A DNA stretch of 64,000 bases. Source: Kribbella caucasensis. GTDB lineage: Bacteria > Actinomycetota > Actinomycetes > Propionibacteriales > Kribbellaceae. The notes beneath the pieces were generated by a model that was not told where the DNA came from, did no database searches, and was given only the letters and a program-made list of their open reading frames with translations. The first letter of the stretch is position 1. Each line of letters opens with the position of its first letter. Made by a program: the position numbers and the translations under genes. Below, piece after piece: positions 1 to 64,000 of this stretch. The stretch lies in contig NZ_SNWQ01000020.1 of NCBI RefSeq assembly GCF_004361855.1, positions 62,001 through 126,000 on the forward strand, in the 5' to 3' direction.

Positions 1-227
1 GTGACCTCGGCCCGTTGGGTGATGTCGGCCGGTACGGCGAATCCGCGCCGGCCGCGAGCCTCGATCTCGCTCACCACCTCGTCGTTGCGGGCGGAGTCGC
101 GGGCCGCGATCGCGACGTCGGCACCGGCTTCGGCCAGGGCGAGCGCGAAGGCCCGGCCGAGGCCGCGGTTGCCGCCGGTGACGAGGGCCCGGCGATCCTT
201 CAGCCCGAAAGTGTCCAGGACGCTCAT
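1..227 (-). CDS. Short-chain dehydrogenase/reductase, N-terminal part (runs off the window)
   Basis: The frame starts at an ATG at 227 and leaves the window at base 1, so only about 75 residues are visible. Residues 17-24 read TGGNRGLG, the TGxxxGxG dinucleotide-binding motif of classical SDRs. A strand and acidic turn follow (DVAIAARDS), then ADIT near residue 68, the Asp that contacts the adenine ring. The active-site YxxxK lies outside the window, so substrate and cofactor preference cannot be judged. A GGAGACC ribosome site precedes the ATG. An inverted repeat at 257-273 upstream suggests control by a TetR-type repressor. Confidence 0.85.
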   Translation of the reverse strand, partial: MSVLDTFGLKDRRALVTGGNRGLGRAFALALAEAGADVAIAARDSARNDEVVSEIEARGRRGFAVPADITQRAEV

Positions 228-256
228 CCAGCGGTCTCCCTTGCGCTCGAATCTGG

Positions 257-273
257 TTACACAACGTATGTAA
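257..273. promoter_or_regulatory. Inverted repeat upstream of the SDR gene, possible TetR-type operator
   Basis: TTACA and TGTAA arms flank a 7-base spacer (TTACACAACGTATGTAA). The site lies 30 bases upstream of the SDR start, where repressors of the TetR family usually bind. No regulator gene is visible in the window beside it, so the link is inference. Confidence 0.35.
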
Positions 274-398
274 GTTGGCCGGGAATGGCGAGGGCGATGT
301 CAAGAGCGGCGAAGCAGTAGGCCGGGGCGGTCGCAGGGCATAGCATCATCCGGCGGCACCGCCCAGGTCAGCTGACCGAGGACAAGAGGGACGAATAC

Positions 399-1715
399 AT
401 GGCCGACGACACCACCCCGGAGACCACGCCCACTCCGGAGCGGTCGCCTGCACCAGAGCCGGGATACTTCCTGCCGGGCGGGGCTGGTGAGTCCGCTGTC
501 GAGACCGGTACGGCGAGCCCGCGTGCGGTACCCCGTCAATCGCTGGGCCTGGGGAAGGCACATCCGGTACGCCCCCCGGTGGATCCGTCGTTGCGCAAGG
601 CAAAGCCCCTGCCCAGCGACCCTGGCCAGACCGGATTCGGCGCACCTCCACCGGCGCCGCTGTCCGACGCCCCGGCCACCCCGCTGACCGGGACCAAGCA
701 GCCCGGCGGGCCGCGGCCCGTCGGCGGCTGGCACTCGACGTCGACGCGGAAGCCGCCGCAGTTCTCGACCGAGCCGCCTCAGCTGAAACCGCCCGCCCGG
801 TACTCCAAGCCGTTCATCGCCGGCTTCTCGGCCCTGATGCTGGTCCTGCTCGGCGGCGGCGTGTTCGCGGGCTCCAAGCTGATCGACTCCTACGACGACA
901 CGGTCGAGAACCCGTTGGCCCGTCCGTCGGTGAAGCAGACCGAGGACCCGCTGCCCGCCCCGCCCCAGCCGACGGTCACCGTGACCGTCCAGCCGGTGCC
1001 GGACGCGGTGCGGGTCAAGCAGAACAAGCTGTACGCCGTCGGCAAGGTGCCGTCGGTGAAATGCACCGAGCCGAAGATCAAGCCGTCGACGGAGGCGGCC
1101 CTGCTGAAGTACTACCAGACCCTGCTGCCGTGCCTGAACAAGGCGTGGGCGCCCCTGGTCCGCAAGGCGGGGTACCCGTTCCGTGCGCCGAAGCTGGTGA
1201 TCTACCGGTCGAGCCAGCGGTCCGCGTGCACCGGTGAGGCCGACCTGGCGTTCTACTGCGGCGACGACGAGACGATCACCATTCGATCGTCGGTCGACCT
1301 GAAGAACTACCGGATCGACAAGGAGGCGGCCCGGGTCAGGATGATGGACACGCTGGCGCACGAGTACGCGCATCACGTGCAGCTGCTGACCAACATCCTG
1401 ATCTCGGCGAACTCACGGGAGGGCTGGGCGAAGACCGAGGCGGCGAAGCTGGAGGAGCGCCGGCGGGTCGAACTGCAGGCCAGCTGCCTGGGCGCGGCCT
1501 TCCTCGGCGCGAACCGGACCACGCTCGGGCTGACCGGCCGCAAGCACGACATCTGGGAGTTCCAGGCCAAGCACAGCGGTGACGAGTACAACCCGAAGAA
1601 GAAGCGCGACCACGGCTCCCGCAAGAACATGTGGGCGTGGGTCGGCCCTGCCTTCACCACCACCAATCCCGCGTCCTGCAACACCTTCACCGCCCCGGCG
1701 GCCCGAGTCAGCTGA
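399..1715 (+). CDS. Membrane-anchored neutral zinc metallopeptidase-like protein
   Basis: 438 residues. A long Pro/Thr/Gly-rich N-terminal region of about 135 residues is probably cytoplasmic and disordered. One transmembrane segment follows around residues 138-160 (FSALMLVLLGGGVFAGS), then an extracytoplasmic domain. That domain carries HEYAHH at 321-326, an HExxH zinc-protease motif, with further acidic residues downstream and cysteines that may form disulfides. This architecture resembles the predicted neutral zinc metallopeptidase family (YpfJ type). The start has an upstream AAGAGGGACG element. A TAGCAT -10-like hexamer lies at 341-346 and a perfect GGTCAGCTGACC palindrome at 366-377. 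The protease assignment rests on the HExxH context; the substrate is unknown. Confidence 0.8.
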   Translation: MADDTTPETTPTPERSPAPEPGYFLPGGAGESAVETGTASPRAVPRQSLGLGKAHPVRPPVDPSLRKAKPLPSDPGQTGFGAPPPAPLSDAPATPLTGTKQPGGPRPVGGWHSTSTRKPPQFSTEPPQLKPPARYSKPFIAGFSALMLVLLGGGVFAGSKLIDSYDDTVENPLARPSVKQTEDPLPAPPQPTVTVTVQPVPDAVRVKQNKLYAVGKVPSVKCTEPKIKPSTEAALLKYYQTLLPCLNKAWAPLVRKAGYPFRAPKLVIYRSSQRSACTGEADLAFYCGDDETITIRSSVDLKNYRIDKEAARVRMMDTLAHEYAHHVQLLTNILISANSREGWAKTEAAKLEERRRVELQASCLGAAFLGANRTTLGLTGRKHDIWEFQAKHSGDEYNPKKKRDHGSRKNMWAWVGPAFTTTNPASCNTFTAPAARVS

Positions 1716-1746
1716 CCGCCGGTACGCCGTACCGCGGGTCAGCTGA
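1708..1746. terminator. Hairpin spanning both stop codons of convergent genes
   Basis: The 10-bp perfect arms TCAGCTGACC (1708-1717) and GGTCAGCTGA (1737-1746) enclose a second 5-bp stem GGTAC/GTACC with a 3-base loop. The arms contain the stop codons of both flanking genes (1713-1715 on plus, 1739-1741 on minus). It probably ends transcription in both directions. There is no T-run, as is common in high-GC actinobacteria. Confidence 0.65.
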
Positions 1747-2194
1747 GCTTGAGTTTGAAGCCCTCGTGGCTGTTCTCGAAGCCCAGCCGGTCGTAGAAGC
1801 GGTGGGCGTCGGTGCGGGACTTGTCGCTGGTGAGCTGGACGAGGGCGCAGCCCCGGTTGCGCGACTCCTCGATCGCCCACTCCATCAGCGTGCTGCCCAG
1901 GCCGATACCGCGGGCCGACGCGGCGACCCGGACCGCCTCGACCAGGCCGCGTGACGAACCACGCCGGGACAGCCCCGGGATAATCGTCAACTGCAGCGTG
2001 CCGATCGGCTCACCGTTGCGATCGGCAACGACCAGGAGCTGGTTCGGGTCGGCGTCGATCGCCTCGAACGCGGCCTCGTACGGCGTCAGGTCGTCGACGG
2101 ACTCGCGGGTCGCACCGAGCTGGTCGTCGGCGATCATCGCGATGATCCCGGGCAGGTCGGCGCGGATCGCACGCCGGATCACGACATCGGTCAT
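1739..2194 (-). CDS. GNAT-family N-acetyltransferase
   Basis: 151 residues, the usual size for a single GNAT domain. The N-terminus (VVIRRAIRADLPGIIAMI) is the first strand and helix of the fold. ARGIGLGSTLMEWAIEESRNRG around residues 96-117 (R/QxxGxG/A) is the acetyl-CoA pyrophosphate-binding motif A. The C-terminal AHRFYDRLGFENSHEGFKLKL is motif B with its usual FYxxxGF. The protein should transfer an acetyl group to a small amine or a protein; the acceptor cannot be predicted. It is transcribed alone and converges on the metallopeptidase gene. Confidence 0.88.
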   Translation of the reverse strand: MTDVVIRRAIRADLPGIIAMIADDQLGATRESVDDLTPYEAAFEAIDADPNQLLVVADRNGEPIGTLQLTIIPGLSRRGSSRGLVEAVRVAASARGIGLGSTLMEWAIEESRNRGCALVQLTSDKSRTDAHRFYDRLGFENSHEGFKLKLS

Positions 2195-2417
2195 ACCGCC
2201 AGGATCTCAAGGGTCTGGACGGGTGCAGCCGCCGGGGTCAGCACCGTCCGACTGAAACGGTCATTGCCTTACGCAAATACTTTTCGTTGAACCGGTGTTT
2301 GCGCTTCGGCTCACCGGGCACGAGAGTGTTACCGACACCACACTGCATCCGCCCGTGCCCGTCGTCGCGCGGACCGATGCGTGCCCTCGAGTGCGGGCCA
2401 ATCCGGAAGGAAGGCCG

Positions 2418-3254
2418 ATGTCCGCACTAGCGATCGACTTCACCCAACCCTTCGAAGATGCCTTCGGCAAGCTCCTGGGCTTCGTCCCGAACCTGCTCGG
2501 TGGCCTGGTCATCCTGATCGTCGGCTACTTCGTCGCGAAAGTGCTCGGCAAACTCGTCGGCAAGCTGCTCGGCCGGGTCGGCTTCGACCAGTGGATGGAC
2601 CGGGCCGGCGTGTCCGGCGTGCTGCAGCGCTCCGGCACCGGGCTGACCGCGTCGGCGATGCTCGGCCAGGTCGTGTTCTGGTTCGTCTTCCTGATCAGCT
2701 TCACGATGTTCGCCTCCGCGCTCGGCGTGCCGGAGATCTCGGCCTTCATGAGCGACATGCTCGGTTACATCCCACGGATCTTCGCCGCGATCGTGATCAT
2801 CTGCCTGGCCGCGTTGTTCGCGAACTTCCTGGCCGCGATCATCCGCGGCGCGACCGGCAACGAGACCCTGGCCAAGGTCGGCAAGTACGCGGTTCTCGTG
2901 TACGCCGCGTTCGCCGCGCTGACCCAGCTCGGTATCGCGGTCCAGCTCACCGGCAACACGTTGCTGATCGTGCTCGGTGGTGTCGCCCTGGCGCTCGGTC
3001 TCGCTTTCGGCCTCGGGGGTCGCGAGCTGGCCGGCCAGGCACTCCGCACCATGTTCGAACGCGGCCAGTCGATGACGGCATCAGCCGGTACTGCGAACCA
3101 GGGCGCCAACGGCACGACTGACTACCCGGACCCGCAGTACCCGGACCCGCAGTACCCGGATCCGCAGTACCCGGCGACGCATGGCGCGCCGCAGTCGGGC
3201 AACTGGTCCAATGGCTCCGGCGACAACGGCAACTGGCAAGGCGGCCAGCGGTAG
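2418..3254 (+). CDS. Multi-helix membrane protein with conserved TM-helix repeat (MscS-like)
   Basis: 278 residues starting at the ATG at 2418 behind AAGGAAGG. At least five hydrophobic helices are visible: LLGGLVILIVGYFVAKVLGK, VVFWFVFLISFTMFASAL, IFAAIVIICLAALFANFLAA, YAVLVYAAFAALTQLG and LLIVLGGVALALGLAFGLGG. The spacing and the GLGG at the end of the last helix match proteins built from the conserved TM-helix repeat related to small mechanosensitive channels. The C-terminal 50 residues are polar and contain the tandem repeat YPDPQ. Function is probably channel-like or structural; this is inferred from the fold only. Confidence 0.75.
   Translation: MSALAIDFTQPFEDAFGKLLGFVPNLLGGLVILIVGYFVAKVLGKLVGKLLGRVGFDQWMDRAGVSGVLQRSGTGLTASAMLGQVVFWFVFLISFTMFASALGVPEISAFMSDMLGYIPRIFAAIVIICLAALFANFLAAIIRGATGNETLAKVGKYAVLVYAAFAALTQLGIAVQLTGNTLLIVLGGVALALGLAFGLGGRELAGQALRTMFERGQSMTASAGTANQGANGTTDYPDPQYPDPQYPDPQYPATHGAPQSGNWSNGSGDNGNWQGGQR
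3123..3172 (+). repeat. 15-bp in-frame tandem repeat encoding YPDPQ
   Basis: TACCCGGACCCGCAG occurs three times in a row (3123-3137, 3138-3152, 3153-3167; the third has one base change), followed by a partial copy. It encodes YPDPQ units in the cytoplasmic tail of the membrane protein. The near-identity implies recent slippage expansion. Confidence 0.85.
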
Positions 3255-3263
3255 TCATCAGCC

Positions 3264-3295
3264 CTCCTGCCGGAGTGGATCGCCTCCGGCAGGAG
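3264..3295. terminator. Bidirectional hairpin terminator
   Basis: Perfect 12-bp arms CTCCTGCCGGAG and CTCCGGCAGGAG enclose an 8-base loop. The hairpin lies between the convergent ends at 3254 and 3315 and can serve both. Confidence 0.75.
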
Positions 3296-3314
3296 CCCGC
3301 CTGTCCGGATGTTC

Positions 3315-3839
3315 CTAGCCGGCGTCCGGGCCTGCCCGGCGGACGTCGTCGACCTTCGACATCGCGTCGCGGAGGTCCTTGAGCCACGTCTCGCTGTGCT
3401 GGGCGACGAGCTTGACGCACCAGCCGAGCGCGTCGCTCCGGGAGCGGGCGACCCCGGCGTCGACCAGCGTGTCCAGCACCTGGCGTTCCGGCTGCCGCAA
3501 CCGCGTCATCACCGGCGCGGACAGCGACGTGAACACCGTCCGCGTCTCACCACAGTTGACGCCCCATGCGACCTTCCGCCGGGTGGCGTGCTCGAGCTCG
3601 CGGGCGATCTCGATCCGCCGCTCCCGGGTGTCCTCCCGGTACTGCTTGATCCGCCCCTCCTCGGCCGCCGACCGCGCCGCTTCGCTGACGTCACCCTCCT
3701 GCTGTGGCGCCGGGATCGTCCCGACGATGAGGATCTCGTCCCGGTCGATCGTCACCTCCGGCTCACCCTCGAACCACTCCTGCGGCAGCCGCCCCGTCAA
3801 CCAGCCCCGCACCCGCTCACTCTCCGCCTGTGTACTCAT
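3315..3839 (-). CDS. Uncharacterised protein with ribbon-helix-helix-like C-terminus
   Basis: 174 residues starting MSTQAESERV at an ATG at 3839. The N-terminal half contains alternating charged strands (EVTIDRDEILIVGTI). A highly charged helix rich in E, R and K follows (residues about 55-85). The C-terminus (VLDTLVDAGVARSRSDALGWCVKLV) resembles the helix-turn-helix portion of ribbon-helix-helix regulators, where SRSDAL is typical. I do not recognise the whole protein as a named family. A perfect 16-bp palindrome overlaps the first base of the start codon and there is no ribosome-binding site, so the mRNA is probably leaderless. If the C-terminus binds DNA, autoregulation is the simplest reading. 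Confidence 0.7.
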   Translation of the reverse strand: MSTQAESERVRGWLTGRLPQEWFEGEPEVTIDRDEILIVGTIPAPQQEGDVSEAARSAAEEGRIKQYREDTRERRIEIARELEHATRRKVAWGVNCGETRTVFTSLSAPVMTRLRQPERQVLDTLVDAGVARSRSDALGWCVKLVAQHSETWLKDLRDAMSKVDDVRRAGPDAG

Positions 3840-3854
3840 GTAATCATGATTACA
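3839..3854. promoter_or_regulatory. Perfect 16-bp palindrome abutting a start codon
   Basis: TGTAATCATGATTACA is perfectly self-complementary and overlaps the start codon of the minus-strand gene by its first base. It also contains a TAATCA -10-like hexamer for that gene. It is strikingly AT-rich for this genome and is a strong operator candidate. Confidence 0.7.
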
Positions 3855-3905
3855 CCGCAAGCAAGTCTCGTCACAAGGCTCACGGTAATGCCCAGAGCGA
3901 ACACC

Positions 3906-3923
3906 GCTCCGCTCGAGCGGAGC
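3906..3923. repeat. Perfect 18-bp GC-rich palindrome
   Basis: GCTCCGCTCGAGCGGAGC is perfectly self-complementary. It sits downstream of the kinase gene ending at 3989 (minus strand) and upstream of the gene starting at 3839. It may be a terminator for the sugar-kinase operon. It has no spacer loop, so folding would leave a tight loop. Confidence 0.5.
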
Positions 3924-3988
3924 TGAGGAAAGGCGAGATCCGCCGGGATGAGGCGGGCGGTGCCGGGGTTGGGCTGGTCGGGGGTGGG

Positions 3989-4984
3989 TCAGGTGGCGTA
4001 GGCGGCTCGTAGTTCGAGGTGGGCTGCGTGGGGTGCGCCGGTGTGGTCGAGGCCGAGGAGGGCGGCGCCGACGACGGGTGGGACCTGTACTACGGACGGC
4101 GCGGCCTTGGGCGCGGCCTCGGCGAGCAGCGTGATGACCGAATCGAGCAGGAGCGGGTGGCCCGCGGTGAGGACGCCTCCGCCGAGGACCACCGGGGTCG
4201 GTTCGTCCAGGAGATCGAGGCGGCGCATCGCGATCACCGCCATGCTGACGATCTCCTCGGCCTGGCGCTGGACGAGCTCCGCCGCGACCGCATCCCCGGC
4301 GGCGGCGACCTGGAAGAGCAGCGGGCCGGCCTCGAGCCGTTGGGCCGCCGGGATCTCGCCGAGGTGCATCGCTTCGATCAGCTCGGTCATCGACCCGACC
4401 CTGTAATGCCGCGGCAGTTCCGTGGCCAGGGCGGTGGCGGGGCCCCGGCCGTCGTCGGCGCGGGCCGCCGACCAGATCGCCTCCTCCGCGAGTTGTTGCC
4501 CACCGCCCCAATCTCCGGAGATCTTGCCCACCGCGGGGAACCGGGCAGTGCGGCCGTCGGGCAGCAGGCCGGAACAGTTGATCCCGGCGCCACAGACCAC
4601 GACGATCCCCCGCGGCTCGTCGACGCCGGCCCTCAGCAAGGCGAAGGTGTCGTTCGCGACGTACACCGACTCTCCCCAACCGAACGAACGGATGACATCG
4701 GCGATGCGTTGCTCCTCGATCGGCAGGTCCGCGTTCGCCAGGCACGCGGACACCTGCTGGACGAGGGGTCCGTCGCCCACAACCAACCCGGCTTCAGCCG
4801 CCGCGGCAGCGACCAGCGGCGCGAGCCCTTCCACGGCAGGGAGGAAGCCGCCAACGAGGTACGGCTCGAAACCACCACCCCGCGCCGTACCGAGCACTCG
4901 ACCGTCAGGGCCGACCAGAGCAACATCCGTCTTGCTGTTGCCGGCGTCGATCGCCAGCACCCCGCCCGGCAGCAAAGCCGCCAT
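3989..4984 (-). CDS. BadF/BadG/BcrA/BcrD-family sugar kinase (N-acetylglucosamine kinase type)
   Basis: 331 residues from the ATG at 4984, which shares one base with the TGA of the upstream glycosidase gene (TGATG), implying coupled translation. An in-frame ATG at 4996 would overlap further and is less likely. AIDAGNSKTDVALV near the N-terminus is the phosphate-1 loop of the ASKHA fold. ANDTFALLRAG supplies the second phosphate-loop Asp, VCGAGINCSG binds nucleotide, and VVLGGGVL is the adenosine loop. The family phosphorylates GlcNAc and related sugars using ATP. Being the last gene of an operon with a GH4 6-phospho-glycosidase, it may make the phosphorylated sugar that enzyme needs, replacing a PTS. 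Confidence 0.85.
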   Translation of the reverse strand: MAALLPGGVLAIDAGNSKTDVALVGPDGRVLGTARGGGFEPYLVGGFLPAVEGLAPLVAAAAAEAGLVVGDGPLVQQVSACLANADLPIEEQRIADVIRSFGWGESVYVANDTFALLRAGVDEPRGIVVVCGAGINCSGLLPDGRTARFPAVGKISGDWGGGQQLAEEAIWSAARADDGRGPATALATELPRHYRVGSMTELIEAMHLGEIPAAQRLEAGPLLFQVAAAGDAVAAELVQRQAEEIVSMAVIAMRRLDLLDEPTPVVLGGGVLTAGHPLLLDSVITLLAEAAPKAAPSVVQVPPVVGAALLGLDHTGAPHAAHLELRAAYAT

Positions 4985-6240
4985 CAGTTCGCCCACGGCA
5001 GGTACTCGTGGTTGTGCGCGAGCAGCTTGTCGGTCAGCGCCCGCGCGTACTCGATCTGCCCGACCAACGGATGCGCCAGCAAAGCATTGAAGACCCGCTG
5101 GTCCCCACCCTTCAGTGCGGCCTCAAGTGCCAGATTCTCGTACGCCGTGACGTTCGCGACCAGTCCCGCGTACAACGGTTCCAGCGGCGCGACCGGCAAC
5201 GGCGTAGTACCGGCGGCCCCGACAGTCGCCGGCACCTCGATGACCGCGTCGTCCGGCAGGAACGGGAGCGTCCCGTTGTTCAAGGTGTTCACCACCTGCA
5301 CGTCACCCGTGTCGTTCAGCAGCGACGACGCCAGCGCGACCGCGGCCTCGGAGTAGTACGCGCCACCACGTTGCTCCAGCAGCGCAGGCTTCTCGTCCAG
5401 CGTCGGATCGGCGTACAGATCCAGCAGCTGCTTCTCGATCGCCGCCACCTCGGCAGCCCGCGACGGCTTCTCCAGCAACTCGCGGACCACCTCGTCGTGC
5501 GCGTAGAAGTAGCGCAAGTAGTACGACGGGACCACCCCGAGCTGCAGCAACAACTCAGCCGGCAAGTGCAGGTCATCCGCCAGCGAACCGATATGCTCGG
5601 CCAGCAACGTAGGCAGTTTGTCCTCGCCGTCGACCCGTACTGCGCGCTCCCAGGTCAGGTGGTTCAACCCGACATGATCCAGCGCGACCTGTTCCGGCGA
5701 CACCCCGAGCAACCGCGCGAACCGCCGCTGGAATCCGATCGCCACGTTGCACAACCCGACGGCCCGGTGACCCTCGGACAACAACGCCCGGGTGACGATC
5801 CCGACCGGGTTGGTGAAGTCGACGATCCACGCGTCCGGGTTCGCCCGCCGGACCCGATCGGCGATGTCCAGTACGACGGGAACGGTGCGCAACGCCTTCG
5901 CCAGCCCGCCGGCGCCAGTGGTTTCTTGCCCGACGCAACCACATTCGAGCGGCCAGGTCTCGTCCTGGTTCCGTGCCGCCTGGCCGCCGACGCGCAGCTG
6001 CAACAGCACCGCGTCCGCGCCGTCGATCCCGGCGTCGAGATCCGAGGTCGTGGTCACCAGCCCCGGATGACCCTGCTTGGCGAAGATTCGTTGCGCCAGG
6101 CCACCAACGAGTTCGAGCCGGTCGAGCGCCGGGTCGGCCAGGACGAGTTCGTCCACCGGCAACGTGTCCCGCAACCGGGCGAACCCGTCGACGAGCTCGG
6201 GCGTATAGGTGGATCCGCCCCCTACGACTGTGAGTTTCAT
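4984..6240 (-). CDS. GH4 6-phospho-beta-glucosidase
   Basis: 418 residues. MKLTVVGGGSTYTPELVDG is the NAD-binding N-terminus of glycoside hydrolase family 4, which hydrolyses by an oxidation-elimination mechanism needing NAD and Mn2+. DFTNPVGIVTRAL holds the conserved NP motif, GLCNVAIG the metal-binding Cys, and VGLNHLTW the metal-binding His. The presence of CN and NHL segments fits the 6-phospho-beta-glucosidase branch. It should cleave 6-phospho-beta-glucosides (for example cellobiose-6-phosphate) in the cytoplasm. It lies between a ROK regulator and a sugar kinase, all on the minus strand. Confidence 0.93.
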   Translation of the reverse strand: MKLTVVGGGSTYTPELVDGFARLRDTLPVDELVLADPALDRLELVGGLAQRIFAKQGHPGLVTTTSDLDAGIDGADAVLLQLRVGGQAARNQDETWPLECGCVGQETTGAGGLAKALRTVPVVLDIADRVRRANPDAWIVDFTNPVGIVTRALLSEGHRAVGLCNVAIGFQRRFARLLGVSPEQVALDHVGLNHLTWERAVRVDGEDKLPTLLAEHIGSLADDLHLPAELLLQLGVVPSYYLRYFYAHDEVVRELLEKPSRAAEVAAIEKQLLDLYADPTLDEKPALLEQRGGAYYSEAAVALASSLLNDTGDVQVVNTLNNGTLPFLPDDAVIEVPATVGAAGTTPLPVAPLEPLYAGLVANVTAYENLALEAALKGGDQRVFNALLAHPLVGQIEYARALTDKLLAHNHEYLPWAN

Positions 6241-6328
6241 CCTTTGACTCTCCTGGCTCTGGCCGTGCGGATCCGCCGGGCCAGGTAGCCGTGGTGGACC
6301 TGGTCCGTTGGACGGGTGGCGGTGGGTT

Positions 6329-7528
6329 CTAGTCGGTGCGGCCCCTGCTGGTCGGGCCGGCTGTGTCGAAGACTGTGTCGCGGGTGGTGCTCAGGGCGGA
6401 CTGCAGCGCCCCGGACAGCACCGGGTCGGTGGTGATGGCGGTCAGCAGCAGCCGCGGCCGGGGTACGGCGAGATCGGCGAGCTCCTCCTGGACCAGGGCG
6501 CGCAACCGTTCGCCGCCGGCCGTGATCACCCCGCCCGCGAGCACGATCAGCTCGGGGTCGACCACGGCCACGATCGCGGCGAGACCGACGGCGAGCCGAT
6601 GGGCGAACTCGGTGAGTACTTCGTCGCCGGCGCCCGGGGTGTTGACGGCGGCGGCGATCGCTGCTTGCGCAGTACGGGCTCTGAGGCCGTGGCTGCGGGC
6701 CAGGGCCAGGACGGATTCGCCGCCGGCCAGTTCCTGGAATCCGCCGGCGTTGTTGCGGCCGACGTTGCGGACCAGCGGGGTGCCGGGCAGCGGGAGGAAG
6801 GCGACCTCGCCCGCGCCGCCGGTCGCACCGCGATGCAGCCGGCCGTTGATCACGACCGCCGCGCCGATGCCCTCCTCGCCCCACAGCAGCACGAAGTTGT
6901 CGCTGTCCTGGGCGTGCCCGATGCGCTGCTCGGCGATCGCGGCGAGGTTCACGTCGTTCTCGACCTCGAGCGGTACGGCGATCGCGCGGGCCAGCTCCTC
7001 GAGCAGGTGCGGGTCGTGCCAACCGGGCAGATGTGTCGCGTACCGGAGCCGCCCCGTGGTCGGGTCGAATCCGCCGGGGGTGCCGATCGAGACGCGGTAC
7101 AGCCGGTCCTTGGTCAGCCCGGCGTCGCCCAGTGCGCCGTCGATCGCCTTCATCACACGATCGACGGTGCCCTTGGCGGTACGACCGGGCGTGGGCAGCT
7201 CGTATCGGCCGACCACCTTGCCGGTGAGGTCCGCGATCGCCGCGTGGATCCGGGCCGGTGTCACGTCCAGGCCTGCGACGTGCGCGATATCGCCGTTGAT
7301 CTCGTAGAGCTTGGCGTTCGGGCCGGGGCGGCCGGCGCTCGTGCCGCTCTGCCGGACCAGTCTGGCGCTCTCCAGCCGGGCGAGCAGCTGGGACGCGGTC
7401 GGCTTGGACAGACCGGTCAGGTTGCCCAGCGTGGTCCGGGACAGGGGACCTTGTTCGAGCAGCAGATCGAGGGCGGCTCGGTCGTTCATCGCGCGGAGCA
7501 GGCGGGGTGTACCGGGTGTGCTGGCCAT
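6329..7528 (-). CDS. ROK-family transcriptional repressor
   Basis: 399 residues. The N-terminal 80 residues form a winged helix (GPLSRTTLGNLTGLSKPTASQLLARLESARLVRQ). The rest is a ROK kinase-like sugar-sensing domain with GLDVTPARIHAAIADLTG (phosphate-loop region), the ExGH-like segment EVENDVNLAAIAEQRIG and VVDPELIVLAGGV. The usual zinc-binding CxCGxxGC cluster is not visible, which is common in ROK regulators. The gene is 88 bases upstream of the GH4 gene on the same strand. A perfect TAGGAA-AAC-TTCCTA repeat at 7602-7616 lies 74 bases upstream of its start and is the likely operator for itself and the operon. Confidence 0.92.
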   Translation of the reverse strand: MASTPGTPRLLRAMNDRAALDLLLEQGPLSRTTLGNLTGLSKPTASQLLARLESARLVRQSGTSAGRPGPNAKLYEINGDIAHVAGLDVTPARIHAAIADLTGKVVGRYELPTPGRTAKGTVDRVMKAIDGALGDAGLTKDRLYRVSIGTPGGFDPTTGRLRYATHLPGWHDPHLLEELARAIAVPLEVENDVNLAAIAEQRIGHAQDSDNFVLLWGEEGIGAAVVINGRLHRGATGGAGEVAFLPLPGTPLVRNVGRNNAGGFQELAGGESVLALARSHGLRARTAQAAIAAAVNTPGAGDEVLTEFAHRLAVGLAAIVAVVDPELIVLAGGVITAGGERLRALVQEELADLAVPRPRLLLTAITTDPVLSGALQSALSTTRDTVFDTAGPTSRGRTD

Positions 7529-7601
7529 GAGCTAACCCTGCCTCCTTCCTGCCCGGAACGCGCGGCGCCGTACCGACCTGATTGATCGAAGGGGCAACTG
7601 T

Positions 7602-7616
7602 TAGGAAAACTTCCTA
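7602..7616. promoter_or_regulatory. Inverted repeat, probable ROK operator
   Basis: TAGGAA, AAC, TTCCTA form a perfect 6-3-6 inverted repeat. It lies just upstream of the ROK gene in an otherwise GC-rich stretch. ROK repressors of actinobacteria typically bind AT-rich repeats of this size, so autoregulation is inferred. Confidence 0.6.
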
Positions 7617-7698
7617 TTAATGCGAGACCGTACGGGTGCGGCCGGGGCGATGTCAATCGATCGGGGCAGCCGGTTCTGGAACCTGGGCACAGCAAAGA

Positions 7699-7732
7699 CC
7701 GGGCCGGTTTGGCTCCTGCCGACCCGGCCCGG
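7699..7732. terminator. Hairpin terminator downstream of ung
   Basis: CCGGGCCGG (7699-7707) and CCGGCCCGG (7724-7732) are perfect complements around a 16-base loop, 17 bases past the stop of the minus-strand uracil-DNA glycosylase gene. Confidence 0.6.
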
Positions 7733-7749
7733 GCGTAGTACTGACTTGG

Positions 7750-8439
7750 CTAGGGGAGGCGCCAGTCGATAGGGGCGCCGCCCTGTTCGGCAAGGAGGGC
7801 GTTGACGCGGCTGAACGGGCGGGACCCGAAGAAGCCGCGGTCGGCCGACATCGGGCTGGGGTGGGCGCTCTCGATGGACGGGACCGTGCCGAGCATCGGC
7901 TTGAGCGTCTGTGCGTCGCGGCCCCAGAGGATCGCGACGAGCGGACCGCCACGCGCGACCAGTGCGCGGATCGCCTGCTCGGTGACGGCCTCCCACCCCT
8001 TGCCCCGGTGCGAGGCGGGCTTACCTGGTTGCACGGTGAGCACCCTGTTGAGCATCAGCACGCCCTGGTCGGCCCAGGGAGTCAGGTCGCCGTTCGAGGG
8101 CGCGGGGGCGTCCACGTCGGCCATCAGTTCGCGGTAGATGTTCGCCAGGCTGCGCGGGATCGGGCGCACATCGGGTGCGACCGAGAAGCTCAGGCCGACC
8201 GGATGGCCCGGTGTCGGGTACGGATCCTGGCCGACCACCAGCACTTTTACATTGGCGAGCGGCCGCTGGAACGCTCGCAGTACGTTCTCCCCGGCCGGCA
8301 GATAGCCGCGTCCGGCGGCGATCTCGTCCCGCAGGAACTCGCCCATCCGGCTCACCGTCGCCTCGACCGGCGCGAGCGCCTCGGCCCAGTCCGGCGCGAT
8401 CAAATCACCCAACGTCTTCGGACTCACCCGCCCTAGCAT
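7750..8439 (-). CDS. ung: Uracil-DNA glycosylase (family 1)
   Basis: 229 residues from the ATG at 8439. Removes uracil from DNA as the first step of base-excision repair. GQDPYP at 70-75 contains the catalytic Asp (D72) that activates water. [13 protein letters not shown] and the [13 protein letters not shown] strand follow the family pattern. [19 protein letters not shown] is the minor-groove/leucine-loop segment with the catalytic His, although the usual Leu of HPSPLS is Met here. An in-frame GTG a few codons downstream is an alternative start; neither has a convincing ribosome site. A longer upstream reading frame exists but would overlap the divergent haemoglobin gene and is not homologous. 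Confidence 0.95.
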
Positions 8440-8497
8440 CGCAGAGCCGGCTGTGGTGTGCTGCATCCGGTTCGACGACTTCGACTGGGGGCCGGAC

Positions 8498-8944
8498 ATG
8501 GAGAGCGTGTACGAGGCCGCGGGCGGCAGCGAGGGCTTGATCCGGCTGGCCGCGGCGTGGCATTCGCGGGTGATGGCGGACGAGATCGTCAGCCACGCGT
8601 TCAGCCACGGATTCCATCCGCAGCACACCGAGCGACTCGCGGCGTACTGGGCCGAGGCCCTCGGCGGTCCCACCACGTACTCCGACACCTACGGAGACGA
8701 ATCCTCGGTCGTCCGGATCCACAGCGGCAACGGCCCACACGAGGAGATGGACCGCCGCGCGATCACCTGCTTTGACCAGGCCCTGCAGGACGTCGGCCTG
8801 GTCGCCGAGCCGCTTCGGCAGGTGTTGTACGACTACTTCGCCTGGGCCACCACGGTATCCATGACGCAGTACACCGGCGCTGCTGACGATGTCCCTCTCG
8901 GGCTGCGCATTCCACGCTGGTCCTGGGACGGCCTGCAGTCGTAG
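8498..8944 (+). CDS. Truncated haemoglobin (2-on-2 globin)
   Basis: 148 residues from the ATG at 8498, preceded by GGGGGCCGGAC. The N-terminal [25 protein letters not shown] fits the B and early E helices of truncated globins. [29 protein letters not shown] matches the family region carrying the proximal His and the group II signature YW..LGGP. The protein should bind haem and O2 or NO. It is divergent from ung with only 58 bases between starts. The frame is open upstream to a GTG at 8453, so a slightly longer N-terminus is possible. Confidence 0.85.
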
Positions 8945-8962
8945 GCGGATTATGGTGGGCCA

Positions 8963-9358
8963 ATGAACCACGAGACCGCCCAGGGCTGGCTCAACCGGTA
9001 CGTCGACGCGTGGCTGTCCTACGACCCGGACGACATCGCAGACCTGTTCACTGAAGACGTCGCCTACCGCTATCACCCGTACGACGACCCGATCGTCGGC
9101 CGGGACGCCGTCGTCGCCTCCTGGCTCGGGGAGGACACGTCGGGCGTGGCCTCCACCCGCGACGCACCCGGCACCTACGAAGCCGAGTACTCCCCGGTCG
9201 CCGTCGACGGCGACACCGTAGTAGCCACCGGCACCTCCCACTACCGTGAGGTCCCCGGCGGCGCGATCGTCCGCACCTTCGAAAACTGCTTCATCATCCG
9301 CTTCGACACAGAAGCCCGCTGCCGAGAGTTCACCGAGTACTACATCCGCCACCCCTGA
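8963..9358 (+). CDS. SnoaL/NTF2-like fold protein
   Basis: 131 residues. The N-terminal helix AQGWLNRYVDAWLSYDPDDIADLFTEDVAYRYHPYDDPIVGRDAVVASWL is the characteristic start of the NTF2-like cone fold. It is followed by alternating strands (YEAEYSPVAVDGDTVVATGTSHYRE) and ends with REFTEYYIRHP. Such proteins are small enzymes or binding proteins; nothing here fixes the ligand. It begins 18 bases after the globin stop and is probably cotranscribed with it. Confidence 0.8.
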   Translation: MNHETAQGWLNRYVDAWLSYDPDDIADLFTEDVAYRYHPYDDPIVGRDAVVASWLGEDTSGVASTRDAPGTYEAEYSPVAVDGDTVVATGTSHYREVPGGAIVRTFENCFIIRFDTEARCREFTEYYIRHP

Positions 9359-9497
9359 ACAGCACGGCATCCACTGTCGGCGTACCGAAAGTCCTCGGAA
9401 GAAATTCGGGAGGCGGTGTCGGATCGGGGTCGATGGCTTCGTAGCAGGGGTGAGCGGCCGCCCACGAGGGCGCCCCACCGTACTCGAGGAGAGCATC

Positions 9498-10079
9498 ATG
9501 ACCGCTACCTACACCTTCGACATCTTCTCCAGCCTCGACGGCTTCGGCTCCCACAGTGGCAACTGGGGCGGCTACTGGGGCAAGCAAGGCCCCGAACTGC
9601 TCGACCACCGCCTCGCCCTGTACGGCGAACAGCAGCGGATGGTCTTTGGGGCCAACACGTATAGGGCGTTCGCGCGGATGCTGGCCTCGAGCACCGAGGA
9701 CTCCGAGGTCCGTGACCCCTGGGTCACCCGGATGAGGAACCTGCCGGCAACGGTGGTGTCGAGCACACTCGAAGGACCCCTCGACTGGCCGGACGCGACC
9801 CTCGTGAGCGGCGACGCCGGCGACGTCGTCGCCCGGCTCAAGGAGGAGTCCGGGGTGCCGTTGCGCTCGCACGGCAGCCTGTCGCTGAACCGGGCGCTGA
9901 TGGCTGCCGGTCTGGTCGACCGCGTCCAGGTGACGCTCTTCCCGGTGATCACCGGTCAGACCGGAGTGGATCCGATCTTCCAGGGTGCGGCCGACTTCGA
10001 CCTCGAACTGATCGAGAGCCGCACGCTCGACGGCAACATCCAAGAGCTCATCTACCGGCCCACCCTGCACGCCAGCTGA
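9498..10079 (+). CDS. Dihydrofolate-reductase-fold protein (RibD C-terminal type)
   Basis: 193 residues, start ATG 9498 behind GAGGAG. TYTFDIFSSLDGFGS is the first strand of the RibD_C/DHFR-like fold. MVFGANTYRAFARML is the conserved GxxTY nucleotide-binding region. GVPLRSHGSLSLNRALMAAGLVDRVQVTLFPVITG resembles the GGGSLA..L...GLVDE.....PVxxGxG motif of this family, with the usual Gly-rich turn altered to SHGSL. Probably an NADPH-dependent reductase of unknown substrate. Confidence 0.82.
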   Translation: MTATYTFDIFSSLDGFGSHSGNWGGYWGKQGPELLDHRLALYGEQQRMVFGANTYRAFARMLASSTEDSEVRDPWVTRMRNLPATVVSSTLEGPLDWPDATLVSGDAGDVVARLKEESGVPLRSHGSLSLNRALMAAGLVDRVQVTLFPVITGQTGVDPIFQGAADFDLELIESRTLDGNIQELIYRPTLHAS

Positions 10080-10179
10080 CCAGGGCCAGGTCTGGGGTTC
10101 ACCGGGTGGCCTCGAAAAGTCTTGTCTTGTTGGTGTGTCGTTGCCTTAAGCGCTTGTTTGGGTTGGTAGGAATGGAGAT

Positions 10180-10211
10180 GGCCCCGCAAAGTATGAGATT
10201 GCGGGGCCTTT
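10180..10211 (+). terminator. Intrinsic terminator with T-run
   Basis: Perfect 10-bp arms GGCCCCGCAA and TTGCGGGGCC with a 9-base loop are followed by TTT. The hairpin is between convergent genes and can also act for the minus-strand gene ending at 10225. Confidence 0.75.
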
Positions 10212-10224
10212 GACGTGTTCGGGG

Positions 10225-10746
10225 TCAGTTTGCGAGGTGGCGGAGGGCTCGGGTGTAGCGGTGGGCGAAGAAGGATTGGGCCTTGCGGGATGCGGGGCCG
10301 CCCAGTCGGGTGTACCAGCTGGCGGGGCGGCTGTAGGCGAGGACGGTGAAGTAGACGTCCTCGCCCTCCCGGGTGATCACGAACGACTCTTCGCCGGACT
10401 CGGGGTGCCCGGGCAACGTCCCGTACGCGAAGCCGATGCGGTCCGGTTCGTCCACGGTCCAGACGACCCGGCAGGGGATCGGTACGCCGACCGGGCCGGT
10501 GCCGAGTCGGCCGAGTGAGTTGGTGCCGATCACTGCGGGACTCTCGGTCGCCTTGATCCGGATTCCGGCCGCGCTGTGCATCTTCCAGCTCATCAACGCG
10601 TCTCCGGCCCGGTGGAACACCGCGTCGCCGGTCCCGATGCGCGCGCGGTGTTCCAACCGGTGGTACCCGGACGGCGTCTCGGCGAACCGGGTCGCGCCGA
10701 CCACGTCGTACGAGAACCGCAGTCCCGCAAGGTCGCCCAGCTTCAT
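10225..10746 (-). CDS. DUF1990 family protein
   Basis: 173 residues. FSYDVVGATRFAETPSGYHRLEHRARIGTG is the hallmark N-terminus of DUF1990. The middle VGVPIPCRVVWTVDEPDRIGFAYGTLPGHPESGEESFVI is also conserved in the family. The C-terminus ends with an aromatic helix (SFFAHRYTRALRHLAN). The biochemical role is unknown. It follows the LCP gene by 9 bases on the same strand, so the two are an operon. Confidence 0.85.
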   Translation of the reverse strand: MKLGDLAGLRFSYDVVGATRFAETPSGYHRLEHRARIGTGDAVFHRAGDALMSWKMHSAAGIRIKATESPAVIGTNSLGRLGTGPVGVPIPCRVVWTVDEPDRIGFAYGTLPGHPESGEESFVITREGEDVYFTVLAYSRPASWYTRLGGPASRKAQSFFAHRYTRALRHLAN

Positions 10747-10755
10747 CGCCGGCGG

Positions 10756-11748
10756 TCAGCTGCTCTTCAGGCCGGTGGTCTTGTCCTGCTTCAACGCCTG
10801 GAAGAGCGCCTTGGCCTTGGTCCGGTCCCACTGCACCGTGTTGCCGCTGCTCGCGATCGGCACGGTCATGGTGATCCCGTCACCACCGCCCGCGACCGAC
10901 CTCATGCCCTGCGCGAACCGGTACAGCTCGACCGGGCTCATTTCCTTGTCGATGGACAACGCGCCGGCGCTCGCGGTGCTGAGGCGGAAGTACCGGATCG
11001 GGTTGAAGAACGTGGCCGGCGAGATCGCCTTGTCCGCGACCGCGCCGATCATCTCGCGTTGCCGCTTGACCCGGCCGAGGTCGCCCTCTTTGTCGGCGTA
11101 CCGGTACCGGACGTAGCCGAGCGCCTTCGGGCCGTCGAGCTCCTGGCATCCGGCCGGCAGGTTGATGTGCGCCTTCTGGTCCTTGATCGCCTTGGGCGGA
11201 CACATCTCGATGCCGCCGAGGCTGTCGATGATCGAGGAGAAACCGCCGAACCCGATCTCGACGTAGTGGTCGACGCGCAGACCGGTCGCGCCCTCGACCG
11301 TCTTGATCAGCAGCGGGGCGCCGCCCCAGGAGTAAGCAGCGTTGATCCTGCTCCGGCCGTGGCCGGGAACCGGTACGTAGCTGTCCCGCGGCAGGCTGAT
11401 CAGCACGGTCGGCCCGGATTCCGGGACGTGCATCAGCATGATGGTGTCGGTCCGCTTGCCTTCGACGGAACCCGTGCCGAGCTTCTTCTTCTCCTCGGCG
11501 CTGAGGCCCTCGCGGCTGTCGGAACCGACCATCAGGTACGTCGTGCCGGGGGTCTCCGCCGGGCGGTCGCCGGTGGGCATCGCGTCGACCTTCTCGATCT
11601 TGTTCCACGCGAACAGCGGGACGCAGATCAGCATCAGGACGAACAACAGGATGACCAGTCCGAGGATCCGGCCGAACCAGTTCCGCCGCTTCTTGCGAAC
11701 GGGCGGCCGGCTGACGTAGCGCGGGTCGAGGGGCTGCGGTTGGCTCAT
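10756..11748 (-). CDS. LytR-CpsA-Psr (LCP) family cell-wall ligase
   Basis: 330 residues from the ATG at 11748 (MSQPQPLDPRYVS). A short basic cytoplasmic tail (RKKRRNWFGR) is followed by one transmembrane helix near residues 28-50. The LCP domain then shows its core motifs: YLMVGSDSRE, GKRTDTIMLMHV and SLPRDSYVPVPGHGRSRINAAYSWGG, with the acidic and arginine residues that bind the polyprenyl pyrophosphate. These enzymes transfer glycopolymers from lipid carriers to peptidoglycan. The frame is open upstream to 11985, but that part is low-complexity and contains the 21-bp repeats, so it is untranslated in my reading. Confidence 0.93.
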   Translation of the reverse strand: MSQPQPLDPRYVSRPPVRKKRRNWFGRILGLVILLFVLMLICVPLFAWNKIEKVDAMPTGDRPAETPGTTYLMVGSDSREGLSAEEKKKLGTGSVEGKRTDTIMLMHVPESGPTVLISLPRDSYVPVPGHGRSRINAAYSWGGAPLLIKTVEGATGLRVDHYVEIGFGGFSSIIDSLGGIEMCPPKAIKDQKAHINLPAGCQELDGPKALGYVRYRYADKEGDLGRVKRQREMIGAVADKAISPATFFNPIRYFRLSTASAGALSIDKEMSPVELYRFAQGMRSVAGGGDGITMTVPIASSGNTVQWDRTKAKALFQALKQDKTTGLKSS

Positions 11749-11865
11749 GCCTCGACCGTATCGGGACGCGGTTGCACGCACCTCACCCCGTCGGAGGGTT
11801 TCCGGCCCCAGACTTTCAGACCCGGGCACCCGCCGGCCTCCGCCGAAAGAACGAAATCCACCCGA

Positions 11866-11920
11866 CGACCGAACCAATCGCGCCGCCGACCGATCCAACG
11901 CGCCCGCCGACCGAACCAGA
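11866..11920. repeat. 21-bp tandem repeat in the LCP/HU intergenic region
   Basis: Two full units starting CGACCGAACC (11866-11886) and CGACCGATCC (11887-11907) and a partial third (11908-11920) lie head to tail. A spacing of 21 bp is two helical turns, so they could be protein-binding repeats or slippage products. They lie between divergent LCP and HU genes. Confidence 0.65.
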
Positions 11921-11929
11921 TCCTCTCCC

Positions 11930-11951
11930 ACCCATGACATTTGTCGTGGGT
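11930..11951. promoter_or_regulatory. Near-perfect inverted repeat in a divergent promoter region
   Basis: ACCCATGACA and TGTCGTGGGT are complementary at 9 of 10 positions with a 2-base centre. The site is upstream of both the LCP gene (minus) and the HU-like gene (plus) and has operator geometry. The cognate protein is not evident. Confidence 0.45.
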
Positions 11952-12059
11952 CGGATTGTGGGATCTTCTCGCTAACGACAATCATTTCGGTTAAGGTGTG
12001 TGGCGATCGACCGGGTGGCGTTTGGGGTGCCGCGCGGCGGAACGAGTCTGAGGAGAGCC

Positions 12060-12353
12060 GTGAATCGCAACGAGCTGGTCGCCGGTGTGGCGTCGAAGGC
12101 GGGCATTCCGCGGAACCAGGCCGAGAAGGTCCTCGACGCGCTGGGCGACGTCGTCACCGAGGCCGTGCACAAGGGTGACAAGGTGTCGCTGACCGGCCTG
12201 CTGAGTATCGAGCGGGTCATGCGCGCCCCGCGTACCGGCCGCAATCCCCAGACCGGCGAACCGCTGTCGATCCCGGCCGGCTACTCGGTCCGGCTGTCCT
12301 GCGGCAGCCGGCTGAAGGCCGCCGCCCGCGGTGATCTGCGGACCATCTCCTGA
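12060..12353 (+). CDS. HU-family nucleoid protein (divergent)
   Basis: 97 residues from a GTG at 12060 placed 6 bases after GAGGAG. VNRNELVAGVASKAGIPRNQAEKVLDALGDVVTEAVHKGDKVSL is the standard helical dimerisation half. RTGRNPQTGEPLSIPAG contains the DNA-intercalating arm with its proline. The usual GFGxF turn reads TGLLSIE here, so the beta-saddle is diverged, and there is no Lys/Ala-rich actinobacterial tail. It should bind DNA non-specifically or at bends. Upstream lie an inverted repeat (11930-11951) and TTAAGG, a weak -10. Confidence 0.88.
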   Translation: MNRNELVAGVASKAGIPRNQAEKVLDALGDVVTEAVHKGDKVSLTGLLSIERVMRAPRTGRNPQTGEPLSIPAGYSVRLSCGSRLKAAARGDLRTIS

Positions 12354-12391
12354 AGGCCCATCTCCTGAAAGCTCTGCCATAGAGAGACCGC

Positions 12392-12423
12392 TTGGCGCCC
12401 TCCGATCGTCCGGAGGGCGCCAA
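12392..12423. terminator. Strong bidirectional hairpin
   Basis: 13-bp perfect arms TTGGCGCCCTCCG and CGGAGGGCGCCAA enclose a 6-base loop, between convergent genes ending at 12353 and 12439. Confidence 0.75.
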
Positions 12424-12438
12424 CCGGTGTTTCAGGGG

Positions 12439-13530
12439 TCAGCGGTGAACCGCTGTCACCCAGTACTCCGTCTCGGGGGTGGGCGTGGTGCCGAAGCGGG
12501 CGTTCGGGAGGTAGATGCGGTCGTCGAAGAACGCCGCTGTGGTTGGGATGTCGAAGTCGGTGCTGGTGATCTCGCGGATCAGTGCCCCACTGGTGCCTGA
12601 CTCGTTCAGGTCGAGGACTGCGATCTTGTTCAGCCGGTTCTGGACGACGTACATGGTGTCGTTCGAGCGGAGCAGGCCGTCGCCGTTGGTCATCACCGCG
12701 CCGCCGAGGTCGATCTTGCTGGTCACGCCGGTGCGCGGGTCGACCTTGAACAGCGTGCCGGTCCCGGACTGGACGATGATCAGCGCCCGGCGGTCCGGTG
12801 TGAGCGCGATGCCGTTGGCGTTGTTGACCAGCGGGTCGTGTACGTAGTCGCCGGTCAGCGGAACCGTCTGCACCGCCGACGCCGCGGGGAGTTCGCCGTC
12901 GCGGCCGAGCGGGACCTTGTACAGCACGGGCTGCCGCGAGTCGGTGAACCAGGCGGCGTCCTTGCTCAGGATCACGTCGTTGACGAAGGTCGGCGTTGCG
13001 GTGGTGAACGTGTACGACGCCAGGACGTCGCCGGTACGGGTGTCGATCACCCGGCCGTTGCCATTGCCCGCGCCGGCCACGAACAGCCGGCCCTTGGCGT
13101 CCACCTTCATCCCGAGGGACGCCGTACCGGGGCCTGGGCTGAGGACGCGGCCGGTGCCGGTGCGCAGGTCGGCCACCCAGATGCGGCCGTCCACCCGGGA
13201 GCCGAAGTACGCCTTGGAGCCGGCGATGGCGATGCCCTCGGGCTGGAAATTGAGCGGTAGGTCGAAGTGCTTGGGGAAGCTGGCGGACTGCCCGGCCGGG
13301 GCGGCGGCGAGGGCGGTTGCGGTGTTGGTCGTTTGGCCGAACCTGATCCGGCCGCAATGCTCGTCGTCGACGCTGTCTCTCGCGGGAGCGCCGACGGCTG
13401 CAGCAGCAGCCGCGTCAGCGGGTGCCGCTGTGGTGGCCGAGGCGGTGCTGAGAGTGGTGAGAAGTAGGGCGGAAAGACCGACGGTCGCAGTGAGGGTACG
13501 GCCAAGCTGTGTGGACAGCGGGCGTGACAT
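12439..13530 (-). CDS. Secreted beta-propeller protein (SMP-30/NHL-like)
   Basis: 363 residues from the ATG at 13530, which follows AGGAGGAACCGCTC. A Sec signal peptide (RTLTATVGLSALLLTTLSTASA) is followed by an Ala-rich stretch. Repeated propeller blades then appear: NFQPEGIAIAGSKAYFGSRVDGRIWVADL, ASLGMKVDAKGRLFVAGA and VNNANGIALTPDRRALIIVQSGTGTLFKVD. The pattern matches SMP-30/gluconolactonase-like six-bladed propellers, where Asn and Glu residues hold a metal. A specific lactonase activity is not supported. Transcribed alone and divergent from the M13 peptidase gene. Confidence 0.75.
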   Translation of the reverse strand: MSRPLSTQLGRTLTATVGLSALLLTTLSTASATTAAPADAAAAAAVGAPARDSVDDEHCGRIRFGQTTNTATALAAAPAGQSASFPKHFDLPLNFQPEGIAIAGSKAYFGSRVDGRIWVADLRTGTGRVLSPGPGTASLGMKVDAKGRLFVAGAGNGNGRVIDTRTGDVLASYTFTTATPTFVNDVILSKDAAWFTDSRQPVLYKVPLGRDGELPAASAVQTVPLTGDYVHDPLVNNANGIALTPDRRALIIVQSGTGTLFKVDPRTGVTSKIDLGGAVMTNGDGLLRSNDTMYVVQNRLNKIAVLDLNESGTSGALIREITSTDFDIPTTAAFFDDRIYLPNARFGTTPTPETEYWVTAVHR

Positions 13531-13715
13531 GAGCGGTTCCTCCTGGTCGGTGACCTTGAGTCGGCTCGATGCCCCCGGAGTAGCCGACACGCGGCTGATT
13601 TTGCCTTCAACCGTAGAACAACGAACGACCGTGCTGAATGGTTCAACTGCAACGCCAGCTCTCACCAGGTACTGTCGCGGCAAGCGTTGTCGCAGAGCGA
13701 GGGAGCAAGGGATCG

Positions 13716-15671
13716 ATGACGGCAGGTATCGACGTTTCGGGGCTGTCCAGCACGGTTCGGGCGCAGGACGATCTGTACCGGTACGCCAACGGACCGTGGC
13801 TGGAGCAGCACGAGATCCCGGCGGACAAGGCGATCTACGGCGCCTTCCACGCCCTCTGGGACACCGCTGAGCAGACCGTCCGGACGATCGTGGAGAAGAC
13901 CGCCGCCGCCGAGCACCCGGAGGGATCCGAGGCGCGCAAGATCGGCGACCTCTACACCAGCTTCATGGACGAGGAGACGATCGAGCGGCTCGGCGCCGGC
14001 CCGATCGCGGATGAGCTCGCACTCGTCGCCGGAGTACAGGACCAGGCCGGGTTCGTCGCGGCCCTCGGGCAGCTGGAGTTGCAGGGCGTCGGCGGAGTTT
14101 TCCACTACTGGGTGGACGCGGACGCGAAGAAGTCCGACGAGTACGTCGTGTACGTGACGCAGGGCGGGCTCAGTCTCCCGGACGAGTCGTACTACCGCGA
14201 GGACACGTTCGCGGAGATCCGGGCGGCGTTCGTCGAGCACGTCGCGCGGATGCTGGAGCTCGCCGGAATCGCGGATCCGGCCGGTGCGGCTGAGCGGATC
14301 CTCGCGCTCGAGACCCGGCTCGCCGCGAACCACTGGGACCGGGTGAAGGACCGTGACGTCACCCAGACGTACAACAAGCTGGATCGGGCCGCGCTGGGCG
14401 AGTTGACTCCCGGGCTCGACTGGTCCGTGTGGCTGAGCAACGCCGGTGTGCCGGAGAGCGCGTTCGAGCAGCTGGTGGTGCGGGAGCCCGACTTCCTCAC
14501 CGCGGCTGCCGCGGCGTTGCAGGAGGTTGAGCTGGATCACTGGAAGGAGTGGCTCAGCTGGCGTGTCGTGCACAACGCGGCCCCGCTGCTGAGCAGCGCC
14601 TTCGTGACGGAGAACTTCGACTTCTTCGGTCGCAAGCTGACCGGCGCCCCCGAGCTGCGCGAGCGGTGGAAGCGCGGCCTCGGTGCGGTCGAGTCGGCGC
14701 TCGGCGAGGCCGTCGGCCAGCTGTACGTCGCGGAGTATTTCCCGCCGGTCGCGAAGGCCCGGATGGTCGAGCTGGTCGGCAACCTGGTCGAGGCGTACCG
14801 GCAGCGGATCGAGGCGCTCGACTGGATGAGTCCGGAGACGCGGCAGCGGGCGCTGGACAAGCTCGGCCTGTTCACGCCGAAGATCGGCTACCCGGACAAG
14901 TGGAAGGACTACAGCAAGCTCGAGGTCCGGGCCGACGACCTGGTCGGCAACGTCCGGCGGTCCGTCGCGGTCGAGACCGAGCGTGACCTGGACAAGCTCG
15001 GTCAGCCGGTCGACCGGGACGAGTGGAAGATGACGCCGCAGACGGTCAACGCGTACTACAACCCGCGGATGAACGAGATCGTCTTCCCGGCCGGGATCCT
15101 GCAGCCGCCGTTCTTCGACCTGGACGCCGACGACTCGGTGAACTACGGCGCGATCGGTGCGGTGATCGGGCACGAGATCGGGCACGGATTCGACGACCAG
15201 GGCTCGAAGTACGACGGCGACGGGAACCTGAGCGAGTGGTGGACCGATGCGGACCGGGCGGCGTTCGAGGAGCGCGCGAACAAGCTGGTCGAGCAGTACA
15301 ACGTGCTCGAGCCGGCCGAGGCCCCGGGGCACCAGGTGAACGGCGCGCTCACGCTCGGGGAGAACATCGGGGATCTCGGCGGCCTGTCGATCGCGCACAC
15401 GGCGTACGAGATCTCCCTCGGCGGTGCGGAGCCGCCGGTGATCGACGGGCTGACCGGCTGGCAGCGGTTCTTCCTGTCCTGGGCCGGCGCGTGGTCGACC
15501 AAGACTCGTGAGGCCGAGGTGATCCGCCGGCTGGCGCTGGATCCACACTCGCCGCCGGAGTTCCGCTGCAACGCGGTGGTGCGCAACATCGACGCGTTCC
15601 ACCGGGCGTTCGAGGTGTCGGAGTCCGACAAGATGTGGCTGGCCGAGGAGTCCCGCGTTCGCATCTGGTGA
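13716..15671 (+). CDS. M13-family zinc metallopeptidase (neprilysin/PepO type)
   Basis: 651 residues from the ATG at 13716. DDLYRYANGPWLEQHEIPADKAIYGAF is the conserved start of bacterial M13 oligopeptidases. The catalytic region is near residues 487-491: AIGAVIGHEIGHGFDDQGSKYDGDG, where HEIGH holds the two zinc His and the catalytic Glu. TLGENIGDLGGLSIAHTAYE carries the third ligand (ENxxD), and CNAVVRNIDAFHRAFEV is the substrate-binding end. There is no signal peptide, so it is probably a cytoplasmic or unconventionally exported oligopeptidase. Confidence 0.95.
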   Translation: MTAGIDVSGLSSTVRAQDDLYRYANGPWLEQHEIPADKAIYGAFHALWDTAEQTVRTIVEKTAAAEHPEGSEARKIGDLYTSFMDEETIERLGAGPIADELALVAGVQDQAGFVAALGQLELQGVGGVFHYWVDADAKKSDEYVVYVTQGGLSLPDESYYREDTFAEIRAAFVEHVARMLELAGIADPAGAAERILALETRLAANHWDRVKDRDVTQTYNKLDRAALGELTPGLDWSVWLSNAGVPESAFEQLVVREPDFLTAAAAALQEVELDHWKEWLSWRVVHNAAPLLSSAFVTENFDFFGRKLTGAPELRERWKRGLGAVESALGEAVGQLYVAEYFPPVAKARMVELVGNLVEAYRQRIEALDWMSPETRQRALDKLGLFTPKIGYPDKWKDYSKLEVRADDLVGNVRRSVAVETERDLDKLGQPVDRDEWKMTPQTVNAYYNPRMNEIVFPAGILQPPFFDLDADDSVNYGAIGAVIGHEIGHGFDDQGSKYDGDGNLSEWWTDADRAAFEERANKLVEQYNVLEPAEAPGHQVNGALTLGENIGDLGGLSIAHTAYEISLGGAEPPVIDGLTGWQRFFLSWAGAWSTKTREAEVIRRLALDPHSPPEFRCNAVVRNIDAFHRAFEVSESDKMWLAEESRVRIW

Positions 15672-15678
15672 CGACTGT

Positions 15679-15723
15679 TCGGGGCGCGACCTCACCCGGT
15701 ACTGCGGGGAGGTCGCGCCCCGA
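15679..15723. terminator. 15-bp stem terminator between convergent peptidase genes
   Basis: TCGGGGCGCGACCTC and GAGGTCGCGCCCCGA are perfectly complementary over 15 bp with a 15-base loop. It lies 8 bases after the M13 stop and 6 bases before the end of the pepP gene. Confidence 0.8.
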
Positions 15724-15728
15724 TGCTG

Positions 15729-17249
15729 TCAGCCTTGCGGTGATGCCATCCAGTCCTGGATCGCGTCGATCTCTCGCGGCATGGCGCCGGAGAGGTTCTC
15801 GGTGCCGTCGTCGGTGATCAGGATGTCGTCCTCGATCCGGATGCCGATGCCGCGAAGGTCCTCGGGGACGGTGAGGTCGTCGGCCTGGAAGTACAGGCCC
15901 GGCTCGACGGTCAGGACGTATCCGGTCTGCAGGTCGCCGCGGTAGGTGTCGTTGCGGGCGGCGGCGCAGTCGTGGACGTCGATGCCGAGCATGTGGCTGA
16001 CGCCGTGCAGGGTGTAGCGCTGGTAGATCATGCTCTCCGGGTCGAGGGCCTCCTCGGCGGAGACGGGCAGCAGCTCCATCGCTTCCAGCCCGTGCACGAT
16101 GACCTCCATCGCGGCCTTGTGACCGGACGCGAACGGGACACCTGGCTTGAGGGCGGCGATGCCCGCGTTCTGCGAGTCCAGGACCAGTTGGTAGAGCTCG
16201 CGCTGGCGCGGGGTGAACTCGCCGCTGACCGCGAGCGTGCGGGTGATGTCGGCCGTGTAGAGGTTGCGGTTCTCGACGCCCATGTCGAGCAGCATCAGCA
16301 TGCCGTCGGTGGCCGGGCCGTCGTTCTCGATCCAGTGCAGCGTGGTGGCGTGGGAACCGGCCGCGGCGATCGAGGTGTATCCGACGTCGTTGCCTTCCGC
16401 GCGGGCCCGGCGCCAGAAGGTGCCCTCGATCCACCGCTCGCCGTACTTGCGGACCTGGTCGATCTCGGTCAGCACGTCCGAGAAGCCGCGGTGGGTGATC
16501 GCGCAGGCCTCGCGGAGCTGCTCGAGCTCGAACGCGTCCTTGACCAGCCGCAGCTCGGACAGCGAGGCGGCGAGTTCGTGGTCCCGGTCCTCGTCGGCCT
16601 TGACGCCGCTGAGCAGCGACGCGATCGAGTTGTCCTCGCCGCGCCGGACCCGGGTCGGCACGTCGCTCTTCAGCGCGTCCGCGAGCTTGTCGACGTGCCG
16701 GGTCTCGATCCCGAACTGCTTGGCCGTCTCGGTCAGCGACGGACGGCGGCCGGCCCACAGCTCGCCGTACATCCGGTCCCGCCAGAACTCCTCGCCCTCG
16801 CTCCGGTCGGCCCGCGGCCGGAAGTAGAGGACGGAATCGTGGCCGCTGCCGTTCGGCTCCAGTACGAGGACGGCGTCGGAGGTCTGGTCGCCGACCAGCC
16901 AGACGTAGTCGGTGTGCGGGCGGAACACGTAGTCGGTGTCGTTCGAGCGGACCTTGTAGGTGCCGGCCGGGATCACCAGCCGCTCGCCCGGGAACGCCTG
17001 GGAGAGCGCGTCGCGGCGTTTCGCGGCCCAGGCGCCGACATCGCTGAGCGTCACGTCCCGTCGCTCCGTGTCGGCCCAGCCCGAGTTCATGAACGCCCGC
17101 AACTTCGGGTTCGGCTCACTGTCGTGCTTGGCCGTCTTCGGCGCGGCGGTCTCACCGGCGGCACCGGGGTTCGCGTCGGCGGCGGTTTCGGAGGTCGCGG
17201 CGGCGACCTCAGTTGCGTCGGTGGCGGTGGTCTCGGTCGTGTCGGTCAT
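15729..17249 (-). CDS. pepP: Xaa-Pro aminopeptidase (M24B)
   Basis: 506 residues from the ATG at 17249. The first 45 residues are Thr/Ala-rich and atypical. The N-terminal domain (AFPGERLVIPAGTYKVRSNDTDYVFRPHTDYVWLVG) is the AMP_N fold of this family. The pita-bread domain carries the five dimetal ligands: LLDMGVENRNLYTADITRT (two Asp), HGVSHMLGIDVHD (His), VEPGLY (Glu) and GIRIEDD (Glu). The enzyme removes an N-terminal residue preceding proline. It lies 37 bases downstream of panD and is probably cotranscribed with it. Confidence 0.93.
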   Translation of the reverse strand: MTDTTETTATDATEVAAATSETAADANPGAAGETAAPKTAKHDSEPNPKLRAFMNSGWADTERRDVTLSDVGAWAAKRRDALSQAFPGERLVIPAGTYKVRSNDTDYVFRPHTDYVWLVGDQTSDAVLVLEPNGSGHDSVLYFRPRADRSEGEEFWRDRMYGELWAGRRPSLTETAKQFGIETRHVDKLADALKSDVPTRVRRGEDNSIASLLSGVKADEDRDHELAASLSELRLVKDAFELEQLREACAITHRGFSDVLTEIDQVRKYGERWIEGTFWRRARAEGNDVGYTSIAAAGSHATTLHWIENDGPATDGMLMLLDMGVENRNLYTADITRTLAVSGEFTPRQRELYQLVLDSQNAGIAALKPGVPFASGHKAAMEVIVHGLEAMELLPVSAEEALDPESMIYQRYTLHGVSHMLGIDVHDCAAARNDTYRGDLQTGYVLTVEPGLYFQADDLTVPEDLRGIGIRIEDDILITDDGTENLSGAMPREIDAIQDWMASPQG

Positions 17250-17286
17250 CGTCGACCAGTCCTCATCTCGGCACGGGCTGTGTGGT

Positions 17287-17709
17287 TCAGCGCGGAGGGT
17301 GCAGTTGGTCGCCGCGGAGCAGGCCGCTGTCCGGCTGCGCCTCGGCGGGATCCGAGCCGATGCGGGTGATCGCATTGTGCTCGTCCACGAAGACTACGCT
17401 CGGTTCGAAGACCTTCGCTTCCACGTCATCGAACATCCCGTAGGCGATCAGGATGACCAGGTCGCCAGGGTGGATCAGGTGCGCCGCCGCGCCGTTGATG
17501 CCGACCACCCCGGAGCCACGCGGCCCCTCGATCAGGTACGTCGACAGCCGCTGTCCGTTGGTGATGTCGACGATGTCGACCTTCTCCCCGGGGATCAGGT
17601 TCGCGGCCTCCATCAGGCCGGCGTCGAGCGTGCACGACCCCACGTAATCCAGGTCGGCCTGGGTCACCGTCGCCCGATGCACCTTCGACTTCATCATCTC
17701 GCGCCACAT
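17287..17709 (-). CDS. panD: Aspartate 1-decarboxylase precursor
   Basis: 140 residues. The proenzyme cleaves itself between Gly24 and Ser25 (YVGSCTLD), making the pyruvoyl group that decarboxylates aspartate to beta-alanine for pantothenate. The residue numbering matches the E. coli enzyme exactly, which supports the ATG at 17709 ([22 protein letters not shown]). [20 protein letters not shown] is the conserved second half. Neither panB nor panC is in the window. Confidence 0.96.
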
Positions 17710-17768
17710 GACTGTCGATGATCGCCCCTCCCGCCTGAAGTGTCAGTGGCGGCGGTCACCCGTACGAC

Positions 17769-17805
17769 GGAAGAGCTGCCGGCGAGCCAGTCCGGCAGCT
17801 CTTCC
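17769..17805 (-). terminator. Hairpin terminator downstream of the MMPL gene
   Basis: 14-bp perfect arms GGAAGAGCTGCCGG and CCGGCAGCTCTTCC with a 9-base loop lie 30 bases past the stop of the minus-strand MMPL gene. Confidence 0.75.
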
Positions 17806-17834
17806 GAAGTTCTACGAGACCCCGGTCACACGCA

Positions 17835-20033
17835 TCAGTGGTGGGTCAGTTCGGGCTCGCGGGGTGCGGGGGTGGGTGGGAGGTGGCGGCGGAGGGACTC
17901 GCCTTCTACGTCGACGTTGGGGAGGAGCCGGTCGAGCCAGCGGGGGAGCCACCAGGCCGAGCGGCCGAGGAGGGCCATGACGGCTGGGACGATGGTCATC
18001 CGGACGACGAAGGCGTCGATGGCGACGGCGAAGGCGAGGCCGAAGCCGATCGAGCGGATCAGGGTCTCGCTGGACAGGATGAAGCCGGAGAAGACCGCGA
18101 TCATGATGACGGCCGCTGCCGTGACGACTCGGGCGCCGTGGCCGAAGCCGTCCACCACCGCGGTGCGCGGCGGCGCCCCATGGACGTGCTCCTCGCGCAT
18201 CCGGGTGACCAGGAAGACCTGGTAGTCCATCGCGAGCCCGAAGACCACACCGACCAGGAAGATCGGCAGCATGCTGACGATCGGGCCGGTCTCGCCCTCG
18301 ATGCCGAACAGTCCGGCCAGCCAACCCCACTGGAACACCGCGACCAGCGCCCCGAACGTCGCTACGACCGTGAGCAGGAAGCCGAGCGTCGCCTTCAGCG
18401 GCACCAGGATCGAACGGAACACCAGCATCAGCAGCAGGAACGCGAGCCCGACCACCAAGGACAGGTAGGGGATCAGCGCGTCGCCGAGCTTGTCGGACAT
18501 GTCGATGTTGAACGCGGTCGAACCGGTGACCGCGATCTCGGCACCACCCGACTCCGGTAGCGAGCGGATCGCCTTGACGAGGTCTGCGGTCTCGGTCGTA
18601 CTCGGACCACTCGATGGGATCACGGTCAGCAACGCGGTGTCCCCGGCCGGGTTGAACGTCGGCGGCGTCACCAACGCTACGTCGGGCAGTGCTCGTACCG
18701 CGGTCGCTGTCGCGCCGGCCGCGGCCTGCGGATCCGCGGCGGCGGCAGCGTCGACGACCAGCATCAGCGGACCATTGAACCCTGGACCGAAGCCTTCGGA
18801 GAGCAACTCATAGGCGTTGCGCTGGGTCGACCCCGGTGCGGCGCTGCTGTCATCGGGCAACCCGAGCTCGAGGTCGGCCGCCGGAATCGCCAGCGCTCCC
18901 AGCCCGATCACGGACACGAGCAGTACGGCGACCGGCCGGCGCGTGACGAGGCGACCCCACCGGCGACCAAGGGACGGGCGACCACCCGATGCCTCGGGAT
19001 CGCCCCCACGCAGACCCGGGATTCGGCCGCCGAGAACCCGGCGCCCAGCCATCCCCAGCAACGCGGGCAGCAGGGTGAGCGCGATCGCGACGGCGAGGAC
19101 CACGGTGAATGCGGCGGCCAAGCCCATCTGGGTGAGGAACGGGATATCGACCACGAACAAGCCGGCCAGGGCGATCACGACGGTCAGGCCGGCGAAGACC
19201 ACCGCGGATCCGGCCGTGCCGACCGCGCGGCCGACCGCCTCCTCAGGCTCCAGACCGCTGCTCAACTCGTGCCGGTAGCGCGACATGATGAACAACGCGT
19301 AGTCGATCGACACCGCCAGCCCGATCATCAGCGCCAGGATCGGCGTCCCGGAGCCGATTTCGATGAACCCGGTCGCGGCCGAGATCGCGGTCACCCCGAT
19401 GCCGACACCGATGATTGCTGAGAGCAACGGTAGGCCGGCGGCGACGAGTGAGCCGAACGTGATCAGCAGGACGACGGCGGCCACCCCGATGCCGATCACC
19501 TCGGTCAGGCTCTGCTCTTCCTGCACCTGCATGGCGTCCCCGCCGTACTCGACTGTGAGTCCGGCCGCGCGGGTGGGCTCGACCGCGGCCGCCACTGCCT
19601 CCTGCGCTTCCGGAGTCACCTCCTGCGCAGAGACGTCGTACGTCACCTGGGCGTAGCCGATACGGCCGTCAGGGGAGATCGCCTTGGCGGTGAAGGGATC
19701 CACGACCCTGGCCACCTGAGGGGCGTCGGTGATCCGGCCAAGGGTCTGCTGCACCTGGGCCGTATTCGCGGCGTCGGTGAGCTTCTGGCCCGGTGGCGCC
19801 TCGAAGACGATCCGGGCGGTCCCCGCATCGGCGTCGGCCTGCGGGAACCGCTCGTCGAGCAGGTCGACCGCGCGCTGCGATTCGGTGCCCGGGATCGAGA
19901 AGCCGTTGGACGTGGGGCCGGACAGGGTGGCGGACCCGGCGATGCCCGCGGCCAGGAGACCCAGCCACACAAGCACGACGAGCCGGCGTCGGCGGAACGC
20001 GAACCGGCCGAGCCGGTAGAGGAAGGTAGCCAT
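17835..20033 (-). CDS. MMPL-family RND-like exporter
   Basis: 732 residues, the length of actinobacterial MMPL pumps. There is one N-terminal transmembrane helix (LVVLVWLGLLAAGIAGSATL), then a periplasmic porter domain beginning GPTSNGFSIPGTESQRAVDLLDERFP. A cluster of helices contains AVSIDYALFIMSRYRHEL, whose Asp-Tyr pair (DY) is the proton-relay signature. A second half repeats the plan with GLAMDYQVFLVTRMREE. These pumps export lipids or antibiotics using proton flow. The start is 82 bases downstream of a two-component system, with two tandem copies of that system's presumed target sequence in between, so regulation by it is likely. Confidence 0.92.
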   Translation of the reverse strand: MATFLYRLGRFAFRRRRLVVLVWLGLLAAGIAGSATLSGPTSNGFSIPGTESQRAVDLLDERFPQADADAGTARIVFEAPPGQKLTDAANTAQVQQTLGRITDAPQVARVVDPFTAKAISPDGRIGYAQVTYDVSAQEVTPEAQEAVAAAVEPTRAAGLTVEYGGDAMQVQEEQSLTEVIGIGVAAVVLLITFGSLVAAGLPLLSAIIGVGIGVTAISAATGFIEIGSGTPILALMIGLAVSIDYALFIMSRYRHELSSGLEPEEAVGRAVGTAGSAVVFAGLTVVIALAGLFVVDIPFLTQMGLAAAFTVVLAVAIALTLLPALLGMAGRRVLGGRIPGLRGGDPEASGGRPSLGRRWGRLVTRRPVAVLLVSVIGLGALAIPAADLELGLPDDSSAAPGSTQRNAYELLSEGFGPGFNGPLMLVVDAAAAADPQAAAGATATAVRALPDVALVTPPTFNPAGDTALLTVIPSSGPSTTETADLVKAIRSLPESGGAEIAVTGSTAFNIDMSDKLGDALIPYLSLVVGLAFLLLMLVFRSILVPLKATLGFLLTVVATFGALVAVFQWGWLAGLFGIEGETGPIVSMLPIFLVGVVFGLAMDYQVFLVTRMREEHVHGAPPRTAVVDGFGHGARVVTAAAVIMIAVFSGFILSSETLIRSIGFGLAFAVAIDAFVVRMTIVPAVMALLGRSAWWLPRWLDRLLPNVDVEGESLRRHLPPTPAPREPELTHH

Positions 20034-20094
20034 ACCGACGATCGTTCCGGTCGGGCTCTGTAGTCCGCGTCGGCCAGGTGTGGGCTTCTCGGCG

Positions 20095-20133
20095 TACTGC
20101 GGATGCCGTAGCCGCTACTGCGTTTGCGGTACG
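20095..20133. promoter_or_regulatory. Two tandem inverted repeats upstream of the MMPL gene
   Basis: TACTGCGTTTGCGGTACG (20116-20133) and TACTGCGGATGCCGTA (20095-20110) are phased 21 bp apart, two helical turns. Each is an inverted repeat of the type TACyGC-4-GCrGTA. The first overlaps the response-regulator stop codon. The same 18-mer recurs in the opposite orientation upstream of the kinase gene. Confidence 0.6.
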
Positions 20134-20816
20134 TCGGCCGGCGGAAGCGTCGTCCCGGGACGGACCAGGCCGGTCTGATACGCGACCACGACCAGCTGGG
20201 CGCGATCACGGCAGCCGAGTTTCACCATCGCCCGGTTGACGTGGGTCTTCGCGGTCGAGGGCGAGAGCACCAGCCGTACCGCGATCTGGTCGTTGGACAG
20301 TCCGAGCGCGACCAGGCTGACGATCTCCCGCTCCCGGTCGGTGAGGACGTCGAGCACCGACGGGCCGAGGTCCTGGCCGACCTGCGGCTCGGTGAGGAAG
20401 CGGTTCATCAGGCCTCGGACCGCCTTCGGCGAGAGCAAGGCGTCGCCCCGCGCGACCACCCGGATCGCGTTGATCAGCTCGGCCGGCTCGACACTCTTGC
20501 CGAGGAAACCGCTGGCTCCGGCCCGGATCGCTTCGAAGACGTACTCGTCCACCTCGAACGTGGTCAGGATCAGCACCTTCACACCGGCCAGTGCCTCGTC
20601 CGCGGTGACCATCCTGGTCGCCGCGAGACCGTCGACCTCCGGCATCCGGATGTCCATCAGGATCACGTCGGCCAGCTCGCTCCGGGCCAGCTCGACCGCC
20701 TCCCGGCCGTTCGACGCTTCAGCCACAACCTCGAGATCGGGGGCTGAGCTCACCAGCACCCGGAACCCGCTGCGGATCAGCGTCTGGTCGTCGGCCAGCA
20801 GCACCCGGATCGTCAC
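20115..20816 (-). CDS. NarL/LuxR-type response regulator
   Basis: 233 residues from a GTG at 20816. The receiver domain has the acidic pair LLADDQ, phosphoacceptor Asp in ADVILMDIRMPEVDG (about residue 54), and Lys in GFLGKSVEPAEL. The C-terminal LTDREREIVSLVALGLSNDQIAVRLVLSPSTAKTHVNRAMVKLGCRDRAQLVVVAYQTGLV is a complete LuxR helix-turn-helix. Its start lies inside the kinase gene's 3' end (98-base overlap). It probably regulates its own operon and the MMPL exporter downstream. Confidence 0.95.
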   Translation of the reverse strand: MTIRVLLADDQTLIRSGFRVLVSSAPDLEVVAEASNGREAVELARSELADVILMDIRMPEVDGLAATRMVTADEALAGVKVLILTTFEVDEYVFEAIRAGASGFLGKSVEPAELINAIRVVARGDALLSPKAVRGLMNRFLTEPQVGQDLGPSVLDVLTDREREIVSLVALGLSNDQIAVRLVLSPSTAKTHVNRAMVKLGCRDRAQLVVVAYQTGLVRPGTTLPPADVPQTQ

Positions 20817-22095
20817 CTACGACTCCAGTCTCGAGAGGAAGAACAGCGTGGACGCCGAACCCGCCACCTGGCTCCGGCCCGGTCGCCAGCTTGCCGCCGA
20901 CCGCGGTCACCCGCTCGCGCATCCCCAGCAGACCGTGGCCGGCGCCGGGCTGGGTGAGCCCGGCTGGGTTGAGCGCGCCTGGGGTACGCGCGGACATGGT
21001 GCTGGACGCGACCGCAGTCCGGCCGTTGTCCCGCTGGCCAGAGCCGAGCAGCACGCTGGGGCTGGGGGCGTACGTGGTGGGGCCCGTGTCGGTGATGTCG
21101 ACGGCCAGTGAGCCTGGGCGGCGGGCGAGGCGGATCCTGACCGCCGCGCCCGGAGCGTGTTTGAGGACGTTCGTCAGCGACTCCTGGACGATGCGGTACG
21201 CCGTCAGCTCGGTCACCTCGGGCAGCCGGCCGATCGAGTCCGGCGTCTCCCAGTCGACCTCGACCCCGGCGGCTGCGAACGACTCGATCAAGGCACCCAA
21301 CTCCTGCAGCGACGGCGCCGGGGCGGTCGGCATCGAGGTGCCCGGGCGGCGCAGTACGCCCAGCAGAACGGTGAGCTCCTGCAGCACGGTCCGCCCGCCG
21401 GACCGGACCAGGGCGAGGGCACGCTCGGCCTCCTCCGGCTGGCTGCGCAGCACGTGTGCGGCGACGCCGGACTGAACGTTCATCAGCGCGATGTGGTGCG
21501 CGATCACGTCGTGCAGCTCGTGCGCGATCCGCAGTCGCTCCTCGATCACCCGGCGCTGGGCCTCTTCGTCGCGGGACTGCTCCGCGCGTAGGGCCCGCTC
21601 CTCCAGCTCTGCCATGAACGCGCGCCGATATCGCACCGCCTCACCGAGCGCGCCCGCGAAGAGGACCAGAAAGGCGATCCCCAGGTTGTCGAGGAAGTTC
21701 GCGTCGACGAACAGGACCTCCGCGGTCAGCACCGTCACCGCCACCGCGCCCACCGCGATCGACCGGGTCCGCCGGTCCTTCCGCACCACGACGGTGTAGA
21801 CCGCGCAGGCCATGAACAGGATGATCGGGCTCTTGCCCTGCTCGGCGATCGCGAACACGGTCGCGACCGCTGTGGTGACTGCGAGCACGACCAGGGGCGC
21901 GCGCCGCCGGAACGTGAGCGCGACGGCGCCCACGACGGACAGCAGCACCACCGTCTGGTTCAGCTCGATCCGCTCACCGACGTGCCGGCCGCCGGGCACC
22001 AACAGGTTGAGCGCCAGCAGGAACAACGCGAGGGCATGGTCGAGCGCCAGCGGATGCCACTTGAACTCGCGGCAGAACCTCAGGAGCGCGCCCAT
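20719..22095 (-). CDS. Sensor histidine kinase (NarX/DesK-like)
   Basis: 458 residues. Four or five hydrophobic helices occupy residues 15-150. The HisKA_3 segment is RIAHELHDVIAHHIALMNVQSGVAAHVL with the phosphorylated His. YRIVQESLTNVLKHAPGA is the N box. GHGLLGMRERVTAVGG is the G2 box, separated from the G1 Asp (DITDTGP) by an unusually long Ser/Thr/Ala-rich insert of about 50 residues. Family members normally end after a motif like GFGVHAVLPL; here the frame continues about 35 codons through the start of the response-regulator gene. Confidence 0.92.
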   Translation of the reverse strand: MGALLRFCREFKWHPLALDHALALFLLALNLLVPGGRHVGERIELNQTVVLLSVVGAVALTFRRRAPLVVLAVTTAVATVFAIAEQGKSPIILFMACAVYTVVVRKDRRTRSIAVGAVAVTVLTAEVLFVDANFLDNLGIAFLVLFAGALGEAVRYRRAFMAELEERALRAEQSRDEEAQRRVIEERLRIAHELHDVIAHHIALMNVQSGVAAHVLRSQPEEAERALALVRSGGRTVLQELTVLLGVLRRPGTSMPTAPAPSLQELGALIESFAAAGVEVDWETPDSIGRLPEVTELTAYRIVQESLTNVLKHAPGAAVRIRLARRPGSLAVDITDTGPTTYAPSPSVLLGSGQRDNGRTAVASSTMSARTPGALNPAGLTQPGAGHGLLGMRERVTAVGGKLATGPEPGGGFGVHAVLPLETGVVGDDPGAAGRRPDADPQRVPGAGELSPRSRGCG

Positions 22096-22150
22096 TCCCT
22101 CACAGTACGTGTCCGCGGCCGGAACCGCGTCGCCCTCCAGCCGTATCCCC

Positions 22151-22174
22151 GCCGTACCGCAAACGCAGTACGGC
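22151..22174. promoter_or_regulatory. Inverted repeat upstream of the kinase operon
   Basis: The minus strand carries TACTGCGTTTGCGGTACG, identical over 18 bases to the site at 20116-20133. It is extended here by GCC/GGC on each side. It lies 56 bases upstream of the kinase start, a position suited to autoregulation. Confidence 0.6.
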
Positions 22175-22182
22175 CCGCGGCA

Positions 22183-23616
22183 TCAGCCCAGTTCCTTCGA
22201 AGCTTTGACGGCGAGTTCGCGGAGTGCGGAATAGCGCGGCCGCAGCGCAGCGACCCGGTTGACCTCCGCGTCGACGGGCCTCAGGTGCTCGCCACCCGGG
22301 TCCGGCGACAGGCCGAGCGCCACGGCGGCGGCCCCGCGGGCGCCTACCTCGGCCTCGGCGCAGACCGTCGTCGGCCGGGCGAAGGTCGCGGTCAGACACC
22401 GCCGCCACCAGGCCGACGCGTCGATCCCACCACCACCGAGCACGACCGACAGTTGCCGCCCGAACAACCCGTCCAGCATCCGCAGCCCACGGTCGACCTC
22501 TAGCGAAGCTCCCTGCAACGACGCGGCCAGTAGGTCTGCCCCGGTGTCGTCGAAGGACAACCCGAAGTACAGCCCCGAACCACTCGGCACGGTCTCCGGC
22601 GGCCGGGTCCCCGCCTGGAACGGTACGGCGATCACCCGCGACGACCCGATCTCCACGCCCGTCGGCTCCTGGTGCTCCTTGTCCAGTTGCAGGACGCCGG
22701 TCAGCCACGCATGCAGGTTCCCCGCAGCGGAGAAGGCCATCCCGGTCACCGCGCGCTTGTCGTCAACGCGATACCGCCACAACTCCCACGGCAACTCGGG
22801 CGCGTTGTCGATCGGATGAACCACCCGAACGGCGGCCGAGGTGCCCACGGTCACGGCCGCGGTCGTCTCGTCGTACCCGCCGGTCCCGACGTTCGACGCG
22901 GCGCCGTCGCCCGTCGGCGGATGCACCGGTACGCCGACCAGTCCGGGCCAGCGGCGTTCGAACTCCGACGACAACGACCCGGTCCAGCCGGTCGGGACGA
23001 TCGACGGCAGCCGGTCGGGTTTGACCCCGGCGATCTCCAGGGCCTCTTCGTCGTACACACCCCGGGCGAGGTCGAGGGTGCCGGTCCCGGACGCGATCGA
23101 CACCGACGTCACCCGTGCCCCGGTCAACCGCTCCAGGACGAGATCCGGCAACCCCGCAAAGGAATCAGCCTGTACTTCGGACATCAGCCACGGGATCCGC
23201 CGGGTCCAGTACAACCGGTGCAACCACGCTCCGGTACGCGCGTGGAACGCGTGCTCGTCGAAGTCGGCACCCAGTTTCGGCTCGACCGATCGCGTGTCCA
23301 CCCACGGGATCACCGGTGTCAGCGGCCGGTCACGGTTGTCCAGGGCAACGATCGAGTGCCACTGCGAAGACATCACGATGTCGGTGATGCCCTCCAGATG
23401 CCCGCCGGCCTGCAGTTCGTCCAGGCAGCCGAGCAGACCTTCTACGTAGTCGTGCAGGTCCAGCGTCGCCTCACCCGCGGCGCCGTACCGGGCACTGACC
23501 TTGTGCCGGGCGAGTGCTCCGGGGATCGGGGAGGCGTCGGCGGCGGACAGGACCAGCGCGCGGGCGGACGACGTACCGAGATCGAGAGCGAGTAAGCGGC
23601 CGTCAGTCCTCGGCAT
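22183..23616 (-). CDS. FGGY-family carbohydrate kinase (gluconokinase-like)
   Basis: 477 residues. [16 protein letters not shown] is the phosphate-1 loop. [32 protein letters not shown] is the sugar-binding half with Trp and Asp typical of gluconate/xylulose kinases. [12 protein letters not shown] is the second ATP loop with the catalytic Asp. [46 protein letters not shown] is the FGGY C-terminal signature region. It phosphorylates a sugar or sugar acid; gluconate is the best guess. Its start overlaps otsA by 14 bases, making it the last gene of a four-gene operon. Confidence 0.88.
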
Positions 23617-25000
23617 GCAGGGCCTTCAGGAAGGAGGCGGCCCACACGTTCACGTCGTGCGCGGCCAGGTGCTTGCGCATCGCCTTCATCCGGCGGCCGA
23701 GCTGGCGACCGTCGGAGTTCATCGCGTCGACGATGGTGTCCTTCATCCCGTTGATGTCGTGCGGGTTCACCAGGAACGCCTGGCGGAACTCGTCCGCCGC
23801 ACCGGCGAACTCACTCAGCACCAGCGACCCTGTGTCGTCGTACCGGCAGGCGACGTACTCCTTCGCGACCAGGTTCATCCCGTCCCGCAACGGCGTCACC
23901 ACGGCGACGTCGGCGGCCCGGAACAGCGCGGCCATCTCGGTGCGGGAGTAGGACGTGTGCAGGTAGTTGATCGCGGGCGTGCCGATCCGGCCGTGCTCAC
24001 CGTTGATCCGGCCGACCAGCAACTCGATCTCGTCCCGCAGCATCCGGTACTGCTCGACGCGTTCCCTCGACGGCGTTGCGACCTGGACGAAGACGGCGTC
24101 GTCGACCGAGATCCGGCCTTCGTCGAGCAGTTCGCCGAAGGCACGCAGCCGTTGCCGGATGCCCTTGGTGTAGTCGAGCCGGTCGACACCGAGCAGCACG
24201 TGGGAGGGGTTCCCGACTTCGCGGCGGATCTCCCGGGCCCGCTCCTCGGTCTCCGGCTGCTTGGCCAGCTGTTCGAGCTCGCCGACGTCGATCGAGATCG
24301 GGAACGCCTTGGCCCGGACGATCCGGTCGTCCGGCAGCAGGATCCGGTCGCCGCGGGTGCGCAGGCCCATCCGGTTGCGGGCCAGCCGGGCGAAGTTCGA
24401 CGCGGCGCCGGGCCGCTGGAAGCCGACCAGGTCCGCGCCCATCAGCCCGTCCAGGATCTGCCGCCGCCACGGCATCTGCGCGAACAGCTCAGTCGGCGGG
24501 AACGGGATGTGCAGGAAGAAGCCGATCCGGACGTCGGGACGCAGCCGGCGCAGCATCGCCGGGACGAGCTGCAACTGGTAGTCGTGCACCCAGACCACGG
24601 CGTTGTCGTCGGCGGCGTCCGCGGCGGCCTCGGCGAACCGCCGGTTCACCGCGACGTACGCCTCCCACCACTCGCGATGGAACTCCGGCGGCACGATCAC
24701 GTCGTGGTACAGCGGCCAGAGCGTCGCGTTGGAGAAGCCCTCGTAGTACAGCTCGACGTCCTCGGCCGACAGGGTGACCGGGACCAGGTGCATGCCGTCC
24801 TCGTCGAACGGGTCGACCTTCTCGTCCTTGCCGCCGGTCCAGCCGATCCAGGCGCCGTGCTGCCGCTTCATCACCGGGGCCAGCGCCGTGACCAGACCTC
24901 CTGGGCTGCGCCGCCACGCCGTAGTCCCGTCGGGCATCTCGATCCGGTCGACCGGCAATCGGTTGGCCACTACCACGAAGGAACTGCGTCCGTTCGGCAT
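23603..25000 (-). CDS. otsA: Alpha,alpha-trehalose-phosphate synthase
   Basis: 465 residues, GT20 family. Joins UDP- or GDP-glucose to glucose-6-phosphate to make trehalose-6-phosphate. [12 protein letters not shown] is the N-terminal strand. [16 protein letters not shown] holds the GGL loop that binds the donor. [38 protein letters not shown] is the HDYQL and FLHIPFP signature. [18 protein letters not shown] supplies the RxDYxKG nucleotide-sugar residues. [10 protein letters not shown] is the donor pocket. It lacks a phosphatase domain; otsB is 3.5 kb away on the other strand. Confidence 0.96.
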
Positions 25001-25006
25001 TTGCTG

Positions 25007-26005
25007 TTATCCACCCAGATCTTCGTCGTCGCCGGGGTACCTGACCCCGATCTGTCTACGCGTCTCGTCGAGCAGCTCGAGGATCTCGATGGTCGCGGCG
25101 TGCGGCAGCGCCGGGCACTCCACCAGCCCGTCACGCAGCGCCCGCATCACCTCGGCCGCCTCATAGTGGTACCCAAGGCCATGCGTCGGGACCTCGATCC
25201 GTTCCGTCCCGGCGCCCGTACTGCGGACGTAGTGGTCCGGATGGTGGAATCGGTGCGGCAGCAACAGATGCCCGTCCGGACCACTGACCGAAGCCGTCCA
25301 CGGGTTCTGCGACCGCAGTCCGCAGGTCATCGCGGCGATCGCCCCCGAGTCGTACCGCCAGGCCATCGCGACGTTCAGGTCGATGCCGTCGGAGTTCAGC
25401 GAGCCGACTGCCTTGACCTCGTCGGGCCGGCCGAGCGCCATGTGCACGAACGTCATCGGGTAGATCCCGCCGTCCATCAGCGAGCCGCCGCCCAGCGCCG
25501 GGTCGAGCAGCCGGGCCGGCAGTTCCGGTTTGTAGAAGCCGAAGTCGGCCAGCGCCTCCATCGGCTCGCCGATCACGCCCTTCGCGAGATCGGCGAACAT
25601 CGCCTGGACCACCGGATTCGTCCGCATCCACATCGCCTCGGCGAACAAGGTGTTGTTCGCGTGCGCGACGTCGACCAGATCCCTGGCCTGCTTGGCCGTC
25701 AGGGTGACCGGCTTCTCACACAGCACCGCGATCCCGGCCTGCAGCGCGGCCCGGGCGATGCCATAGTGCTGTGGATGTGGGGTGCCAACGTAGATCACGT
25801 CGACCGTGCCGGACTCGATCAGCCTGCTGTAGTCGTCGTACCGGTGCTCGATCCCGAAGGTGTCACCGAACCGGTTCGCATTCTCGAGCGAGCGGGACGC
25901 GACCGCGGTCACCTGGGCGTCCTCGAGCAGCGCGAGGTCCTTGGTGAACGACGTGGAGATGTTGCCAGTGGCAACGATGCCCCAGTTGACGCGGTCTATA
26001 CCCAC
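25007..26005 (-). CDS. Gfo/Idh/MocA-family NAD(P)-dependent oxidoreductase
   Basis: 332 residues from a GTG at 26005 that overlaps the amidase stop by 10 bases. VNWGIVATGNISTSF is the GxGxxS-type Rossmann start. DVIYVGTPHPQHYGIARAALQAGIAVLCEKPVTLTAKQARDLV includes EKP, the cofactor and catalytic Lys motif of the family. AEAMWMRTNPVVQAM and GGSLMDGGIYPMTFVHMALGRPDEV complete the C-terminal sheet, with DGGIYP in place of the usual DxGxH active-site segment. It probably oxidises or reduces a sugar or cyclitol. Six bases separate it from otsA. Confidence 0.9.
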   Translation of the reverse strand: MGIDRVNWGIVATGNISTSFTKDLALLEDAQVTAVASRSLENANRFGDTFGIEHRYDDYSRLIESGTVDVIYVGTPHPQHYGIARAALQAGIAVLCEKPVTLTAKQARDLVDVAHANNTLFAEAMWMRTNPVVQAMFADLAKGVIGEPMEALADFGFYKPELPARLLDPALGGGSLMDGGIYPMTFVHMALGRPDEVKAVGSLNSDGIDLNVAMAWRYDSGAIAAMTCGLRSQNPWTASVSGPDGHLLLPHRFHHPDHYVRSTGAGTERIEVPTHGLGYHYEAAEVMRALRDGLVECPALPHAATIEILELLDETRRQIGVRYPGDDEDLGG

Positions 26006-27432
26006 TGTCTGAACTCCGGTCGGGGGAATGGGCCGTGCGCCTTGATTCTCGCTGTTTCGAAGGCGTGGGCCAAGCGAATGAGCGTGGCATCACTTCGTCC
26101 GGTGCCGTGGAAGCTGATCCCGACCGGCAGTCCGGCCACCGTCCCGGACGGCACCGAGAGCAGCGGATAGCCCGCCAGCGCGGCATGTGAGGACGAACTG
26201 CCGAGCACGTGGTCGCCGTTGACCAGGTCGATCGCCCAGGCCGGCGAGTACGACGGCGTGACCAGGGCGTCCAGCTGATTGTCCCTCAGCAGGTTGTCGA
26301 TGCCGTCACGGCCAGCGCGCAGCGCCGACAATCTCGCGGCGACGTAGACCGGCGATTGCAGCCCCTCGGTCGCCTCGGCCCGCTCGAACAACTCTTGGCC
26401 GAACCATTGCAACTCTTTGTCGGCGTGGGCTTTGTTGAATGCGATCAGATCCGCGAGGTTGCGCGGCCCGCCGTCCACGCGAGTCGCCAGGTACGCCGCC
26501 AGGTCGACCTTCAGCTCGTACGACAACACGTTCAACTGATCCTCGTCGCCACCTGGAGACGGGAGATTCAGGTGATCGACCAGGGTCGCCCCGCACTGCG
26601 ACAGCAACTGCAGTGCTTCCTCGCTGACCTGGTCCAATCCGGTCGAGTAGCCCCACAACGGCCCACGCGGTACGCCGATCCGTACGCCGGTCAGGTCGTC
26701 GCCACTGCAGTGTTCCTCGTACCGCGTCCCGCCGCCGGTCAGGATCGTCAGCAGAGCGGCGGCCTGGCTCACGGTCCGGGTCATCGGTCCCGCGGTGTCC
26801 TGGGAGTGCGAGATCGGCACGATCCCCTTCTGCGGGACCAGGCCGACCGTGGGCTTCAGGCCGACGACGCCGTTCAGGGCGGCCGGGCAGACGATCGAGC
26901 CGTTGGTCTCGGTCCCGATCGCCAGGTCCGCGAACCCGGCGGCGACGGCCGCGCCCGATCCGCTGGACGAACCACCCGCGGACCGGTTCAGGGCGTATGG
27001 GTTCCGCGTCAGCCCGCCGTACGCGCTCCAGCCGGACGACGACGAGGAGCCGCGGAAGTTGGCCCACTCGCTCAGGTTGGTCTTGCCCAGGACGACGCAG
27101 CCGGCCTCGCGTAACCGGCGTACCAGTGGCGCGTCGTCCGGCGGGGGCGGCTGGTCGGCCAACGCCAGCGAGCCGGCCGTGGTCGGCAGGCCGGCGGTGT
27201 CGACGTTGTCCTTCACCAGCACCGGTACGCCGTGCAGCGGGCCGCGGACACGACCGTCGTCACGCTCCGTGTCCAAGCGGGCGGCATCGGTCAGCGCATC
27301 GGGGTTCGGCGTGCAGACGGCAGCGATCAGTGGGTCCAGCTCGGTGATCCTGGCCTGCAGCTCTTCGACCGTTGCGAGGGCGGTTCGAGAGCCCGGCGAC
27401 ACGTCACCGGAGCCCTGTCGACTTGAGCTCAC
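25996..27432 (-). CDS. Amidase-signature family hydrolase
   Basis: About 478 residues. All three catalytic residues of the amidase signature family are visible: Lys in GVPVLVKDNVDTAG, the cis-Ser in AIGTETNGSIVCPAALNGVVGLKPT, and the nucleophile region in NRSAGGSSSGSGAAVAAG. The ending GLPVGISFHGTGRSDATLIRLAHAFE is typical of the subfamily near AtzF/GatA-like peptide amidases. The N-terminus is uncertain: GTG at 27432 is my choice, and another GTG lies about nine codons further in. It opens the four-gene operon with the oxidoreductase, otsA and the FGGY kinase. Confidence 0.88.
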   Translation of the reverse strand: MSSSRQGSGDVSPGSRTALATVEELQARITELDPLIAAVCTPNPDALTDAARLDTERDDGRVRGPLHGVPVLVKDNVDTAGLPTTAGSLALADQPPPPDDAPLVRRLREAGCVVLGKTNLSEWANFRGSSSSSGWSAYGGLTRNPYALNRSAGGSSSGSGAAVAAGFADLAIGTETNGSIVCPAALNGVVGLKPTVGLVPQKGIVPISHSQDTAGPMTRTVSQAAALLTILTGGGTRYEEHCSGDDLTGVRIGVPRGPLWGYSTGLDQVSEEALQLLSQCGATLVDHLNLPSPGGDEDQLNVLSYELKVDLAAYLATRVDGGPRNLADLIAFNKAHADKELQWFGQELFERAEATEGLQSPVYVAARLSALRAGRDGIDNLLRDNQLDALVTPSYSPAWAIDLVNGDHVLGSSSSHAALAGYPLLSVPSGTVAGLPVGISFHGTGRSDATLIRLAHAFETARIKAHGPFPRPEFRQWV

Positions 27433-27631
27433 GGCTTTGATCCTGCCAGAGTTGACTGTCCCCGGCGGCCCGTATCGTGGCGCCGGACATGTCGCATCGC
27501 GGCACGTCGCCGGCGCTCCGCGGTGACTGTCCGACACGGGACACTTGCCTGCGCGGTGAATGACATCGCTGTTGTTCAACACGTACAGTGGAGCGCGGAC
27601 GGATCACCGACCGCACAGGAGTCACCAGCAG

Positions 27632-27943
27632 ATGGACAGCGCTAACGCCAGTTCCACCGGCCCCGCCGCCGAGGCAGCCCAGCCGGTCGTCGGCGGGTTG
27701 TCCGAGCGGGACGCCGCCATCCTCGGCTTCGAGCGGCACTGGTGGAAGTACGCCGGTGCCAAGGAGCAGGCGATCCGGGACCAGTTCCAGATGTCCGCCA
27801 CCCGCTACTACCAGGTGCTGAACGCGCTGATCGACCGGCCGGACGCGCTCGCGCACGACCCGCTGCTGGTCAAGCGCCTGCGCCGGCTGCGCGCGGCCCG
27901 GCAACGCGCCCGCTCAGCCCGCCGACTGGGTATCGAGGTCTGA
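27632..27943 (+). CDS. DUF3263 protein
   Basis: 103 residues from the ATG at 27632 behind AGGAG. LSERDAAILGFERHWWKYAGAKEQAIRDQFQMSATRYYQVLNALIDRPDALAHDPLLVKRLRRLRAARQRAR is the whole of DUF3263, a small actinobacterial helix-turn-helix-like domain. The tail is very basic, consistent with DNA binding. It is followed within 4 bases by the LytR_C gene, an arrangement common in actinobacteria. A possible promoter is ATGACA/TACAGT at about 27560-27590. Confidence 0.85.
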   Translation: MDSANASSTGPAAEAAQPVVGGLSERDAAILGFERHWWKYAGAKEQAIRDQFQMSATRYYQVLNALIDRPDALAHDPLLVKRLRRLRAARQRARSARRLGIEV

Positions 27944-27946
27944 ATC

Positions 27947-28525
27947 TTGAACCGCCCGACGGACGAACGGGGCCAGATCCTGTCGTCCCTCGTCGCCGTG
28001 CTCGCCGTCGTCGCGATCGTCGGCGGGCTGCTGGTGCTGTTCGGGACCAGGGCCAAGGACAGCGGCGCGGCTGAGCCGTCCGCACAGTCGTCGACGCCGA
28101 AGCCGACACCCCGGCCGGCCTCGATTCCCGGCTCCGCTCCGACCTCGGTCTCGACGCCCACCGAGACGCCAACGACAGCACCGACGACCACCTCGGGGCC
28201 GACCGAAGCGCGGACTTCGGTTCCGACACCGAGCGTCACGCTTCCACCGACGGAGCGGCCGGCCGCGGAGATCTACAACAACACGGACCGCAAGGGCCTC
28301 GCCCAGGACGTCGCGAACCGGGCCCGGCAGGCCGGCTGGACCGTGCGCGGCGCGGACAATTGGCACGGCAAGATCGTCGCCAGCACGGTGTACTACCCGG
28401 CCGGTATGCAGGCCGAGGCCGCCCAGCTCGCTCAGGATCTCGGCGTCAACCGGATCAAGGAGGCGCTGTCCAACATGAAGAAGGACCGGCTCACGGTCAT
28501 CCTCACCTCGGACTACGCCGGATGA
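27947..28525 (+). CDS. Membrane-anchored LytR C-terminal-domain protein
   Basis: 192 residues from a TTG at 27947. One transmembrane helix lies near residues 13-33 (LVAVLAVVAIVGGLLVLFG). A Pro/Thr/Ser-rich linker of about 65 residues follows and could cross the cell wall. The extracytoplasmic LytR_C domain is AAEIYNNTDRKGLAQDVANRARQAGWTV through LTVILTSDYAG. It lacks the catalytic LCP domain, so it is probably an accessory or binding partner of cell-wall ligases. Its TGA overlaps the ATG of otsB. Confidence 0.85.
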   Translation: MNRPTDERGQILSSLVAVLAVVAIVGGLLVLFGTRAKDSGAAEPSAQSSTPKPTPRPASIPGSAPTSVSTPTETPTTAPTTTSGPTEARTSVPTPSVTLPPTERPAAEIYNNTDRKGLAQDVANRARQAGWTVRGADNWHGKIVASTVYYPAGMQAEAAQLAQDLGVNRIKEALSNMKKDRLTVILTSDYAG

Positions 28526-29358
28526 GCACTCCAGTACTGCTGACCGAGGCCGGCCGGCTCGGCTGGGAGGCGATCGTCCGGGATCCGGGCACCGCGGTGA
28601 TCGCCTCGGACTTCGATGGCGTGCTGTCCCCACTGGTCGAGGATCCGGCGATGTCGCGGTCGGCTCCAGGTGTCCTGGACGCTCTCGCCCGCCTCGCCCA
28701 GACCGTGAACCAGGTCGCGATCGTCACCGGCCGGCCCGCACTGGTCGCGACCGAGTTGTCCGGCGTGACGGGTCACCCGGGGCTCGGGCGGCTCGTCGTA
28801 CTGGGTCACTACGGGTTGGAGCGGTGGGAGGCCGCGACCGGTGCCGTGACGAGCGAGCCGGTGCCCAGTGGAGTGGCGGAGGCGCGGGACAGGTTGCCGG
28901 GCGTGCTGCAGGCCGCCGGAGTACCGGACGCGTTCGTGGAGGACAAGGAGAGCTCCGTGGCGGTGCACACCCGTCGACTGCCCGATCCGCTGGGCGCGCT
29001 GGAGGCTCTGCGGACGCCGCTGACCGAGCTGGCCGAGTCGGTCGAGCTGCGGTTGGAGCCGGGCAACCTGGTGTTCGAGCTGCGACCGCCCGGGATCGAC
29101 AAGGGGGTCGCCATGCGCCGCCTGGTCGGGTCCACCGGTGCCCGGTCCGTGCTGTATGGCGGGGACGACCTCGGGGATCTCGCTGCCTTCCGGGCGTTGC
29201 AGGAGCTCCGCAGCGAGGGCCTGTACGCCGTACTGCTGGCGACGCGTTCGTCCGGAGCGACCGAGCTGTTGGATGCGGCCGACATCGTCGTCGACGACCC
29301 CGCCGGCGTGGTCACGGTGTTGACCGCCCTCGCCGACGCGATCGCCGTCGGAAGCTAA
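28522..29358 (+). CDS. otsB: Trehalose-6-phosphate phosphatase
   Basis: 278 residues, ATG overlapping the previous TGA (ATGA). HAD-superfamily motif I is IASDFDGVLSPLVEDP with the nucleophile DxDG. Motif II is VAIVTGRP. GLERW and the cap region follow. IDKGVAMRRLV carries the motif III Lys, and VLYGGDDLGDLAAF is motif IV with the metal-binding GDDxxD. It dephosphorylates trehalose-6-phosphate from OtsA. Its stop codon touches the 165-bp inverted-repeat element. Confidence 0.94.
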   Translation: MSTPVLLTEAGRLGWEAIVRDPGTAVIASDFDGVLSPLVEDPAMSRSAPGVLDALARLAQTVNQVAIVTGRPALVATELSGVTGHPGLGRLVVLGHYGLERWEAATGAVTSEPVPSGVAEARDRLPGVLQAAGVPDAFVEDKESSVAVHTRRLPDPLGALEALRTPLTELAESVELRLEPGNLVFELRPPGIDKGVAMRRLVGSTGARSVLYGGDDLGDLAAFRALQELRSEGLYAVLLATRSSGATELLDAADIVVDDPAGVVTVLTALADAIAVGS

Positions 29359-29522
29359 GTGCCCCGCGTCGGATGTCCTTCGGCGCTTGCGGCGCCCAGG
29401 CACGCACCTCGCCGCGTTGGAGAAGCATCCACGATGAACACCGCATCGAGGACGCTTCTCCGCCTTGCGATGCACGCACCTGGACACCGCAATCACTCGA
29501 ACGACATCCGACGCGGGGCACT
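29358..29522. repeat. 165-bp nested palindromic element (copy 1)
   Basis: Perfect 20-bp terminal arms: AGTGCCCCGCGTCGGATGTC at 29358-29377 and its reverse complement at 29503-29522. An inner stem pairs GGAGAAGCATCC (29419-29430) with GGACGCTTCTCC (29450-29461). The apex is a CGATG/CATCG hairpin with loop AACACCG (29432-29448). It exactly fills the space between the stop codons of convergent otsB and the 29521-30636 gene, overlapping both. A second copy with different arms but the same apex is at 61815-61983. No coding capacity. Confidence 0.9.
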
Positions 29523-30636
29523 AGAACCTCCGGGGTGGTTCGTCGCCGGTGGTGCGGTGGACCGTGACCAGCGTGTCGCCGTCCAGCTGGGAGACCGGGA
29601 CGACGGTGTAGAGGGTGCGCCCGCCTGGGAAGGTGAAGCGCTGAGCCGGTCCGGTCGCGCCGTCCGAGGCGCTTCTGACGCTGAGGCTCTCGACCGTCTT
29701 GTCGTCGGTCAGGTAGCTGAGCACCGTGCCGAAGAACGGTGCGCTGCCGGCGAAGATGTACGTCTCGTCGGCACCGGTCGGCTGCACCAGGTTGCCTCCG
29801 CTGATCATGTCCTCCGGCAGGGCATCAGGCTGGTACGACTCGTCGTCGGCGGGCACGCTCGCGAACTGGTACCCGCCCTTGGTCTCGAACGCGTAGAGCG
29901 TCGCGTGGCGGAGCATCCCGGCCGGGTCGTAATACGTGCGGTCGTCGATCAGGAGCGGTTTGCCGATGATCGGGGTCGCCTTGACCTGCGCCGAGCGCGG
30001 ATCGAACGGCAGCTGCGCCGCTGTGTGTGCGCCCAGCGCGACCGGATCCGGGGATGGCCGACCACCGGGACCGGAGCACACCGTGCGCTTGCCGACCAGC
30101 CAACCGGTCGTGGTTCGGGTGAGTTCTGTCCGGGAGATGCGGCGTCCGGTTGCGTCGCCGTAGTCGAGTACGCCGGTCGCCCCGCTCAGGGTGTAGCGGT
30201 AGCGGGGCACCCCGTAGGCGATGGCTTCCGGTGGCGCCTTGGCGGGATCGAGTACGGCGCGAATCGGTTTGAACGTCATCGAGTCCTTGCCCGGCTGGAT
30301 GACGGTTCGATCCGGGCAGACCCAGTCGCCGATCGGTCCCGGTCGCGTTACTGGCTCGCGGCCAATCTTGGTGATCTTGGTAGTGGGTGGAGGTGTGGTG
30401 CTGCTGACGGGCGGCTCGTCGGGGTCGGTGAGGAAGGCGCCGGCGGCAACGAGCACGGTCGCGACCGAAGCGGCAGCCAGGTACGGCGTCAACCGTCGGC
30501 GCCACGGTCGAACAGACGGATTGACGACTGTTTTGCCTACCGTGCGCTGCTGTACGTCGTCCCACATCCGGTCGACGTCGACTCGGACCGCCGCGGCCTC
30601 GCGTTCGAGCTCCTGGGTCAGACGGTTCTCGTTCAT
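29521..30636 (-). CDS. Membrane-anchored partner of a SigE-type sigma factor
   Basis: 371 residues. The cytoplasmic N-terminus (about 50 residues) ends at RPWRRR. One transmembrane helix follows (LTPYLAAASVATVLVAAGAFL), then a large exported domain of about 290 residues with no motif I can name. Its ATG overlaps the stop of the sigma-factor gene by 4 bases. The architecture and coupling to the sigma gene suggest an anti-sigma or stress-sensing role. It lacks the zinc HxxxCxxC signature of ZAS anti-sigma factors, so the assignment rests on context. Confidence 0.75.
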   Translation of the reverse strand: MNENRLTQELEREAAAVRVDVDRMWDDVQQRTVGKTVVNPSVRPWRRRLTPYLAAASVATVLVAAGAFLTDPDEPPVSSTTPPPTTKITKIGREPVTRPGPIGDWVCPDRTVIQPGKDSMTFKPIRAVLDPAKAPPEAIAYGVPRYRYTLSGATGVLDYGDATGRRISRTELTRTTTGWLVGKRTVCSGPGGRPSPDPVALGAHTAAQLPFDPRSAQVKATPIIGKPLLIDDRTYYDPAGMLRHATLYAFETKGGYQFASVPADDESYQPDALPEDMISGGNLVQPTGADETYIFAGSAPFFGTVLSYLTDDKTVESLSVRSASDGATGPAQRFTFPGGRTLYTVVPVSQLDGDTLVTVHRTTGDEPPRRF

Positions 30637-31154
30637 CGATGGTCCTCGAGTTCGTGTGCGAGCCGGGCCATACCGCGGCTGATGAGTGACTTGACGGTGC
30701 CGACCCGCACTTGCATGGCGGTGGCGATCTCGGCGAGCGGCAGGTCGAGCCAGTACCGCAGTACCAGCGCCTCCCGTTGCCGGGGTGCGAGCTCCGCGAG
30801 GGCCCGCATCAACCCGACGACCGACTCGTTGCGCTCGGCCTGTTCGTTTGCGGGAGCCGCCGCGACCGGATGCAGCGTTCTGCGGGCAGCGACGACTGAG
30901 CGCCGCTGTCGCGAACGCACCTCGTTGACGACCATCCGGTTGAGATACGCGATCAGATTGCCCACCTGATCGTGCCGGACGACGTAGAACTTGCAGAACG
31001 CCTCTTGGACGACGTCCTCCGGATCGTCGGCCCCGAGCAGATGCGCCAGCCGGACCAGCCGATCGGCGTGCGCGCGGAACAGCCCTTCGAAGGGTGGATC
31101 TCCCGATGCCGCGCCGTCACCGATCTCCACCAGTTCTCCCATCATCGTCCCCAT
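30633..31154 (-). CDS. SigE-family ECF RNA polymerase sigma factor
   Basis: 173 residues. PFEGLFRAHADRLVRLAHLLGADDPEDVVQEAFCKFYVV is region 2, with the DPEDVVQEAF core-binding motif. NLIAYLNRMVVNEVRSRQRR completes region 2.4. LAPRQREALVLRYWLDLPLAEIATAMQVRVGTVKSLISRGMARLAHEL is region 4 with its -35-binding helix-turn-helix. The length and motifs fit the SigE subgroup of ECF sigma factors in streptomycetes and relatives. It directs polymerase to a stress regulon and is cotranscribed with the membrane protein that follows. Confidence 0.92.
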   Translation of the reverse strand: MGTMMGELVEIGDGAASGDPPFEGLFRAHADRLVRLAHLLGADDPEDVVQEAFCKFYVVRHDQVGNLIAYLNRMVVNEVRSRQRRSVVAARRTLHPVAAAPANEQAERNESVVGLMRALAELAPRQREALVLRYWLDLPLAEIATAMQVRVGTVKSLISRGMARLAHELEDHR

Positions 31155-31244
31155 ACCTGAAGGACGATCCCGCCCCCAAAAGGTTGAGTCAGCCCCGCCG
31201 GAAGCCCTGCTGCCGCGCCCGGCCCCCGCACCCGACCCCGATGT

Positions 31245-31303
31245 CCTAATGTCTCAATTCTCAGGACACGGCTGCCCTTGTCCTGAGAATTGAGACATTG
31301 AGG
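31245..31303. repeat. Long AT-containing inverted repeat
   Basis: 21-bp perfect arms occupy 31248-31268 (beginning AATGTCTCAATTCTCAGGAC) and 31279-31299 around a 10-base loop, CGGCTGCCCT. Three more pairs (CCT/AGG) lie outside a one-base bulge. The composition is much richer in A and T than the surroundings. It lies about 90 bases upstream of the sigma-factor gene. Confidence 0.85.
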
Positions 31304-31355
31304 TTTCTCATCCGCCCGCGGCCCACCTGGTGGTGGGGCAGGCGGGGTCGGCGGT

Positions 31356-31416
31356 GACCTTGTGCACGGCTCGGCCGTTTCTGGTGGCCGAATGCGCCCG
31401 GTGGGTGCACAAGGTC
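31356..31416. repeat. Nested inverted repeat
   Basis: 12-bp perfect arms GACCTTGTGCAC (31356-31367) and GTGCACAAGGTC (31405-31416) enclose a smaller CGGCC/GGCCG hairpin. It is separated by about 50 bases from the repeat at 31245-31303. Confidence 0.75.
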
Positions 31417-31553
31417 GGGTCGCGCCGACGAGGTGCGGGGTCCTCCAGCAGATCCACGCGTTCCGGTCCGAGTTGGCGACCCGTACCCCTGGATGCGGGA
31501 GCGGCTGGCCGGGGCGCCGGTGCCGATCCGCTGACCAGCGTGTCGCCAGCTGG

Positions 31554-32003
31554 TTAGCGGCGGCGGAAGGTTTGTTGGAGGGTGCGGCCCAGGGGCTGGA
31601 TCGGGCGCTCGGTGTAGTTGCCGTCTTTGAGGCCGGCGAGGCGTTCGAAGAGGTTTCGGGAGGCGGGGTCGCCGGTGCGTAGCCAGGACCAGGCGACGCA
31701 GAGCAGGTACAGGGGGAGCATCGGCAGGCCGATCAGGCAGAAGTACTGCCAGGAGTGCCGTTCCTCGTGCTTGAGCAGGACCGGACGGGTGTCGAAGTAG
31801 TCGCGGTCGTTCTTGGTCAGCACCAGGTTCCCGATGGTGAACGCGTTGGCGATCGGGAAGCCGAGTTTGTAGCCGGTCGCGAAGAACAGTCCGCGCGGGC
31901 CGCGACTGAACCGCGCCCGGCCGATCAGGCCGACCAGGAATCCCGCCAAGGTCGACAGGTTGAGGAAGTTGACGATCAGCTTGAGGAGCTGCCAAACCGA
32001 CAT
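31554..32003 (-). CDS. Small membrane protein with an HExxH motif
   Basis: 149 residues from the ATG at 32003, preceded by CTGAGGAA. A hydrophobic N-terminus (LLKLIVNFLNLSTLAGFLVGLIG) is followed by a segment with aromatic and Gly residues and then LLKHEERHSWQYFCLIGLPMLPLYLLCVAWSWL. HEERH in front of a transmembrane helix fits an HExxH metalloprotease motif near the membrane, and HSWQ recurs in such small proteins. I cannot place it in a named family. It is divergent from the DNA-glycosylase gene. Confidence 0.7.
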   Translation of the reverse strand: MSVWQLLKLIVNFLNLSTLAGFLVGLIGRARFSRGPRGLFFATGYKLGFPIANAFTIGNLVLTKNDRDYFDTRPVLLKHEERHSWQYFCLIGLPMLPLYLLCVAWSWLRTGDPASRNLFERLAGLKDGNYTERPIQPLGRTLQQTFRRR

Positions 32004-32052
32004 TTCCTCAGTATCACCGCCCGGACGCGTTCTGTCGGCAGGATGAGACAGG

Positions 32053-33087
32053 ATGGGTGTCGTGAGTTCGGTGGTACGACGCTGGCGGCCCGGGCGTCCT
32101 GTGGATCCCCACACGGTGATCGGTGGTCTACGCAAAGGGCCGGGCGACCCGGCGTACGCGTTCGACCCCTCGTCTCGGACGGTGTTGCGGGCGACTCGTA
32201 CTCCGGACGGGCCGGTGCTGCTCCGTCTCACGCCGTACACGGCTGTCGGTGAGGTGGAGGCCGAGGCGTGGGGGCCTGGTTCCGCGTGGGTGCTGGATGG
32301 CGTACCGGAGTTGCTGGGGGAGGCGGACAGCTGGGACGGGTTCGAGCCGCTGCCCGAGCACAAGCCGTTGGTCGACGCCGCGCGACGTTTCCCGCACTTC
32401 CGGGTGCCGCGCACAAGGGCCGTCTTCGAGGCGATGGCCGCGGCCGGGATCGAACAGGTCGTCACCGGCAAGGAAGCGTTCGGGGCCTGGCGCCTCCTCC
32501 TGCGCGAGTACGGCGAACCGGCGCCGGGACCGGCTGATCCGCGCGGCGCGGGTGGTCCGGCGGGGCCGCGGGCTTCGGCGGGGGTGGGTGGTTCGGCGGG
32601 GCCGGGCGTGCGTGGTGTGCGGACGTTGATGGTGCCGCCTTCGCCGGAGGAGTGGCGGCTGATCCCGTCCTGGCAATGGTTGCGGGCCGGTGTGGAGGGG
32701 CGCCGGTCGAGGGTGGTGATCACGGCGGCGACCCGGGCGAAGGCGCTCGAACGCACCCTCGACCTGACCGATTCCGCCGAGATCGAACGCCGGCTCCGTT
32801 CACTCCCCGGAGTCGGCGTGTGGACCGCGGCCGAGGTCCGCCAGCGCGCCCACGGCGACCCGGACGCCTTCTCCTTCGCCGACTACCACGTCTCCCGCAA
32901 CGTCTCGTACGCCCTGACCGGTGAGGAACTCGACGACGACGGCTGCGCCGAACTCATCGAGCCGTACCGCGGCCACCGCTTCCGCGTCCAGCGCCTCCTC
33001 GAACTGGCCGGCATCGGCCACCCGCGATACGGCCCGCGCAAGGCACTCCCCACCCACACGCCGGGAGCGACTCACCGGCTGCGTTGA
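32053..33087 (+). CDS. HhH-GPD DNA glycosylase (AlkA/3-methyladenine type)
   Basis: 344 residues. The C-terminal helix-hairpin-helix reads RSLPGVGVWTAAEVRQRAHGDPDAFSFADYHV, with the LPGVGxWTA hairpin and the catalytic Asp near the end (FADYHV). The N-terminal part has strands resembling the AlkA N-domain. A Gly/Ala/Pro-rich linker of about 35 residues near 170-205 (GPADPRGAGGPAGPRASAGV) splits the glycosylase domain and looks like a lineage-specific insertion. The protein should excise alkylated bases from DNA. Confidence 0.85.
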   Translation: MGVVSSVVRRWRPGRPVDPHTVIGGLRKGPGDPAYAFDPSSRTVLRATRTPDGPVLLRLTPYTAVGEVEAEAWGPGSAWVLDGVPELLGEADSWDGFEPLPEHKPLVDAARRFPHFRVPRTRAVFEAMAAAGIEQVVTGKEAFGAWRLLLREYGEPAPGPADPRGAGGPAGPRASAGVGGSAGPGVRGVRTLMVPPSPEEWRLIPSWQWLRAGVEGRRSRVVITAATRAKALERTLDLTDSAEIERRLRSLPGVGVWTAAEVRQRAHGDPDAFSFADYHVSRNVSYALTGEELDDDGCAELIEPYRGHRFRVQRLLELAGIGHPRYGPRKALPTHTPGATHRLR

Positions 33088-33166
33088 AACCACCGCGACA
33101 GTCGCAGCCCGCGAAAAGTCTGTGGCGATCGGCCCGACCTGGGTGCCGACGGCCGACAGTGGGCAC

Positions 33167-34423
33167 ATGGGCGACACCATGCGGATCACCGGGGACGGGC
33201 TCTACCTGATCGCGGGCCTTGCCCTACTCATCGGCGCGGTGCTGCCCAGACTGCTCAAGCGGTACGCCGTGTCGGCGCCGATCGCGTTCGTCGGCGCCGG
33301 GTTGTTGCTCGGGTTGGTGGTCGACCCTGACCGGCTGAGTCCGATCGCGGAGCCGGAGCTGACCGAGCACCTCGCCGAGCTCACGGTATTGATCGCCCTG
33401 ATGGGCGTCGGGCTGGCGATCGACCGGCCGATCGGGTGGCGACGCTGGCAGGTCACCTGGCGGCTGCTGCTCGTCGCGATGCCGGCCTGCGTGGCCGCGG
33501 TGGCGGGAGTCGGCTGGCTGCTCGGACTGGCGCCCGCCGTCGCGTTGTTGCTGGCCGCCGTGCTCGCCCCGACTGATCCGGTGCTGGCCTCGGACGTCCA
33601 GGTCCAGGGCCCGAGCACCGGCGAGGGTGCCGAGCCGGAGGAGGACGACGAGGTCCGGTTCGCGCTCACTTCCGAGGCCGGTCTGAACGACGGTCTCGCC
33701 TTCCCGCTGGTCTACCTGGCCGTCTTCGCTGCGACCAAAGGGGCGGTCGGTGACTGGGCGCTTGAATGGGTCGCCTGGGAGCTGATCGGCAAGACGGTGA
33801 TCGGATTGGTGACCGGCGTCGTCGCAGGACGGTTGCTGGGCCGGATGGCGTTCTCGGCGCCGCTGCCGAGCTTCCGGCTCGCCGACTCCCGCGAGCCGGT
33901 GCTGGCGCTGGCTATGACGCTCGGCGTCTACGGGCTGGCGGAACTGCTGCACGGGTACGGATTCCTCGCGGTGTTCGTCGCCGCCCTGACCCTGCGTGCG
34001 GCCGAGCGAGCGCACGACTTCCACGAGGAGCTGCACAGCTTCCTCGAGCAGCTCGAACACATCCTGACCTGGGGAATCCTGATGCTGATCGGGGTGGCGG
34101 TGACCGGCGGCATCCTAGAACCGCTGACCCTGCCGGGGGTCCTGATCGGGCTCCTGCTGGTACTGGTGATCCGGCCGCTGGTCGGCTGGTTGTCGCTCCA
34201 GCGCACCCCGATGCGACGGTCCGAGCGCTGGGTCACCGCCGCCTTCGGGGTACGGGGAGTCGGTTCCGTCTTCTACCTCGCGTACGCCGGGTCCGACTTC
34301 GCCGCGGACCTGCCGTGGCTGTGGGCGACCGTCGCGTTCACAGTGGTGCTCAGCGTCGCAGTCCACGGCGTCGCGGCGACTCCGATGATGCGGATGCTGG
34401 AGCGTCGTCGGAGGGGCTCCTGA
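33167..34423 (+). CDS. CPA1-type sodium/proton antiporter
   Basis: 418 residues from ATG 33167; an in-frame ATG four codons further is an alternative start. About 12 hydrophobic segments are visible. LLLAAVLAPTDPVLASDVQV holds the TDPVxASDVQ motif, and FALTSEAGLNDGLAFPLVYL the SEAGLNDG motif, the ion-binding and gating residues of Na+/H+ antiporters. TAAFGVRGVGSVFYLAYA is the GxRG-type helix near the C-terminus. It lacks a long cytoplasmic tail. It should exchange Na+ or K+ for protons at the cell membrane. Confidence 0.93.
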   Translation: MGDTMRITGDGLYLIAGLALLIGAVLPRLLKRYAVSAPIAFVGAGLLLGLVVDPDRLSPIAEPELTEHLAELTVLIALMGVGLAIDRPIGWRRWQVTWRLLLVAMPACVAAVAGVGWLLGLAPAVALLLAAVLAPTDPVLASDVQVQGPSTGEGAEPEEDDEVRFALTSEAGLNDGLAFPLVYLAVFAATKGAVGDWALEWVAWELIGKTVIGLVTGVVAGRLLGRMAFSAPLPSFRLADSREPVLALAMTLGVYGLAELLHGYGFLAVFVAALTLRAAERAHDFHEELHSFLEQLEHILTWGILMLIGVAVTGGILEPLTLPGVLIGLLLVLVIRPLVGWLSLQRTPMRRSERWVTAAFGVRGVGSVFYLAYAGSDFAADLPWLWATVAFTVVLSVAVHGVAATPMMRMLERRRRGS

Positions 34424-34605
34424 GGCGCGCGTCGGCGGTATGGCGGGTGCGCGCCGCGGCGGGTGGTTCGACCCCGTGGCGAATGGCGTTTGCGGCGTGG
34501 ATGCCGACGGCGAACTCTCGCCGTATCCGGAACATGACCTCATGATCGTTCGCTGCGCCGGGCGGGAGAAGTGGCGTAGATGACGACTATCGCTAAGATT
34601 TCGAC
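34424..34605. promoter_or_regulatory. Intergenic region with a -10 hexamer for a leaderless transcript
   Basis: The 182-bp gap has no gene. A TAAGAT hexamer at 34594-34599 lies 6 bases before the ATG at 34606, and no ribosome site is present. That fits a leaderless mRNA for the GlxA-type regulator. I see no other structure. Confidence 0.45.
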
Positions 34606-35571
34606 ATGCCCCGACCGACCGTCTCCGTACTCGCCTACGACGGCATGACCGCCTTCGAGGCCGGCATCGTGATCGAGGTCTTCGGGCTGGTCTGGCCGGA
34701 CATCGACCAGCCCTGGTACGAGCTGAAGGTCTGCACCGAGACAACCGACCCGATCCGCGTGCTCGGCGGCGCCACGTTGAGCAGCCCGTACGGCCTGGAC
34801 GAGTTCGCCGCCGCGGACACGGTCGTCATCCCGAGCGTCGCCGACCCCCGCGCCACCACTTCGCCGGAGCTCGTCGAGGCCCTGCGGCATGCGCACGACC
34901 GGGGCGCCCGGATCGTCTCGATCTGCTCCGGCGCCTTCGCTCTCGCCGCCGCCGGGCTGCTGGACCACCGCCGAGCCACCACCCACTGGCGGTACGCCGG
35001 GCTGCTGCGCGAGCGCTACCCTGCGATCGACGTGGATCCCGAGCCGCTCTACACCGACGACGGCGACGTGCTTACCAGTGCCGGTTGCGCGGCCGGCCTC
35101 GACCTGGCGCTGCACCTGGTTCGCAAGGACCTGGGCGCCACCGTGGCGAACGCGGTCGCCCGGCGACTGGTGATCCAGCCGTACCGGACCGGTGGACAGG
35201 CGCAGTACATCGAGTCGCCGATCCCGCCGGAGCCGGACGACGCCCCGGTGGCCCGCAGTCTCGGTTGGGCCCTGGAGCATCTGGCCGAGCCGATCGGCGT
35301 ACCGGACCTGGCCAAGCACGCCGGTCTGTCGCCACGCACGTACCTGCGCCACTTCGTCCGGGCCACCGGCACGACTCCGGCCAAGTGGCTGATCGCCCAG
35401 CGGGTGCAGGCGGCCGTGGCGATGCTGGAGACCGGCGACGCACCGGTCGACGAGATCGCCACCGCCGCCGGGTTCGCCACCGCGGTGACGCTGCGGCACC
35501 ACTTCGCGAAGAGCCTGCACACGTCGCCGTCGGCGTACCGGCGGGCCTTCCGGGACCGGCGGAGGCACTGA
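34606..35571 (+). CDS. GlxA-type transcriptional regulator (DJ-1/PfpI plus AraC)
   Basis: 321 residues. The N-terminal 190 residues form a DJ-1/PfpI-like domain (VSVLAYDGMTAFEAGIVIEVFGL) with IVSICSGAFALAAAGLLDHRRATTHW, where Cys sits at the nucleophile elbow. The C-terminal 110 residues hold two AraC helix-turn-helix motifs: GVPDLAKHAGLSPRTYLRHFVRATGTTPAKWLIAQRVQ and VDEIATAAGFATAVTLRHHFAKSLHTSPSAYRRAF. GlxA-like proteins are activators, often of stress or catabolic genes. The target is unknown; it is monocistronic. Confidence 0.92.
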   Translation: MPRPTVSVLAYDGMTAFEAGIVIEVFGLVWPDIDQPWYELKVCTETTDPIRVLGGATLSSPYGLDEFAAADTVVIPSVADPRATTSPELVEALRHAHDRGARIVSICSGAFALAAAGLLDHRRATTHWRYAGLLRERYPAIDVDPEPLYTDDGDVLTSAGCAAGLDLALHLVRKDLGATVANAVARRLVIQPYRTGGQAQYIESPIPPEPDDAPVARSLGWALEHLAEPIGVPDLAKHAGLSPRTYLRHFVRATGTTPAKWLIAQRVQAAVAMLETGDAPVDEIATAAGFATAVTLRHHFAKSLHTSPSAYRRAFRDRRRH

Positions 35572-35601
35572 GATCAGCCGTCTCGGATGATGGGATCGAG
35601 G

Positions 35602-35630
35602 GACAAGATTTGGACTCGATTGGGTAATCT
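35602..35630 (+). promoter_or_regulatory. Promoter of the riboswitch-controlled operon
   Basis: A good -10 (TAATCT, 35625-35630) lies 17 bases after a weak -35 (GACAAG, 35602-35607). The predicted start, near 35637, is directly in front of the riboswitch. Confidence 0.5.
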
Positions 35631-35638
35631 CTGTGGTG

Positions 35639-35775
35639 CTCATCCAGAGGGACTGAGGGAACGGCCCGTTGAAGTCCCGGCAACCCTCCCCGTGGAGGCC
35701 TCGCTCCGGAGGCGCTCGCGGCGGAAAGGTGCCAAATCCGTCCCGCGCCGAGATCCGGCGTCCGGGGAAGATGAG
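35639..35775 (+). promoter_or_regulatory. SAM-I riboswitch (S-box leader)
   Basis: P1 pairs CTCATC (35639-35644) with GATGAG (35770-35775). Inside are the conserved blocks CCAGAGGGACTGAGGGA, GCCCGTTGAAGTCCCGGCAA and AAAGGTGCCAAATCC in correct order, so the core, kink-turn and P3 junction of SAM-I are present. GTGCCAAATCC argues against SAM-IV. Immediately after, GGAGG (35775-35779) can pair with CCTCC (35783-35787) and hide the ribosome site. SAM binding should therefore reduce translation of the two genes downstream, making them part of the methionine regulon. Confidence 0.92.
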
Positions 35776-35787
35776 GAGGACACCTCC

Positions 35788-37056
35788 ATGAGCCTGACCG
35801 CTGCCCCTTCGACCCACACGATCCGTGAAGGTGCCTTCGGCAACGGTACGCACCTGAGCTGCCGCGCCTGTGGGGCGAAGTCGGAACTCGGTCCGTTCTA
35901 CGCCTGTATGGAGTGCTTCGGTCCGCTCGAGGTCGGGTACGAGTTCCCGGCCATCACCCGTGAGCAGATCGAGGCCGGCCCGAAGAACATCTGGCGCTAC
36001 CAGCCGCTGCTGCCCGTGCCCACCGACGTGGCCAGCTTCCCGAACACCGAACCCGGCTACACGCGACTGATCGACGCCGGCAACCTGGCCCGCGAGCTCG
36101 GTCTGCGCAAGCTCTGGGTGAAGGACGACTCCGGCAACCCGACCCACTCCTTCAAGGACCGCGTGGTCGCGTCCGCGCTGAGCGCCACCCGCGAGCTCGG
36201 CATGAAGGTCTTCGCCTGCCCGTCCACCGGCAACCTGGCCAACGCCGTCGCCGCCGCGGCCGCCCGGGCCGGCATCCGCTCGGTCGTCTTCATCCCGAAG
36301 GACCTCGAGCGTCCCAAGATCATCACCACCGCCGTGTACGGCGGCACTCTGGTCGCCGTCGACGGGAACTACGACGACGTGAACAAGCTCGCCTCCGAGA
36401 TCGCCGGCGAGGAGGACGGCTGGGCGTTCGTCAACGTCAACGTCCGCCCGTACTACTCCGAGGGCTCCAAGACACTCGCGTTCGAGATCGCCGAGCAGCT
36501 CGGCTGGCGGCTGCCGGAGCAGATCGTCATCCCGGTCGCCTCCGGTTCGCAGCTGACCAAGATCGACAAGGGTTTCACCGAGCTCGGCAAGCTCGGCCTG
36601 GTCGACGCCACCGAATACAAGGTGTACGGCGCACAGGCGACGGGGTGCTCCCCGGTCGCCCAGGCATTCCGCGACGGACATGACGTGGTGCAGCCGGTCA
36701 AGCCCGACACGATCGCCAAGTCGCTCGCGATCGGCAACCCGGCCGACGGCCCGTACGTGCTCGACGTGGCCCGGCGTACCGGTGGTGTGATCGCGGACGT
36801 CAGCGACGAAGAGGTCATCGAGGGCATCCAGTTGCTGGCCCGGACCGAGGGCATCTTCACCGAGACCGCAGGTGGGGTGACGGTCGCGACACTCAAGAAG
36901 CTGATCGAGACCGGGCAGCTCGACCCCGAGGCCGAGACGGTGATCATCAACTCCGGCGATGGGCTGAAGACGCTCGACGCCGTGGCCGACCGGGTCGGCC
37001 CCAAGGTGACCATCCCCGCGTCGTACGACGCCTTCGTGAAGGCAGGACTCCAGTGA
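35788..37056 (+). CDS. Threonine-synthase-like PLP enzyme under SAM control (possible homocysteine synthase)
   Basis: 422 residues. The N-terminus has a zinc-ribbon-like CRACG...YACMECFGPLE region. SGNPTHSFKDRVVASAL carries the PLP Lys (K123). CPSTGNLANAVAAAAARAG is the phosphate-binding loop. The fold is fold-type II threonine synthase (ThrC), which acts on O-phosphohomoserine. The SAM riboswitch and the overlapping MoaD-like gene suggest that it does not make threonine but replaces the phosphate with sulfur to make homocysteine. A reported Streptomyces route of this sort (I recall the names MetM and MetO) fits, but I could not check it. The start follows a GGAGG site that can be sequestered. 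Confidence 0.85.
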   Translation: MSLTAAPSTHTIREGAFGNGTHLSCRACGAKSELGPFYACMECFGPLEVGYEFPAITREQIEAGPKNIWRYQPLLPVPTDVASFPNTEPGYTRLIDAGNLARELGLRKLWVKDDSGNPTHSFKDRVVASALSATRELGMKVFACPSTGNLANAVAAAAARAGIRSVVFIPKDLERPKIITTAVYGGTLVAVDGNYDDVNKLASEIAGEEDGWAFVNVNVRPYYSEGSKTLAFEIAEQLGWRLPEQIVIPVASGSQLTKIDKGFTELGKLGLVDATEYKVYGAQATGCSPVAQAFRDGHDVVQPVKPDTIAKSLAIGNPADGPYVLDVARRTGGVIADVSDEEVIEGIQLLARTEGIFTETAGGVTVATLKKLIETGQLDPEAETVIINSGDGLKTLDAVADRVGPKVTIPASYDAFVKAGLQ

Positions 37057-37328
37057 GTGTCAGTGTTCGCGTCCCGACCATCCTGCGGCCCTACACCAAG
37101 GGCGCGTCCGAGGTGTCCGTCGAGGGCGCGACGCTGAGCGAGGTGCTGGAGTCGCTCGACACCTCGTTCCCGGGGATCAAGGGCCGGGTGCTGGACGATT
37201 CGGGCGAGTTGCGCCGGTTCGTCAACGTCTACGTGGACAACGACGACGTCCGGTTCACCGAGGGCCTGCAGACCAACATCAAGGACGGCGGCCAGGTCTC
37301 CATCATCCCGGCCGTCGCGGGCGGCTGA
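37053..37328 (+). CDS. MoaD/ThiS-like sulfur-carrier protein
   Basis: 91 residues from a GTG that shares 4 bases with the preceding TGA. It has the ubiquitin-like beta-grasp fold (VSVRVPTILRPYTKGASEVSVEGATLSEVLESL) and ends IIPAVAGG. The exposed C-terminal GG is the site for adenylation and thiocarboxylate formation. Similar proteins (CysO, MoaD, ThiS) hand sulfur to cysteine, molybdopterin or thiazole synthesis. Coupling to a ThrC-like enzyme and a SAM riboswitch points to homocysteine synthesis. The activating E1-like enzyme is not in the window. Confidence 0.88.
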   Translation: MSVSVRVPTILRPYTKGASEVSVEGATLSEVLESLDTSFPGIKGRVLDDSGELRRFVNVYVDNDDVRFTEGLQTNIKDGGQVSIIPAVAGG

Positions 37329-37380
37329 TCTCGCACTCTGATCCCTCGCACTCCGGGCGTTCGTGGGTGAGGATGGCCGG

Positions 37381-38403
37381 ATGCGCGCGATTGTCATCGA
37401 GCAGTTCGGCGTCCTGCCCACGATCCAGGACGTGCCCACGCCGGAGCCCGCCGCGGGCGGCGTAGTACTGCGGGTCGAGGCGACCGGTCTGTGCCGCAGC
37501 GACTGGCACGGTTGGCAGGGGCACGACTCGGACATCGTCCTGCCGCACGTCCCCGGTCACGAGCTCGCGGGGACGATCACGGCCGTCGGCGAGGGCGTCA
37601 ACGGCTGGCAGGTCGGGGATCGGGTCACGACGCCGTTCATCTGTGCGTGCGGTCAATGCGAACAGTGCAAGGAGGGCAACCACCAGGTCTGCCCGAACCA
37701 GCTGCAGCCCGGGTTCAACTACTGGGGATCCTTCGCCGAGTACGTCGCACTGCCGTTCGCCGAGGTGAACCTGGTCCGGATGCCGGAGTCGCTCGACTTC
37801 GACACGGCCGCGGGTCTCGGGTGCCGCTTCGCCACCTCGTTCCGCGCTGTTCACCAGGTGGGGCGGGTCGAGGCCGGGGAGAACGTGGTGATCTTCGGCT
37901 GCGGTGGGGTCGGCCTGTCCGCGGTGATGATCGCGGCGGCTCTCGGCGCCCGGGTGATTGCCGTCGACACCAATCCGGCCGCCCTGGAGCTGGCTCGCTC
38001 GTACGGCGCGACAGACACGGTGCAGGCCGCTCCGGAGACAGTGCAAGCGATCCGCGACCTGACCGGCGGCGGCGCGCACGTAACGATGGACGCGCTGGGG
38101 TCGAACGAGATCGTCCAGCAGGCGTTGCTCGCCTTGCGGCCGCGGGGACGTCATCTGCAGGTCGGGTTGCTGCCGTCCGGAGTACGGCTTGATGTCAGCC
38201 GGCTGATCGGCCAGGAGCTCGAATGGCTGGGCAGCCATGGGATGGCGGCGCACACCTATCCCGAGATGCTTGACCTGGTTGCTTCAGGCAACCTCCGTCC
38301 GGCCGACCTGATCACCCGGACGATCGGTCTCGACGAGGTACCGGAAGCCTTGGACGCTCTGACCGCCGGGACCCCGGCCGGCGTGACCGTGATCAGGCCC
38401 TGA
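37381..38403 (+). CDS. Zinc-dependent medium-chain alcohol dehydrogenase
   Basis: 340 residues from the ATG at 37381. GLCRSDWHGWQGHD supplies the catalytic-zinc Cys. VPGHELAGTITAVG is the GHE motif. CACGQCEQCKEGNHQVC is the four-Cys structural zinc loop. VVIFGCGGVGLSAVMIAAALGARVIAVDTN is the Rossmann GxGGxG. It oxidises an alcohol or reduces an aldehyde with NAD(P). Its ATG is 52 bases after the sulfur-carrier stop, so it may be transcribed with it, but a metabolic link is not evident. Confidence 0.9.
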   Translation: MRAIVIEQFGVLPTIQDVPTPEPAAGGVVLRVEATGLCRSDWHGWQGHDSDIVLPHVPGHELAGTITAVGEGVNGWQVGDRVTTPFICACGQCEQCKEGNHQVCPNQLQPGFNYWGSFAEYVALPFAEVNLVRMPESLDFDTAAGLGCRFATSFRAVHQVGRVEAGENVVIFGCGGVGLSAVMIAAALGARVIAVDTNPAALELARSYGATDTVQAAPETVQAIRDLTGGGAHVTMDALGSNEIVQQALLALRPRGRHLQVGLLPSGVRLDVSRLIGQELEWLGSHGMAAHTYPEMLDLVASGNLRPADLITRTIGLDEVPEALDALTAGTPAGVTVIRP

Positions 38404-38418
38404 TGATCAGCTGCGCGC

Positions 38419-39645
38419 TCAGAGCCGAATGAGGTAGATGGTCGGAGGGCGACCGGTGCGGCCGTGTTGCTGGCTGCCGATCGGGTCCGCAAGGCCCGCG
38501 CGTTCCAGCCGCTTGAGGACGCGGCGGGCGGTTCGAAGCTGGACGGTCAGATGTTCGGCGACGTCCTGGGTGGTCAGGCCGTCGGGCAGGGACGCGCCCA
38601 GTTCACGCATCCGGGAGAGCGTCTGGGTGTTGAGTCCGACCCGGCGGGCCAGCAGGGGCAGGCTTTCCGGTCCGCGTTCGGCGGCGGGTTGGTCCTGGTC
38701 GCTGGCCGGCTCGATGACGATCTCGACGTCGTCCGACATCGACACAACGCCGGCGACCGGGCCGATCGAGGCTGCCCGGCTCACGGCTCGACGGGCGAGC
38801 GCCTCGGCCTCGGCCGCGGTACGGCCGACGCCGAAGCCGACCCGGGCCGTGGCGTGTCGTGCGGCCAGATGGTCGAGCAGAGGCATCCGGGTGAACTGCT
38901 CGGTGGCCTGTTCGAGTAACCCTCGCGTCGTCACGACCAGGTTCCGCCCGTCCGGGAGGGCCGCGAGGCTGCCGCCCAGCGTGATCAGGTCGCCGGCCAG
39001 CGCCTCGTCCGGCTCGGGGAGCTCGATGACGCCCAGCGCGACCTGGGCGTCGCCGACGTGCTGGCCGGTGGTGGTCAGGACCAGCGCCTGCAGCGTGGAC
39101 TGGATCGAGTACCGCGAGGGCGCCAGCCGGACGGACGGCATCTCGTTCTCCAGCAGGTGGAAGGCCGAGCCGAGGCAGCTGATCGCCACCTTCGTGTCGT
39201 GGCGTTCCCGGGCCGTCCGGTGGAAGGCGACGATGTCGTCGGAGGTCAGCCCGGCCCGGTACGGGAGCACATGGATCTGCTCGGTGGGTAGCTTCGCCTC
39301 GATCAGGGTCTCCAGTACTTCGCTGCGCCGGAGCGTGTCGATCGAGAGCCGGGTGACGTCGTGGCCGAGTCGGAGCAGTTCGACGAGAGCCCGCAGCAGG
39401 GTGGCGCCGTCGTACGAGACGTACATCGAGGGACGGTCGATGACGCCGGCCGCGGTGGCGATCGTGTACGGGACGACGCCGGTGAAGAGGATGGCGTCGA
39501 CCTTCTCCTGGACCTGCCCGACCAGGTCGACGGTCTCGCTCTCGTGCCGGTAGGGCAGCGGAAGCAGGGTGGCCGCACTGCCCGTCCCGACCGCCAGCAC
39601 GCGCTGGACCAGGTCTTCCGGGCCGATGATCCCGACGGTGATCAC
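38419..39645 (-). CDS. Transcriptional regulator, probably of the adjacent catabolic locus
   Basis: 408 residues from the GTG at 39645, with AGGAG eight bases upstream. A GTG nine bases earlier has poorer spacing. The N-terminal 200 residues look like a periplasmic-binding-like or phosphosensor fold without a named match. The middle (HATARVGFGVGRTAAEAEALARRAVSRA) resembles a cyclase-like ligand domain. The C-terminal 70 residues form a winged helix (GLTTQDVAEHLTVQLRTARRVLKRLERAGLADP). It is divergent from the locus at 39819 and is the only regulator beside it, so it is the best candidate to bind the palindrome TTACGGTCAAGACCGTAA. Inference from context. Confidence 0.75.
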   Translation of the reverse strand: MITVGIIGPEDLVQRVLAVGTGSAATLLPLPYRHESETVDLVGQVQEKVDAILFTGVVPYTIATAAGVIDRPSMYVSYDGATLLRALVELLRLGHDVTRLSIDTLRRSEVLETLIEAKLPTEQIHVLPYRAGLTSDDIVAFHRTARERHDTKVAISCLGSAFHLLENEMPSVRLAPSRYSIQSTLQALVLTTTGQHVGDAQVALGVIELPEPDEALAGDLITLGGSLAALPDGRNLVVTTRGLLEQATEQFTRMPLLDHLAARHATARVGFGVGRTAAEAEALARRAVSRAASIGPVAGVVSMSDDVEIVIEPASDQDQPAAERGPESLPLLARRVGLNTQTLSRMRELGASLPDGLTTQDVAEHLTVQLRTARRVLKRLERAGLADPIGSQQHGRTGRPPTIYLIRL

Positions 39646-39748
39646 GTGGTGCACTCCTTGCCGGTTCGCCCCAGGTGGTGACCGGAACTTCTGGCCCGGC
39701 CCTCAAGTCGGCAGAATAGCGCAAGGCTTGCCCGCTCTTGCGCTGCCC

Positions 39749-39794
39749 TTGACGACAGTTCACGCCGTCTCCTACGTTTCGGTCAAGACCTTAA
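39749..39794 (+). promoter_or_regulatory. Promoter with operator copy 1 (aminotransferase operon)
   Basis: TTGACG (39749-39754) and TACGTT (39773-39778) with an 18-base spacer are a good sigma-70-type promoter. TTTCGGTCAAGACCTTAA at 39777-39794 matches the consensus palindrome at 16 of 18 positions. It overlaps the -10 and start site, where a repressor would block transcription. Confidence 0.7.
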
Positions 39795-39818
39795 TTGCCC
39801 TGGACCCAGGAGTCGCGT

Positions 39819-40991
39819 ATGTCCGGAACGGTCCGGCGGCCGCCGCTGCCCGGAGTACTGGAGCCGGCCGGTCGCACGATCGGCGCCGAGGAGCGCGAGG
39901 CCGTACTGCGGGTGCTCGACTCGGCCGTGCTCTGCAGCACCTTCGGCGGCGAGACGCGAGCGCTGGAAGCCGAGATGGAGGCTCTCTACGGCCGTTCGGC
40001 GGTCGCCTGCAGCTCGGGGACCGCCGCGCTGCATCTGGCCGTCGCGGCCGTCCGGTTCGAGCCGGGCGACGAGGTGATCACCACGCCGATCTCCGACTTC
40101 GGCACGGTCGCGCCGATCCTGGCGCAGAACGGCGTACCGGTCTTCGCCGATGTGGATCCAACGACCGGCAATCTGGATCCGGTCGCGGTGGAGGCGGCGA
40201 TCACGCCTCGGACCCGGGCGATCATCGCGGTCCATCTCTTCGGTGCTCCGGCCGACATCGTGGCTTTGCGGGCGATCGCGGACCGGCACGACCTGCTGCT
40301 GATCGAGGACTGCGCGCAGGCGTGGCTCGGGACTACCGCCGAAGGTGAACTGCTCGGGCGGTTCGGGGACATCGCGTGCTTCAGCCTGCAGCAGTACAAG
40401 CACATCACGGCGGGGGACGGCGGGCTGGCGATCACCGCCGACCCGGAGCTGGCGGACCGGATGCGGCTGTTCATGGACAAGGGCTGGGATCGCGCCAAGG
40501 GCCGCGTCCATCTCACTCTCGGCCTGAATTGCCGGATGACGGAACTGATCGCAGCGGTCGCCCGGTGCCAACTCGAGAAGGTCGCCGACGTGGTCGGGAG
40601 ACGGCGGGCGCGTGCCGAGCAGTTGGTCGCGGCCCTCGCTGATCTGCAAGCCCTGGGGTTGCCCGCTGTCGCCGGGCATGCGTGGTGGTTGTTCCCGTTG
40701 ATCGTTCCCGGTGACAACCGGCGCTGGGCGCAGGCTTTGGCTGCGGAGGGGATTCCCGCCATGGCCGGCTATCTGGACCGGCCGCTGTATGCCAATCCGG
40801 TCTTCGCCGGGGCGCCGGTCTACGGGACGTCGCGGTATCCGCTGGATCGTGACTACAACGCCGGCCTCTGCCCGAACGCGGAGCGGTTGATCCAGCACAC
40901 CCTGCTGGTGTTGCCCTGGAACGAGGCCTACACGAAGGTGGACGTCGACGAGATCGCTCAAGCCCTCCGGAAGGTGCATGCGGGTGCCTGA
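39819..40991 (+). CDS. DegT/DnrJ/EryC1/StrS-family PLP aminotransferase 1
   Basis: 390 residues from ATG 39819 behind CCAGGAG. AVACSSGTAALHLAVAAVRFEPGDEVITTPISDFGT is the PLP-phosphate and Gly-rich region. LLLIEDCAQAWLG provides the Asp that holds the PLP ring nitrogen. FSLQQYKHITAGDGGLAI contains the Schiff-base Lys (K194). The family makes or breaks amino groups on keto-sugars and cyclitols. It opens an operon whose next two genes are amidohydrolase-fold proteins (14-base overlap). In a locus with an importer it may work catabolically, converting an amino-sugar or aminocyclitol to a ketone. Confidence 0.9.
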   Translation: MSGTVRRPPLPGVLEPAGRTIGAEEREAVLRVLDSAVLCSTFGGETRALEAEMEALYGRSAVACSSGTAALHLAVAAVRFEPGDEVITTPISDFGTVAPILAQNGVPVFADVDPTTGNLDPVAVEAAITPRTRAIIAVHLFGAPADIVALRAIADRHDLLLIEDCAQAWLGTTAEGELLGRFGDIACFSLQQYKHITAGDGGLAITADPELADRMRLFMDKGWDRAKGRVHLTLGLNCRMTELIAAVARCQLEKVADVVGRRRARAEQLVAALADLQALGLPAVAGHAWWLFPLIVPGDNRRWAQALAAEGIPAMAGYLDRPLYANPVFAGAPVYGTSRYPLDRDYNAGLCPNAERLIQHTLLVLPWNEAYTKVDVDEIAQALRKVHAGA

Positions 40992-41739
40992 CTGGCTGAC
41001 CAGATCCCCGGAAGAACAAATCGAGTACGACGTCGACGTACTCTTCGGCGCCTGGCCCGCCCACCCGGAAGACCCGGACCTGCGCACGGTACGCCGGCAC
41101 CTCGGCCGCTCCGGCATCCAGCACGCCCTGGCGATCTCCACCCGAGGAGCCCTCTTCGACGCCGCCGCGGGCAACGCGGAAACCCTGCAGGCAGCGGGAA
41201 GCGGCGTGGGCGGGCCGGAGTTCATCCCGGTCGGCACCGTTGATCTGCGGGATGCGGTGGGGGTGGGTGAACGGCTGGACGAGTTGGTGGATCAGGGGGT
41301 GCGGTGTCTGCGGTTGTTCACGCTGCAGCAAGGGGTACAGGGGGCGACGCCGGCGTACGAGCATGTGGTGGGGGAGGCGGTCGCCAGGGGGATGGTGTTG
41401 TTGCAGGACGGGGATCCGCGGACGTTCGGGCCGGTGCTGGCGGGGCGAGGGGCAGACGTGGTGTTCCTCGATCTGCATGTGTATCTGCTGACCGACTTCC
41501 TGCTGATCGCCCGGGACGAGCCGGGGTTCCGGGCGACCACGCGGATGTTGTCGAGCCCGGACGGGATCGAGCGGGTCGTGGAGACGGTGGGGGCCGAGCA
41601 CCTGGTGTTCGGGTCCCGGACGCCGTTCATGGATGTCTCGCCGCAGACGCTCCGGCTGCGGTACGCCCGGATCGACCCGGGGGATCGCGCATTGATTGCC
41701 GGCGGCAACGTGAAGGCGCTGCTCGGGAAGGTGGGCTGA
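40978..41739 (+). CDS. Amidohydrolase-fold protein lacking metal ligands (pseudo-enzyme 1)
   Basis: 253 residues from the ATG at 40978. It aligns by eye with the amidohydrolase-2 gene that follows: the same TIM-barrel order, a YDVDVLFGAWP start, an LVFGSRTPFMDV near the end and GGNVKALLG at the C-terminus. Every metal-binding position is altered. The HxH motif is DVL, the barrel His at the LHTW position reads LQDG, the GHAG position reads LDLH, and the FGTD Asp reads FGSR. It is therefore unlikely to be a metallohydrolase alone and may be a partner of the active paralogue. Confidence 0.75.
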   Translation: MRVPDWLTRSPEEQIEYDVDVLFGAWPAHPEDPDLRTVRRHLGRSGIQHALAISTRGALFDAAAGNAETLQAAGSGVGGPEFIPVGTVDLRDAVGVGERLDELVDQGVRCLRLFTLQQGVQGATPAYEHVVGEAVARGMVLLQDGDPRTFGPVLAGRGADVVFLDLHVYLLTDFLLIARDEPGFRATTRMLSSPDGIERVVETVGAEHLVFGSRTPFMDVSPQTLRLRYARIDPGDRALIAGGNVKALLGKVG

Positions 41740-42467
41740 TGCGGATCATCGACGTCCACGGCCACTGGGGACCCTGGCCGTACCACCTGGAGGTCGGCGA
41801 CGTCAGCCTCAACGTGGAGCTGATGGACCGGTACGGCATCGACCTGCAGCTCGTCTCCGCCGCCGAGGCGGTCGTGTACGACGCGGTGGCGGGCAACGCC
41901 GCTCTGGCGGAGGTGCTCACCAGCCAGCCAAGGCTCTACGGCTATGCGGTGATCAACCCCAACCGCCTGGAGCGCAGTGCCGACGACCTCCGCGACTGCC
42001 TGAGCACCGGCCGGTTCCTGGGCGCCAAGATCCACACGAGCTATCCGGAGGTCTCGATCAGCTCGCCGTTGATGGCCGAAGCGTTCGACCTGCTCGACGA
42101 AGTAGGCGTGCCGCTGCTCCTGCACACCTGGGGGACTGATGTCGCCAAGCTGCCAGGGATGCTGCAGGACCGCCCCCGGCTCCGCGTGATCGTGGGACAT
42201 GCGGGCGGGGACGCCTGGCGCGAGGCCGCCCGTGCCGCGGTGGAATGCGACCGGCTCTACCTCGAACACTGCCGCACTGTCACGGACGCCGGGCGGATCC
42301 CCTTCGCCCGGGCGGCCGGAGTACCAATCGGGCAATTCTTGTTCGGGACGGACTCGACCTTGATCGACCCGTGCGTCTCGCTGGGTGTCATCCGTGACGC
42401 GGGCTTCACGCCGGAGGAGCTGGAGCAGGTGCTGTCGAAGAACGCCGAGGAACTCTTCGGACTCTAG
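41739..42467 (+). CDS. Amidohydrolase-2 family hydrolase 1 (metal ligands intact)
   Basis: 242 residues, ATG sharing one base with the previous TGA. MRIIDVHGHWGPW gives HxH (H7, H9). LLLHTWGTDV gives the strand-5 His, VIVGHAGGDAW the strand-6 His, and FLFGTDSTLIDP the strand-8 Asp. These are the ligands of PF04909-type enzymes such as lactonases, hydrolases and decarboxylases. It probably opens a ring or removes a carboxyl group in the pathway. The stop overlaps the convergent DHDPS-like gene; both end on the same CTAG. Confidence 0.85.
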   Translation: MRIIDVHGHWGPWPYHLEVGDVSLNVELMDRYGIDLQLVSAAEAVVYDAVAGNAALAEVLTSQPRLYGYAVINPNRLERSADDLRDCLSTGRFLGAKIHTSYPEVSISSPLMAEAFDLLDEVGVPLLLHTWGTDVAKLPGMLQDRPRLRVIVGHAGGDAWREAARAAVECDRLYLEHCRTVTDAGRIPFARAAGVPIGQFLFGTDSTLIDPCVSLGVIRDAGFTPEELEQVLSKNAEELFGL

Positions 42468-43408
42468 AGCGCTTCCAGGCAACGAATGACGGTGTCGCGC
42501 TCAGAGGCGGGCAGAGTAGGGCCGTAGGGATCGTGGGCGGCTTCCTCGGGCAGCAGGCCCTCCCAGACCGCGGCCCACAGCATCCGCTGCACGTACCCCT
42601 CGATGGGGTCGTAGAAGGTCGCGGCGGCGAAACGATCCAGCCGCTCAGAGGCAGCCAGGAAGCCGCCATGGTCGCCACCGGTCCAGGCCCGCAGTACTGC
42701 GGCCGACAGCTCGACCTGGGCGGCCGCTATCCCCACCAGCGCCGTGTCCGCGCCCCACATCATCGACGGCCCGAACATCCGGTCCTCGCCCGTGATGGAC
42801 AGCTTTCCCGTCCCTCTAGCCGCCCAGATCGCGTCCTGGCAGCCGATCGCCTGATGCAGCGTGGCCGTCTTGATCCCGAGCATCGCGGGCAGTTCGAGGA
42901 GGTCCCGGATCAGCTGAGGCGAGTACGGATAGCCGCCGGCCTCGCCGTGCAGGTAGAACCCGACCAGTGGGAGCCCACTCTCGGCCGCCACCCGCTCGTG
43001 CAGTCGCACCGCGGCAGCGTGGCCGTCAGGCAGCGAACCCAACGCAGCAAGGGGACAGACCATCACCGCATCAGCTCCGTGGCTAGCAGCAGCGACGGCC
43101 ATTGCCACCGTCGCGTCTGCCGCCTCCTGCAGGCTGCCTGCCGACACAGCGCGCGGTACGCCGACCCCAGCCACGATCGGCGTACTGGTGGCCTGCCGCC
43201 AGGTCGTGAGCACCGTTGAGCGGTCCGACTCGCTCAGGTAGAGCCCCCGGCCGGTGTGCGCCCAGACAGCGACGCCACCGATCGGGCCGGCCGCGATCGC
43301 CTCGGCGTACGAGGTCAGGGCGCCGTACGCCACCACGCCGTCGCTGGACATCGGCGTGACGACAGCGGGCAGCAAGGTGCCGCGGAGTCGGTCGACCAGT
43401 GCGTGCAT
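42464..43408 (-). CDS. Dihydrodipicolinate-synthase/N-acetylneuraminate-lyase family enzyme
   Basis: 314 residues from the ATG at 43408. The class I aldolase Lys is in PAMLGIKTATLHQ and the partner Tyr in GLPLVGFYLHGEAGG. The usual GTTGE turn reads AHTGRGL here, so the carboxylate pocket is altered. Family members split or join pyruvate and an aldehyde, or dehydrate keto-deoxy sugar acids. It is downstream of the enolase-superfamily gene by 16 bases, so the two act together. Confidence 0.85.
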   Translation of the reverse strand: MHALVDRLRGTLLPAVVTPMSSDGVVAYGALTSYAEAIAAGPIGGVAVWAHTGRGLYLSESDRSTVLTTWRQATSTPIVAGVGVPRAVSAGSLQEAADATVAMAVAAASHGADAVMVCPLAALGSLPDGHAAAVRLHERVAAESGLPLVGFYLHGEAGGYPYSPQLIRDLLELPAMLGIKTATLHQAIGCQDAIWAARGTGKLSITGEDRMFGPSMMWGADTALVGIAAAQVELSAAVLRAWTGGDHGGFLAASERLDRFAAATFYDPIEGYVQRMLWAAVWEGLLPEEAAHDPYGPTLPASERDTVIRCLEAL

Positions 43409-43424
43409 GCGCAGGACCTCCCTG

Positions 43425-44564
43425 TCAGACGTCGTGGCCAAGGCCTGGCCGGGTCGGTACGTCGACCCAGCCGTTGGCCTCGCCGAAGGCGCTAGGGGCC
43501 AGTGGTTCCTCGTTGACCAGCATCGGCCCGACCAGGTCGGCCGGGACCGTGGCACCCGGCACCGCGGCGGCCAGGTGAACAGCAGCGAGCGTAGCCACAC
43601 CCAGTTCAGGCATGGAGCCGATCTTCACCGCCAGTCCGGCTGCTTCGGCCACGTTCGCGATCTGCAACGCCCGATGGAGTCCACCGACCTTGAGGATCTT
43701 GATGTTCAGTACATCGGCCGCGCCTCGCCGCACGATCTCCAGCGCGTCCTGCAGCGAGTGCATGCTCTCGTCGACCATCAGACGCAGGTCGAGCCGCTCC
43801 CGAAGCCTGACCAGCCCGGCGAGATCCCAGCGAGGCAAGGGCTGCTCCAGCAGGGACAACCCGGCCTCGGTCATCTTGGTGAGCATCGGTAGCGCAGTGG
43901 TCGCGTCGTATCCCTCATTGGCGTCCAGGCAGAGCTCGGCATCAGCCGGTAGCACCGCGCGGACCGCCCGGACCAACTCCAGGTCCTGCGCCGGATCCTT
44001 GCCTCCCTTGACCTTGAGATGCCGGAACCCACGATCGGCGTACTCCGCCGCTTCCGCCGCCATCTCGTCGAGCGTGCCGAGTCCGACCACCCAGGCGGTC
44101 TGGACCCGCTGCCGGATGCTGCCACCGAGCAGGGCGTGGACGGGCCAGCCACTGAGGTGCCCGGCCAGGTCGTAGAGCGCGATGTCGAGGCCGGCCTTGG
44201 CCACGTGCTGCCCACGCAGTACGGCGTCCATCACCAGGTGGGCACCGGCCCTGTCGAGCGGGTCGCGGCCGAGCAGCGCGGGCGCGAGGTGGTCCTCGAT
44301 GGCGGCGGTGACCCCCGCCAGCGTCTCGCCGGTGTAGGCGGTCATCGGCGAGGTCTCGCCGACTCCGACGGTGCCGTCAGCGGTTTCGATCTCGACGACC
44401 AGACTGATCAGGTCGGTGCTGATCCCGCTGCTGATCTTGAACGGCTGCCTGTACCGCGCACTCACCACCCGGGTCCGGATCGCGGTGATGGGAGCGCTGT
44501 CGGCAGAGGCTGAGGGGCCAGGTGCAGTGCCGGTGTCACGGCCGATGTCACGGGCGATGCTCAA
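43425..44564 (-). CDS. Enolase-superfamily enzyme, muconate-lactonizing/dipeptide-epimerase subgroup
   Basis: 379 residues from a TTG at 44564, chosen because AGGAG lies seven bases upstream and the operator is further out. The barrel ligands are FRHLKVKGGKD (KxK), ELCLDANEG (Asp), LLEQPLP (Glu), LMVDESMHS (Asp) and DVLNIKILKVGG (catalytic Lys). The last Lys and the absence of a His-Asp dyad place it in the MLE subgroup (epimerases, cycloisomerases, succinylbenzoate synthase-like), not among sugar-acid dehydratases. A racemisation, epimerisation or lactonisation is therefore expected. Confidence 0.88.
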   Translation of the reverse strand: MSIARDIGRDTGTAPGPSASADSAPITAIRTRVVSARYRQPFKISSGISTDLISLVVEIETADGTVGVGETSPMTAYTGETLAGVTAAIEDHLAPALLGRDPLDRAGAHLVMDAVLRGQHVAKAGLDIALYDLAGHLSGWPVHALLGGSIRQRVQTAWVVGLGTLDEMAAEAAEYADRGFRHLKVKGGKDPAQDLELVRAVRAVLPADAELCLDANEGYDATTALPMLTKMTEAGLSLLEQPLPRWDLAGLVRLRERLDLRLMVDESMHSLQDALEIVRRGAADVLNIKILKVGGLHRALQIANVAEAAGLAVKIGSMPELGVATLAAVHLAAAVPGATVPADLVGPMLVNEEPLAPSAFGEANGWVDVPTRPGLGHDV

Positions 44565-44603
44565 GATCTGGCTCCTGGGGGTCGCAAATCGGGAACAAAC
44601 CAT

Positions 44604-44621
44604 TTACGGTCAAGACCGTAA
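44604..44621. promoter_or_regulatory. Operator copy 2: consensus palindrome between divergent genes
   Basis: TTACGGTCAAGACCGTAA is a perfect 8-2-8 inverted repeat and the best copy of the motif. It sits between the enolase-superfamily gene (minus) and the flavin monooxygenase gene (plus) and can control both. Confidence 0.8.
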
Positions 44622-44662
44622 GTAGCGCGGTCGGTCGATGTCAATGGAAGGCGGCACCCCTG

Positions 44663-45631
44663 ATGCGGCTGGGTCTGTATCTGAATCAGTACGGCGACAC
44701 CTCCGATCGGCCATCCGTCGAGTACGCGGTCGAGCAGGCGCGGCTGGCCGAGCAGGCCGGCTTCGAGTGGATCGTGCTCGGCGAGCGGCACCTGCACCGG
44801 CCGGGGTACCACGAGATCCTCACCTCGCTGACCTGGCTGGCGGCGCACACCGACCGGATCGGGATCGCCACGGCCGGCATCGTCGCCCCGCTCTACCACC
44901 CGGTCGTACTGGCCGAGACGCTCGCGCACCTCGACGTGCTGTCCGGCGGGCGGCTGACCGCCGGCTTCGTGCTCGGCTACCGGCCGGAGGAGTTCGCGCT
45001 GTACGGCGTGACGCAGGCCGAGCGGGTCGCGCGTTTCGAGGAGTGCCTCACGATCCTCACCCGGCTGTGGACCGAGGACGAGGTGACCCACGAGGGCAGG
45101 TTCACGTCGGTCCACGAGGCATTCCTGTCGCCCCGGCCGGTGCAGAACCCGCGTCCGCGGCTGTGGAACGGCGGCCGGGTGTCCGCGATGCTCGAGCGGA
45201 CCGCCCGGATGTGCGACGGCTGGACCACCTCGTTCAACGAGCTGGACGCGGACCTGCCCGCCAAGATCTCGGAGTACCGCTCCTATCCGCGAGGTGCGGG
45301 CACCCTCGGCGCCGAGGTGATCCTTTGCCGGGAAGGGTTCTGCGCCCCGACCTCCCAACAGGCGCGCCAGTCGCTGGAGGAACCGCTGCGCGATCTGTAC
45401 GACGCGTACACCGGCTGGAAGCGCACCTCGGCGGACGTGTCCCGCTACACCCAGGGCTGGGACGACATCGCCGCGCGCAGCCTGATCGGCTCGCCCGACC
45501 AGTGCGCCGAACGACTGCAGCACTACGGAGAACTCGGTGCCGACGGCATCATCCTGCGGATCCAGCCGCCGGGGATGCCGCAGTCCGAGGCCCTCGAGTC
45601 CATCGAGGCGTTCGGCAAGATCATCAACTAG
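44663..45631 (+). CDS. LLM-class flavin-dependent monooxygenase/oxidoreductase
   Basis: 322 residues from ATG 44663, preceded by GGAAGGCGG. MRLGLYLNQYGDTS is the first barrel strand. EWIVLGERHLHRPGYHEILTSLTWLAAHTDRIGIATAGIVAPLYHPVVLAETLAHLDVLSGGRLTAGFVLGYRPEEF is the luciferase-like domain with its FMN-binding region. The C-terminus has the LIGSPDQCAERLQHYGELGADGIILRI segment common to the family. It uses reduced FMN or F420; which one is not clear. In this pathway it may oxidise the substrate or open a ring. It converges with aminotransferase 2 and their ends overlap by 8 bases. Confidence 0.9.
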   Translation: MRLGLYLNQYGDTSDRPSVEYAVEQARLAEQAGFEWIVLGERHLHRPGYHEILTSLTWLAAHTDRIGIATAGIVAPLYHPVVLAETLAHLDVLSGGRLTAGFVLGYRPEEFALYGVTQAERVARFEECLTILTRLWTEDEVTHEGRFTSVHEAFLSPRPVQNPRPRLWNGGRVSAMLERTARMCDGWTTSFNELDADLPAKISEYRSYPRGAGTLGAEVILCREGFCAPTSQQARQSLEEPLRDLYDAYTGWKRTSADVSRYTQGWDDIAARSLIGSPDQCAERLQHYGELGADGIILRIQPPGMPQSEALESIEAFGKIIN

Positions 45632-46796
45632 CGAAGGCTTGCCGGACCTTCTCCGCCGCGGTGATGATGTCCGCCAGCGCCTGCTCATCGGCCATCAGCA
45701 GGTGCTGGCGGATCCAGACCACCGACTCCTCGGCGGACTCCGCCACCGGGCAAACCTGCTGTACGCCGTACGGGCGAAGCGCGGCCTCGCGGGACAACGA
45801 GCGATACCCGGCATCCAGCGGCACTCCCTCGGCAGTCATCGCGGCCACGAAGTCGGCCTTGCCGCGGCCGCCGAAAGCTCGAGCGTCGTAGCGCAGCATC
45901 GCCAGATGCCGGCTGTTCCTGGTGGTTCCAGCCGGCTCGGGCAGCAACGCCAGACCATCGAAGCCCTTCAACTCTCTTTCCAGGAAGGTGATCGCCCGTT
46001 CCCGGGTCGCGAGCTGTCCACCTAGCAGAGCAAGCTGCGGAAGCAGTACGGCGGCCTGGAACTCCGTCATCCGCAGATTCCACCCGACCTCGGGGTGCTC
46101 GTACCAACCTCCGTCCAGGCTCCGTCCGACGTTGTGCAGCGACCACAAGCGTTGGTAGAGGCTCAGGTCGTCGGTGACGATCAGCCCACCTTCACCGGCG
46201 GTCATCGCCTTGCTGGACTGGAAACTGAAGCAGGCCGCATCACCCAGGGTGCCGGCCGGCCGCCCCCGGAAGGCCGCGCCATGGGCCTGCGCGGCGTCCT
46301 CCACGATCGCGAGGTCGTGCACCCGGGCAAGCTCGCCCAGCTTGTCGGCGTCCGCCGGAGCTCCGGCGAGGTGGACCGGCATGATCGCCTTGGTCCGCGG
46401 CCCGATCAGGCGCTCCGCCGAGGCCGGATCGAGGTGCAGCGTGTCCGGCGTGACGTCCGCGATCACCGGCCGCGCGCCCGCGAGGATGACCGCTGTCGCG
46501 CTGGCCACGAACGTGTAGGCGGGCACGATCACCTCGTCGTCCGTGCCGACCCCGAGCGCCCGTAGCGCCAGGAAGAGCGCGACCGTTCCGTTCACCACAA
46601 CCACCCCGTACTGCGCACCGACCGAGTGCGCGAAGGCTCCGGCGAACTCGGTGACCTTCGTACCGGAGGTGGCTCCCCACGCACCGCTGTCAAGCACCTC
46701 CAGCAGGAGTTCGCGTTGTTCCGCGGTGGCCGCGGGTGGCCAGCTCGGCCAGCCCGCGCGGCGTACCGGCGTACCGCCGTCCAGAGCCAGCGTCAT
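45624..46796 (-). CDS. DegT/DnrJ/EryC1/StrS-family PLP aminotransferase 2
   Basis: 390 residues. VVVNGTVALFLALRALGVGTDDEVIVPAYTFVASATAVILAGARPVIAD is the PLP-phosphate region. LAIVEDAAQAHGA gives the ring-nitrogen Asp. FSFQSSKAMTAGEGG holds the Schiff-base Lys (K196). It resembles the L-glutamine:scyllo-inosose aminotransferase and AHBA-synthase branch by motif. It is a paralogue of aminotransferase 1 in the same locus and is the last gene of the importer operon, overlapping the amidohydrolase gene by 4 bases. Confidence 0.9.
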   Translation of the reverse strand: MTLALDGGTPVRRAGWPSWPPAATAEQRELLLEVLDSGAWGATSGTKVTEFAGAFAHSVGAQYGVVVVNGTVALFLALRALGVGTDDEVIVPAYTFVASATAVILAGARPVIADVTPDTLHLDPASAERLIGPRTKAIMPVHLAGAPADADKLGELARVHDLAIVEDAAQAHGAAFRGRPAGTLGDAACFSFQSSKAMTAGEGGLIVTDDLSLYQRLWSLHNVGRSLDGGWYEHPEVGWNLRMTEFQAAVLLPQLALLGGQLATRERAITFLERELKGFDGLALLPEPAGTTRNSRHLAMLRYDARAFGGRGKADFVAAMTAEGVPLDAGYRSLSREAALRPYGVQQVCPVAESAEESVVWIRQHLLMADEQALADIITAAEKVRQAFAS

Positions 46797-47548
46797 CGGA
46801 TTCCCTCCAGGAGCCGGGTCATCGTGCCGAAGAGCAGCAGGTCGCGATCGGCCGGCGCCAGCGGGCCGAGCATCACCCGGCCGAGGCCGACGCGGAGATC
46901 CAGGAAGAGCGCGTCGGAGCCGAACACCAGTTGAGTCGCGCCCACGGTGGCAACCAGCCAGGCCAGGTCCCCATCCGTCATCCGCGACCCGCAGATCTCC
47001 AGCGTCACATTCGGGTACTGCGTTGCCACCTCGGCCGCCGCGGCGAATCCCGGCGGCGTGAGCCCGGCGTGTCCCATCAGCAGCTGGACCGATGGATGCC
47101 GCGCAGCGACGACCGCGAAGTGCGCCGGATCCGACCAGGGCGACTCGTGCTGACTGTGCGAAAGCACCAGGCGACCGCGCTCCGCGGCCAACTCGAAGGC
47201 GGGCTCGTAACCCGGTCCGGCCAACGAATGCTCATGCGTCTCCGGGTGTAGCTTCAACCCGATCACGCCGGGCACACTCAGCAGGTCCGCCGCTCGTTCA
47301 GGTGCCTGCGGATCGTGCGGATCGTAAACGGCGTAGCCGAGAAGCCTGTCCGGGTATCGAGCCAGCTCCGCCAACAGCTTGGCGTTTCCTGCCCGCGCGT
47401 CCGGCCCGACCCCGAGCAGATGTGACACGCACATCGTCGCGACGCCGCAGCGATCCATCACCGCGAGCAGCCCCTGCGTCGAGCTGTCCGGAATCGCGAA
47501 GTTGAACCACGAGCCGAGGTGCCCGTGGGCGTCGATCACCCGGCTCAT
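46793..47548 (-). CDS. Amidohydrolase-2 family hydrolase 2 (metal ligands intact)
   Basis: 251 residues from the ATG at 47548. MSRVIDAHGHLGSW gives HxH (H8, H10). RLVLSHSQHESPW gives the barrel His, LLMGHAGLTPPG the next His and LVFGSDALFLDL the Asp. The order and sequence parallel the gene at 41739. It overlaps the pseudo-enzyme gene upstream and the aminotransferase gene downstream by 4 bases each, so the three are tightly coupled. Confidence 0.85.
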   Translation of the reverse strand: MSRVIDAHGHLGSWFNFAIPDSSTQGLLAVMDRCGVATMCVSHLLGVGPDARAGNAKLLAELARYPDRLLGYAVYDPHDPQAPERAADLLSVPGVIGLKLHPETHEHSLAGPGYEPAFELAAERGRLVLSHSQHESPWSDPAHFAVVAARHPSVQLLMGHAGLTPPGFAAAAEVATQYPNVTLEICGSRMTDGDLAWLVATVGATQLVFGSDALFLDLRVGLGRVMLGPLAPADRDLLLFGTMTRLLEGIR

Positions 47549-48231
47549 CGCAGCAGCTCCAAGACATTGCCCCCAGCAATCAACTCCACGTCGGCGGCCG
47601 GCAGGTCCAGATGGTCGAGCTGGAACCGCGGTCCCGTGTCGTCCGACGCCGGCGCGCCCGTCCCGAACAGCACCCGATGAGGGCCGTATCGCCGGGCGAT
47701 CCACTCGACGCTCTGATGCCCGCTGAGCGTCGCCGTGTCCACCCGGATGCCGGAATGCTCGTCCATCAGGTCGGCGAGTTGCCGCAGGCTCCGGTAGCCC
47801 GTGTTGATCAGCACGATCCCCAGCCCGGGCAGCTCGCCGGCGAGCCGGTCGATCTCGCCGAAGCTCGCGGATTCCCAGCCCAGCAAGACCGTGATGCCCC
47901 GATCCGCCAAGTCCTGAGCCATTTGAAGACCATGTGATCCGGTCAGAGCGAACCGATGCTCGGCCGGACACAACCGAACCACCCGTACGCCGTCCGCCGG
48001 CGCCGATGTCCCCAGCGGTCCAGGGACAACCACGGGAACAGGGAACAGCCGCGGGTGGTCCGGGAGCTCGTGTGGTGCGGTCGGGTCGTAGTGCAGCGCG
48101 TACGAGTGCACGACGCAGGCCGCGTCGATGGCGAGCCGGTCGAGCTCGGCCAGTAGCCGGGGCGCGTCCGCACTCGGCACGTCACCGGTCGGTATGGGCC
48201 CGAAGATCCGATTCGCGTCGACGACCTTCAT
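47545..48231 (-). CDS. Amidohydrolase-fold protein lacking metal ligands (pseudo-enzyme 2)
   Basis: 228 residues from the ATG at 48231. MKVVDANRIFGPIP aligns with the HxH start of its neighbour but reads N-R-I instead of H-G-H. ITVLLGWES replaces the barrel His, GIVLINTGYRS replaces GHAG, and VLFGTGAPASDD has Gly where the Asp should be. It ends VELIAGGNVLELL, like the first pseudo-enzyme. The same loss in two paralogues, each next to an active copy, suggests a conserved non-catalytic role. Confidence 0.75.
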   Translation of the reverse strand: MKVVDANRIFGPIPTGDVPSADAPRLLAELDRLAIDAACVVHSYALHYDPTAPHELPDHPRLFPVPVVVPGPLGTSAPADGVRVVRLCPAEHRFALTGSHGLQMAQDLADRGITVLLGWESASFGEIDRLAGELPGLGIVLINTGYRSLRQLADLMDEHSGIRVDTATLSGHQSVEWIARRYGPHRVLFGTGAPASDDTGPRFQLDHLDLPAADVELIAGGNVLELLR

Positions 48232-49100
48232 GCCTTGAGACCCGTCATCGCGATGCTGTCGGTGAGGTAGCGCTGCAGCAGCCCGAAGACGAGCAGGCTC
48301 GGCAGCACGGTGATGGTCGCGCCGGCCATCACCTGGTTGATCGGCACGGCCTCGGTCTGCAGGGTGGCCAGGCCGACCGTCAGCGTCAGCATGTCGCCGG
48401 ACTGCCCGATCACCAGTGGCCAGAGGAAGTCGTTCCAGTGCCAGAGGAAGACGAAGATGCCGAGCGTGGCCAGCGCCGGCCGGACCAGCGGCAGCACGAT
48501 CGTGGTGAAGATCCGCCACTCCGGGGCGCCGTCGATCTCCGCCGCCTCGAACAGTTCGTCCGGCAGTTGCCCGATGAACTGGCGCATCAGGAACACCGCC
48601 TGGGAGTTCGCCAGCGTGGGCACGATCAGTCCCCAGTAGCCGTCCACCCAGTCCAGCTTCGAGACCAGGATGTACGACGGGATCAGGGTCGCCTGGAACG
48701 GCACCATCAGCGTCGCCAGGAACGCCCAGAACATCAGCTCCCGGCCCGGGAACCGCTTCTTCGCGAAGGCGTAGCCGGCCATCGCCGCGAACAGCAGGAT
48801 GAAGAACACCGAGACCAGCGAGTAGATCAGCGAGTTCACCGTCCAGCGCGGGATGTCCGAGCTGGACAGCACACTGGCGAAGTTGTCCCAGGTCATCCGG
48901 GCCGGGTTGAGGGCGTCGGGGAAGGTGCGGCCGCTCGCCGGGGCGAAGGCGACCAGCACCATCGCGGCGAACGGCGCGACGGTCACGATCGCGGTCAGCG
49001 CCAGCAGGGTCGGCAGGGTCAACCGGGCGACGGGCTGCTCCTTGCGGCGGGGCGCCTCGGTGGGCTTGGCGAGCTTGGGTCGCTCCAGGAGGTTCGTCAT
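48228..49100 (-). CDS. Sugar ABC importer permease (MalG-like)
   Basis: 290 residues with six hydrophobic helices. The cytoplasmic EAA loop is ELFEAAEIDGAPEWRIFTTIVLPLVRPALATLGIFVFLWHWND, which contacts the ATPase. It is the second permease of a CUT1-type importer. Its ATG touches the stop of the upstream permease gene by one base. No ATPase gene is present; a shared MsiK-like ATPase elsewhere in the genome is likely, as in other actinobacterial sugar importers. Confidence 0.93.
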   Translation of the reverse strand: MTNLLERPKLAKPTEAPRRKEQPVARLTLPTLLALTAIVTVAPFAAMVLVAFAPASGRTFPDALNPARMTWDNFASVLSSSDIPRWTVNSLIYSLVSVFFILLFAAMAGYAFAKKRFPGRELMFWAFLATLMVPFQATLIPSYILVSKLDWVDGYWGLIVPTLANSQAVFLMRQFIGQLPDELFEAAEIDGAPEWRIFTTIVLPLVRPALATLGIFVFLWHWNDFLWPLVIGQSGDMLTLTVGLATLQTEAVPINQVMAGATITVLPSLLVFGLLQRYLTDSIAMTGLKA

Positions 49101-50038
49101 CAGTCGTCTCTCCCCACGAGGCGGCGCTGGACCAGGGAGACGACCAGCACGATGGCGAACAGCACCAGGCCGATCGCGCTCGCGTAGCCGAAGTCGAAGT
49201 ACTTGAAGCCGGAGTCGTACAGCATGTAGACGAGCGAGTAGCTGGACCGGACCGGGCCGCCGCCGGTCATCACGTACATCGCGTCGAAGACCTGGAACGC
49301 CTGGATGGTTTCGATCACCAGGACGAAGAACAGCACCGGTCGCAGCTGCGGCAGGGTCACGTACCGGAACCGCTGCCAGCTGTCGGCGCCGTCGATCATC
49401 GCGGCCTCCAGGTAGGAGCGGGGGATCGACTGCAGACCGGCCAGCAGGATCAGCATCGAGTAGCCGAATCCCTTCCAGGCCGAGGTCACCGCGATCGACG
49501 GCAGGACGAGCTCAGCCCGGCCGAGGAAGTCGACCGGGCCCAGGGACAGCACGCCGAGGATGCCGTTGAGCAGACCGCTCTCGGCGTCGTAGATCCACTT
49601 CCAGATCACCGCGGCCAACACGATGCTGGTCACGTAGGGCAGGAAGAACACGCCCCGGAAGAAGCCGCGCCGCCACACCACCTGGTGCAGCAGCAATGCC
49701 GTGCCGAGTGAGAGCAGCACCGTCAGCGGCACGAAGATCACCGTGTACGTCAGCGTGACGGCGAGACTCTCGTGGAACATCTTGTCGCTCAGCAGCCGCG
49801 TGTAGTTCTCCACCGCGATGAACGACCACTGACCGCTGAGCCGGTAGTCGGTCAACGAGAGCAGCACCGCACCGGCCACCGGCACGAACCGGAACACGAT
49901 GAACAACACCAGCATCGGTGCCACGAACAACAACCCGGCTCGTGACCGCCCAGAAAGCCGGCCCGCCCGGCGGCCCGACAGCCGGCCCGCCGGGCGGACC
50001 CCTCCGGTGCCGCCCGGTGGGTCGAGTGTGGTGGTCAA
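49100..50038 (-). CDS. Sugar ABC importer permease (MalF-like)
   Basis: 312 residues. The first 35 residues are polar (Arg/Gly/Pro). Six helices follow. The EAA loop reads SYLEAAMIDGADSWQRFRYVTLPQLRPVLFFVLVIETIQAFQVFD. It pairs with the MalG-like subunit and receives substrate from the binding protein encoded upstream (4-base overlap). Confidence 0.93.
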   Translation of the reverse strand: MTTTLDPPGGTGGVRPAGRLSGRRAGRLSGRSRAGLLFVAPMLVLFIVFRFVPVAGAVLLSLTDYRLSGQWSFIAVENYTRLLSDKMFHESLAVTLTYTVIFVPLTVLLSLGTALLLHQVVWRRGFFRGVFFLPYVTSIVLAAVIWKWIYDAESGLLNGILGVLSLGPVDFLGRAELVLPSIAVTSAWKGFGYSMLILLAGLQSIPRSYLEAAMIDGADSWQRFRYVTLPQLRPVLFFVLVIETIQAFQVFDAMYVMTGGGPVRSSYSLVYMLYDSGFKYFDFGYASAIGLVLFAIVLVVSLVQRRLVGRDD

Positions 50039-51294
50039 CGTTGTCTCGACAGCAGGTCGTCGGCCGCCTTCGCACCGTCGTCGAGTGCCTGCTGCGGGGT
50101 CTTCTTGCCGGTCAGCGCGGCCTGGATCTCCGCGGCGAGCAGCGACATCACCTGCCGGGCGGCCGGGTTCGGCTCACCTGGGAAGGCGTACTGCAGGGCG
50201 TCCGCGAACTTCTCCGCCTGAGCGTCCTTGGCCGGCACCTTGGCGTCGGTCCGGGGTGACAGGAAGCCAGACGCGGTGCCGAGGGCAACGACCTGCTTCG
50301 GCTCGATCATGAAGGTGAGGAACTTCTCCGCGGCCTCGATGTTCTTCGAGGCGGCGTTCACCGCCAGGCCGCCGGGCAGGCCGAACCCGACCCGCTTCTT
50401 GCCTTCCAGCGGCATACCGACGACGACGTTGCCCGCGCCCCAGGTGGTCGTGACCGTCTTGGCGTCGGCCGGGGTGTTGGTGAACCCCATCGCCACCTGC
50501 TGCTTGCCGAGCGCCTGGTCGGCGATCACGTTCCCGTTGGTCAGGCCGCTCTTCGGGATCGCGCCCTCGGAGTACAGGCTGGTGAGGAACGTGAGCGCCT
50601 CGACGCCGGCCGGTTCGTTGAAGGCGGCCTTCTTGCCGTCCGCGGAGAACACCGAACCGCCCGCCTGCCACAGCAACGGGTAGAAGTTCAGGTTGAGGGT
50701 TGCCTCGGGCGAGGCCGAGTAGTCGAGCGTCGCGACGCCCGCGGCTTTGAGTTTCGGCGCGGCTGCCTTGATCTCGTCCCAGGTCTGCGGCGGGGTCGTG
50801 ATGCCCGCCTTGTCCAGCAGCTTCTTGTTGTAGAGCGTGGTGGTGATCGTGTGATAGATCGGCGCCGCGTAGAGCTTGCCGTCCGTCGTCAGGGCGGTGA
50901 GCGCACCTGGCAGGAAACTCGACTTGACCGGCTCGACCACCTTGTCGACCGGCGCGAGCGATCCGTTCTTGACGTACTGCGGGATCTGGTCCGGGCCGAG
51001 CAGCAGCACATCGGGACCCTTGCCACCCGAGAAGGCGGCCGCGAGCTTCTGGTCCCGGTTGGCCCAGGGTTGCTGCTCGACCTTCAGATCTGTGCCGGAG
51101 TTGGCCGCCTCGAAGTCCTTCTCGACCTGCGCCCAGTAGGCGGTGTTGGCCTGCTCGTCGGCGATCACGGGATACATCCAGACCGTGACGGAACCGGTCG
51201 ACGACGACTCCGAGGAGTCCCCGCAGGCGGCGAGTGTGGCCGCGACCGCGAACGCGGTGAGCGGCGCCAGGATGCGGCTGACACTGGTTTTCAT
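50035..51294 (-). CDS. Sugar ABC importer substrate-binding lipoprotein
   Basis: 419 residues. The lipobox TLAAC places the lipidated Cys at residue 24. VTVWMYPVIADEQANTAYWAQVEKDFEAANSGTDLKVEQQPW is the N-lobe of cluster-B (family 1) sugar-binding proteins. GPDVLLLGPDQIPQYVKNGSLAPVD and LPGGLAVNAASKNIEAAEKFLTFMIEP are conserved hinge-near segments. It captures the pathway's sugar-like substrate outside the membrane. It is the first gene of the six-gene importer operon; operator copy 3 lies 47 bases upstream. Confidence 0.93.
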   Translation of the reverse strand: MKTSVSRILAPLTAFAVAATLAACGDSSESSSTGSVTVWMYPVIADEQANTAYWAQVEKDFEAANSGTDLKVEQQPWANRDQKLAAAFSGGKGPDVLLLGPDQIPQYVKNGSLAPVDKVVEPVKSSFLPGALTALTTDGKLYAAPIYHTITTTLYNKKLLDKAGITTPPQTWDEIKAAAPKLKAAGVATLDYSASPEATLNLNFYPLLWQAGGSVFSADGKKAAFNEPAGVEALTFLTSLYSEGAIPKSGLTNGNVIADQALGKQQVAMGFTNTPADAKTVTTTWGAGNVVVGMPLEGKKRVGFGLPGGLAVNAASKNIEAAEKFLTFMIEPKQVVALGTASGFLSPRTDAKVPAKDAQAEKFADALQYAFPGEPNPAARQVMSLLAAEIQAALTGKKTPQQALDDGAKAADDLLSRQR

Positions 51295-51340
51295 CGGACC
51301 CCTTAGTCCAGAGGAGGTAGCGGCAGGAGCTCGGAGCTAA

Positions 51341-51358
51341 TAACGGTCCAGCCCGAAA
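51341..51358. promoter_or_regulatory. Operator copy 3 upstream of the importer operon
   Basis: TAACGGTCCAGCCCGAAA matches the consensus TTACGGTCAAGACCGTAA at 14 of 18 positions. It lies between the importer operon start (51294) and the end of the propeller gene (51382). Confidence 0.6.
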
Positions 51359-51381
51359 CTAGCTCGGTGGAATTTCGGCTG

Positions 51382-53406
51382 TCAACGGTTTAGGTCGACT
51401 CGTAACAGTGCGGCGCCGTTTGTCAGCAGCAGCTGGCAGTCACCCCGTACTCCGAGCCGCCGGTGCTGCTGCTGGAGGAAGAGGGTGGGGGCGCGGTTGG
51501 GCCTCGGGTCGATCTTGTAGACCTTGTTGCCGTCGATCCCGGCGTACAGGGCCGTGCTGGTGGCGACGAGGTCGCCGCTGGTGGAGGTAGTGCCGAGGAC
51601 ATAGGTGCGGATCACCTTGCCGTGCTTGGGCTCGACGGCGAAGACGGTCTTGCCGGCCACTCCCCAGAGCAGTCCGTCCGGTCCGAACGCGACCGAGCTC
51701 ACCGTGCCCGCTCCGGGAACAGGCGCGGTCTCCCACAGCTTGCGGGAGCCGGCGACGTCCCAGGCGAAGACCGTGCCCTCGGTACGCGTCGGCGGGGTGG
51801 TGGCGAGGCCGCCGGTGATCGAGGTGCCGCCGTAGACGATGCCCTTGCGAGCGGTGAGCCCGAAGATGCTCTCGTCCTGGACGACATTGCGGAAGACCCG
51901 CGTGCTACCGGTCGCCGGATCGTGGATCGCCAGCGCACCACCGAGCCGGTCGCCGTCCGGTACCGTGCCGACGGCGATCTTGCCGTCCACCTCGGCCAGG
52001 GCCCGGGCTCGCATCTGCAGTTCCGGCTTGAGGTTGATGGCCAGCTTGGGATTGTCCGGCGTACCGGGCGGCCCTGGTGAGTACTCCGGGCTGCTCCACG
52101 GCTTGGTGGTGTCGTAGGAGTAGAGCCGGGCGTCGGGGTACGCGCCGATCCAGACCTTGCCGTCCGAGGCTTCCAGGACGGCCTCGATCTGGGAGAACCG
52201 GTTGAAGACGGCCGCTCCCGTGGACGGGTTGACCACGGCCAGGCCGCCGTTCAGGAAGCCACCCGCGTAGGCGGACGACTTCCCACCCGCCACGGACAGG
52301 ATCTCGATCGGCTCCCGCCGTACTTCGGTCGGCAGGATCGCGGACTTGCCGGTCTGTGGGTTGTAGCGGAACATCTCACCCCGCCACAGGGTCCCGACGA
52401 TGCTCTTGCCCGGGTAGTCGGGCAGGTCCAGCTCGGCCCAGCCGATCGAGCGCGTGTTCTGCACCCGGCCGGTGAAGGTCAGTCCGGTGCCGGTCAGGAC
52501 CTTCGTCTCTGGGTCGTACCGCTTCAGCTCGCTCTGCTGGATCAGGTAGATCTCACCCGCGCCACCGGGTGGCGCCGTGTCGAGCCCGTGCGCGTCGGGG
52601 ATCTGGTCCACCCAGGTTCGGGTGGCGAGGTCGTAGACGAACAGCGGGCTGGGGAAGGCAGTGCCGATCCGTACGTAGAGCCGGCCGCCGCGCGCATTGA
52701 GGTCGTACACGACCTTGCCCAAGGTGTCGCCGAGCCCCGGTGGCGTAGGGAGTTCGGTGATCGCGCCGGTGGCCACGTCCAGCTCCATGATGTGCGCGTC
52801 GGGCAGGGAGCCGGTGTAGATCTTGCCGTCTGCGTAGTCGATGCTCTTGACATACGGCTGGCCCGGAGCGGCCTGGCCGTAGTCGCGAACCGCGTTGGCC
52901 GCCGGGTCGAAGCGGAACACCTTGCCGCCCGGGGAGGTCCCGCCGTACACGTTGCCCTGGTCGTCGGTGGTGATGCGCCAGATGAAGCTCTGGCCGGCGA
53001 GCGGCTGGCCGAGGTCCTCGGCAACGTTCCCGGCGCCGGGCCGCCAGCGGTACAGATGGCCGTTGCCGTAGGTGCCGACATAGATCGAGCCGTCGGGCGT
53101 AGCGGCCACGGCGTAGCTGCCGTCCGCGCCGGGGAGCGGCGCGGAGACCAGACTGGCCCCGGTGGCCGGGTCCACGGCGTTGAGGTAGGCGGGCTTGCCG
53201 GTGGAGACGTTCCACAGCACGGGCTTGCCGCTCGGGCCGGGAGCCACGGTCCCGCCGATCAGCAGGACGTCCGCGAGCGGAACACCGAGCGGTACCACGG
53301 GTGGCGGGCTGGGCGTTTGCCCGGCTTCGGCGAGGCCGGAGCCGGCCACGGACGTGACGAGCAGAGCGGCGAGTGCTGCCGCGATGAGCGAGCGGGCTGA
53401 TCGCAC
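51382..53406 (-). CDS. Secreted tandem beta-propeller protein A
   Basis: 674 residues from a GTG at 53406 behind CGGAGG. The N-terminus (SLIAAALAALLVTSVAGSGLAEA) is a Sec signal peptide. The mature protein consists of repeated blades with GxxY/W and GTY/GGTS motifs, such as DGSIYVGTYGNGHLYRWRPG, GNVYGGTSPGGKVFRFDP and DGKVWIGAYPDARLYSYD. The length suggests two propellers. No catalytic residues can be named. It is a paralogue of the gene at 53590 and shares its regulation, so it may be a secreted binding or cleaving enzyme for the locus's substrate. Confidence 0.75.
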   Translation of the reverse strand: MRSARSLIAAALAALLVTSVAGSGLAEAGQTPSPPPVVPLGVPLADVLLIGGTVAPGPSGKPVLWNVSTGKPAYLNAVDPATGASLVSAPLPGADGSYAVAATPDGSIYVGTYGNGHLYRWRPGAGNVAEDLGQPLAGQSFIWRITTDDQGNVYGGTSPGGKVFRFDPAANAVRDYGQAAPGQPYVKSIDYADGKIYTGSLPDAHIMELDVATGAITELPTPPGLGDTLGKVVYDLNARGGRLYVRIGTAFPSPLFVYDLATRTWVDQIPDAHGLDTAPPGGAGEIYLIQQSELKRYDPETKVLTGTGLTFTGRVQNTRSIGWAELDLPDYPGKSIVGTLWRGEMFRYNPQTGKSAILPTEVRREPIEILSVAGGKSSAYAGGFLNGGLAVVNPSTGAAVFNRFSQIEAVLEASDGKVWIGAYPDARLYSYDTTKPWSSPEYSPGPPGTPDNPKLAINLKPELQMRARALAEVDGKIAVGTVPDGDRLGGALAIHDPATGSTRVFRNVVQDESIFGLTARKGIVYGGTSITGGLATTPPTRTEGTVFAWDVAGSRKLWETAPVPGAGTVSSVAFGPDGLLWGVAGKTVFAVEPKHGKVIRTYVLGTTSTSGDLVATSTALYAGIDGNKVYKIDPRPNRAPTLFLQQQHRRLGVRGDCQLLLTNGAALLRVDLNR

Positions 53407-53431
53407 GGCGAACCTCCGGTAGAAGACCTAT

Positions 53432-53449
53432 TTACGGTCGTGTCCGAAA
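53432..53449. promoter_or_regulatory. Operator copy 4 upstream of propeller A
   Basis: TTACGGTCGTGTCCGAAA matches the consensus at 14 of 18 positions, with an intact left half. It lies 25 bases upstream of the GTG start at 53406. Confidence 0.65.
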
Positions 53450-53517
53450 GTAGAGCTTCTGAGCCTCGGGTAAGTCAACCTCTAATCATTCCTAACTTCA
53501 TGAGCGCAGGTGCAGAC

Positions 53518-53554
53518 TTTCGGCCTTGACCGTTAATCGTCGGGTTGGTATCAA
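53518..53554 (+). promoter_or_regulatory. Operator copy 5 and promoter of propeller B
   Basis: TTTCGGCCTTGACCGTTA (53518-53535) is the palindrome in the opposite orientation, 15 of 18 matching. It overlaps TTGACC (-35, 53526-53531), which is 17 bases before TATCAA (-10, 53549-53554). Confidence 0.65.
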
Positions 53555-53589
53555 CTTTCTGACACCGCCCGAGGCTAGGAGCCCGATCG

Positions 53590-55554
53590 ATGAGACCTGT
53601 CCGCACTTTGCTGGCTGTTCTGGCGCTACTCGGCACCACTCTGGCCGGGGCTCAACCAGCCTCGGCCGCACCCGTCCTCGAGCAACTTCCACCGCTGCCG
53701 CTCAACAGCGTCACCACCCCGGGCGGCGCCGTCGTGACCGGCCCGGACGGGATCTCGTACCTCTACACCGTGTCCACGGTCGCGGCCGGGAGCGCGCTCT
53801 TCTCCGTGATCGACACCCGCAACGGCACGAGGAAGCACCAGGTCCCGTTGCCAGGAGCGCTGGGAACCTGGGCGGTCACGGCGACGCCCGACGGTACGGC
53901 GTACATCGGCAGCTACTCGTCCGGGAAGGCCTTCCGCTGGAACTGGGGAGCGGCGACCGCCACCGACCTCGGCGTACCGGTGGCCGGCGAGACGTTCATC
54001 TGGGCGGTGGCCACCGATGGGAGTGGACGCCTCTACGGCGGGACTTCGCCGGGCGGCAAGCTCTTCCGCTACGACCCGAAGACCGGGGTGGTGCGGGACT
54101 ACGGACAGCTCGTGGCGGGGGAGCAGTTCGTTCGCTCGCTGGCGATCGCACCGGACGGCACGGTGTACGCCGGGATCGGCGCGCACGCGCACGTCGTCGA
54201 GGTCAACCCGGAGACGGGTGCGAAGACCCCGCTCGCCCATCCGGCCGGGATCGACACGAATCAGTTCGCGTATGACATCCGGGTCTCCGGCAACTACCTC
54301 GCCGTCCGGTTCGCGGCATCCGCCGCGGAGGGGGAGTTGTGGCTGTACGACCTGACCAAGGCTGCCTGGACGAAGCAGATCCCAGGCGTAACCGGCATCG
54401 GGCTGGTCGCCGACCGCAACCAGCTGTACGTCGTACGGGCCGGGGACGTGACCGCGATCGATCTGTGCAGCGGTACGACGCGGGTGGTCGCGCACATCGA
54501 GTCGAACTCGTTGCTGCACGCCGTCGGGGTGGTGTCGGGGCGGGACCTGTTGGTGAAGGCCAACACGGGCGGCGCCTTCTGGCGGGTGAACCTGAGCTCC
54601 GGCAACGTGCGGACGTTCCAGGCCGCGCTCACGGAACAGCCGACGGCAGTCCAGTCGCTGGCGGTCGGCCCGGACGGCAAGGTCTACGGCAGCGGCTACC
54701 TGTCGGGTGGTCTCGCCAGCTTCGATCCGGCGACCCGGACGATGGTCGGACGGAAGGGCGTCGGCCAGATGGAGGGCATGGTCACCGTCGGGAACAAGCT
54801 CTACCTGGGTGAGTATCCGAAGGCCCTGATCTACGAGTACGACCCGGCGCAGCCGTGGGCACCCGGCACCAACCCACGCAAGGTGCTGGACCTGTCCGGC
54901 GAGCATCAGGATCGGCCGTTCGCGATGATCGACGCCGGCGGGATCCTTGCTGTCGGCACCGTTCCCACGTCAGGGGTGCTCGGCGGCACGCTGGCCTTCT
55001 ACAACCCGGCCGACGGGTCGTCGAGGGTGCTCACGAATGTCGTTCCCACGCACAGCATCGTCGGCCTTGCCTACAGCAACGGTGTCGTCTACGGAACCAC
55101 CTCGGTCTGGGGCGGCAACGGCATCGACGCGGCGGAGTACGACGCGAAGCTGGTGGCTGTGGACGTGGCTACCGGAGCGGTGCAGTACACGACTGTCCCG
55201 GTGCCGGGCGAGCGTGCCATCAGCGGGTTGACCGTGGACGGCAACGGCCACATCTGGGGCTACTCGACCTGCAAGGTCTTCGAGTTCGATCCCGTGCAAC
55301 GTAAGACCTTGCGGACTGCCCAGTACTGCACCTACAACTGGGACACCGTGCACCACGTGTGGCGGGACGCGTTCCTGTACTTCGACGCAACGGACGGCTA
55401 CCTGTACGGCAAGGCCCAGGCCAAGGTGTTCCGGATCAACCGCAGCACGCTCGCCTACGAGCAGCTGGTCCGGCCGATCTCAGTCCTCACCCAGGCCCCG
55501 AACCGCGACCTCTACATGTCCCGCGAATCCAACTTCTATGTCTATCGCAAGTAG
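53590..55554 (+). CDS. Secreted tandem beta-propeller protein B
   Basis: 654 residues. A signal peptide (TLLAVLALLGTTLAGAQPASA) is followed by blades clearly homologous to propeller A in the same order: DGTAYIGSYSSGKAFRWNWG, GRLYGGTSPGGKLFRYDP, GTVYAGIGAHAHVVEVNP and NKLYLGEYPKALIYEYDP. The pair arose by duplication and lies back to back, with operators 4 and 5 in the shared 183-bp region. Its C-terminus ends within the 55558-55617 terminator region. Confidence 0.75.
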   Translation: MRPVRTLLAVLALLGTTLAGAQPASAAPVLEQLPPLPLNSVTTPGGAVVTGPDGISYLYTVSTVAAGSALFSVIDTRNGTRKHQVPLPGALGTWAVTATPDGTAYIGSYSSGKAFRWNWGAATATDLGVPVAGETFIWAVATDGSGRLYGGTSPGGKLFRYDPKTGVVRDYGQLVAGEQFVRSLAIAPDGTVYAGIGAHAHVVEVNPETGAKTPLAHPAGIDTNQFAYDIRVSGNYLAVRFAASAAEGELWLYDLTKAAWTKQIPGVTGIGLVADRNQLYVVRAGDVTAIDLCSGTTRVVAHIESNSLLHAVGVVSGRDLLVKANTGGAFWRVNLSSGNVRTFQAALTEQPTAVQSLAVGPDGKVYGSGYLSGGLASFDPATRTMVGRKGVGQMEGMVTVGNKLYLGEYPKALIYEYDPAQPWAPGTNPRKVLDLSGEHQDRPFAMIDAGGILAVGTVPTSGVLGGTLAFYNPADGSSRVLTNVVPTHSIVGLAYSNGVVYGTTSVWGGNGIDAAEYDAKLVAVDVATGAVQYTTVPVPGERAISGLTVDGNGHIWGYSTCKVFEFDPVQRKTLRTAQYCTYNWDTVHHVWRDAFLYFDATDGYLYGKAQAKVFRINRSTLAYEQLVRPISVLTQAPNRDLYMSRESNFYVYRK

Positions 55555-55557
55555 ACC

Positions 55558-55617
55558 CCACGCTCGCGTCCGAAGAACCTGAGGCCATAGGCCATGGTTC
55601 TTCGGACGTCAGCGTGG
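55558..55617. terminator. Long compound hairpin between convergent genes
   Basis: CGTCCGAAGAACC (55567-55579) pairs perfectly with GGTTCTTCGGACG (55596-55608), extended after a 2x2 bulge by CCACGCT/AGCGTGG. The loop contains a further GGCC/GGCC mini-hairpin. It overlaps the stop of the minus-strand gene (55609-55611) and ends both transcripts. Confidence 0.75.
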
Positions 55618-56301
55618 AGGGAGGCGCTCCAGCAGGGTCTCGAGCATTTGTCGGGTGGTGGCGAAGTAGCTGTTCTCGCGGTTGAGGGCGCGGTGGAAGG
55701 CGGCCAGCTCCTCGGCAGTGCTCGAGCTGGAGAACGTGCTGATCTCGGTCAGGTCGAGGCGGCGGTTGAACAGGTGGACCGTGTCGCGCCATCGGTGCAT
55801 GAGGCCGACCAGTTCGGCGTCGCGGTGCCGGCCGAGGGCGCCGGATACCAGTGCCAGGTCGACGGCGGAGACGACGAGTCTTGGGTAGACCTGGCGGTGG
55901 CCAGGCGGGTCCGGGGAGAAGCGCTCGTCGGCCAGGAGACGGGTGTTGTCCTGCAGCTCGTCGGCGACGGCCCGGAGTACTTCGCTCCTGCGCTCGGCCT
56001 CGGCGGTGAGTCGTTCGACGAAGATGCCGGTCAGACCCGCGACCAGGGTGAGCGAGTTGACGGCCGGCTCCCAGCGGGAGTTCTCCGGCCAGAAGAACCA
56101 GATCACGCCCAGCACGAAAGCGAGCGCGAGCAGTCCGTAGCTGACGGTCGTCACGACAGTCCGCCGGTACGCCGCCCAGGTCGCGCTCCCTTTCGAAAGC
56201 CGAACGACTCGCGCCAGCACCCGCAGCCGCACAAGCACCCGCCGCCGAGCCCGGATGACGGCCTGCTCCCGCGCGACCGTCGCCGGATCCTCCTCACTCA
56301 C
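55609..56301 (-). CDS. Uncharacterised membrane protein
   Basis: 230 residues. A very basic N-terminus (RARRRVLVRLRVLARVVRLSK) is followed by two hydrophobic segments (VVTTVSYGLLALAFVLGVIWFFW and SLTLVAGLTGIFV). The C-terminal cytoplasmic region is helical and charged (ERLTAEAERRSEVLRAVADELQDNT). I recognise no family. It starts 29 bases after the methyltransferase gene on the same strand and is probably cotranscribed. Confidence 0.7.
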   Translation of the reverse strand: MSEEDPATVAREQAVIRARRRVLVRLRVLARVVRLSKGSATWAAYRRTVVTTVSYGLLALAFVLGVIWFFWPENSRWEPAVNSLTLVAGLTGIFVERLTAEAERRSEVLRAVADELQDNTRLLADERFSPDPPGHRQVYPRLVVSAVDLALVSGALGRHRDAELVGLMHRWRDTVHLFNRRLDLTEISTFSSSSTAEELAAFHRALNRENSYFATTRQMLETLLERLPPR

Positions 56302-56330
56302 ACCAGATCACCCCCGCCCGAGGTCCGCGG

Positions 56331-57482
56331 CTACCGCAGCCAGATGTCGTCGGCGAGGGTGCTCGGGTTGGCACCGGCGGCCGCGGGGGCGAGCAGCAGG
56401 AGCTCCAGGCCGAACGGGTTCGGGCGACGGGTGTAGCGGAACTGGGACTGGATCGCCTCGACCGGTGTGAGCTTGCACGAGGTGGTGAGTCGCTTCAGCC
56501 GGGCCGTCGAGTACTTCCGGGTGGTTAGCAGGCGGATCGTGTCGCCGACCGGCAGCACCACATCGGTGTGATCGGGCAGACCCATGCGGATCTCGTTGCC
56601 GGTGTCGTTCTGCCACATGATCTTCACCAGCAGCGCATCCTCGTCCTGGATCTCGCCGATGAACTTGACGTGCTCGTTGTCGACCTTCAGATCCGTGTTG
56701 TACCGCAGGGCGCTGGTGACGAACTCGGCGAAGGCCCGGGTCTGGTGGTACTCATCGGCGGCCGCGTCCGCGGTCTCCTGGTCCAGCCGGGTCGTGCTCG
56801 CGACCTCGAGCAGCAGCCGGTCCTGCGGCCGGAGCACGTCAGTGACCAGCTGGAGCAGCTCTTCGTCGTTCTCGAAGTTCGCCAGCGTATTGCCGGTCAG
56901 GGTGAACAGCACCGGGTCCTCGCCGATCAGCCGGGTCACCATCTGGGCCAGCTCAGACAGGTTGTCGGCGATCGAGAAGTCGAGCTGGACCGGCAGCACC
57001 TGCGCCATCGGGAACCGGCCGCCCCGGACCGCCTCGACCGTGCCCATCCGGAGCATCTCCGAGCTCATGTCGACCGGTATGTAGTACATGTGCTTGTTGT
57101 TGCGGCGCATGTCCTCCAGGATCGTCCGGTCCTTCACCCCGGTGCCGATGCCGAGGCTGACCAGGTGGAAGCCGGTGCTGTCCAGGTGCGGCCTCACCTT
57201 GCGCCAGTGCCGCAGGAACGACTCCGTACCGGCCTTCATCACCAGGTAGAACGGGTCGTTGGTCGCGTTCGCCCAGGCGATCGTCGGGCCGATTCCCCAG
57301 TAGGAGAAGCCGGAGGCGATCTGCTTGCCGTCGCCGGTGCCGGACACCGGTCCGCGCAGGTCACCGGTGAGCGTGGCGAGCTTGTCGGTCTGGTCCTCGC
57401 CGACCAGCAGCAGCGACCAGGCGAAGTCGTCGTCGACGAGCGCCTGCTCGAGTTTCCGGATCACGTGCACCGGCTCTGTCAC
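56331..57482 (-). CDS. Histidine-specific/SAM-dependent methyltransferase-like protein (EgtD-type fold)
   Basis: 383 residues. FHLVSLGIGTGVKDRTILEDM is motif I (GxGxG) of the class I SAM fold. YYIPVDMSSEMLRMG is the acidic strand and VLFTLTGNTLANFENDEELLQLVTDVLRPQDRLLLEV is the post-motif region common to histidine-specific methyltransferases such as EgtD. The C-terminus (QSQFRYTRRPNPFGLELLLLAP) differs from classical EgtD. The substrate is not certain, and no other ergothioneine genes are nearby. It may act with the membrane protein downstream. Confidence 0.75.
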   Translation of the reverse strand: MTEPVHVIRKLEQALVDDDFAWSLLLVGEDQTDKLATLTGDLRGPVSGTGDGKQIASGFSYWGIGPTIAWANATNDPFYLVMKAGTESFLRHWRKVRPHLDSTGFHLVSLGIGTGVKDRTILEDMRRNNKHMYYIPVDMSSEMLRMGTVEAVRGGRFPMAQVLPVQLDFSIADNLSELAQMVTRLIGEDPVLFTLTGNTLANFENDEELLQLVTDVLRPQDRLLLEVASTTRLDQETADAAADEYHQTRAFAEFVTSALRYNTDLKVDNEHVKFIGEIQDEDALLVKIMWQNDTGNEIRMGLPDHTDVVLPVGDTIRLLTTRKYSTARLKRLTTSCKLTPVEAIQSQFRYTRRPNPFGLELLLLAPAAAGANPSTLADDIWLR

Positions 57483-57583
57483 TGGCCAACCCCTCCCAAG
57501 GTGAGGTGGTCAGGTTACCGGTTGCCGACGCTGCGTGCCGACCCGAAATCCGCTGCCACGCGTCGCGTCGGCCCGGTGGGAAG

Positions 57584-57784
57584 TCAGATGGCCTTGACGG
57601 CCTCGGCTTCGCGGCCCTTGGGGCCGTCGACGACCTCGAACTCGACCTGCTGGCCGTCCTCCAGGGTCTTGTAGCCGTCGGAGATGATCTTGCTCCAGTG
57701 GACGAACACGTCGTCCTGGCCGTCGACGGCGAGAAAGCCGTAGCCCTTGTCGGCGTTGAACCACTTCACGGTGCCGCGCACCAT
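57584..57784 (-). CDS. cspA: Cold-shock protein
   Basis: 66 residues from the ATG at 57784, preceded by [35 protein letters not shown] contains RNP1 (KGYGFL) and RNP2 (DVFVHW), the single-strand nucleic-acid-binding motifs. It melts RNA structure and is usually among the most strongly expressed genes. A longer upstream frame is open but unconserved. Confidence 0.95.
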
Positions 57785-57921
57785 CAGAACTCCCGTTGAC
57801 CTTCGACGGGGCCCGCTCGCTCGGACCCCTGCGGCGCCCGGCCTGAGCCGAGCGGGCAACAAGCCTAGCCGAGCCGTACCGGCCCACCGACCCGCGGTCC
57901 AGGACGGCGTACGGCCGGGGC

Positions 57922-58101
57922 CTAGTCGCGTTGGGAGGCGGCCAGGCCGATGACGCCGGCGGCCACCAGCAGGACCGCGGCGGCGGGGCCGAGGTCTTCG
58001 ATCGGGAGGATGCCGTTGTCGTTCAGCATCCAGAGCGTGGCGGCGCCGGTCAGGACCGTGCCGGCGATCACGCCCGGGACGTCGGTCTTCGTCTTCTTCA
58101 T
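57922..58101 (-). CDS. Small membrane protein
   Basis: 59 residues from the ATG at 58101, four bases overlapping the PspC gene stop. Two helices: [18 protein letters not shown] and [17 protein letters not shown]. Its translational coupling to the PspC/LiaF-like gene suggests a part of the same envelope-stress unit. No family name can be given. Confidence 0.8.
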
Positions 58102-59489
58102 CCGCGCTCCACCTTGATGCTGCCGAGATCCATCTTCAGGTCCAGGACGAGGGACTCTCCGGCCTTCTTGCCGTCGGCACCGCCGTCGTCCACTGTCAGC
58201 TTCAGGTCGTGGCCGCCGCGTTGCTCGCTGAACGCTGCCACCTCGCCGGCCTTGGCGGTGAGGGTACCGGTGACGTCGACGTTCGCGGGCAGCTTGATGA
58301 GCACCTCGCCGAGTCCGCCGTCGACGACGATCTTGGCGCCGGGCTGGAACTTCGCCTTCGTCAGGTCCAGCTTCACGGCGCCGGCGTCGAAGGTGTACGT
58401 CTGGTTGGTCGCGGTGATCGGCTTGTCCGGCGTCGCGGTGTAGTTGGTGTCGGCGAAGGTCTGCGGTACCCCGTTGAAGAAGCTGGTGAAGGCCACGCCG
58501 AGGGCGAGCAGGATGCCGATCGGCAGCAGGGCGAGGGTCCGGCCGAGGAATCCGCCGATCAGCATGCCTCCGCCGAGCGTGGCCAGGCCGATCGCCAGGA
58601 TCAGCGGGGTCGAGGCTCCTGCGAGCCAGGCGATCGCGATCGCGAGCCCGGTCAGCGCGACGATCGCCGGCTTCACCCCGCGGAGGCCCTTGGCGGGCGG
58701 TTCCGCCTTCGTACTGCGGACGGGCGGTGCGGGCGGCTCGTCGGCGTACAGGCCGAGTGGGTCGTCCTCGGTCCACACAGGGCGGACCGGCTCGACGGTG
58801 CGGTCCTGGGGGGCCTGTGTGGCCGAGGACGACGGACCCGCCGGGGGAGCTGACGGGCCGGTCGGGGAGCTGACCCCGCCGCTCTGCGAGGCCGCGTACT
58901 GCTGCGTTCCTTCGTACTGCGGGGTCGTGGGCTGGCCCGGGTACTGCTGGTAGCCCTGGTACGGCGCGCCGGGGACCTGTGAACCGGTCTGGCCGGGTAC
59001 GTCCTGCGGGCGGGTCTGGCTCTGGTTGTCGCCGGTCCAATGCAGGCCGCCGTGGCTCCAATGGGACCGGCCGCCCTTGCGCCGGAACACGAACAGCCAC
59101 AGCAGGCCGAGCACGATGAGCGGCCCGGGCACCATCTTTCCGAAGTTGAACGACGACATCAGCGCGATCGCGGCGAACACGCACACGCCGATCACTACCG
59201 GCCACAACCACGGGTGGTCCGGCCGGACCCGGTCGCCGAGCAGGCCCTGCGCGGCCGACCGGTCGCTGCCCTCGTCCGGCATCAGCACCCACGCGGCCGC
59301 ATAGAAGAGCACACCCGGGCCGCTGATGATGAGCACGGCCATGACCACGCGCACCAGCACGGGGTCGATGTTCAAGGCCCGGCCGATCCCGCCGCAGACG
59401 CCCGCGACCATCCGGTCGGACCGGCTCCGGCGCCAGCTCTGCGGTTCCCGCATCTGGGCGCGGTCGAAGCCGTTCGAGTTCTGCTCCAT
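58098..59489 (-). CDS. PspC-domain membrane protein with LiaF-like C-terminus
   Basis: 463 residues. The N-terminal [55 protein letters not shown] is PspC. A run of hydrophobic helices follows, interrupted by a long Pro/Gln/Gly/Tyr-rich linker. The C-terminal [42 protein letters not shown] is a LiaF-like beta-domain. Such proteins sense or stabilise the cell envelope. It is divergent from a PspC-domain histidine kinase, with 190-205 bases between. Confidence 0.88.
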
Positions 59490-59524
59490 GTCATCGATGG
59501 TGTCTCCCCGGCGCGCTCGGCAAC

Positions 59525-59601
59525 ATCGGGGATCCCCCTCTGCCGACCCCGGCTGTGTCCTCGGGCGGTCAGCGGACGGCCGCGGGATCGGGGTTCTCCC
59601 C
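59525..59601. promoter_or_regulatory. Two related GGGG-CCCC repeats in the PspC/kinase divergent region
   Basis: ATCGGGGATCCCCC (59525-59538) and ATCGGGGTTCTCCCC (59587-59601) share the same ATCGGGG half and a CCCC half. They are 62 bases apart in the region between the PspC gene and the kinase operon. They are candidates for a response-regulator site; in such GC-rich DNA they could also be chance. Confidence 0.35.
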
Positions 59602-59694
59602 GGGGCGACCCTGATCGGGGCGGGGGCATGCTGAGGTCCGCGCCCGGGGGAAGCCTGCTGGTGTCAGGCCTGTCCGCGTGTGACGATCATGGGG

Positions 59695-61179
59695 ATGACT
59701 CAGCCAGCCGCAGCCGCGCCCACGGGCGGATCCCCTTCCTCCGGGGCTCCCTCCGCGAGCCCGCCCGGCCAACCGCCGTACGGACCACCAGGACAAGGGC
59801 AATACGGCAACGGTCAGTACTACGGCGGTCCTGGTCAGTACGGCGGTCCCGGCTATGGGCCGTCCGGGTACGGACCACAGGGTCCAGGACAGTACGGCCC
59901 CGGCGCTGCCCATGAGCCCCCTCCGGTCCGGCGTGCGTACAGGCGCACCGAGGGGCGCGTGCTCAGTGGTGTCGCCGGTGGGGTCGCGGACCACCTCGGG
60001 GTGTCCGACACCGTGGTCCGGCTGGTGTTCATCGCCGCGACCGTCTTCGGTGGATTCGGCGTCCTGATCTACGCGGCGCTCTGGTTCCTGATGCCGCTCG
60101 CGCCCCCGACCGTCCCGGCCGCGCCCGGTCTGGCCGCGGCCACCCGGCAGGGGAAGCGGTCGGACCTGCCGCCCCCGCCGATGACCGAGGGCAAGGCCCG
60201 GCGGCGGGAGAAGAACCGCGGCCAGGTGACCGCGCTGGTCGTGGTCGGGATCGGGCTGCTGCTTCTGCTGCAGTTCGCCGGGCTCGGGATCGCCGGGAAG
60301 ATGTTCTGGCCGCTGGTGTTCGCCGGCACCGGTCTGGCGCTGATCTGGCGGCAGGCGGACGAGAGCCAGAAGACCGCCTGGACGAACAAGGCCCCCACCC
60401 TGGGTGCGCTGTTCGGTAAGGGCGGGATCAAGTCGCTGGTCCGCGTACTGGTCGGGCTCACCCTGATCGGCACGGCCGTCACGGTGTTCCTGGTGCAGAA
60501 CAACCGGCTGTCGATGGTCGGCGACGTACTGATCGGCCTACTGCTCGCAGTGGTCGGCCTCGGCCTCATCGCCGGTCCCTGGGTGCACCGGCTGACCAGA
60601 GACCTGAACTCGGAGCGCAGTGAGCGCATCCGGTCGCAGGAGCGCGCCGACATGGCCGCACACCTGCACGACTCGGTGCTGCAGACCCTGGCCCTGATCC
60701 AGAAGCAGGCGAACGACCCGCGCGCCGTCGTACGGCTGGCGCGTTCGCAGGAACGCGATCTGCGGTCCTGGTTGTACGACGAGGACGACAACGCCGACCT
60801 GACCCTGGCCGGTGCGGCGAAACGGGCCGCTGCCGAGGTGGAGGACTCCCACGGCGTACCGGTCGAGGTGGTCACGGTCGGCGACTGCGACCTGACCGAA
60901 GGGCTGTCCGCGATGGTCCGGGCCGCGCGCGAGTCGATGGTGAACGCGGCCAAGCACTCCGGTGCGGCCAAGATCGACGTGTTCGTCGAGGTGGACGGGG
61001 ACCGCGCGGAGATCTTCGTCCGGGACCGGGGCAACGGATTCGACACCGACGGCGTGCCGGAGGACCGGCTCGGCCTGCGGCACAGTGTGATGGGCAGGAT
61101 GGAACGGCACGGCGGCCGCGCGACCGTGCGGTCGAGCCCGGAGACAGGCACCGAAGTGCGACTGGAGATGGACAGATGA
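59695..61179 (+). CDS. PspC-domain sensor histidine kinase
   Basis: 494 residues from the ATG at 59695. A GTG at 59680 and an ATG at 59689 are alternatives, and none has a good ribosome site. A Gly/Tyr/Gln-rich N-terminus (QYGNGQYYGGPGQYGG) precedes a PspC domain (RRTEGRVLSGVAGGVADHLG) and several helices. The HisKA_3 segment is ERADMAAHLHDSVLQTLALIQKQAND with the phospho-His. ARESMVNAAKHSGA is the N box and RDRGNGFD the G1 box. LGLRHSVMGRMERHGG is the G2 box. It senses the envelope and phosphorylates the regulator encoded next. Confidence 0.92.
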   Translation: MTQPAAAAPTGGSPSSGAPSASPPGQPPYGPPGQGQYGNGQYYGGPGQYGGPGYGPSGYGPQGPGQYGPGAAHEPPPVRRAYRRTEGRVLSGVAGGVADHLGVSDTVVRLVFIAATVFGGFGVLIYAALWFLMPLAPPTVPAAPGLAAATRQGKRSDLPPPPMTEGKARRREKNRGQVTALVVVGIGLLLLLQFAGLGIAGKMFWPLVFAGTGLALIWRQADESQKTAWTNKAPTLGALFGKGGIKSLVRVLVGLTLIGTAVTVFLVQNNRLSMVGDVLIGLLLAVVGLGLIAGPWVHRLTRDLNSERSERIRSQERADMAAHLHDSVLQTLALIQKQANDPRAVVRLARSQERDLRSWLYDEDDNADLTLAGAAKRAAAEVEDSHGVPVEVVTVGDCDLTEGLSAMVRAARESMVNAAKHSGAAKIDVFVEVDGDRAEIFVRDRGNGFDTDGVPEDRLGLRHSVMGRMERHGGRATVRSSPETGTEVRLEMDR

Positions 61180-61817
61180 CGCAGAGGCGAGTGGTCGTGG
61201 TGGACGACCACGACATGTTCCGGGCCGGCGTGCGCAGCGAGATCGGCGCCGCGGTGGAGATCGTCGGCGAGGGATCCGACGTGGACACCGCGGTGAAGGC
61301 GATCGTGGGAACCGAGCCGGACGTGGTCCTGCTCGACGTCCACCTGCCCGGTGGCGGCGGTACCGAGGTGATGAAGCAGGTGCACCAGCGGCACCCGGAG
61401 GTGAAGTTCCTGGCGTTGTCGGTGTCCGACGCGGCCGAGGACGTGATCGGCGTTATCCGGGCCGGCGCCCGCGGTTACGTCACCAAGAACATCAGCGGCA
61501 CCGAGCTGATCGACGCGATCGGCCGGGTGGCCGACGGCGACGCGGTGTTCTCGCCGCGGCTGGCCGGGTTCGTGCTGGACGCGTTCTCCGGTGCGATCGA
61601 CATCGCCTCGGTGGACGAGGACCTGGACCGGTTGTCGCAGCGGGAACGCGAGGTACTGCGGTTGATCGCGCGCGGCTACGCGTACAAGGAAGTGGCCCGG
61701 GAGCTGTTCATCTCGGTCAAGACGGTCGAGACCCACGTGTCCTCGGTACTGCGCAAACTCCAGCTCTCCAACCGCCACGAACTCACCCGCTGGGCCACCG
61801 ACCGCCGCCTGGTCTAG
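61176..61817 (+). CDS. NarL/LuxR-type response regulator
   Basis: 213 residues, ATG overlapping the kinase TGA (ATGA). Receiver: VVVDDHDMF acidic pair, PDVVLLDVHLPGGGG phospho-Asp and YVTKNISGTEL Lys. DNA-binding domain: LSQREREVLRLIARGYAYKEVARELFISVKTVETHVSSVLRKLQLSNRHELTRWATDRRLV. It probably regulates its own operon and the divergent PspC gene. Its stop codon overlaps the second palindromic element. Confidence 0.95.
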   Translation: MTQRRVVVVDDHDMFRAGVRSEIGAAVEIVGEGSDVDTAVKAIVGTEPDVVLLDVHLPGGGGTEVMKQVHQRHPEVKFLALSVSDAAEDVIGVIRAGARGYVTKNISGTELIDAIGRVADGDAVFSPRLAGFVLDAFSGAIDIASVDEDLDRLSQREREVLRLIARGYAYKEVARELFISVKTVETHVSSVLRKLQLSNRHELTRWATDRRLV

Positions 61818-61983
61818 GGCCTGTCTGACGGTTTCCTGCGTGCTGCGCGGCACTCGGCACGGCATCTCGCTGCACTGGAGCAAAGGCCACGATGAACACC
61901 ACATCGAGGCCTTCACTCCAGCACACCGAGCTACCGCACCGAGCACCTGCTCGCTACTGCTGGAAACCGCCAGACAGGCCCTA
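61815..61983. repeat. 169-bp nested palindromic element (copy 2)
   Basis: Terminal arms TAGGGCCTGTCTGACGGTTT (from 61815) and the complement ending at 61983 pair at 21 of 22 positions. An inner stem pairs TGGAGCAAAGGCC (61876-61888) with GGCCTTCACTCCA (61908-61920), 11 of 13. The apex CGATG/CATCG with loop AACACCA (61890-61906) matches copy 1 except for the last loop base. It starts on the response-regulator stop codon. A TA on both sides would fit a Tc1/IS630-type insertion, but copy 1 lacks it. Confidence 0.85.
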
Positions 61984-62103
61984 CCGCTTTACTGGTCCCT
62001 GTCTTCCGTTCAGCGGAAGGCAGGACTGGTGGTGTGTGGGCGTCTCCAGGACCTTCGTCTGAAGCCGACGGGATCCACCCGTCGGAGTGGAGCGGAGGTT
62101 CGG
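61984..62103 (+). promoter_or_regulatory. Structured leader of the MFS transporter gene
   Basis: Two hairpins lie in front of the transporter: CCTGTCTTCCG (61998-62008) with CGGAAGGCAGG (62014-62024), 10 of 11 paired plus a wobble, and CCGACGGG (62065-62072) with CCCGTCGG (62078-62085), perfect. The second ends 14 bases before the GGAG-type ribosome site. They could be an attenuator, a riboswitch or a terminator pair. I match it to no known riboswitch. Confidence 0.5.
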
Positions 62104-63363
62104 ATGTCCACGATCCACGAACAACCAGGGCGCGTCTGGGTACGTCCGTTGTGCTGGACCGCCGTCATGCTGGACGGTTTCGACCTGGTCGTGCTCGGCT
62201 CGATCACCCCGATCCTGCTCAGCGGCAAGGTGTTCGGCTACACCCCGTCGACGGCCGCGGCGGTGGCGACCGCGGGCCTGGTCGGGATGATGCTGGGCGC
62301 GCTGGCGATCGGTACCGTCACCGACCTGATCGGCCGGCGTCGAGCGATGCTGGTGGCGGTCGCGACGTTCTCCTTCTTCACCCTGCTGTGCGCGTTCGCA
62401 CCGTCCGCGGAGGTGCTGGGCCTGCTCCGGCTGCTGGCCGGCATCGGCCTCGGCGGATGCTTGCCGACGGCAATCACCTTGGTGACGGAGTACTCCCGGG
62501 CCGGCCGGAACGGCGGCGCCACCACGCTGATCATGACCGGCTACCACGTCGGCGCGATGCTCACCGCGCTGCTCGGCATCCTGGTGATCCCGAGCCTCGG
62601 CTGGCGGGCGATGTTCGTGATCGGCGCGGCGCCCGCGGTGGTGCTGCTGCCGCTGATGTGGTGGCACCTGCCGGAGTCGCCGGTGTTCAAACAGGGTGCC
62701 GGGCTCGACCCGGTGAAATCCCTGCTCCGGCCGGGATTCCGGCGACCGACGATCGCCTTCTGGGTCACCACCTTCATGGGCCTGCTGCTGGTCTACGGCC
62801 TGAACACCTGGCTGCCGCAGATCATGCGGGAGGCCGGCTACCCGCTCGGTACCGCCCTGAGCCTGCTGCTGGTGCTGAACCTCGGCGCGATCTGCGGCCT
62901 GCTCTGCGCCGGCCGGATCGCCGACAGGGTCGCCATCCGCCCTGTCACGGTCGCCTGGTTCGCCGGCGGCGCGATCACGCTCGCGCTGCTGAGTGTGCGG
63001 CTGCCAGGCCCGCTCCTGTACGTCGTGGTGCTGCTGGCCGGCTGTTTCGTCTTCGCGGCCCAAGTCCTTGTCTACGCGTACATCGGTCGCGTGTACTCCG
63101 CGGAGAACCGGGCCACCGGCCTCGGTTGGGCTGCGGGCGTCGGCCGGCTCGGCGCGATCACGGGGCCGATCGTCGGCGGCGCGTTGCTCACCGCGGGGAT
63201 CGCGTTCCCCTGGGGCTTCTACGTTTTCGCCGTCGTGGCGGCATTGGGCGCGATCGCGATCGGGGCAGTCGAACGGTCGTCGGTAGGCGCCCCAGCGGAT
63301 CGGCGTACGGCTGATCGAGTCGGCAGTCCCGAGGCGTTGGGAGCGCCTGGATCGACCGAGTAG
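62104..63363 (+). CDS. MFS transporter (aromatic-acid/sugar:proton symporter type)
   Basis: 419 residues from ATG 62104 behind GGAGCGGAGG. The first helix contains MLDGFDLVVLGSITP, the DGxD motif of the AAHS (aromatic acid:H+) family. GTVTDLIGRRRAMLVAVATF is the MFS loop 2-3 motif (G..xD..GRR). GCLPTAITLVTEYSRAGRNGGATTLIMTGYHVG is the loop 4 region. Twelve helices are visible. It probably imports an organic acid with protons. Structure in the leader suggests post-transcriptional control. Confidence 0.9.
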   Translation: MSTIHEQPGRVWVRPLCWTAVMLDGFDLVVLGSITPILLSGKVFGYTPSTAAAVATAGLVGMMLGALAIGTVTDLIGRRRAMLVAVATFSFFTLLCAFAPSAEVLGLLRLLAGIGLGGCLPTAITLVTEYSRAGRNGGATTLIMTGYHVGAMLTALLGILVIPSLGWRAMFVIGAAPAVVLLPLMWWHLPESPVFKQGAGLDPVKSLLRPGFRRPTIAFWVTTFMGLLLVYGLNTWLPQIMREAGYPLGTALSLLLVLNLGAICGLLCAGRIADRVAIRPVTVAWFAGGAITLALLSVRLPGPLLYVVVLLAGCFVFAAQVLVYAYIGRVYSAENRATGLGWAAGVGRLGAITGPIVGGALLTAGIAFPWGFYVFAVVAALGAIAIGAVERSSVGAPADRRTADRVGSPEALGAPGSTE

Positions 63364-63403
63364 CGCGCGCCCGGCGTCCGGAGTACGAGATGGGAAGGGC
63401 AGC

Positions 63404-63443
63404 GGGGTGGCGGGCTGTGGACAGGGCACACATTCGCCACCCC
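63404..63443 (+). terminator. Hairpin terminator downstream of the MFS gene
   Basis: GGGGTGGCG (63404-63412) and CGCCACCCC (63435-63443) are perfect complements around a 22-base loop, 40 bases past the MFS stop. Confidence 0.5.
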
Positions 63444-63471
63444 GGCGGGTCCGTCATGGGCTTTGGTGCTG

Positions 63472-63478
63472 TTATACC
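63472..63478 (+). promoter_or_regulatory. -10 hexamer of the pepC-like gene
   Basis: TTATACC lies 10 bases before the ATG at 63489 and no ribosome site is present. This fits a leaderless or near-leaderless transcript. The -35 is not clear. Confidence 0.45.
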
Positions 63479-63488
63479 GTCGACTCCT

Positions 63489-64000
63489 ATGGAGCGGAAT
63501 CTCACTAGCGAACAGCTCGCGCTCTTCGAGAAGGAGTTCGCGTCGAACCCGCAGTACCGGGTGATGCAGAACGCCGTCACGGAGACCCCGGTCACCAAGA
63601 TCGCCCTGGATCGCCAGATCGTCACCTCGATCGACCATTCGGTGTCGAATCTGCTGGACGACTGGAAGGTGACGAACCAGAAGAAGAGCGGCCGGTGCTG
63701 GCTGTTCGCCGGCCTGAACCTGCTCCGCGCCGGTGCGGCCGGGAAGCTGCAGGTGAAGGACTTCGAGTTCTCCCAGAACTACCTGCTGTTCTGGGACAAG
63801 TTCGAGCGGGCGAACTTCTTCCTCGAGGCGATCATCGAGACCGCCGACCGCGACGTCGACGACCGGACCGTGGCGCACCTGCTGTCCGACCCGATCGGTG
63901 ACGGCGGCCAGTGGAACATGTTCGTCGCGCTGGTCCGCAAGCACGGCCTGGTGCCGAAGACCGCGATGCCGGAGACCGAGAGCTCGTCGGCGACCGCGCA
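63489..64000 (+). CDS. pepC: Aminopeptidase C / bleomycin-hydrolase-type C1B peptidase (N-terminal part, runs off the window)
   Basis: About 170 residues are visible. MERNLTSEQLALFEKEFASNPQYRVMQNAVTET is the family start. NQKKSGRCWLFAGLNLLR contains the active-site Cys of papain-like C1B enzymes, with the usual QxxSGRCW context. EFSQNYLLFWDKFERANFFLEAII and SDPIGDGGQWNMFVALVRKHGLVPKTAMPET continue the known fold. The catalytic His and Asn would lie beyond the window. The enzyme removes N-terminal residues in the cytoplasm as a hexamer. Confidence 0.93.
   Translation, partial: MERNLTSEQLALFEKEFASNPQYRVMQNAVTETPVTKIALDRQIVTSIDHSVSNLLDDWKVTNQKKSGRCWLFAGLNLLRAGAAGKLQVKDFEFSQNYLLFWDKFERANFFLEAIIETADRDVDDRTVAHLLSDPIGDGGQWNMFVALVRKHGLVPKTAMPETESSSATA

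Follow-up and report, generated by a model that had tools for sequence, protein, structure and literature searches.

In Streptomyces, the enzyme MetM reportedly makes homocysteine from O-phosphohomoserine with the thiocarboxylated form of MetO, and metO is said to lie downstream of metM. The Streptomyces report to which the preliminary description of our locus had referred does exist; it is Hasebe et al. 2024 (Appl Environ Microbiol 90:e01247-24, doi 10.1128/aem.01247-24), and PMC12172450 describes it as the report of the homocysteine synthase MetM and its partner MetO. In S. albulus, according to the same source, metM is preceded by a SAM riboswitch, and its neighbour metO codes for a sulfur carrier family protein. 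The accession given there for S. albulus MetM is BHXC01000007. A homologue from Microcystis (M. aeruginosa), called ThrC, yielded threonine and alpha-ketobutyrate in vitro (PMC12172450).

We analysed a 64,000-nt stretch of DNA from the soil actinobacterium Kribbella caucasensis, referred to below as the window. The locus consists of the following features.

35637..35777, + strand: complete SAM-I (S-box) riboswitch aptamer (cmscan, RF00162)
35770..35787, + strand: expression platform with the P1 3' strand, the Shine-Dalgarno (SD) sequence and CCUCC (from sequence)
35788..37056, + strand: metM-like gene for a ThrC-like fold-type II PLP enzyme, 422 aa (ORF, PF00291, TIGR00260)
37053..37328, + strand: metO-like gene for a MoaD/ThiS/CysO-type sulfur carrier, 91 aa (ORF, PF02597)

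The aptamer scored 73.1 bits against RF00162 in a cmscan of the window (gathering threshold 44.4; E 3.2e-15) and is the sole SAM-I element in the 9.46-Mb genome. The preliminary description had stated that all the conserved SAM-I blocks are present, and the match indeed covers the complete model (positions 1-108); only the start of the element, given there as 35639, was 2 nt off from the cmscan start. It had also placed the end of P1 at the ribosome site, and we observed the same: the P1 3' strand GAUGAG (35770-35775) merges into the SD sequence GGAGG (35775-35779), which sits 8 nt ahead of the ATG at 35788. This placement of P1 relative to the SD suggests translational control. The downstream CCUCC (35783-35787) is able to pair with the SD, and a GGAGG-ACA-CCUCC hairpin is present in the MFE fold of the Kribbella leader; this hairpin is not kept as such across all the orthologue leaders. 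Thermodynamic folding of 40 leaders gave no P1-dependent difference in SD accessibility (mean unpaired fraction 0.28 with P1 vs 0.31 without P1, p 0.46). Neither the ribosome nor the tertiary structure that SAM stabilises enters this comparison, which therefore carries little weight for or against P1-dependent SD occlusion. Since the computed accessibility was independent of P1, we only infer the mechanism of switching.

The first gene had been described as carrying ThrC motifs, in agreement with the profile searches, in which its product showed the PALP fold (PF00291) and matched TIGR00260 (thrC) with 284.7 bits, compared to a cut-off of 167.1. The TIGR00260 model is unable to separate MetM from ThrC, nor would a predicted fold tell the two apart, and the nearest solved structures are also threonine synthases (6cgq, 2zsj, 1uim). 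The N-terminus of the enzyme bears a CxxC..CxxC zinc-ribbon-like motif that was found in 110/110 orthologues. In the tree, these orthologues group together and separately from ThrC (support 0.93), and 47 positions are fixed differently between the MetM orthologues and ThrC, several of them near R161 and N189 of ThrC. The closest named relatives are from Kribbella (93-96% identity). A record named Streptomyces sp. SID13031 (L032) has a 95% identical locus and seems to belong to a Kribbella relative under a wrong name. The product of 35788-37056 is predicted to be an O-phosphohomoserine-dependent homocysteine synthase.

The carrier gene starts with GTG and overlaps the enzyme gene by 4 nt (GTGA, 37053-37056), and its product has the C-terminus AVAGG with a free GG; both the overlap and the GG end were correctly noted in the preliminary description. 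The carrier matched PF02597 (ThiS family) with 58.3 bits and is 54% identical to the CysO of its own genome. Among solved structures, M. tuberculosis CysO (3dwg_C, E 8e-25) is the best match, with 4n6e in second place. A further CysO-like carrier (L029:1480-1770; 42% identity) ends in VAGG and has no obvious partner enzyme in the surrounding stretch.

Searching the whole genome, we found three other ThrC-like genes, whose products are 33-35% identical to the enzyme. One is the ThrC of a canonical hom-thrC-thrB operon (L003; Hom 193-1575, ThrC 1579-2643, ThrB 2643-3617), by which threonine synthesis is therefore provided for, and two are further ThrC-like genes. Another thrC, for which the preliminary description had proposed to search, is thus present, and the idea that the enzyme is the only thrC of the genome is ruled out by this operon. 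The genomic context of the enzyme is not that of a threonine synthase: it is neither beside hom or thrB nor the sole ThrC.

A lack of metX, metY and other homocysteine synthases had also been suggested, and this was borne out in large part. MetX (homoserine O-acetyltransferase) is absent from the genome (best match 26 bits, over a short segment), a MetA-type homoserine acyltransferase (MetA/HTS) gave no match in the genome, and none of its PF01053 proteins reached the cut-off for the MetY/MetZ sulfhydrylases. A qualification concerns one of them, L009, which is of the cystathionine gamma-synthase type (NF005871, 661.8 bits vs a cut-off of 513). As the genome has neither MetX nor MetA, L009 is left without an acyl-homoserine substrate. 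A methionine-gamma-lyase-like PF01053 gene split over two frames (L012/L013; G000 contig C1:529217-530378) is either a pseudogene or an assembly error. The genome also encodes a MoeZR-like, rhodanese-containing E1 (L112 1441-2631, contig C22) and a JAB peptidase-CysO-CysM operon (L026).

We searched one and the same set of 198 actinobacterial genomes (completeness >=95%) for the enzyme, MetX, canonical ThrC and SAM-I. An orthologue of the enzyme was present in 132 of the 198, and canonical ThrC in 193, including all the 132 with the enzyme. SAM-I was found in 136 genomes. It lies 8-318 nt upstream of the enzyme gene, on the same strand, in 132/132 cases (measured to where the protein alignment begins), and it occurs in only 4 of the 66 genomes without this gene. 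A scan with all the Rfam families likewise placed SAM-I upstream in 40/40 enzyme loci. Two of the four SAM-I elements in genomes without MetM (L166, L168) precede genes of ABC importers that include a periplasmic binding protein and are sulfonate/taurine-uptake-like. MetX was found in 126 genomes, a count that leaves out three weak matches; 63 genomes have both the enzyme and MetX, 69 the enzyme only, 63 MetX only and 3 neither (Fisher p 2e-12 for the anticorrelation, uncorrected for phylogeny). By tblastn, a carrier gene follows the enzyme gene in 78/89 loci, which is a lower bound, since the script overlooked a carrier in two or more of the remaining eleven. SAM-I and a MetM-like gene without an adjacent carrier were seen in L121, L154-L156, L159, L162 and L163; a cold-shock-like ORF follows the MetM-like gene in L121 and L159. 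As the riboswitch-enzyme-carrier arrangement is conserved across the class, it is not due to chance.

We consider it highly likely that metM and metO have their Kribbella orthologues in these two genes, and that the pair forms a SAM-controlled route to homocysteine from O-phosphohomoserine and a carrier thiocarboxylate. The preliminary description had favoured such a route, and as a prediction it is strongly supported by the genomics, namely by the separate ThrC, the lack of MetX, MetA and any PF01053 protein above a MetY/MetZ cut-off, the presence of the E1 and of the JAB-CysO-CysM operon as partner machinery, the co-occurrence with SAM-I throughout the class, the anticorrelation with MetX and the distinct clade of the orthologues. 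Counted against it are the name threonine synthase given to the enzyme by HMM libraries, the 63 genomes with both MetM and MetX, the continued presence of the cystathionine gamma-synthase-like L009, the products of the M. aeruginosa homologue in vitro and the lack of a P1 effect in the folding comparison.

The enzyme could instead be an ordinary second threonine synthase, regulated by SAM via the O-phosphohomoserine that it shares with methionine synthesis, with the carrier as an unrelated neighbour. The score above the TIGR00260 thrC cut-off and the assay of the Microcystis homologue as a threonine synthase/deaminase (PMC12172450) are in line with this. However, canonical ThrC is separately present in 132/132 genomes with the enzyme, SAM-I precedes every orthologue, a carrier is the neighbour in 78/89 loci, and MetX is distributed in a complementary manner; moreover, the S. 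albulus orthologue is reported as a homocysteine synthase. We therefore regard a second threonine synthase as very improbable. It is also very improbable that transsulfuration is the main route, with L009 accepting O-phosphohomoserine in the manner of plants and with a different sulfur-related role for the SAM-controlled pair, for example as an extra cysteine route. L009 does exceed the NF005871 cystathionine gamma-synthase cut-off, but the genome contains neither MetX nor MetA, it already has a JAB-CysO-CysM operon for cysteine, and regulation by SAM suits methionine rather than cysteine.

Synthesis of homocysteine from free sulfide, with the carrier serving another pathway or being only accessory, is unlikely, though less so than the other two alternatives. 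Several lineages with the enzyme and the riboswitch but no adjacent carrier (L154-L156, L159, L162-L163) point in this direction. Against it, most loci have the carrier next to the enzyme, and the two genes overlap here. Lineages that lack a neighbouring carrier could draw on one of the CysO type from another place in the genome, as is reported for Amycolatopsis (the 4n6e match).

In the thiocarboxylate route that we prefer, a rhodanese-bearing MoeZR would adenylate and then thiocarboxylate the C-terminal glycine of the carrier. The ThrC-like PLP enzyme would take O-phospho-L-homoserine supplied by ThrB, and elimination of phosphate would give a PLP-bound vinylglycine-type intermediate. Because of the homology and the reported chemistry of MetM, we infer that sulfur from the carrier thiocarboxylate would then be added at C-gamma, replacing the water used by ThrC. 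Homocysteine might be freed directly or after a Mec+-like JAB peptidase cleaves the carrier adduct, and would proceed to SAM via methionine synthase and MetK. Binding of SAM to the leader would stabilise P1 beside the ribosome site and turn the operon off. At this branch point, O-phosphohomoserine would be diverted from threonine synthesis, under feedback by SAM.

Not all the carriers have a free GG. Residues beyond GG occur in 28 of the 78 neighbouring carriers (for example L036, L039-L041, L044, L045 and L051), mostly a single Cys (VAGGC); the extension is exactly one Cys in 22 of the 28. Such residues would make trimming necessary before thiocarboxylation. Mec+ takes cysteine off CysO-Cys (PMC3227635), and a Mec+-like JAB peptidase is the obvious candidate for a trimmer of the GG-Cys carriers. 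We tentatively propose, at slightly less than even chances, that SAM-I in Actinomycetes is approximately a dedicated MetM switch co-inherited with its gene, and that many of the carriers are GG-Cys pro-forms trimmed by a Mec+-like JAB peptidase. If this is true, methionine synthesis would be tied to the cysteine carrier machinery.

In a survey of 2005, methionine operons of actinobacteria showed no RNA element (PMC1262725); a possible reason is that the regulated gene had not been identified as one for methionine. Genes that standard models annotate as threonine synthase are very probably homocysteine synthases in some two thirds of the Actinomycetes in our sample, and the MetM route would account for methionine synthesis in those of them without MetX.

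Among the known systems, one methionine route uses MetY and acyl-homoserine. Its sulfur donor is a carrier thiocarboxylate (route cited in PMC5764234 and PMC6225789), as predicted here; the Kribbella locus differs in its ThrC-like enzyme and in the predicted use of O-phosphohomoserine. The M. tuberculosis CysM/CysO/Mec+/MoeZR system (PMC3227635; 3dwg) similarly combines a fold-type II PLP enzyme with the thiocarboxylate of a MoaD-type carrier, but converts O-phosphoserine to cysteine, and the Kribbella genome holds a full CysO operon separate from the metM/metO-like pair. With ThrC (TIGR00260; 6cgq, 2zsj, 1uim), the enzyme shares the fold, the PLP motif PTxSFKDR and the predicted substrate, whereas it is only ~34% identical to the ThrC of its own genome, from which the 47 fixed differences and the extra N-terminal CxxC..CxxC also set it apart. 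The closest likeness is to S. albulus MetM/MetO, which, as described in PMC12172450, comprises a ThrC-like enzyme, an adjacent sulfur carrier and an upstream SAM riboswitch; the present locus differs in its genus, Kribbella, and its enzyme is about 61-67% identical to the class members L146-L150. As the same three parts occur in the same order, we place the Kribbella locus with MetM/MetO, its enzymatic step being predicted, and conclude that it is a well-supported further example of the route reported in 2024 and not a novel type of system.
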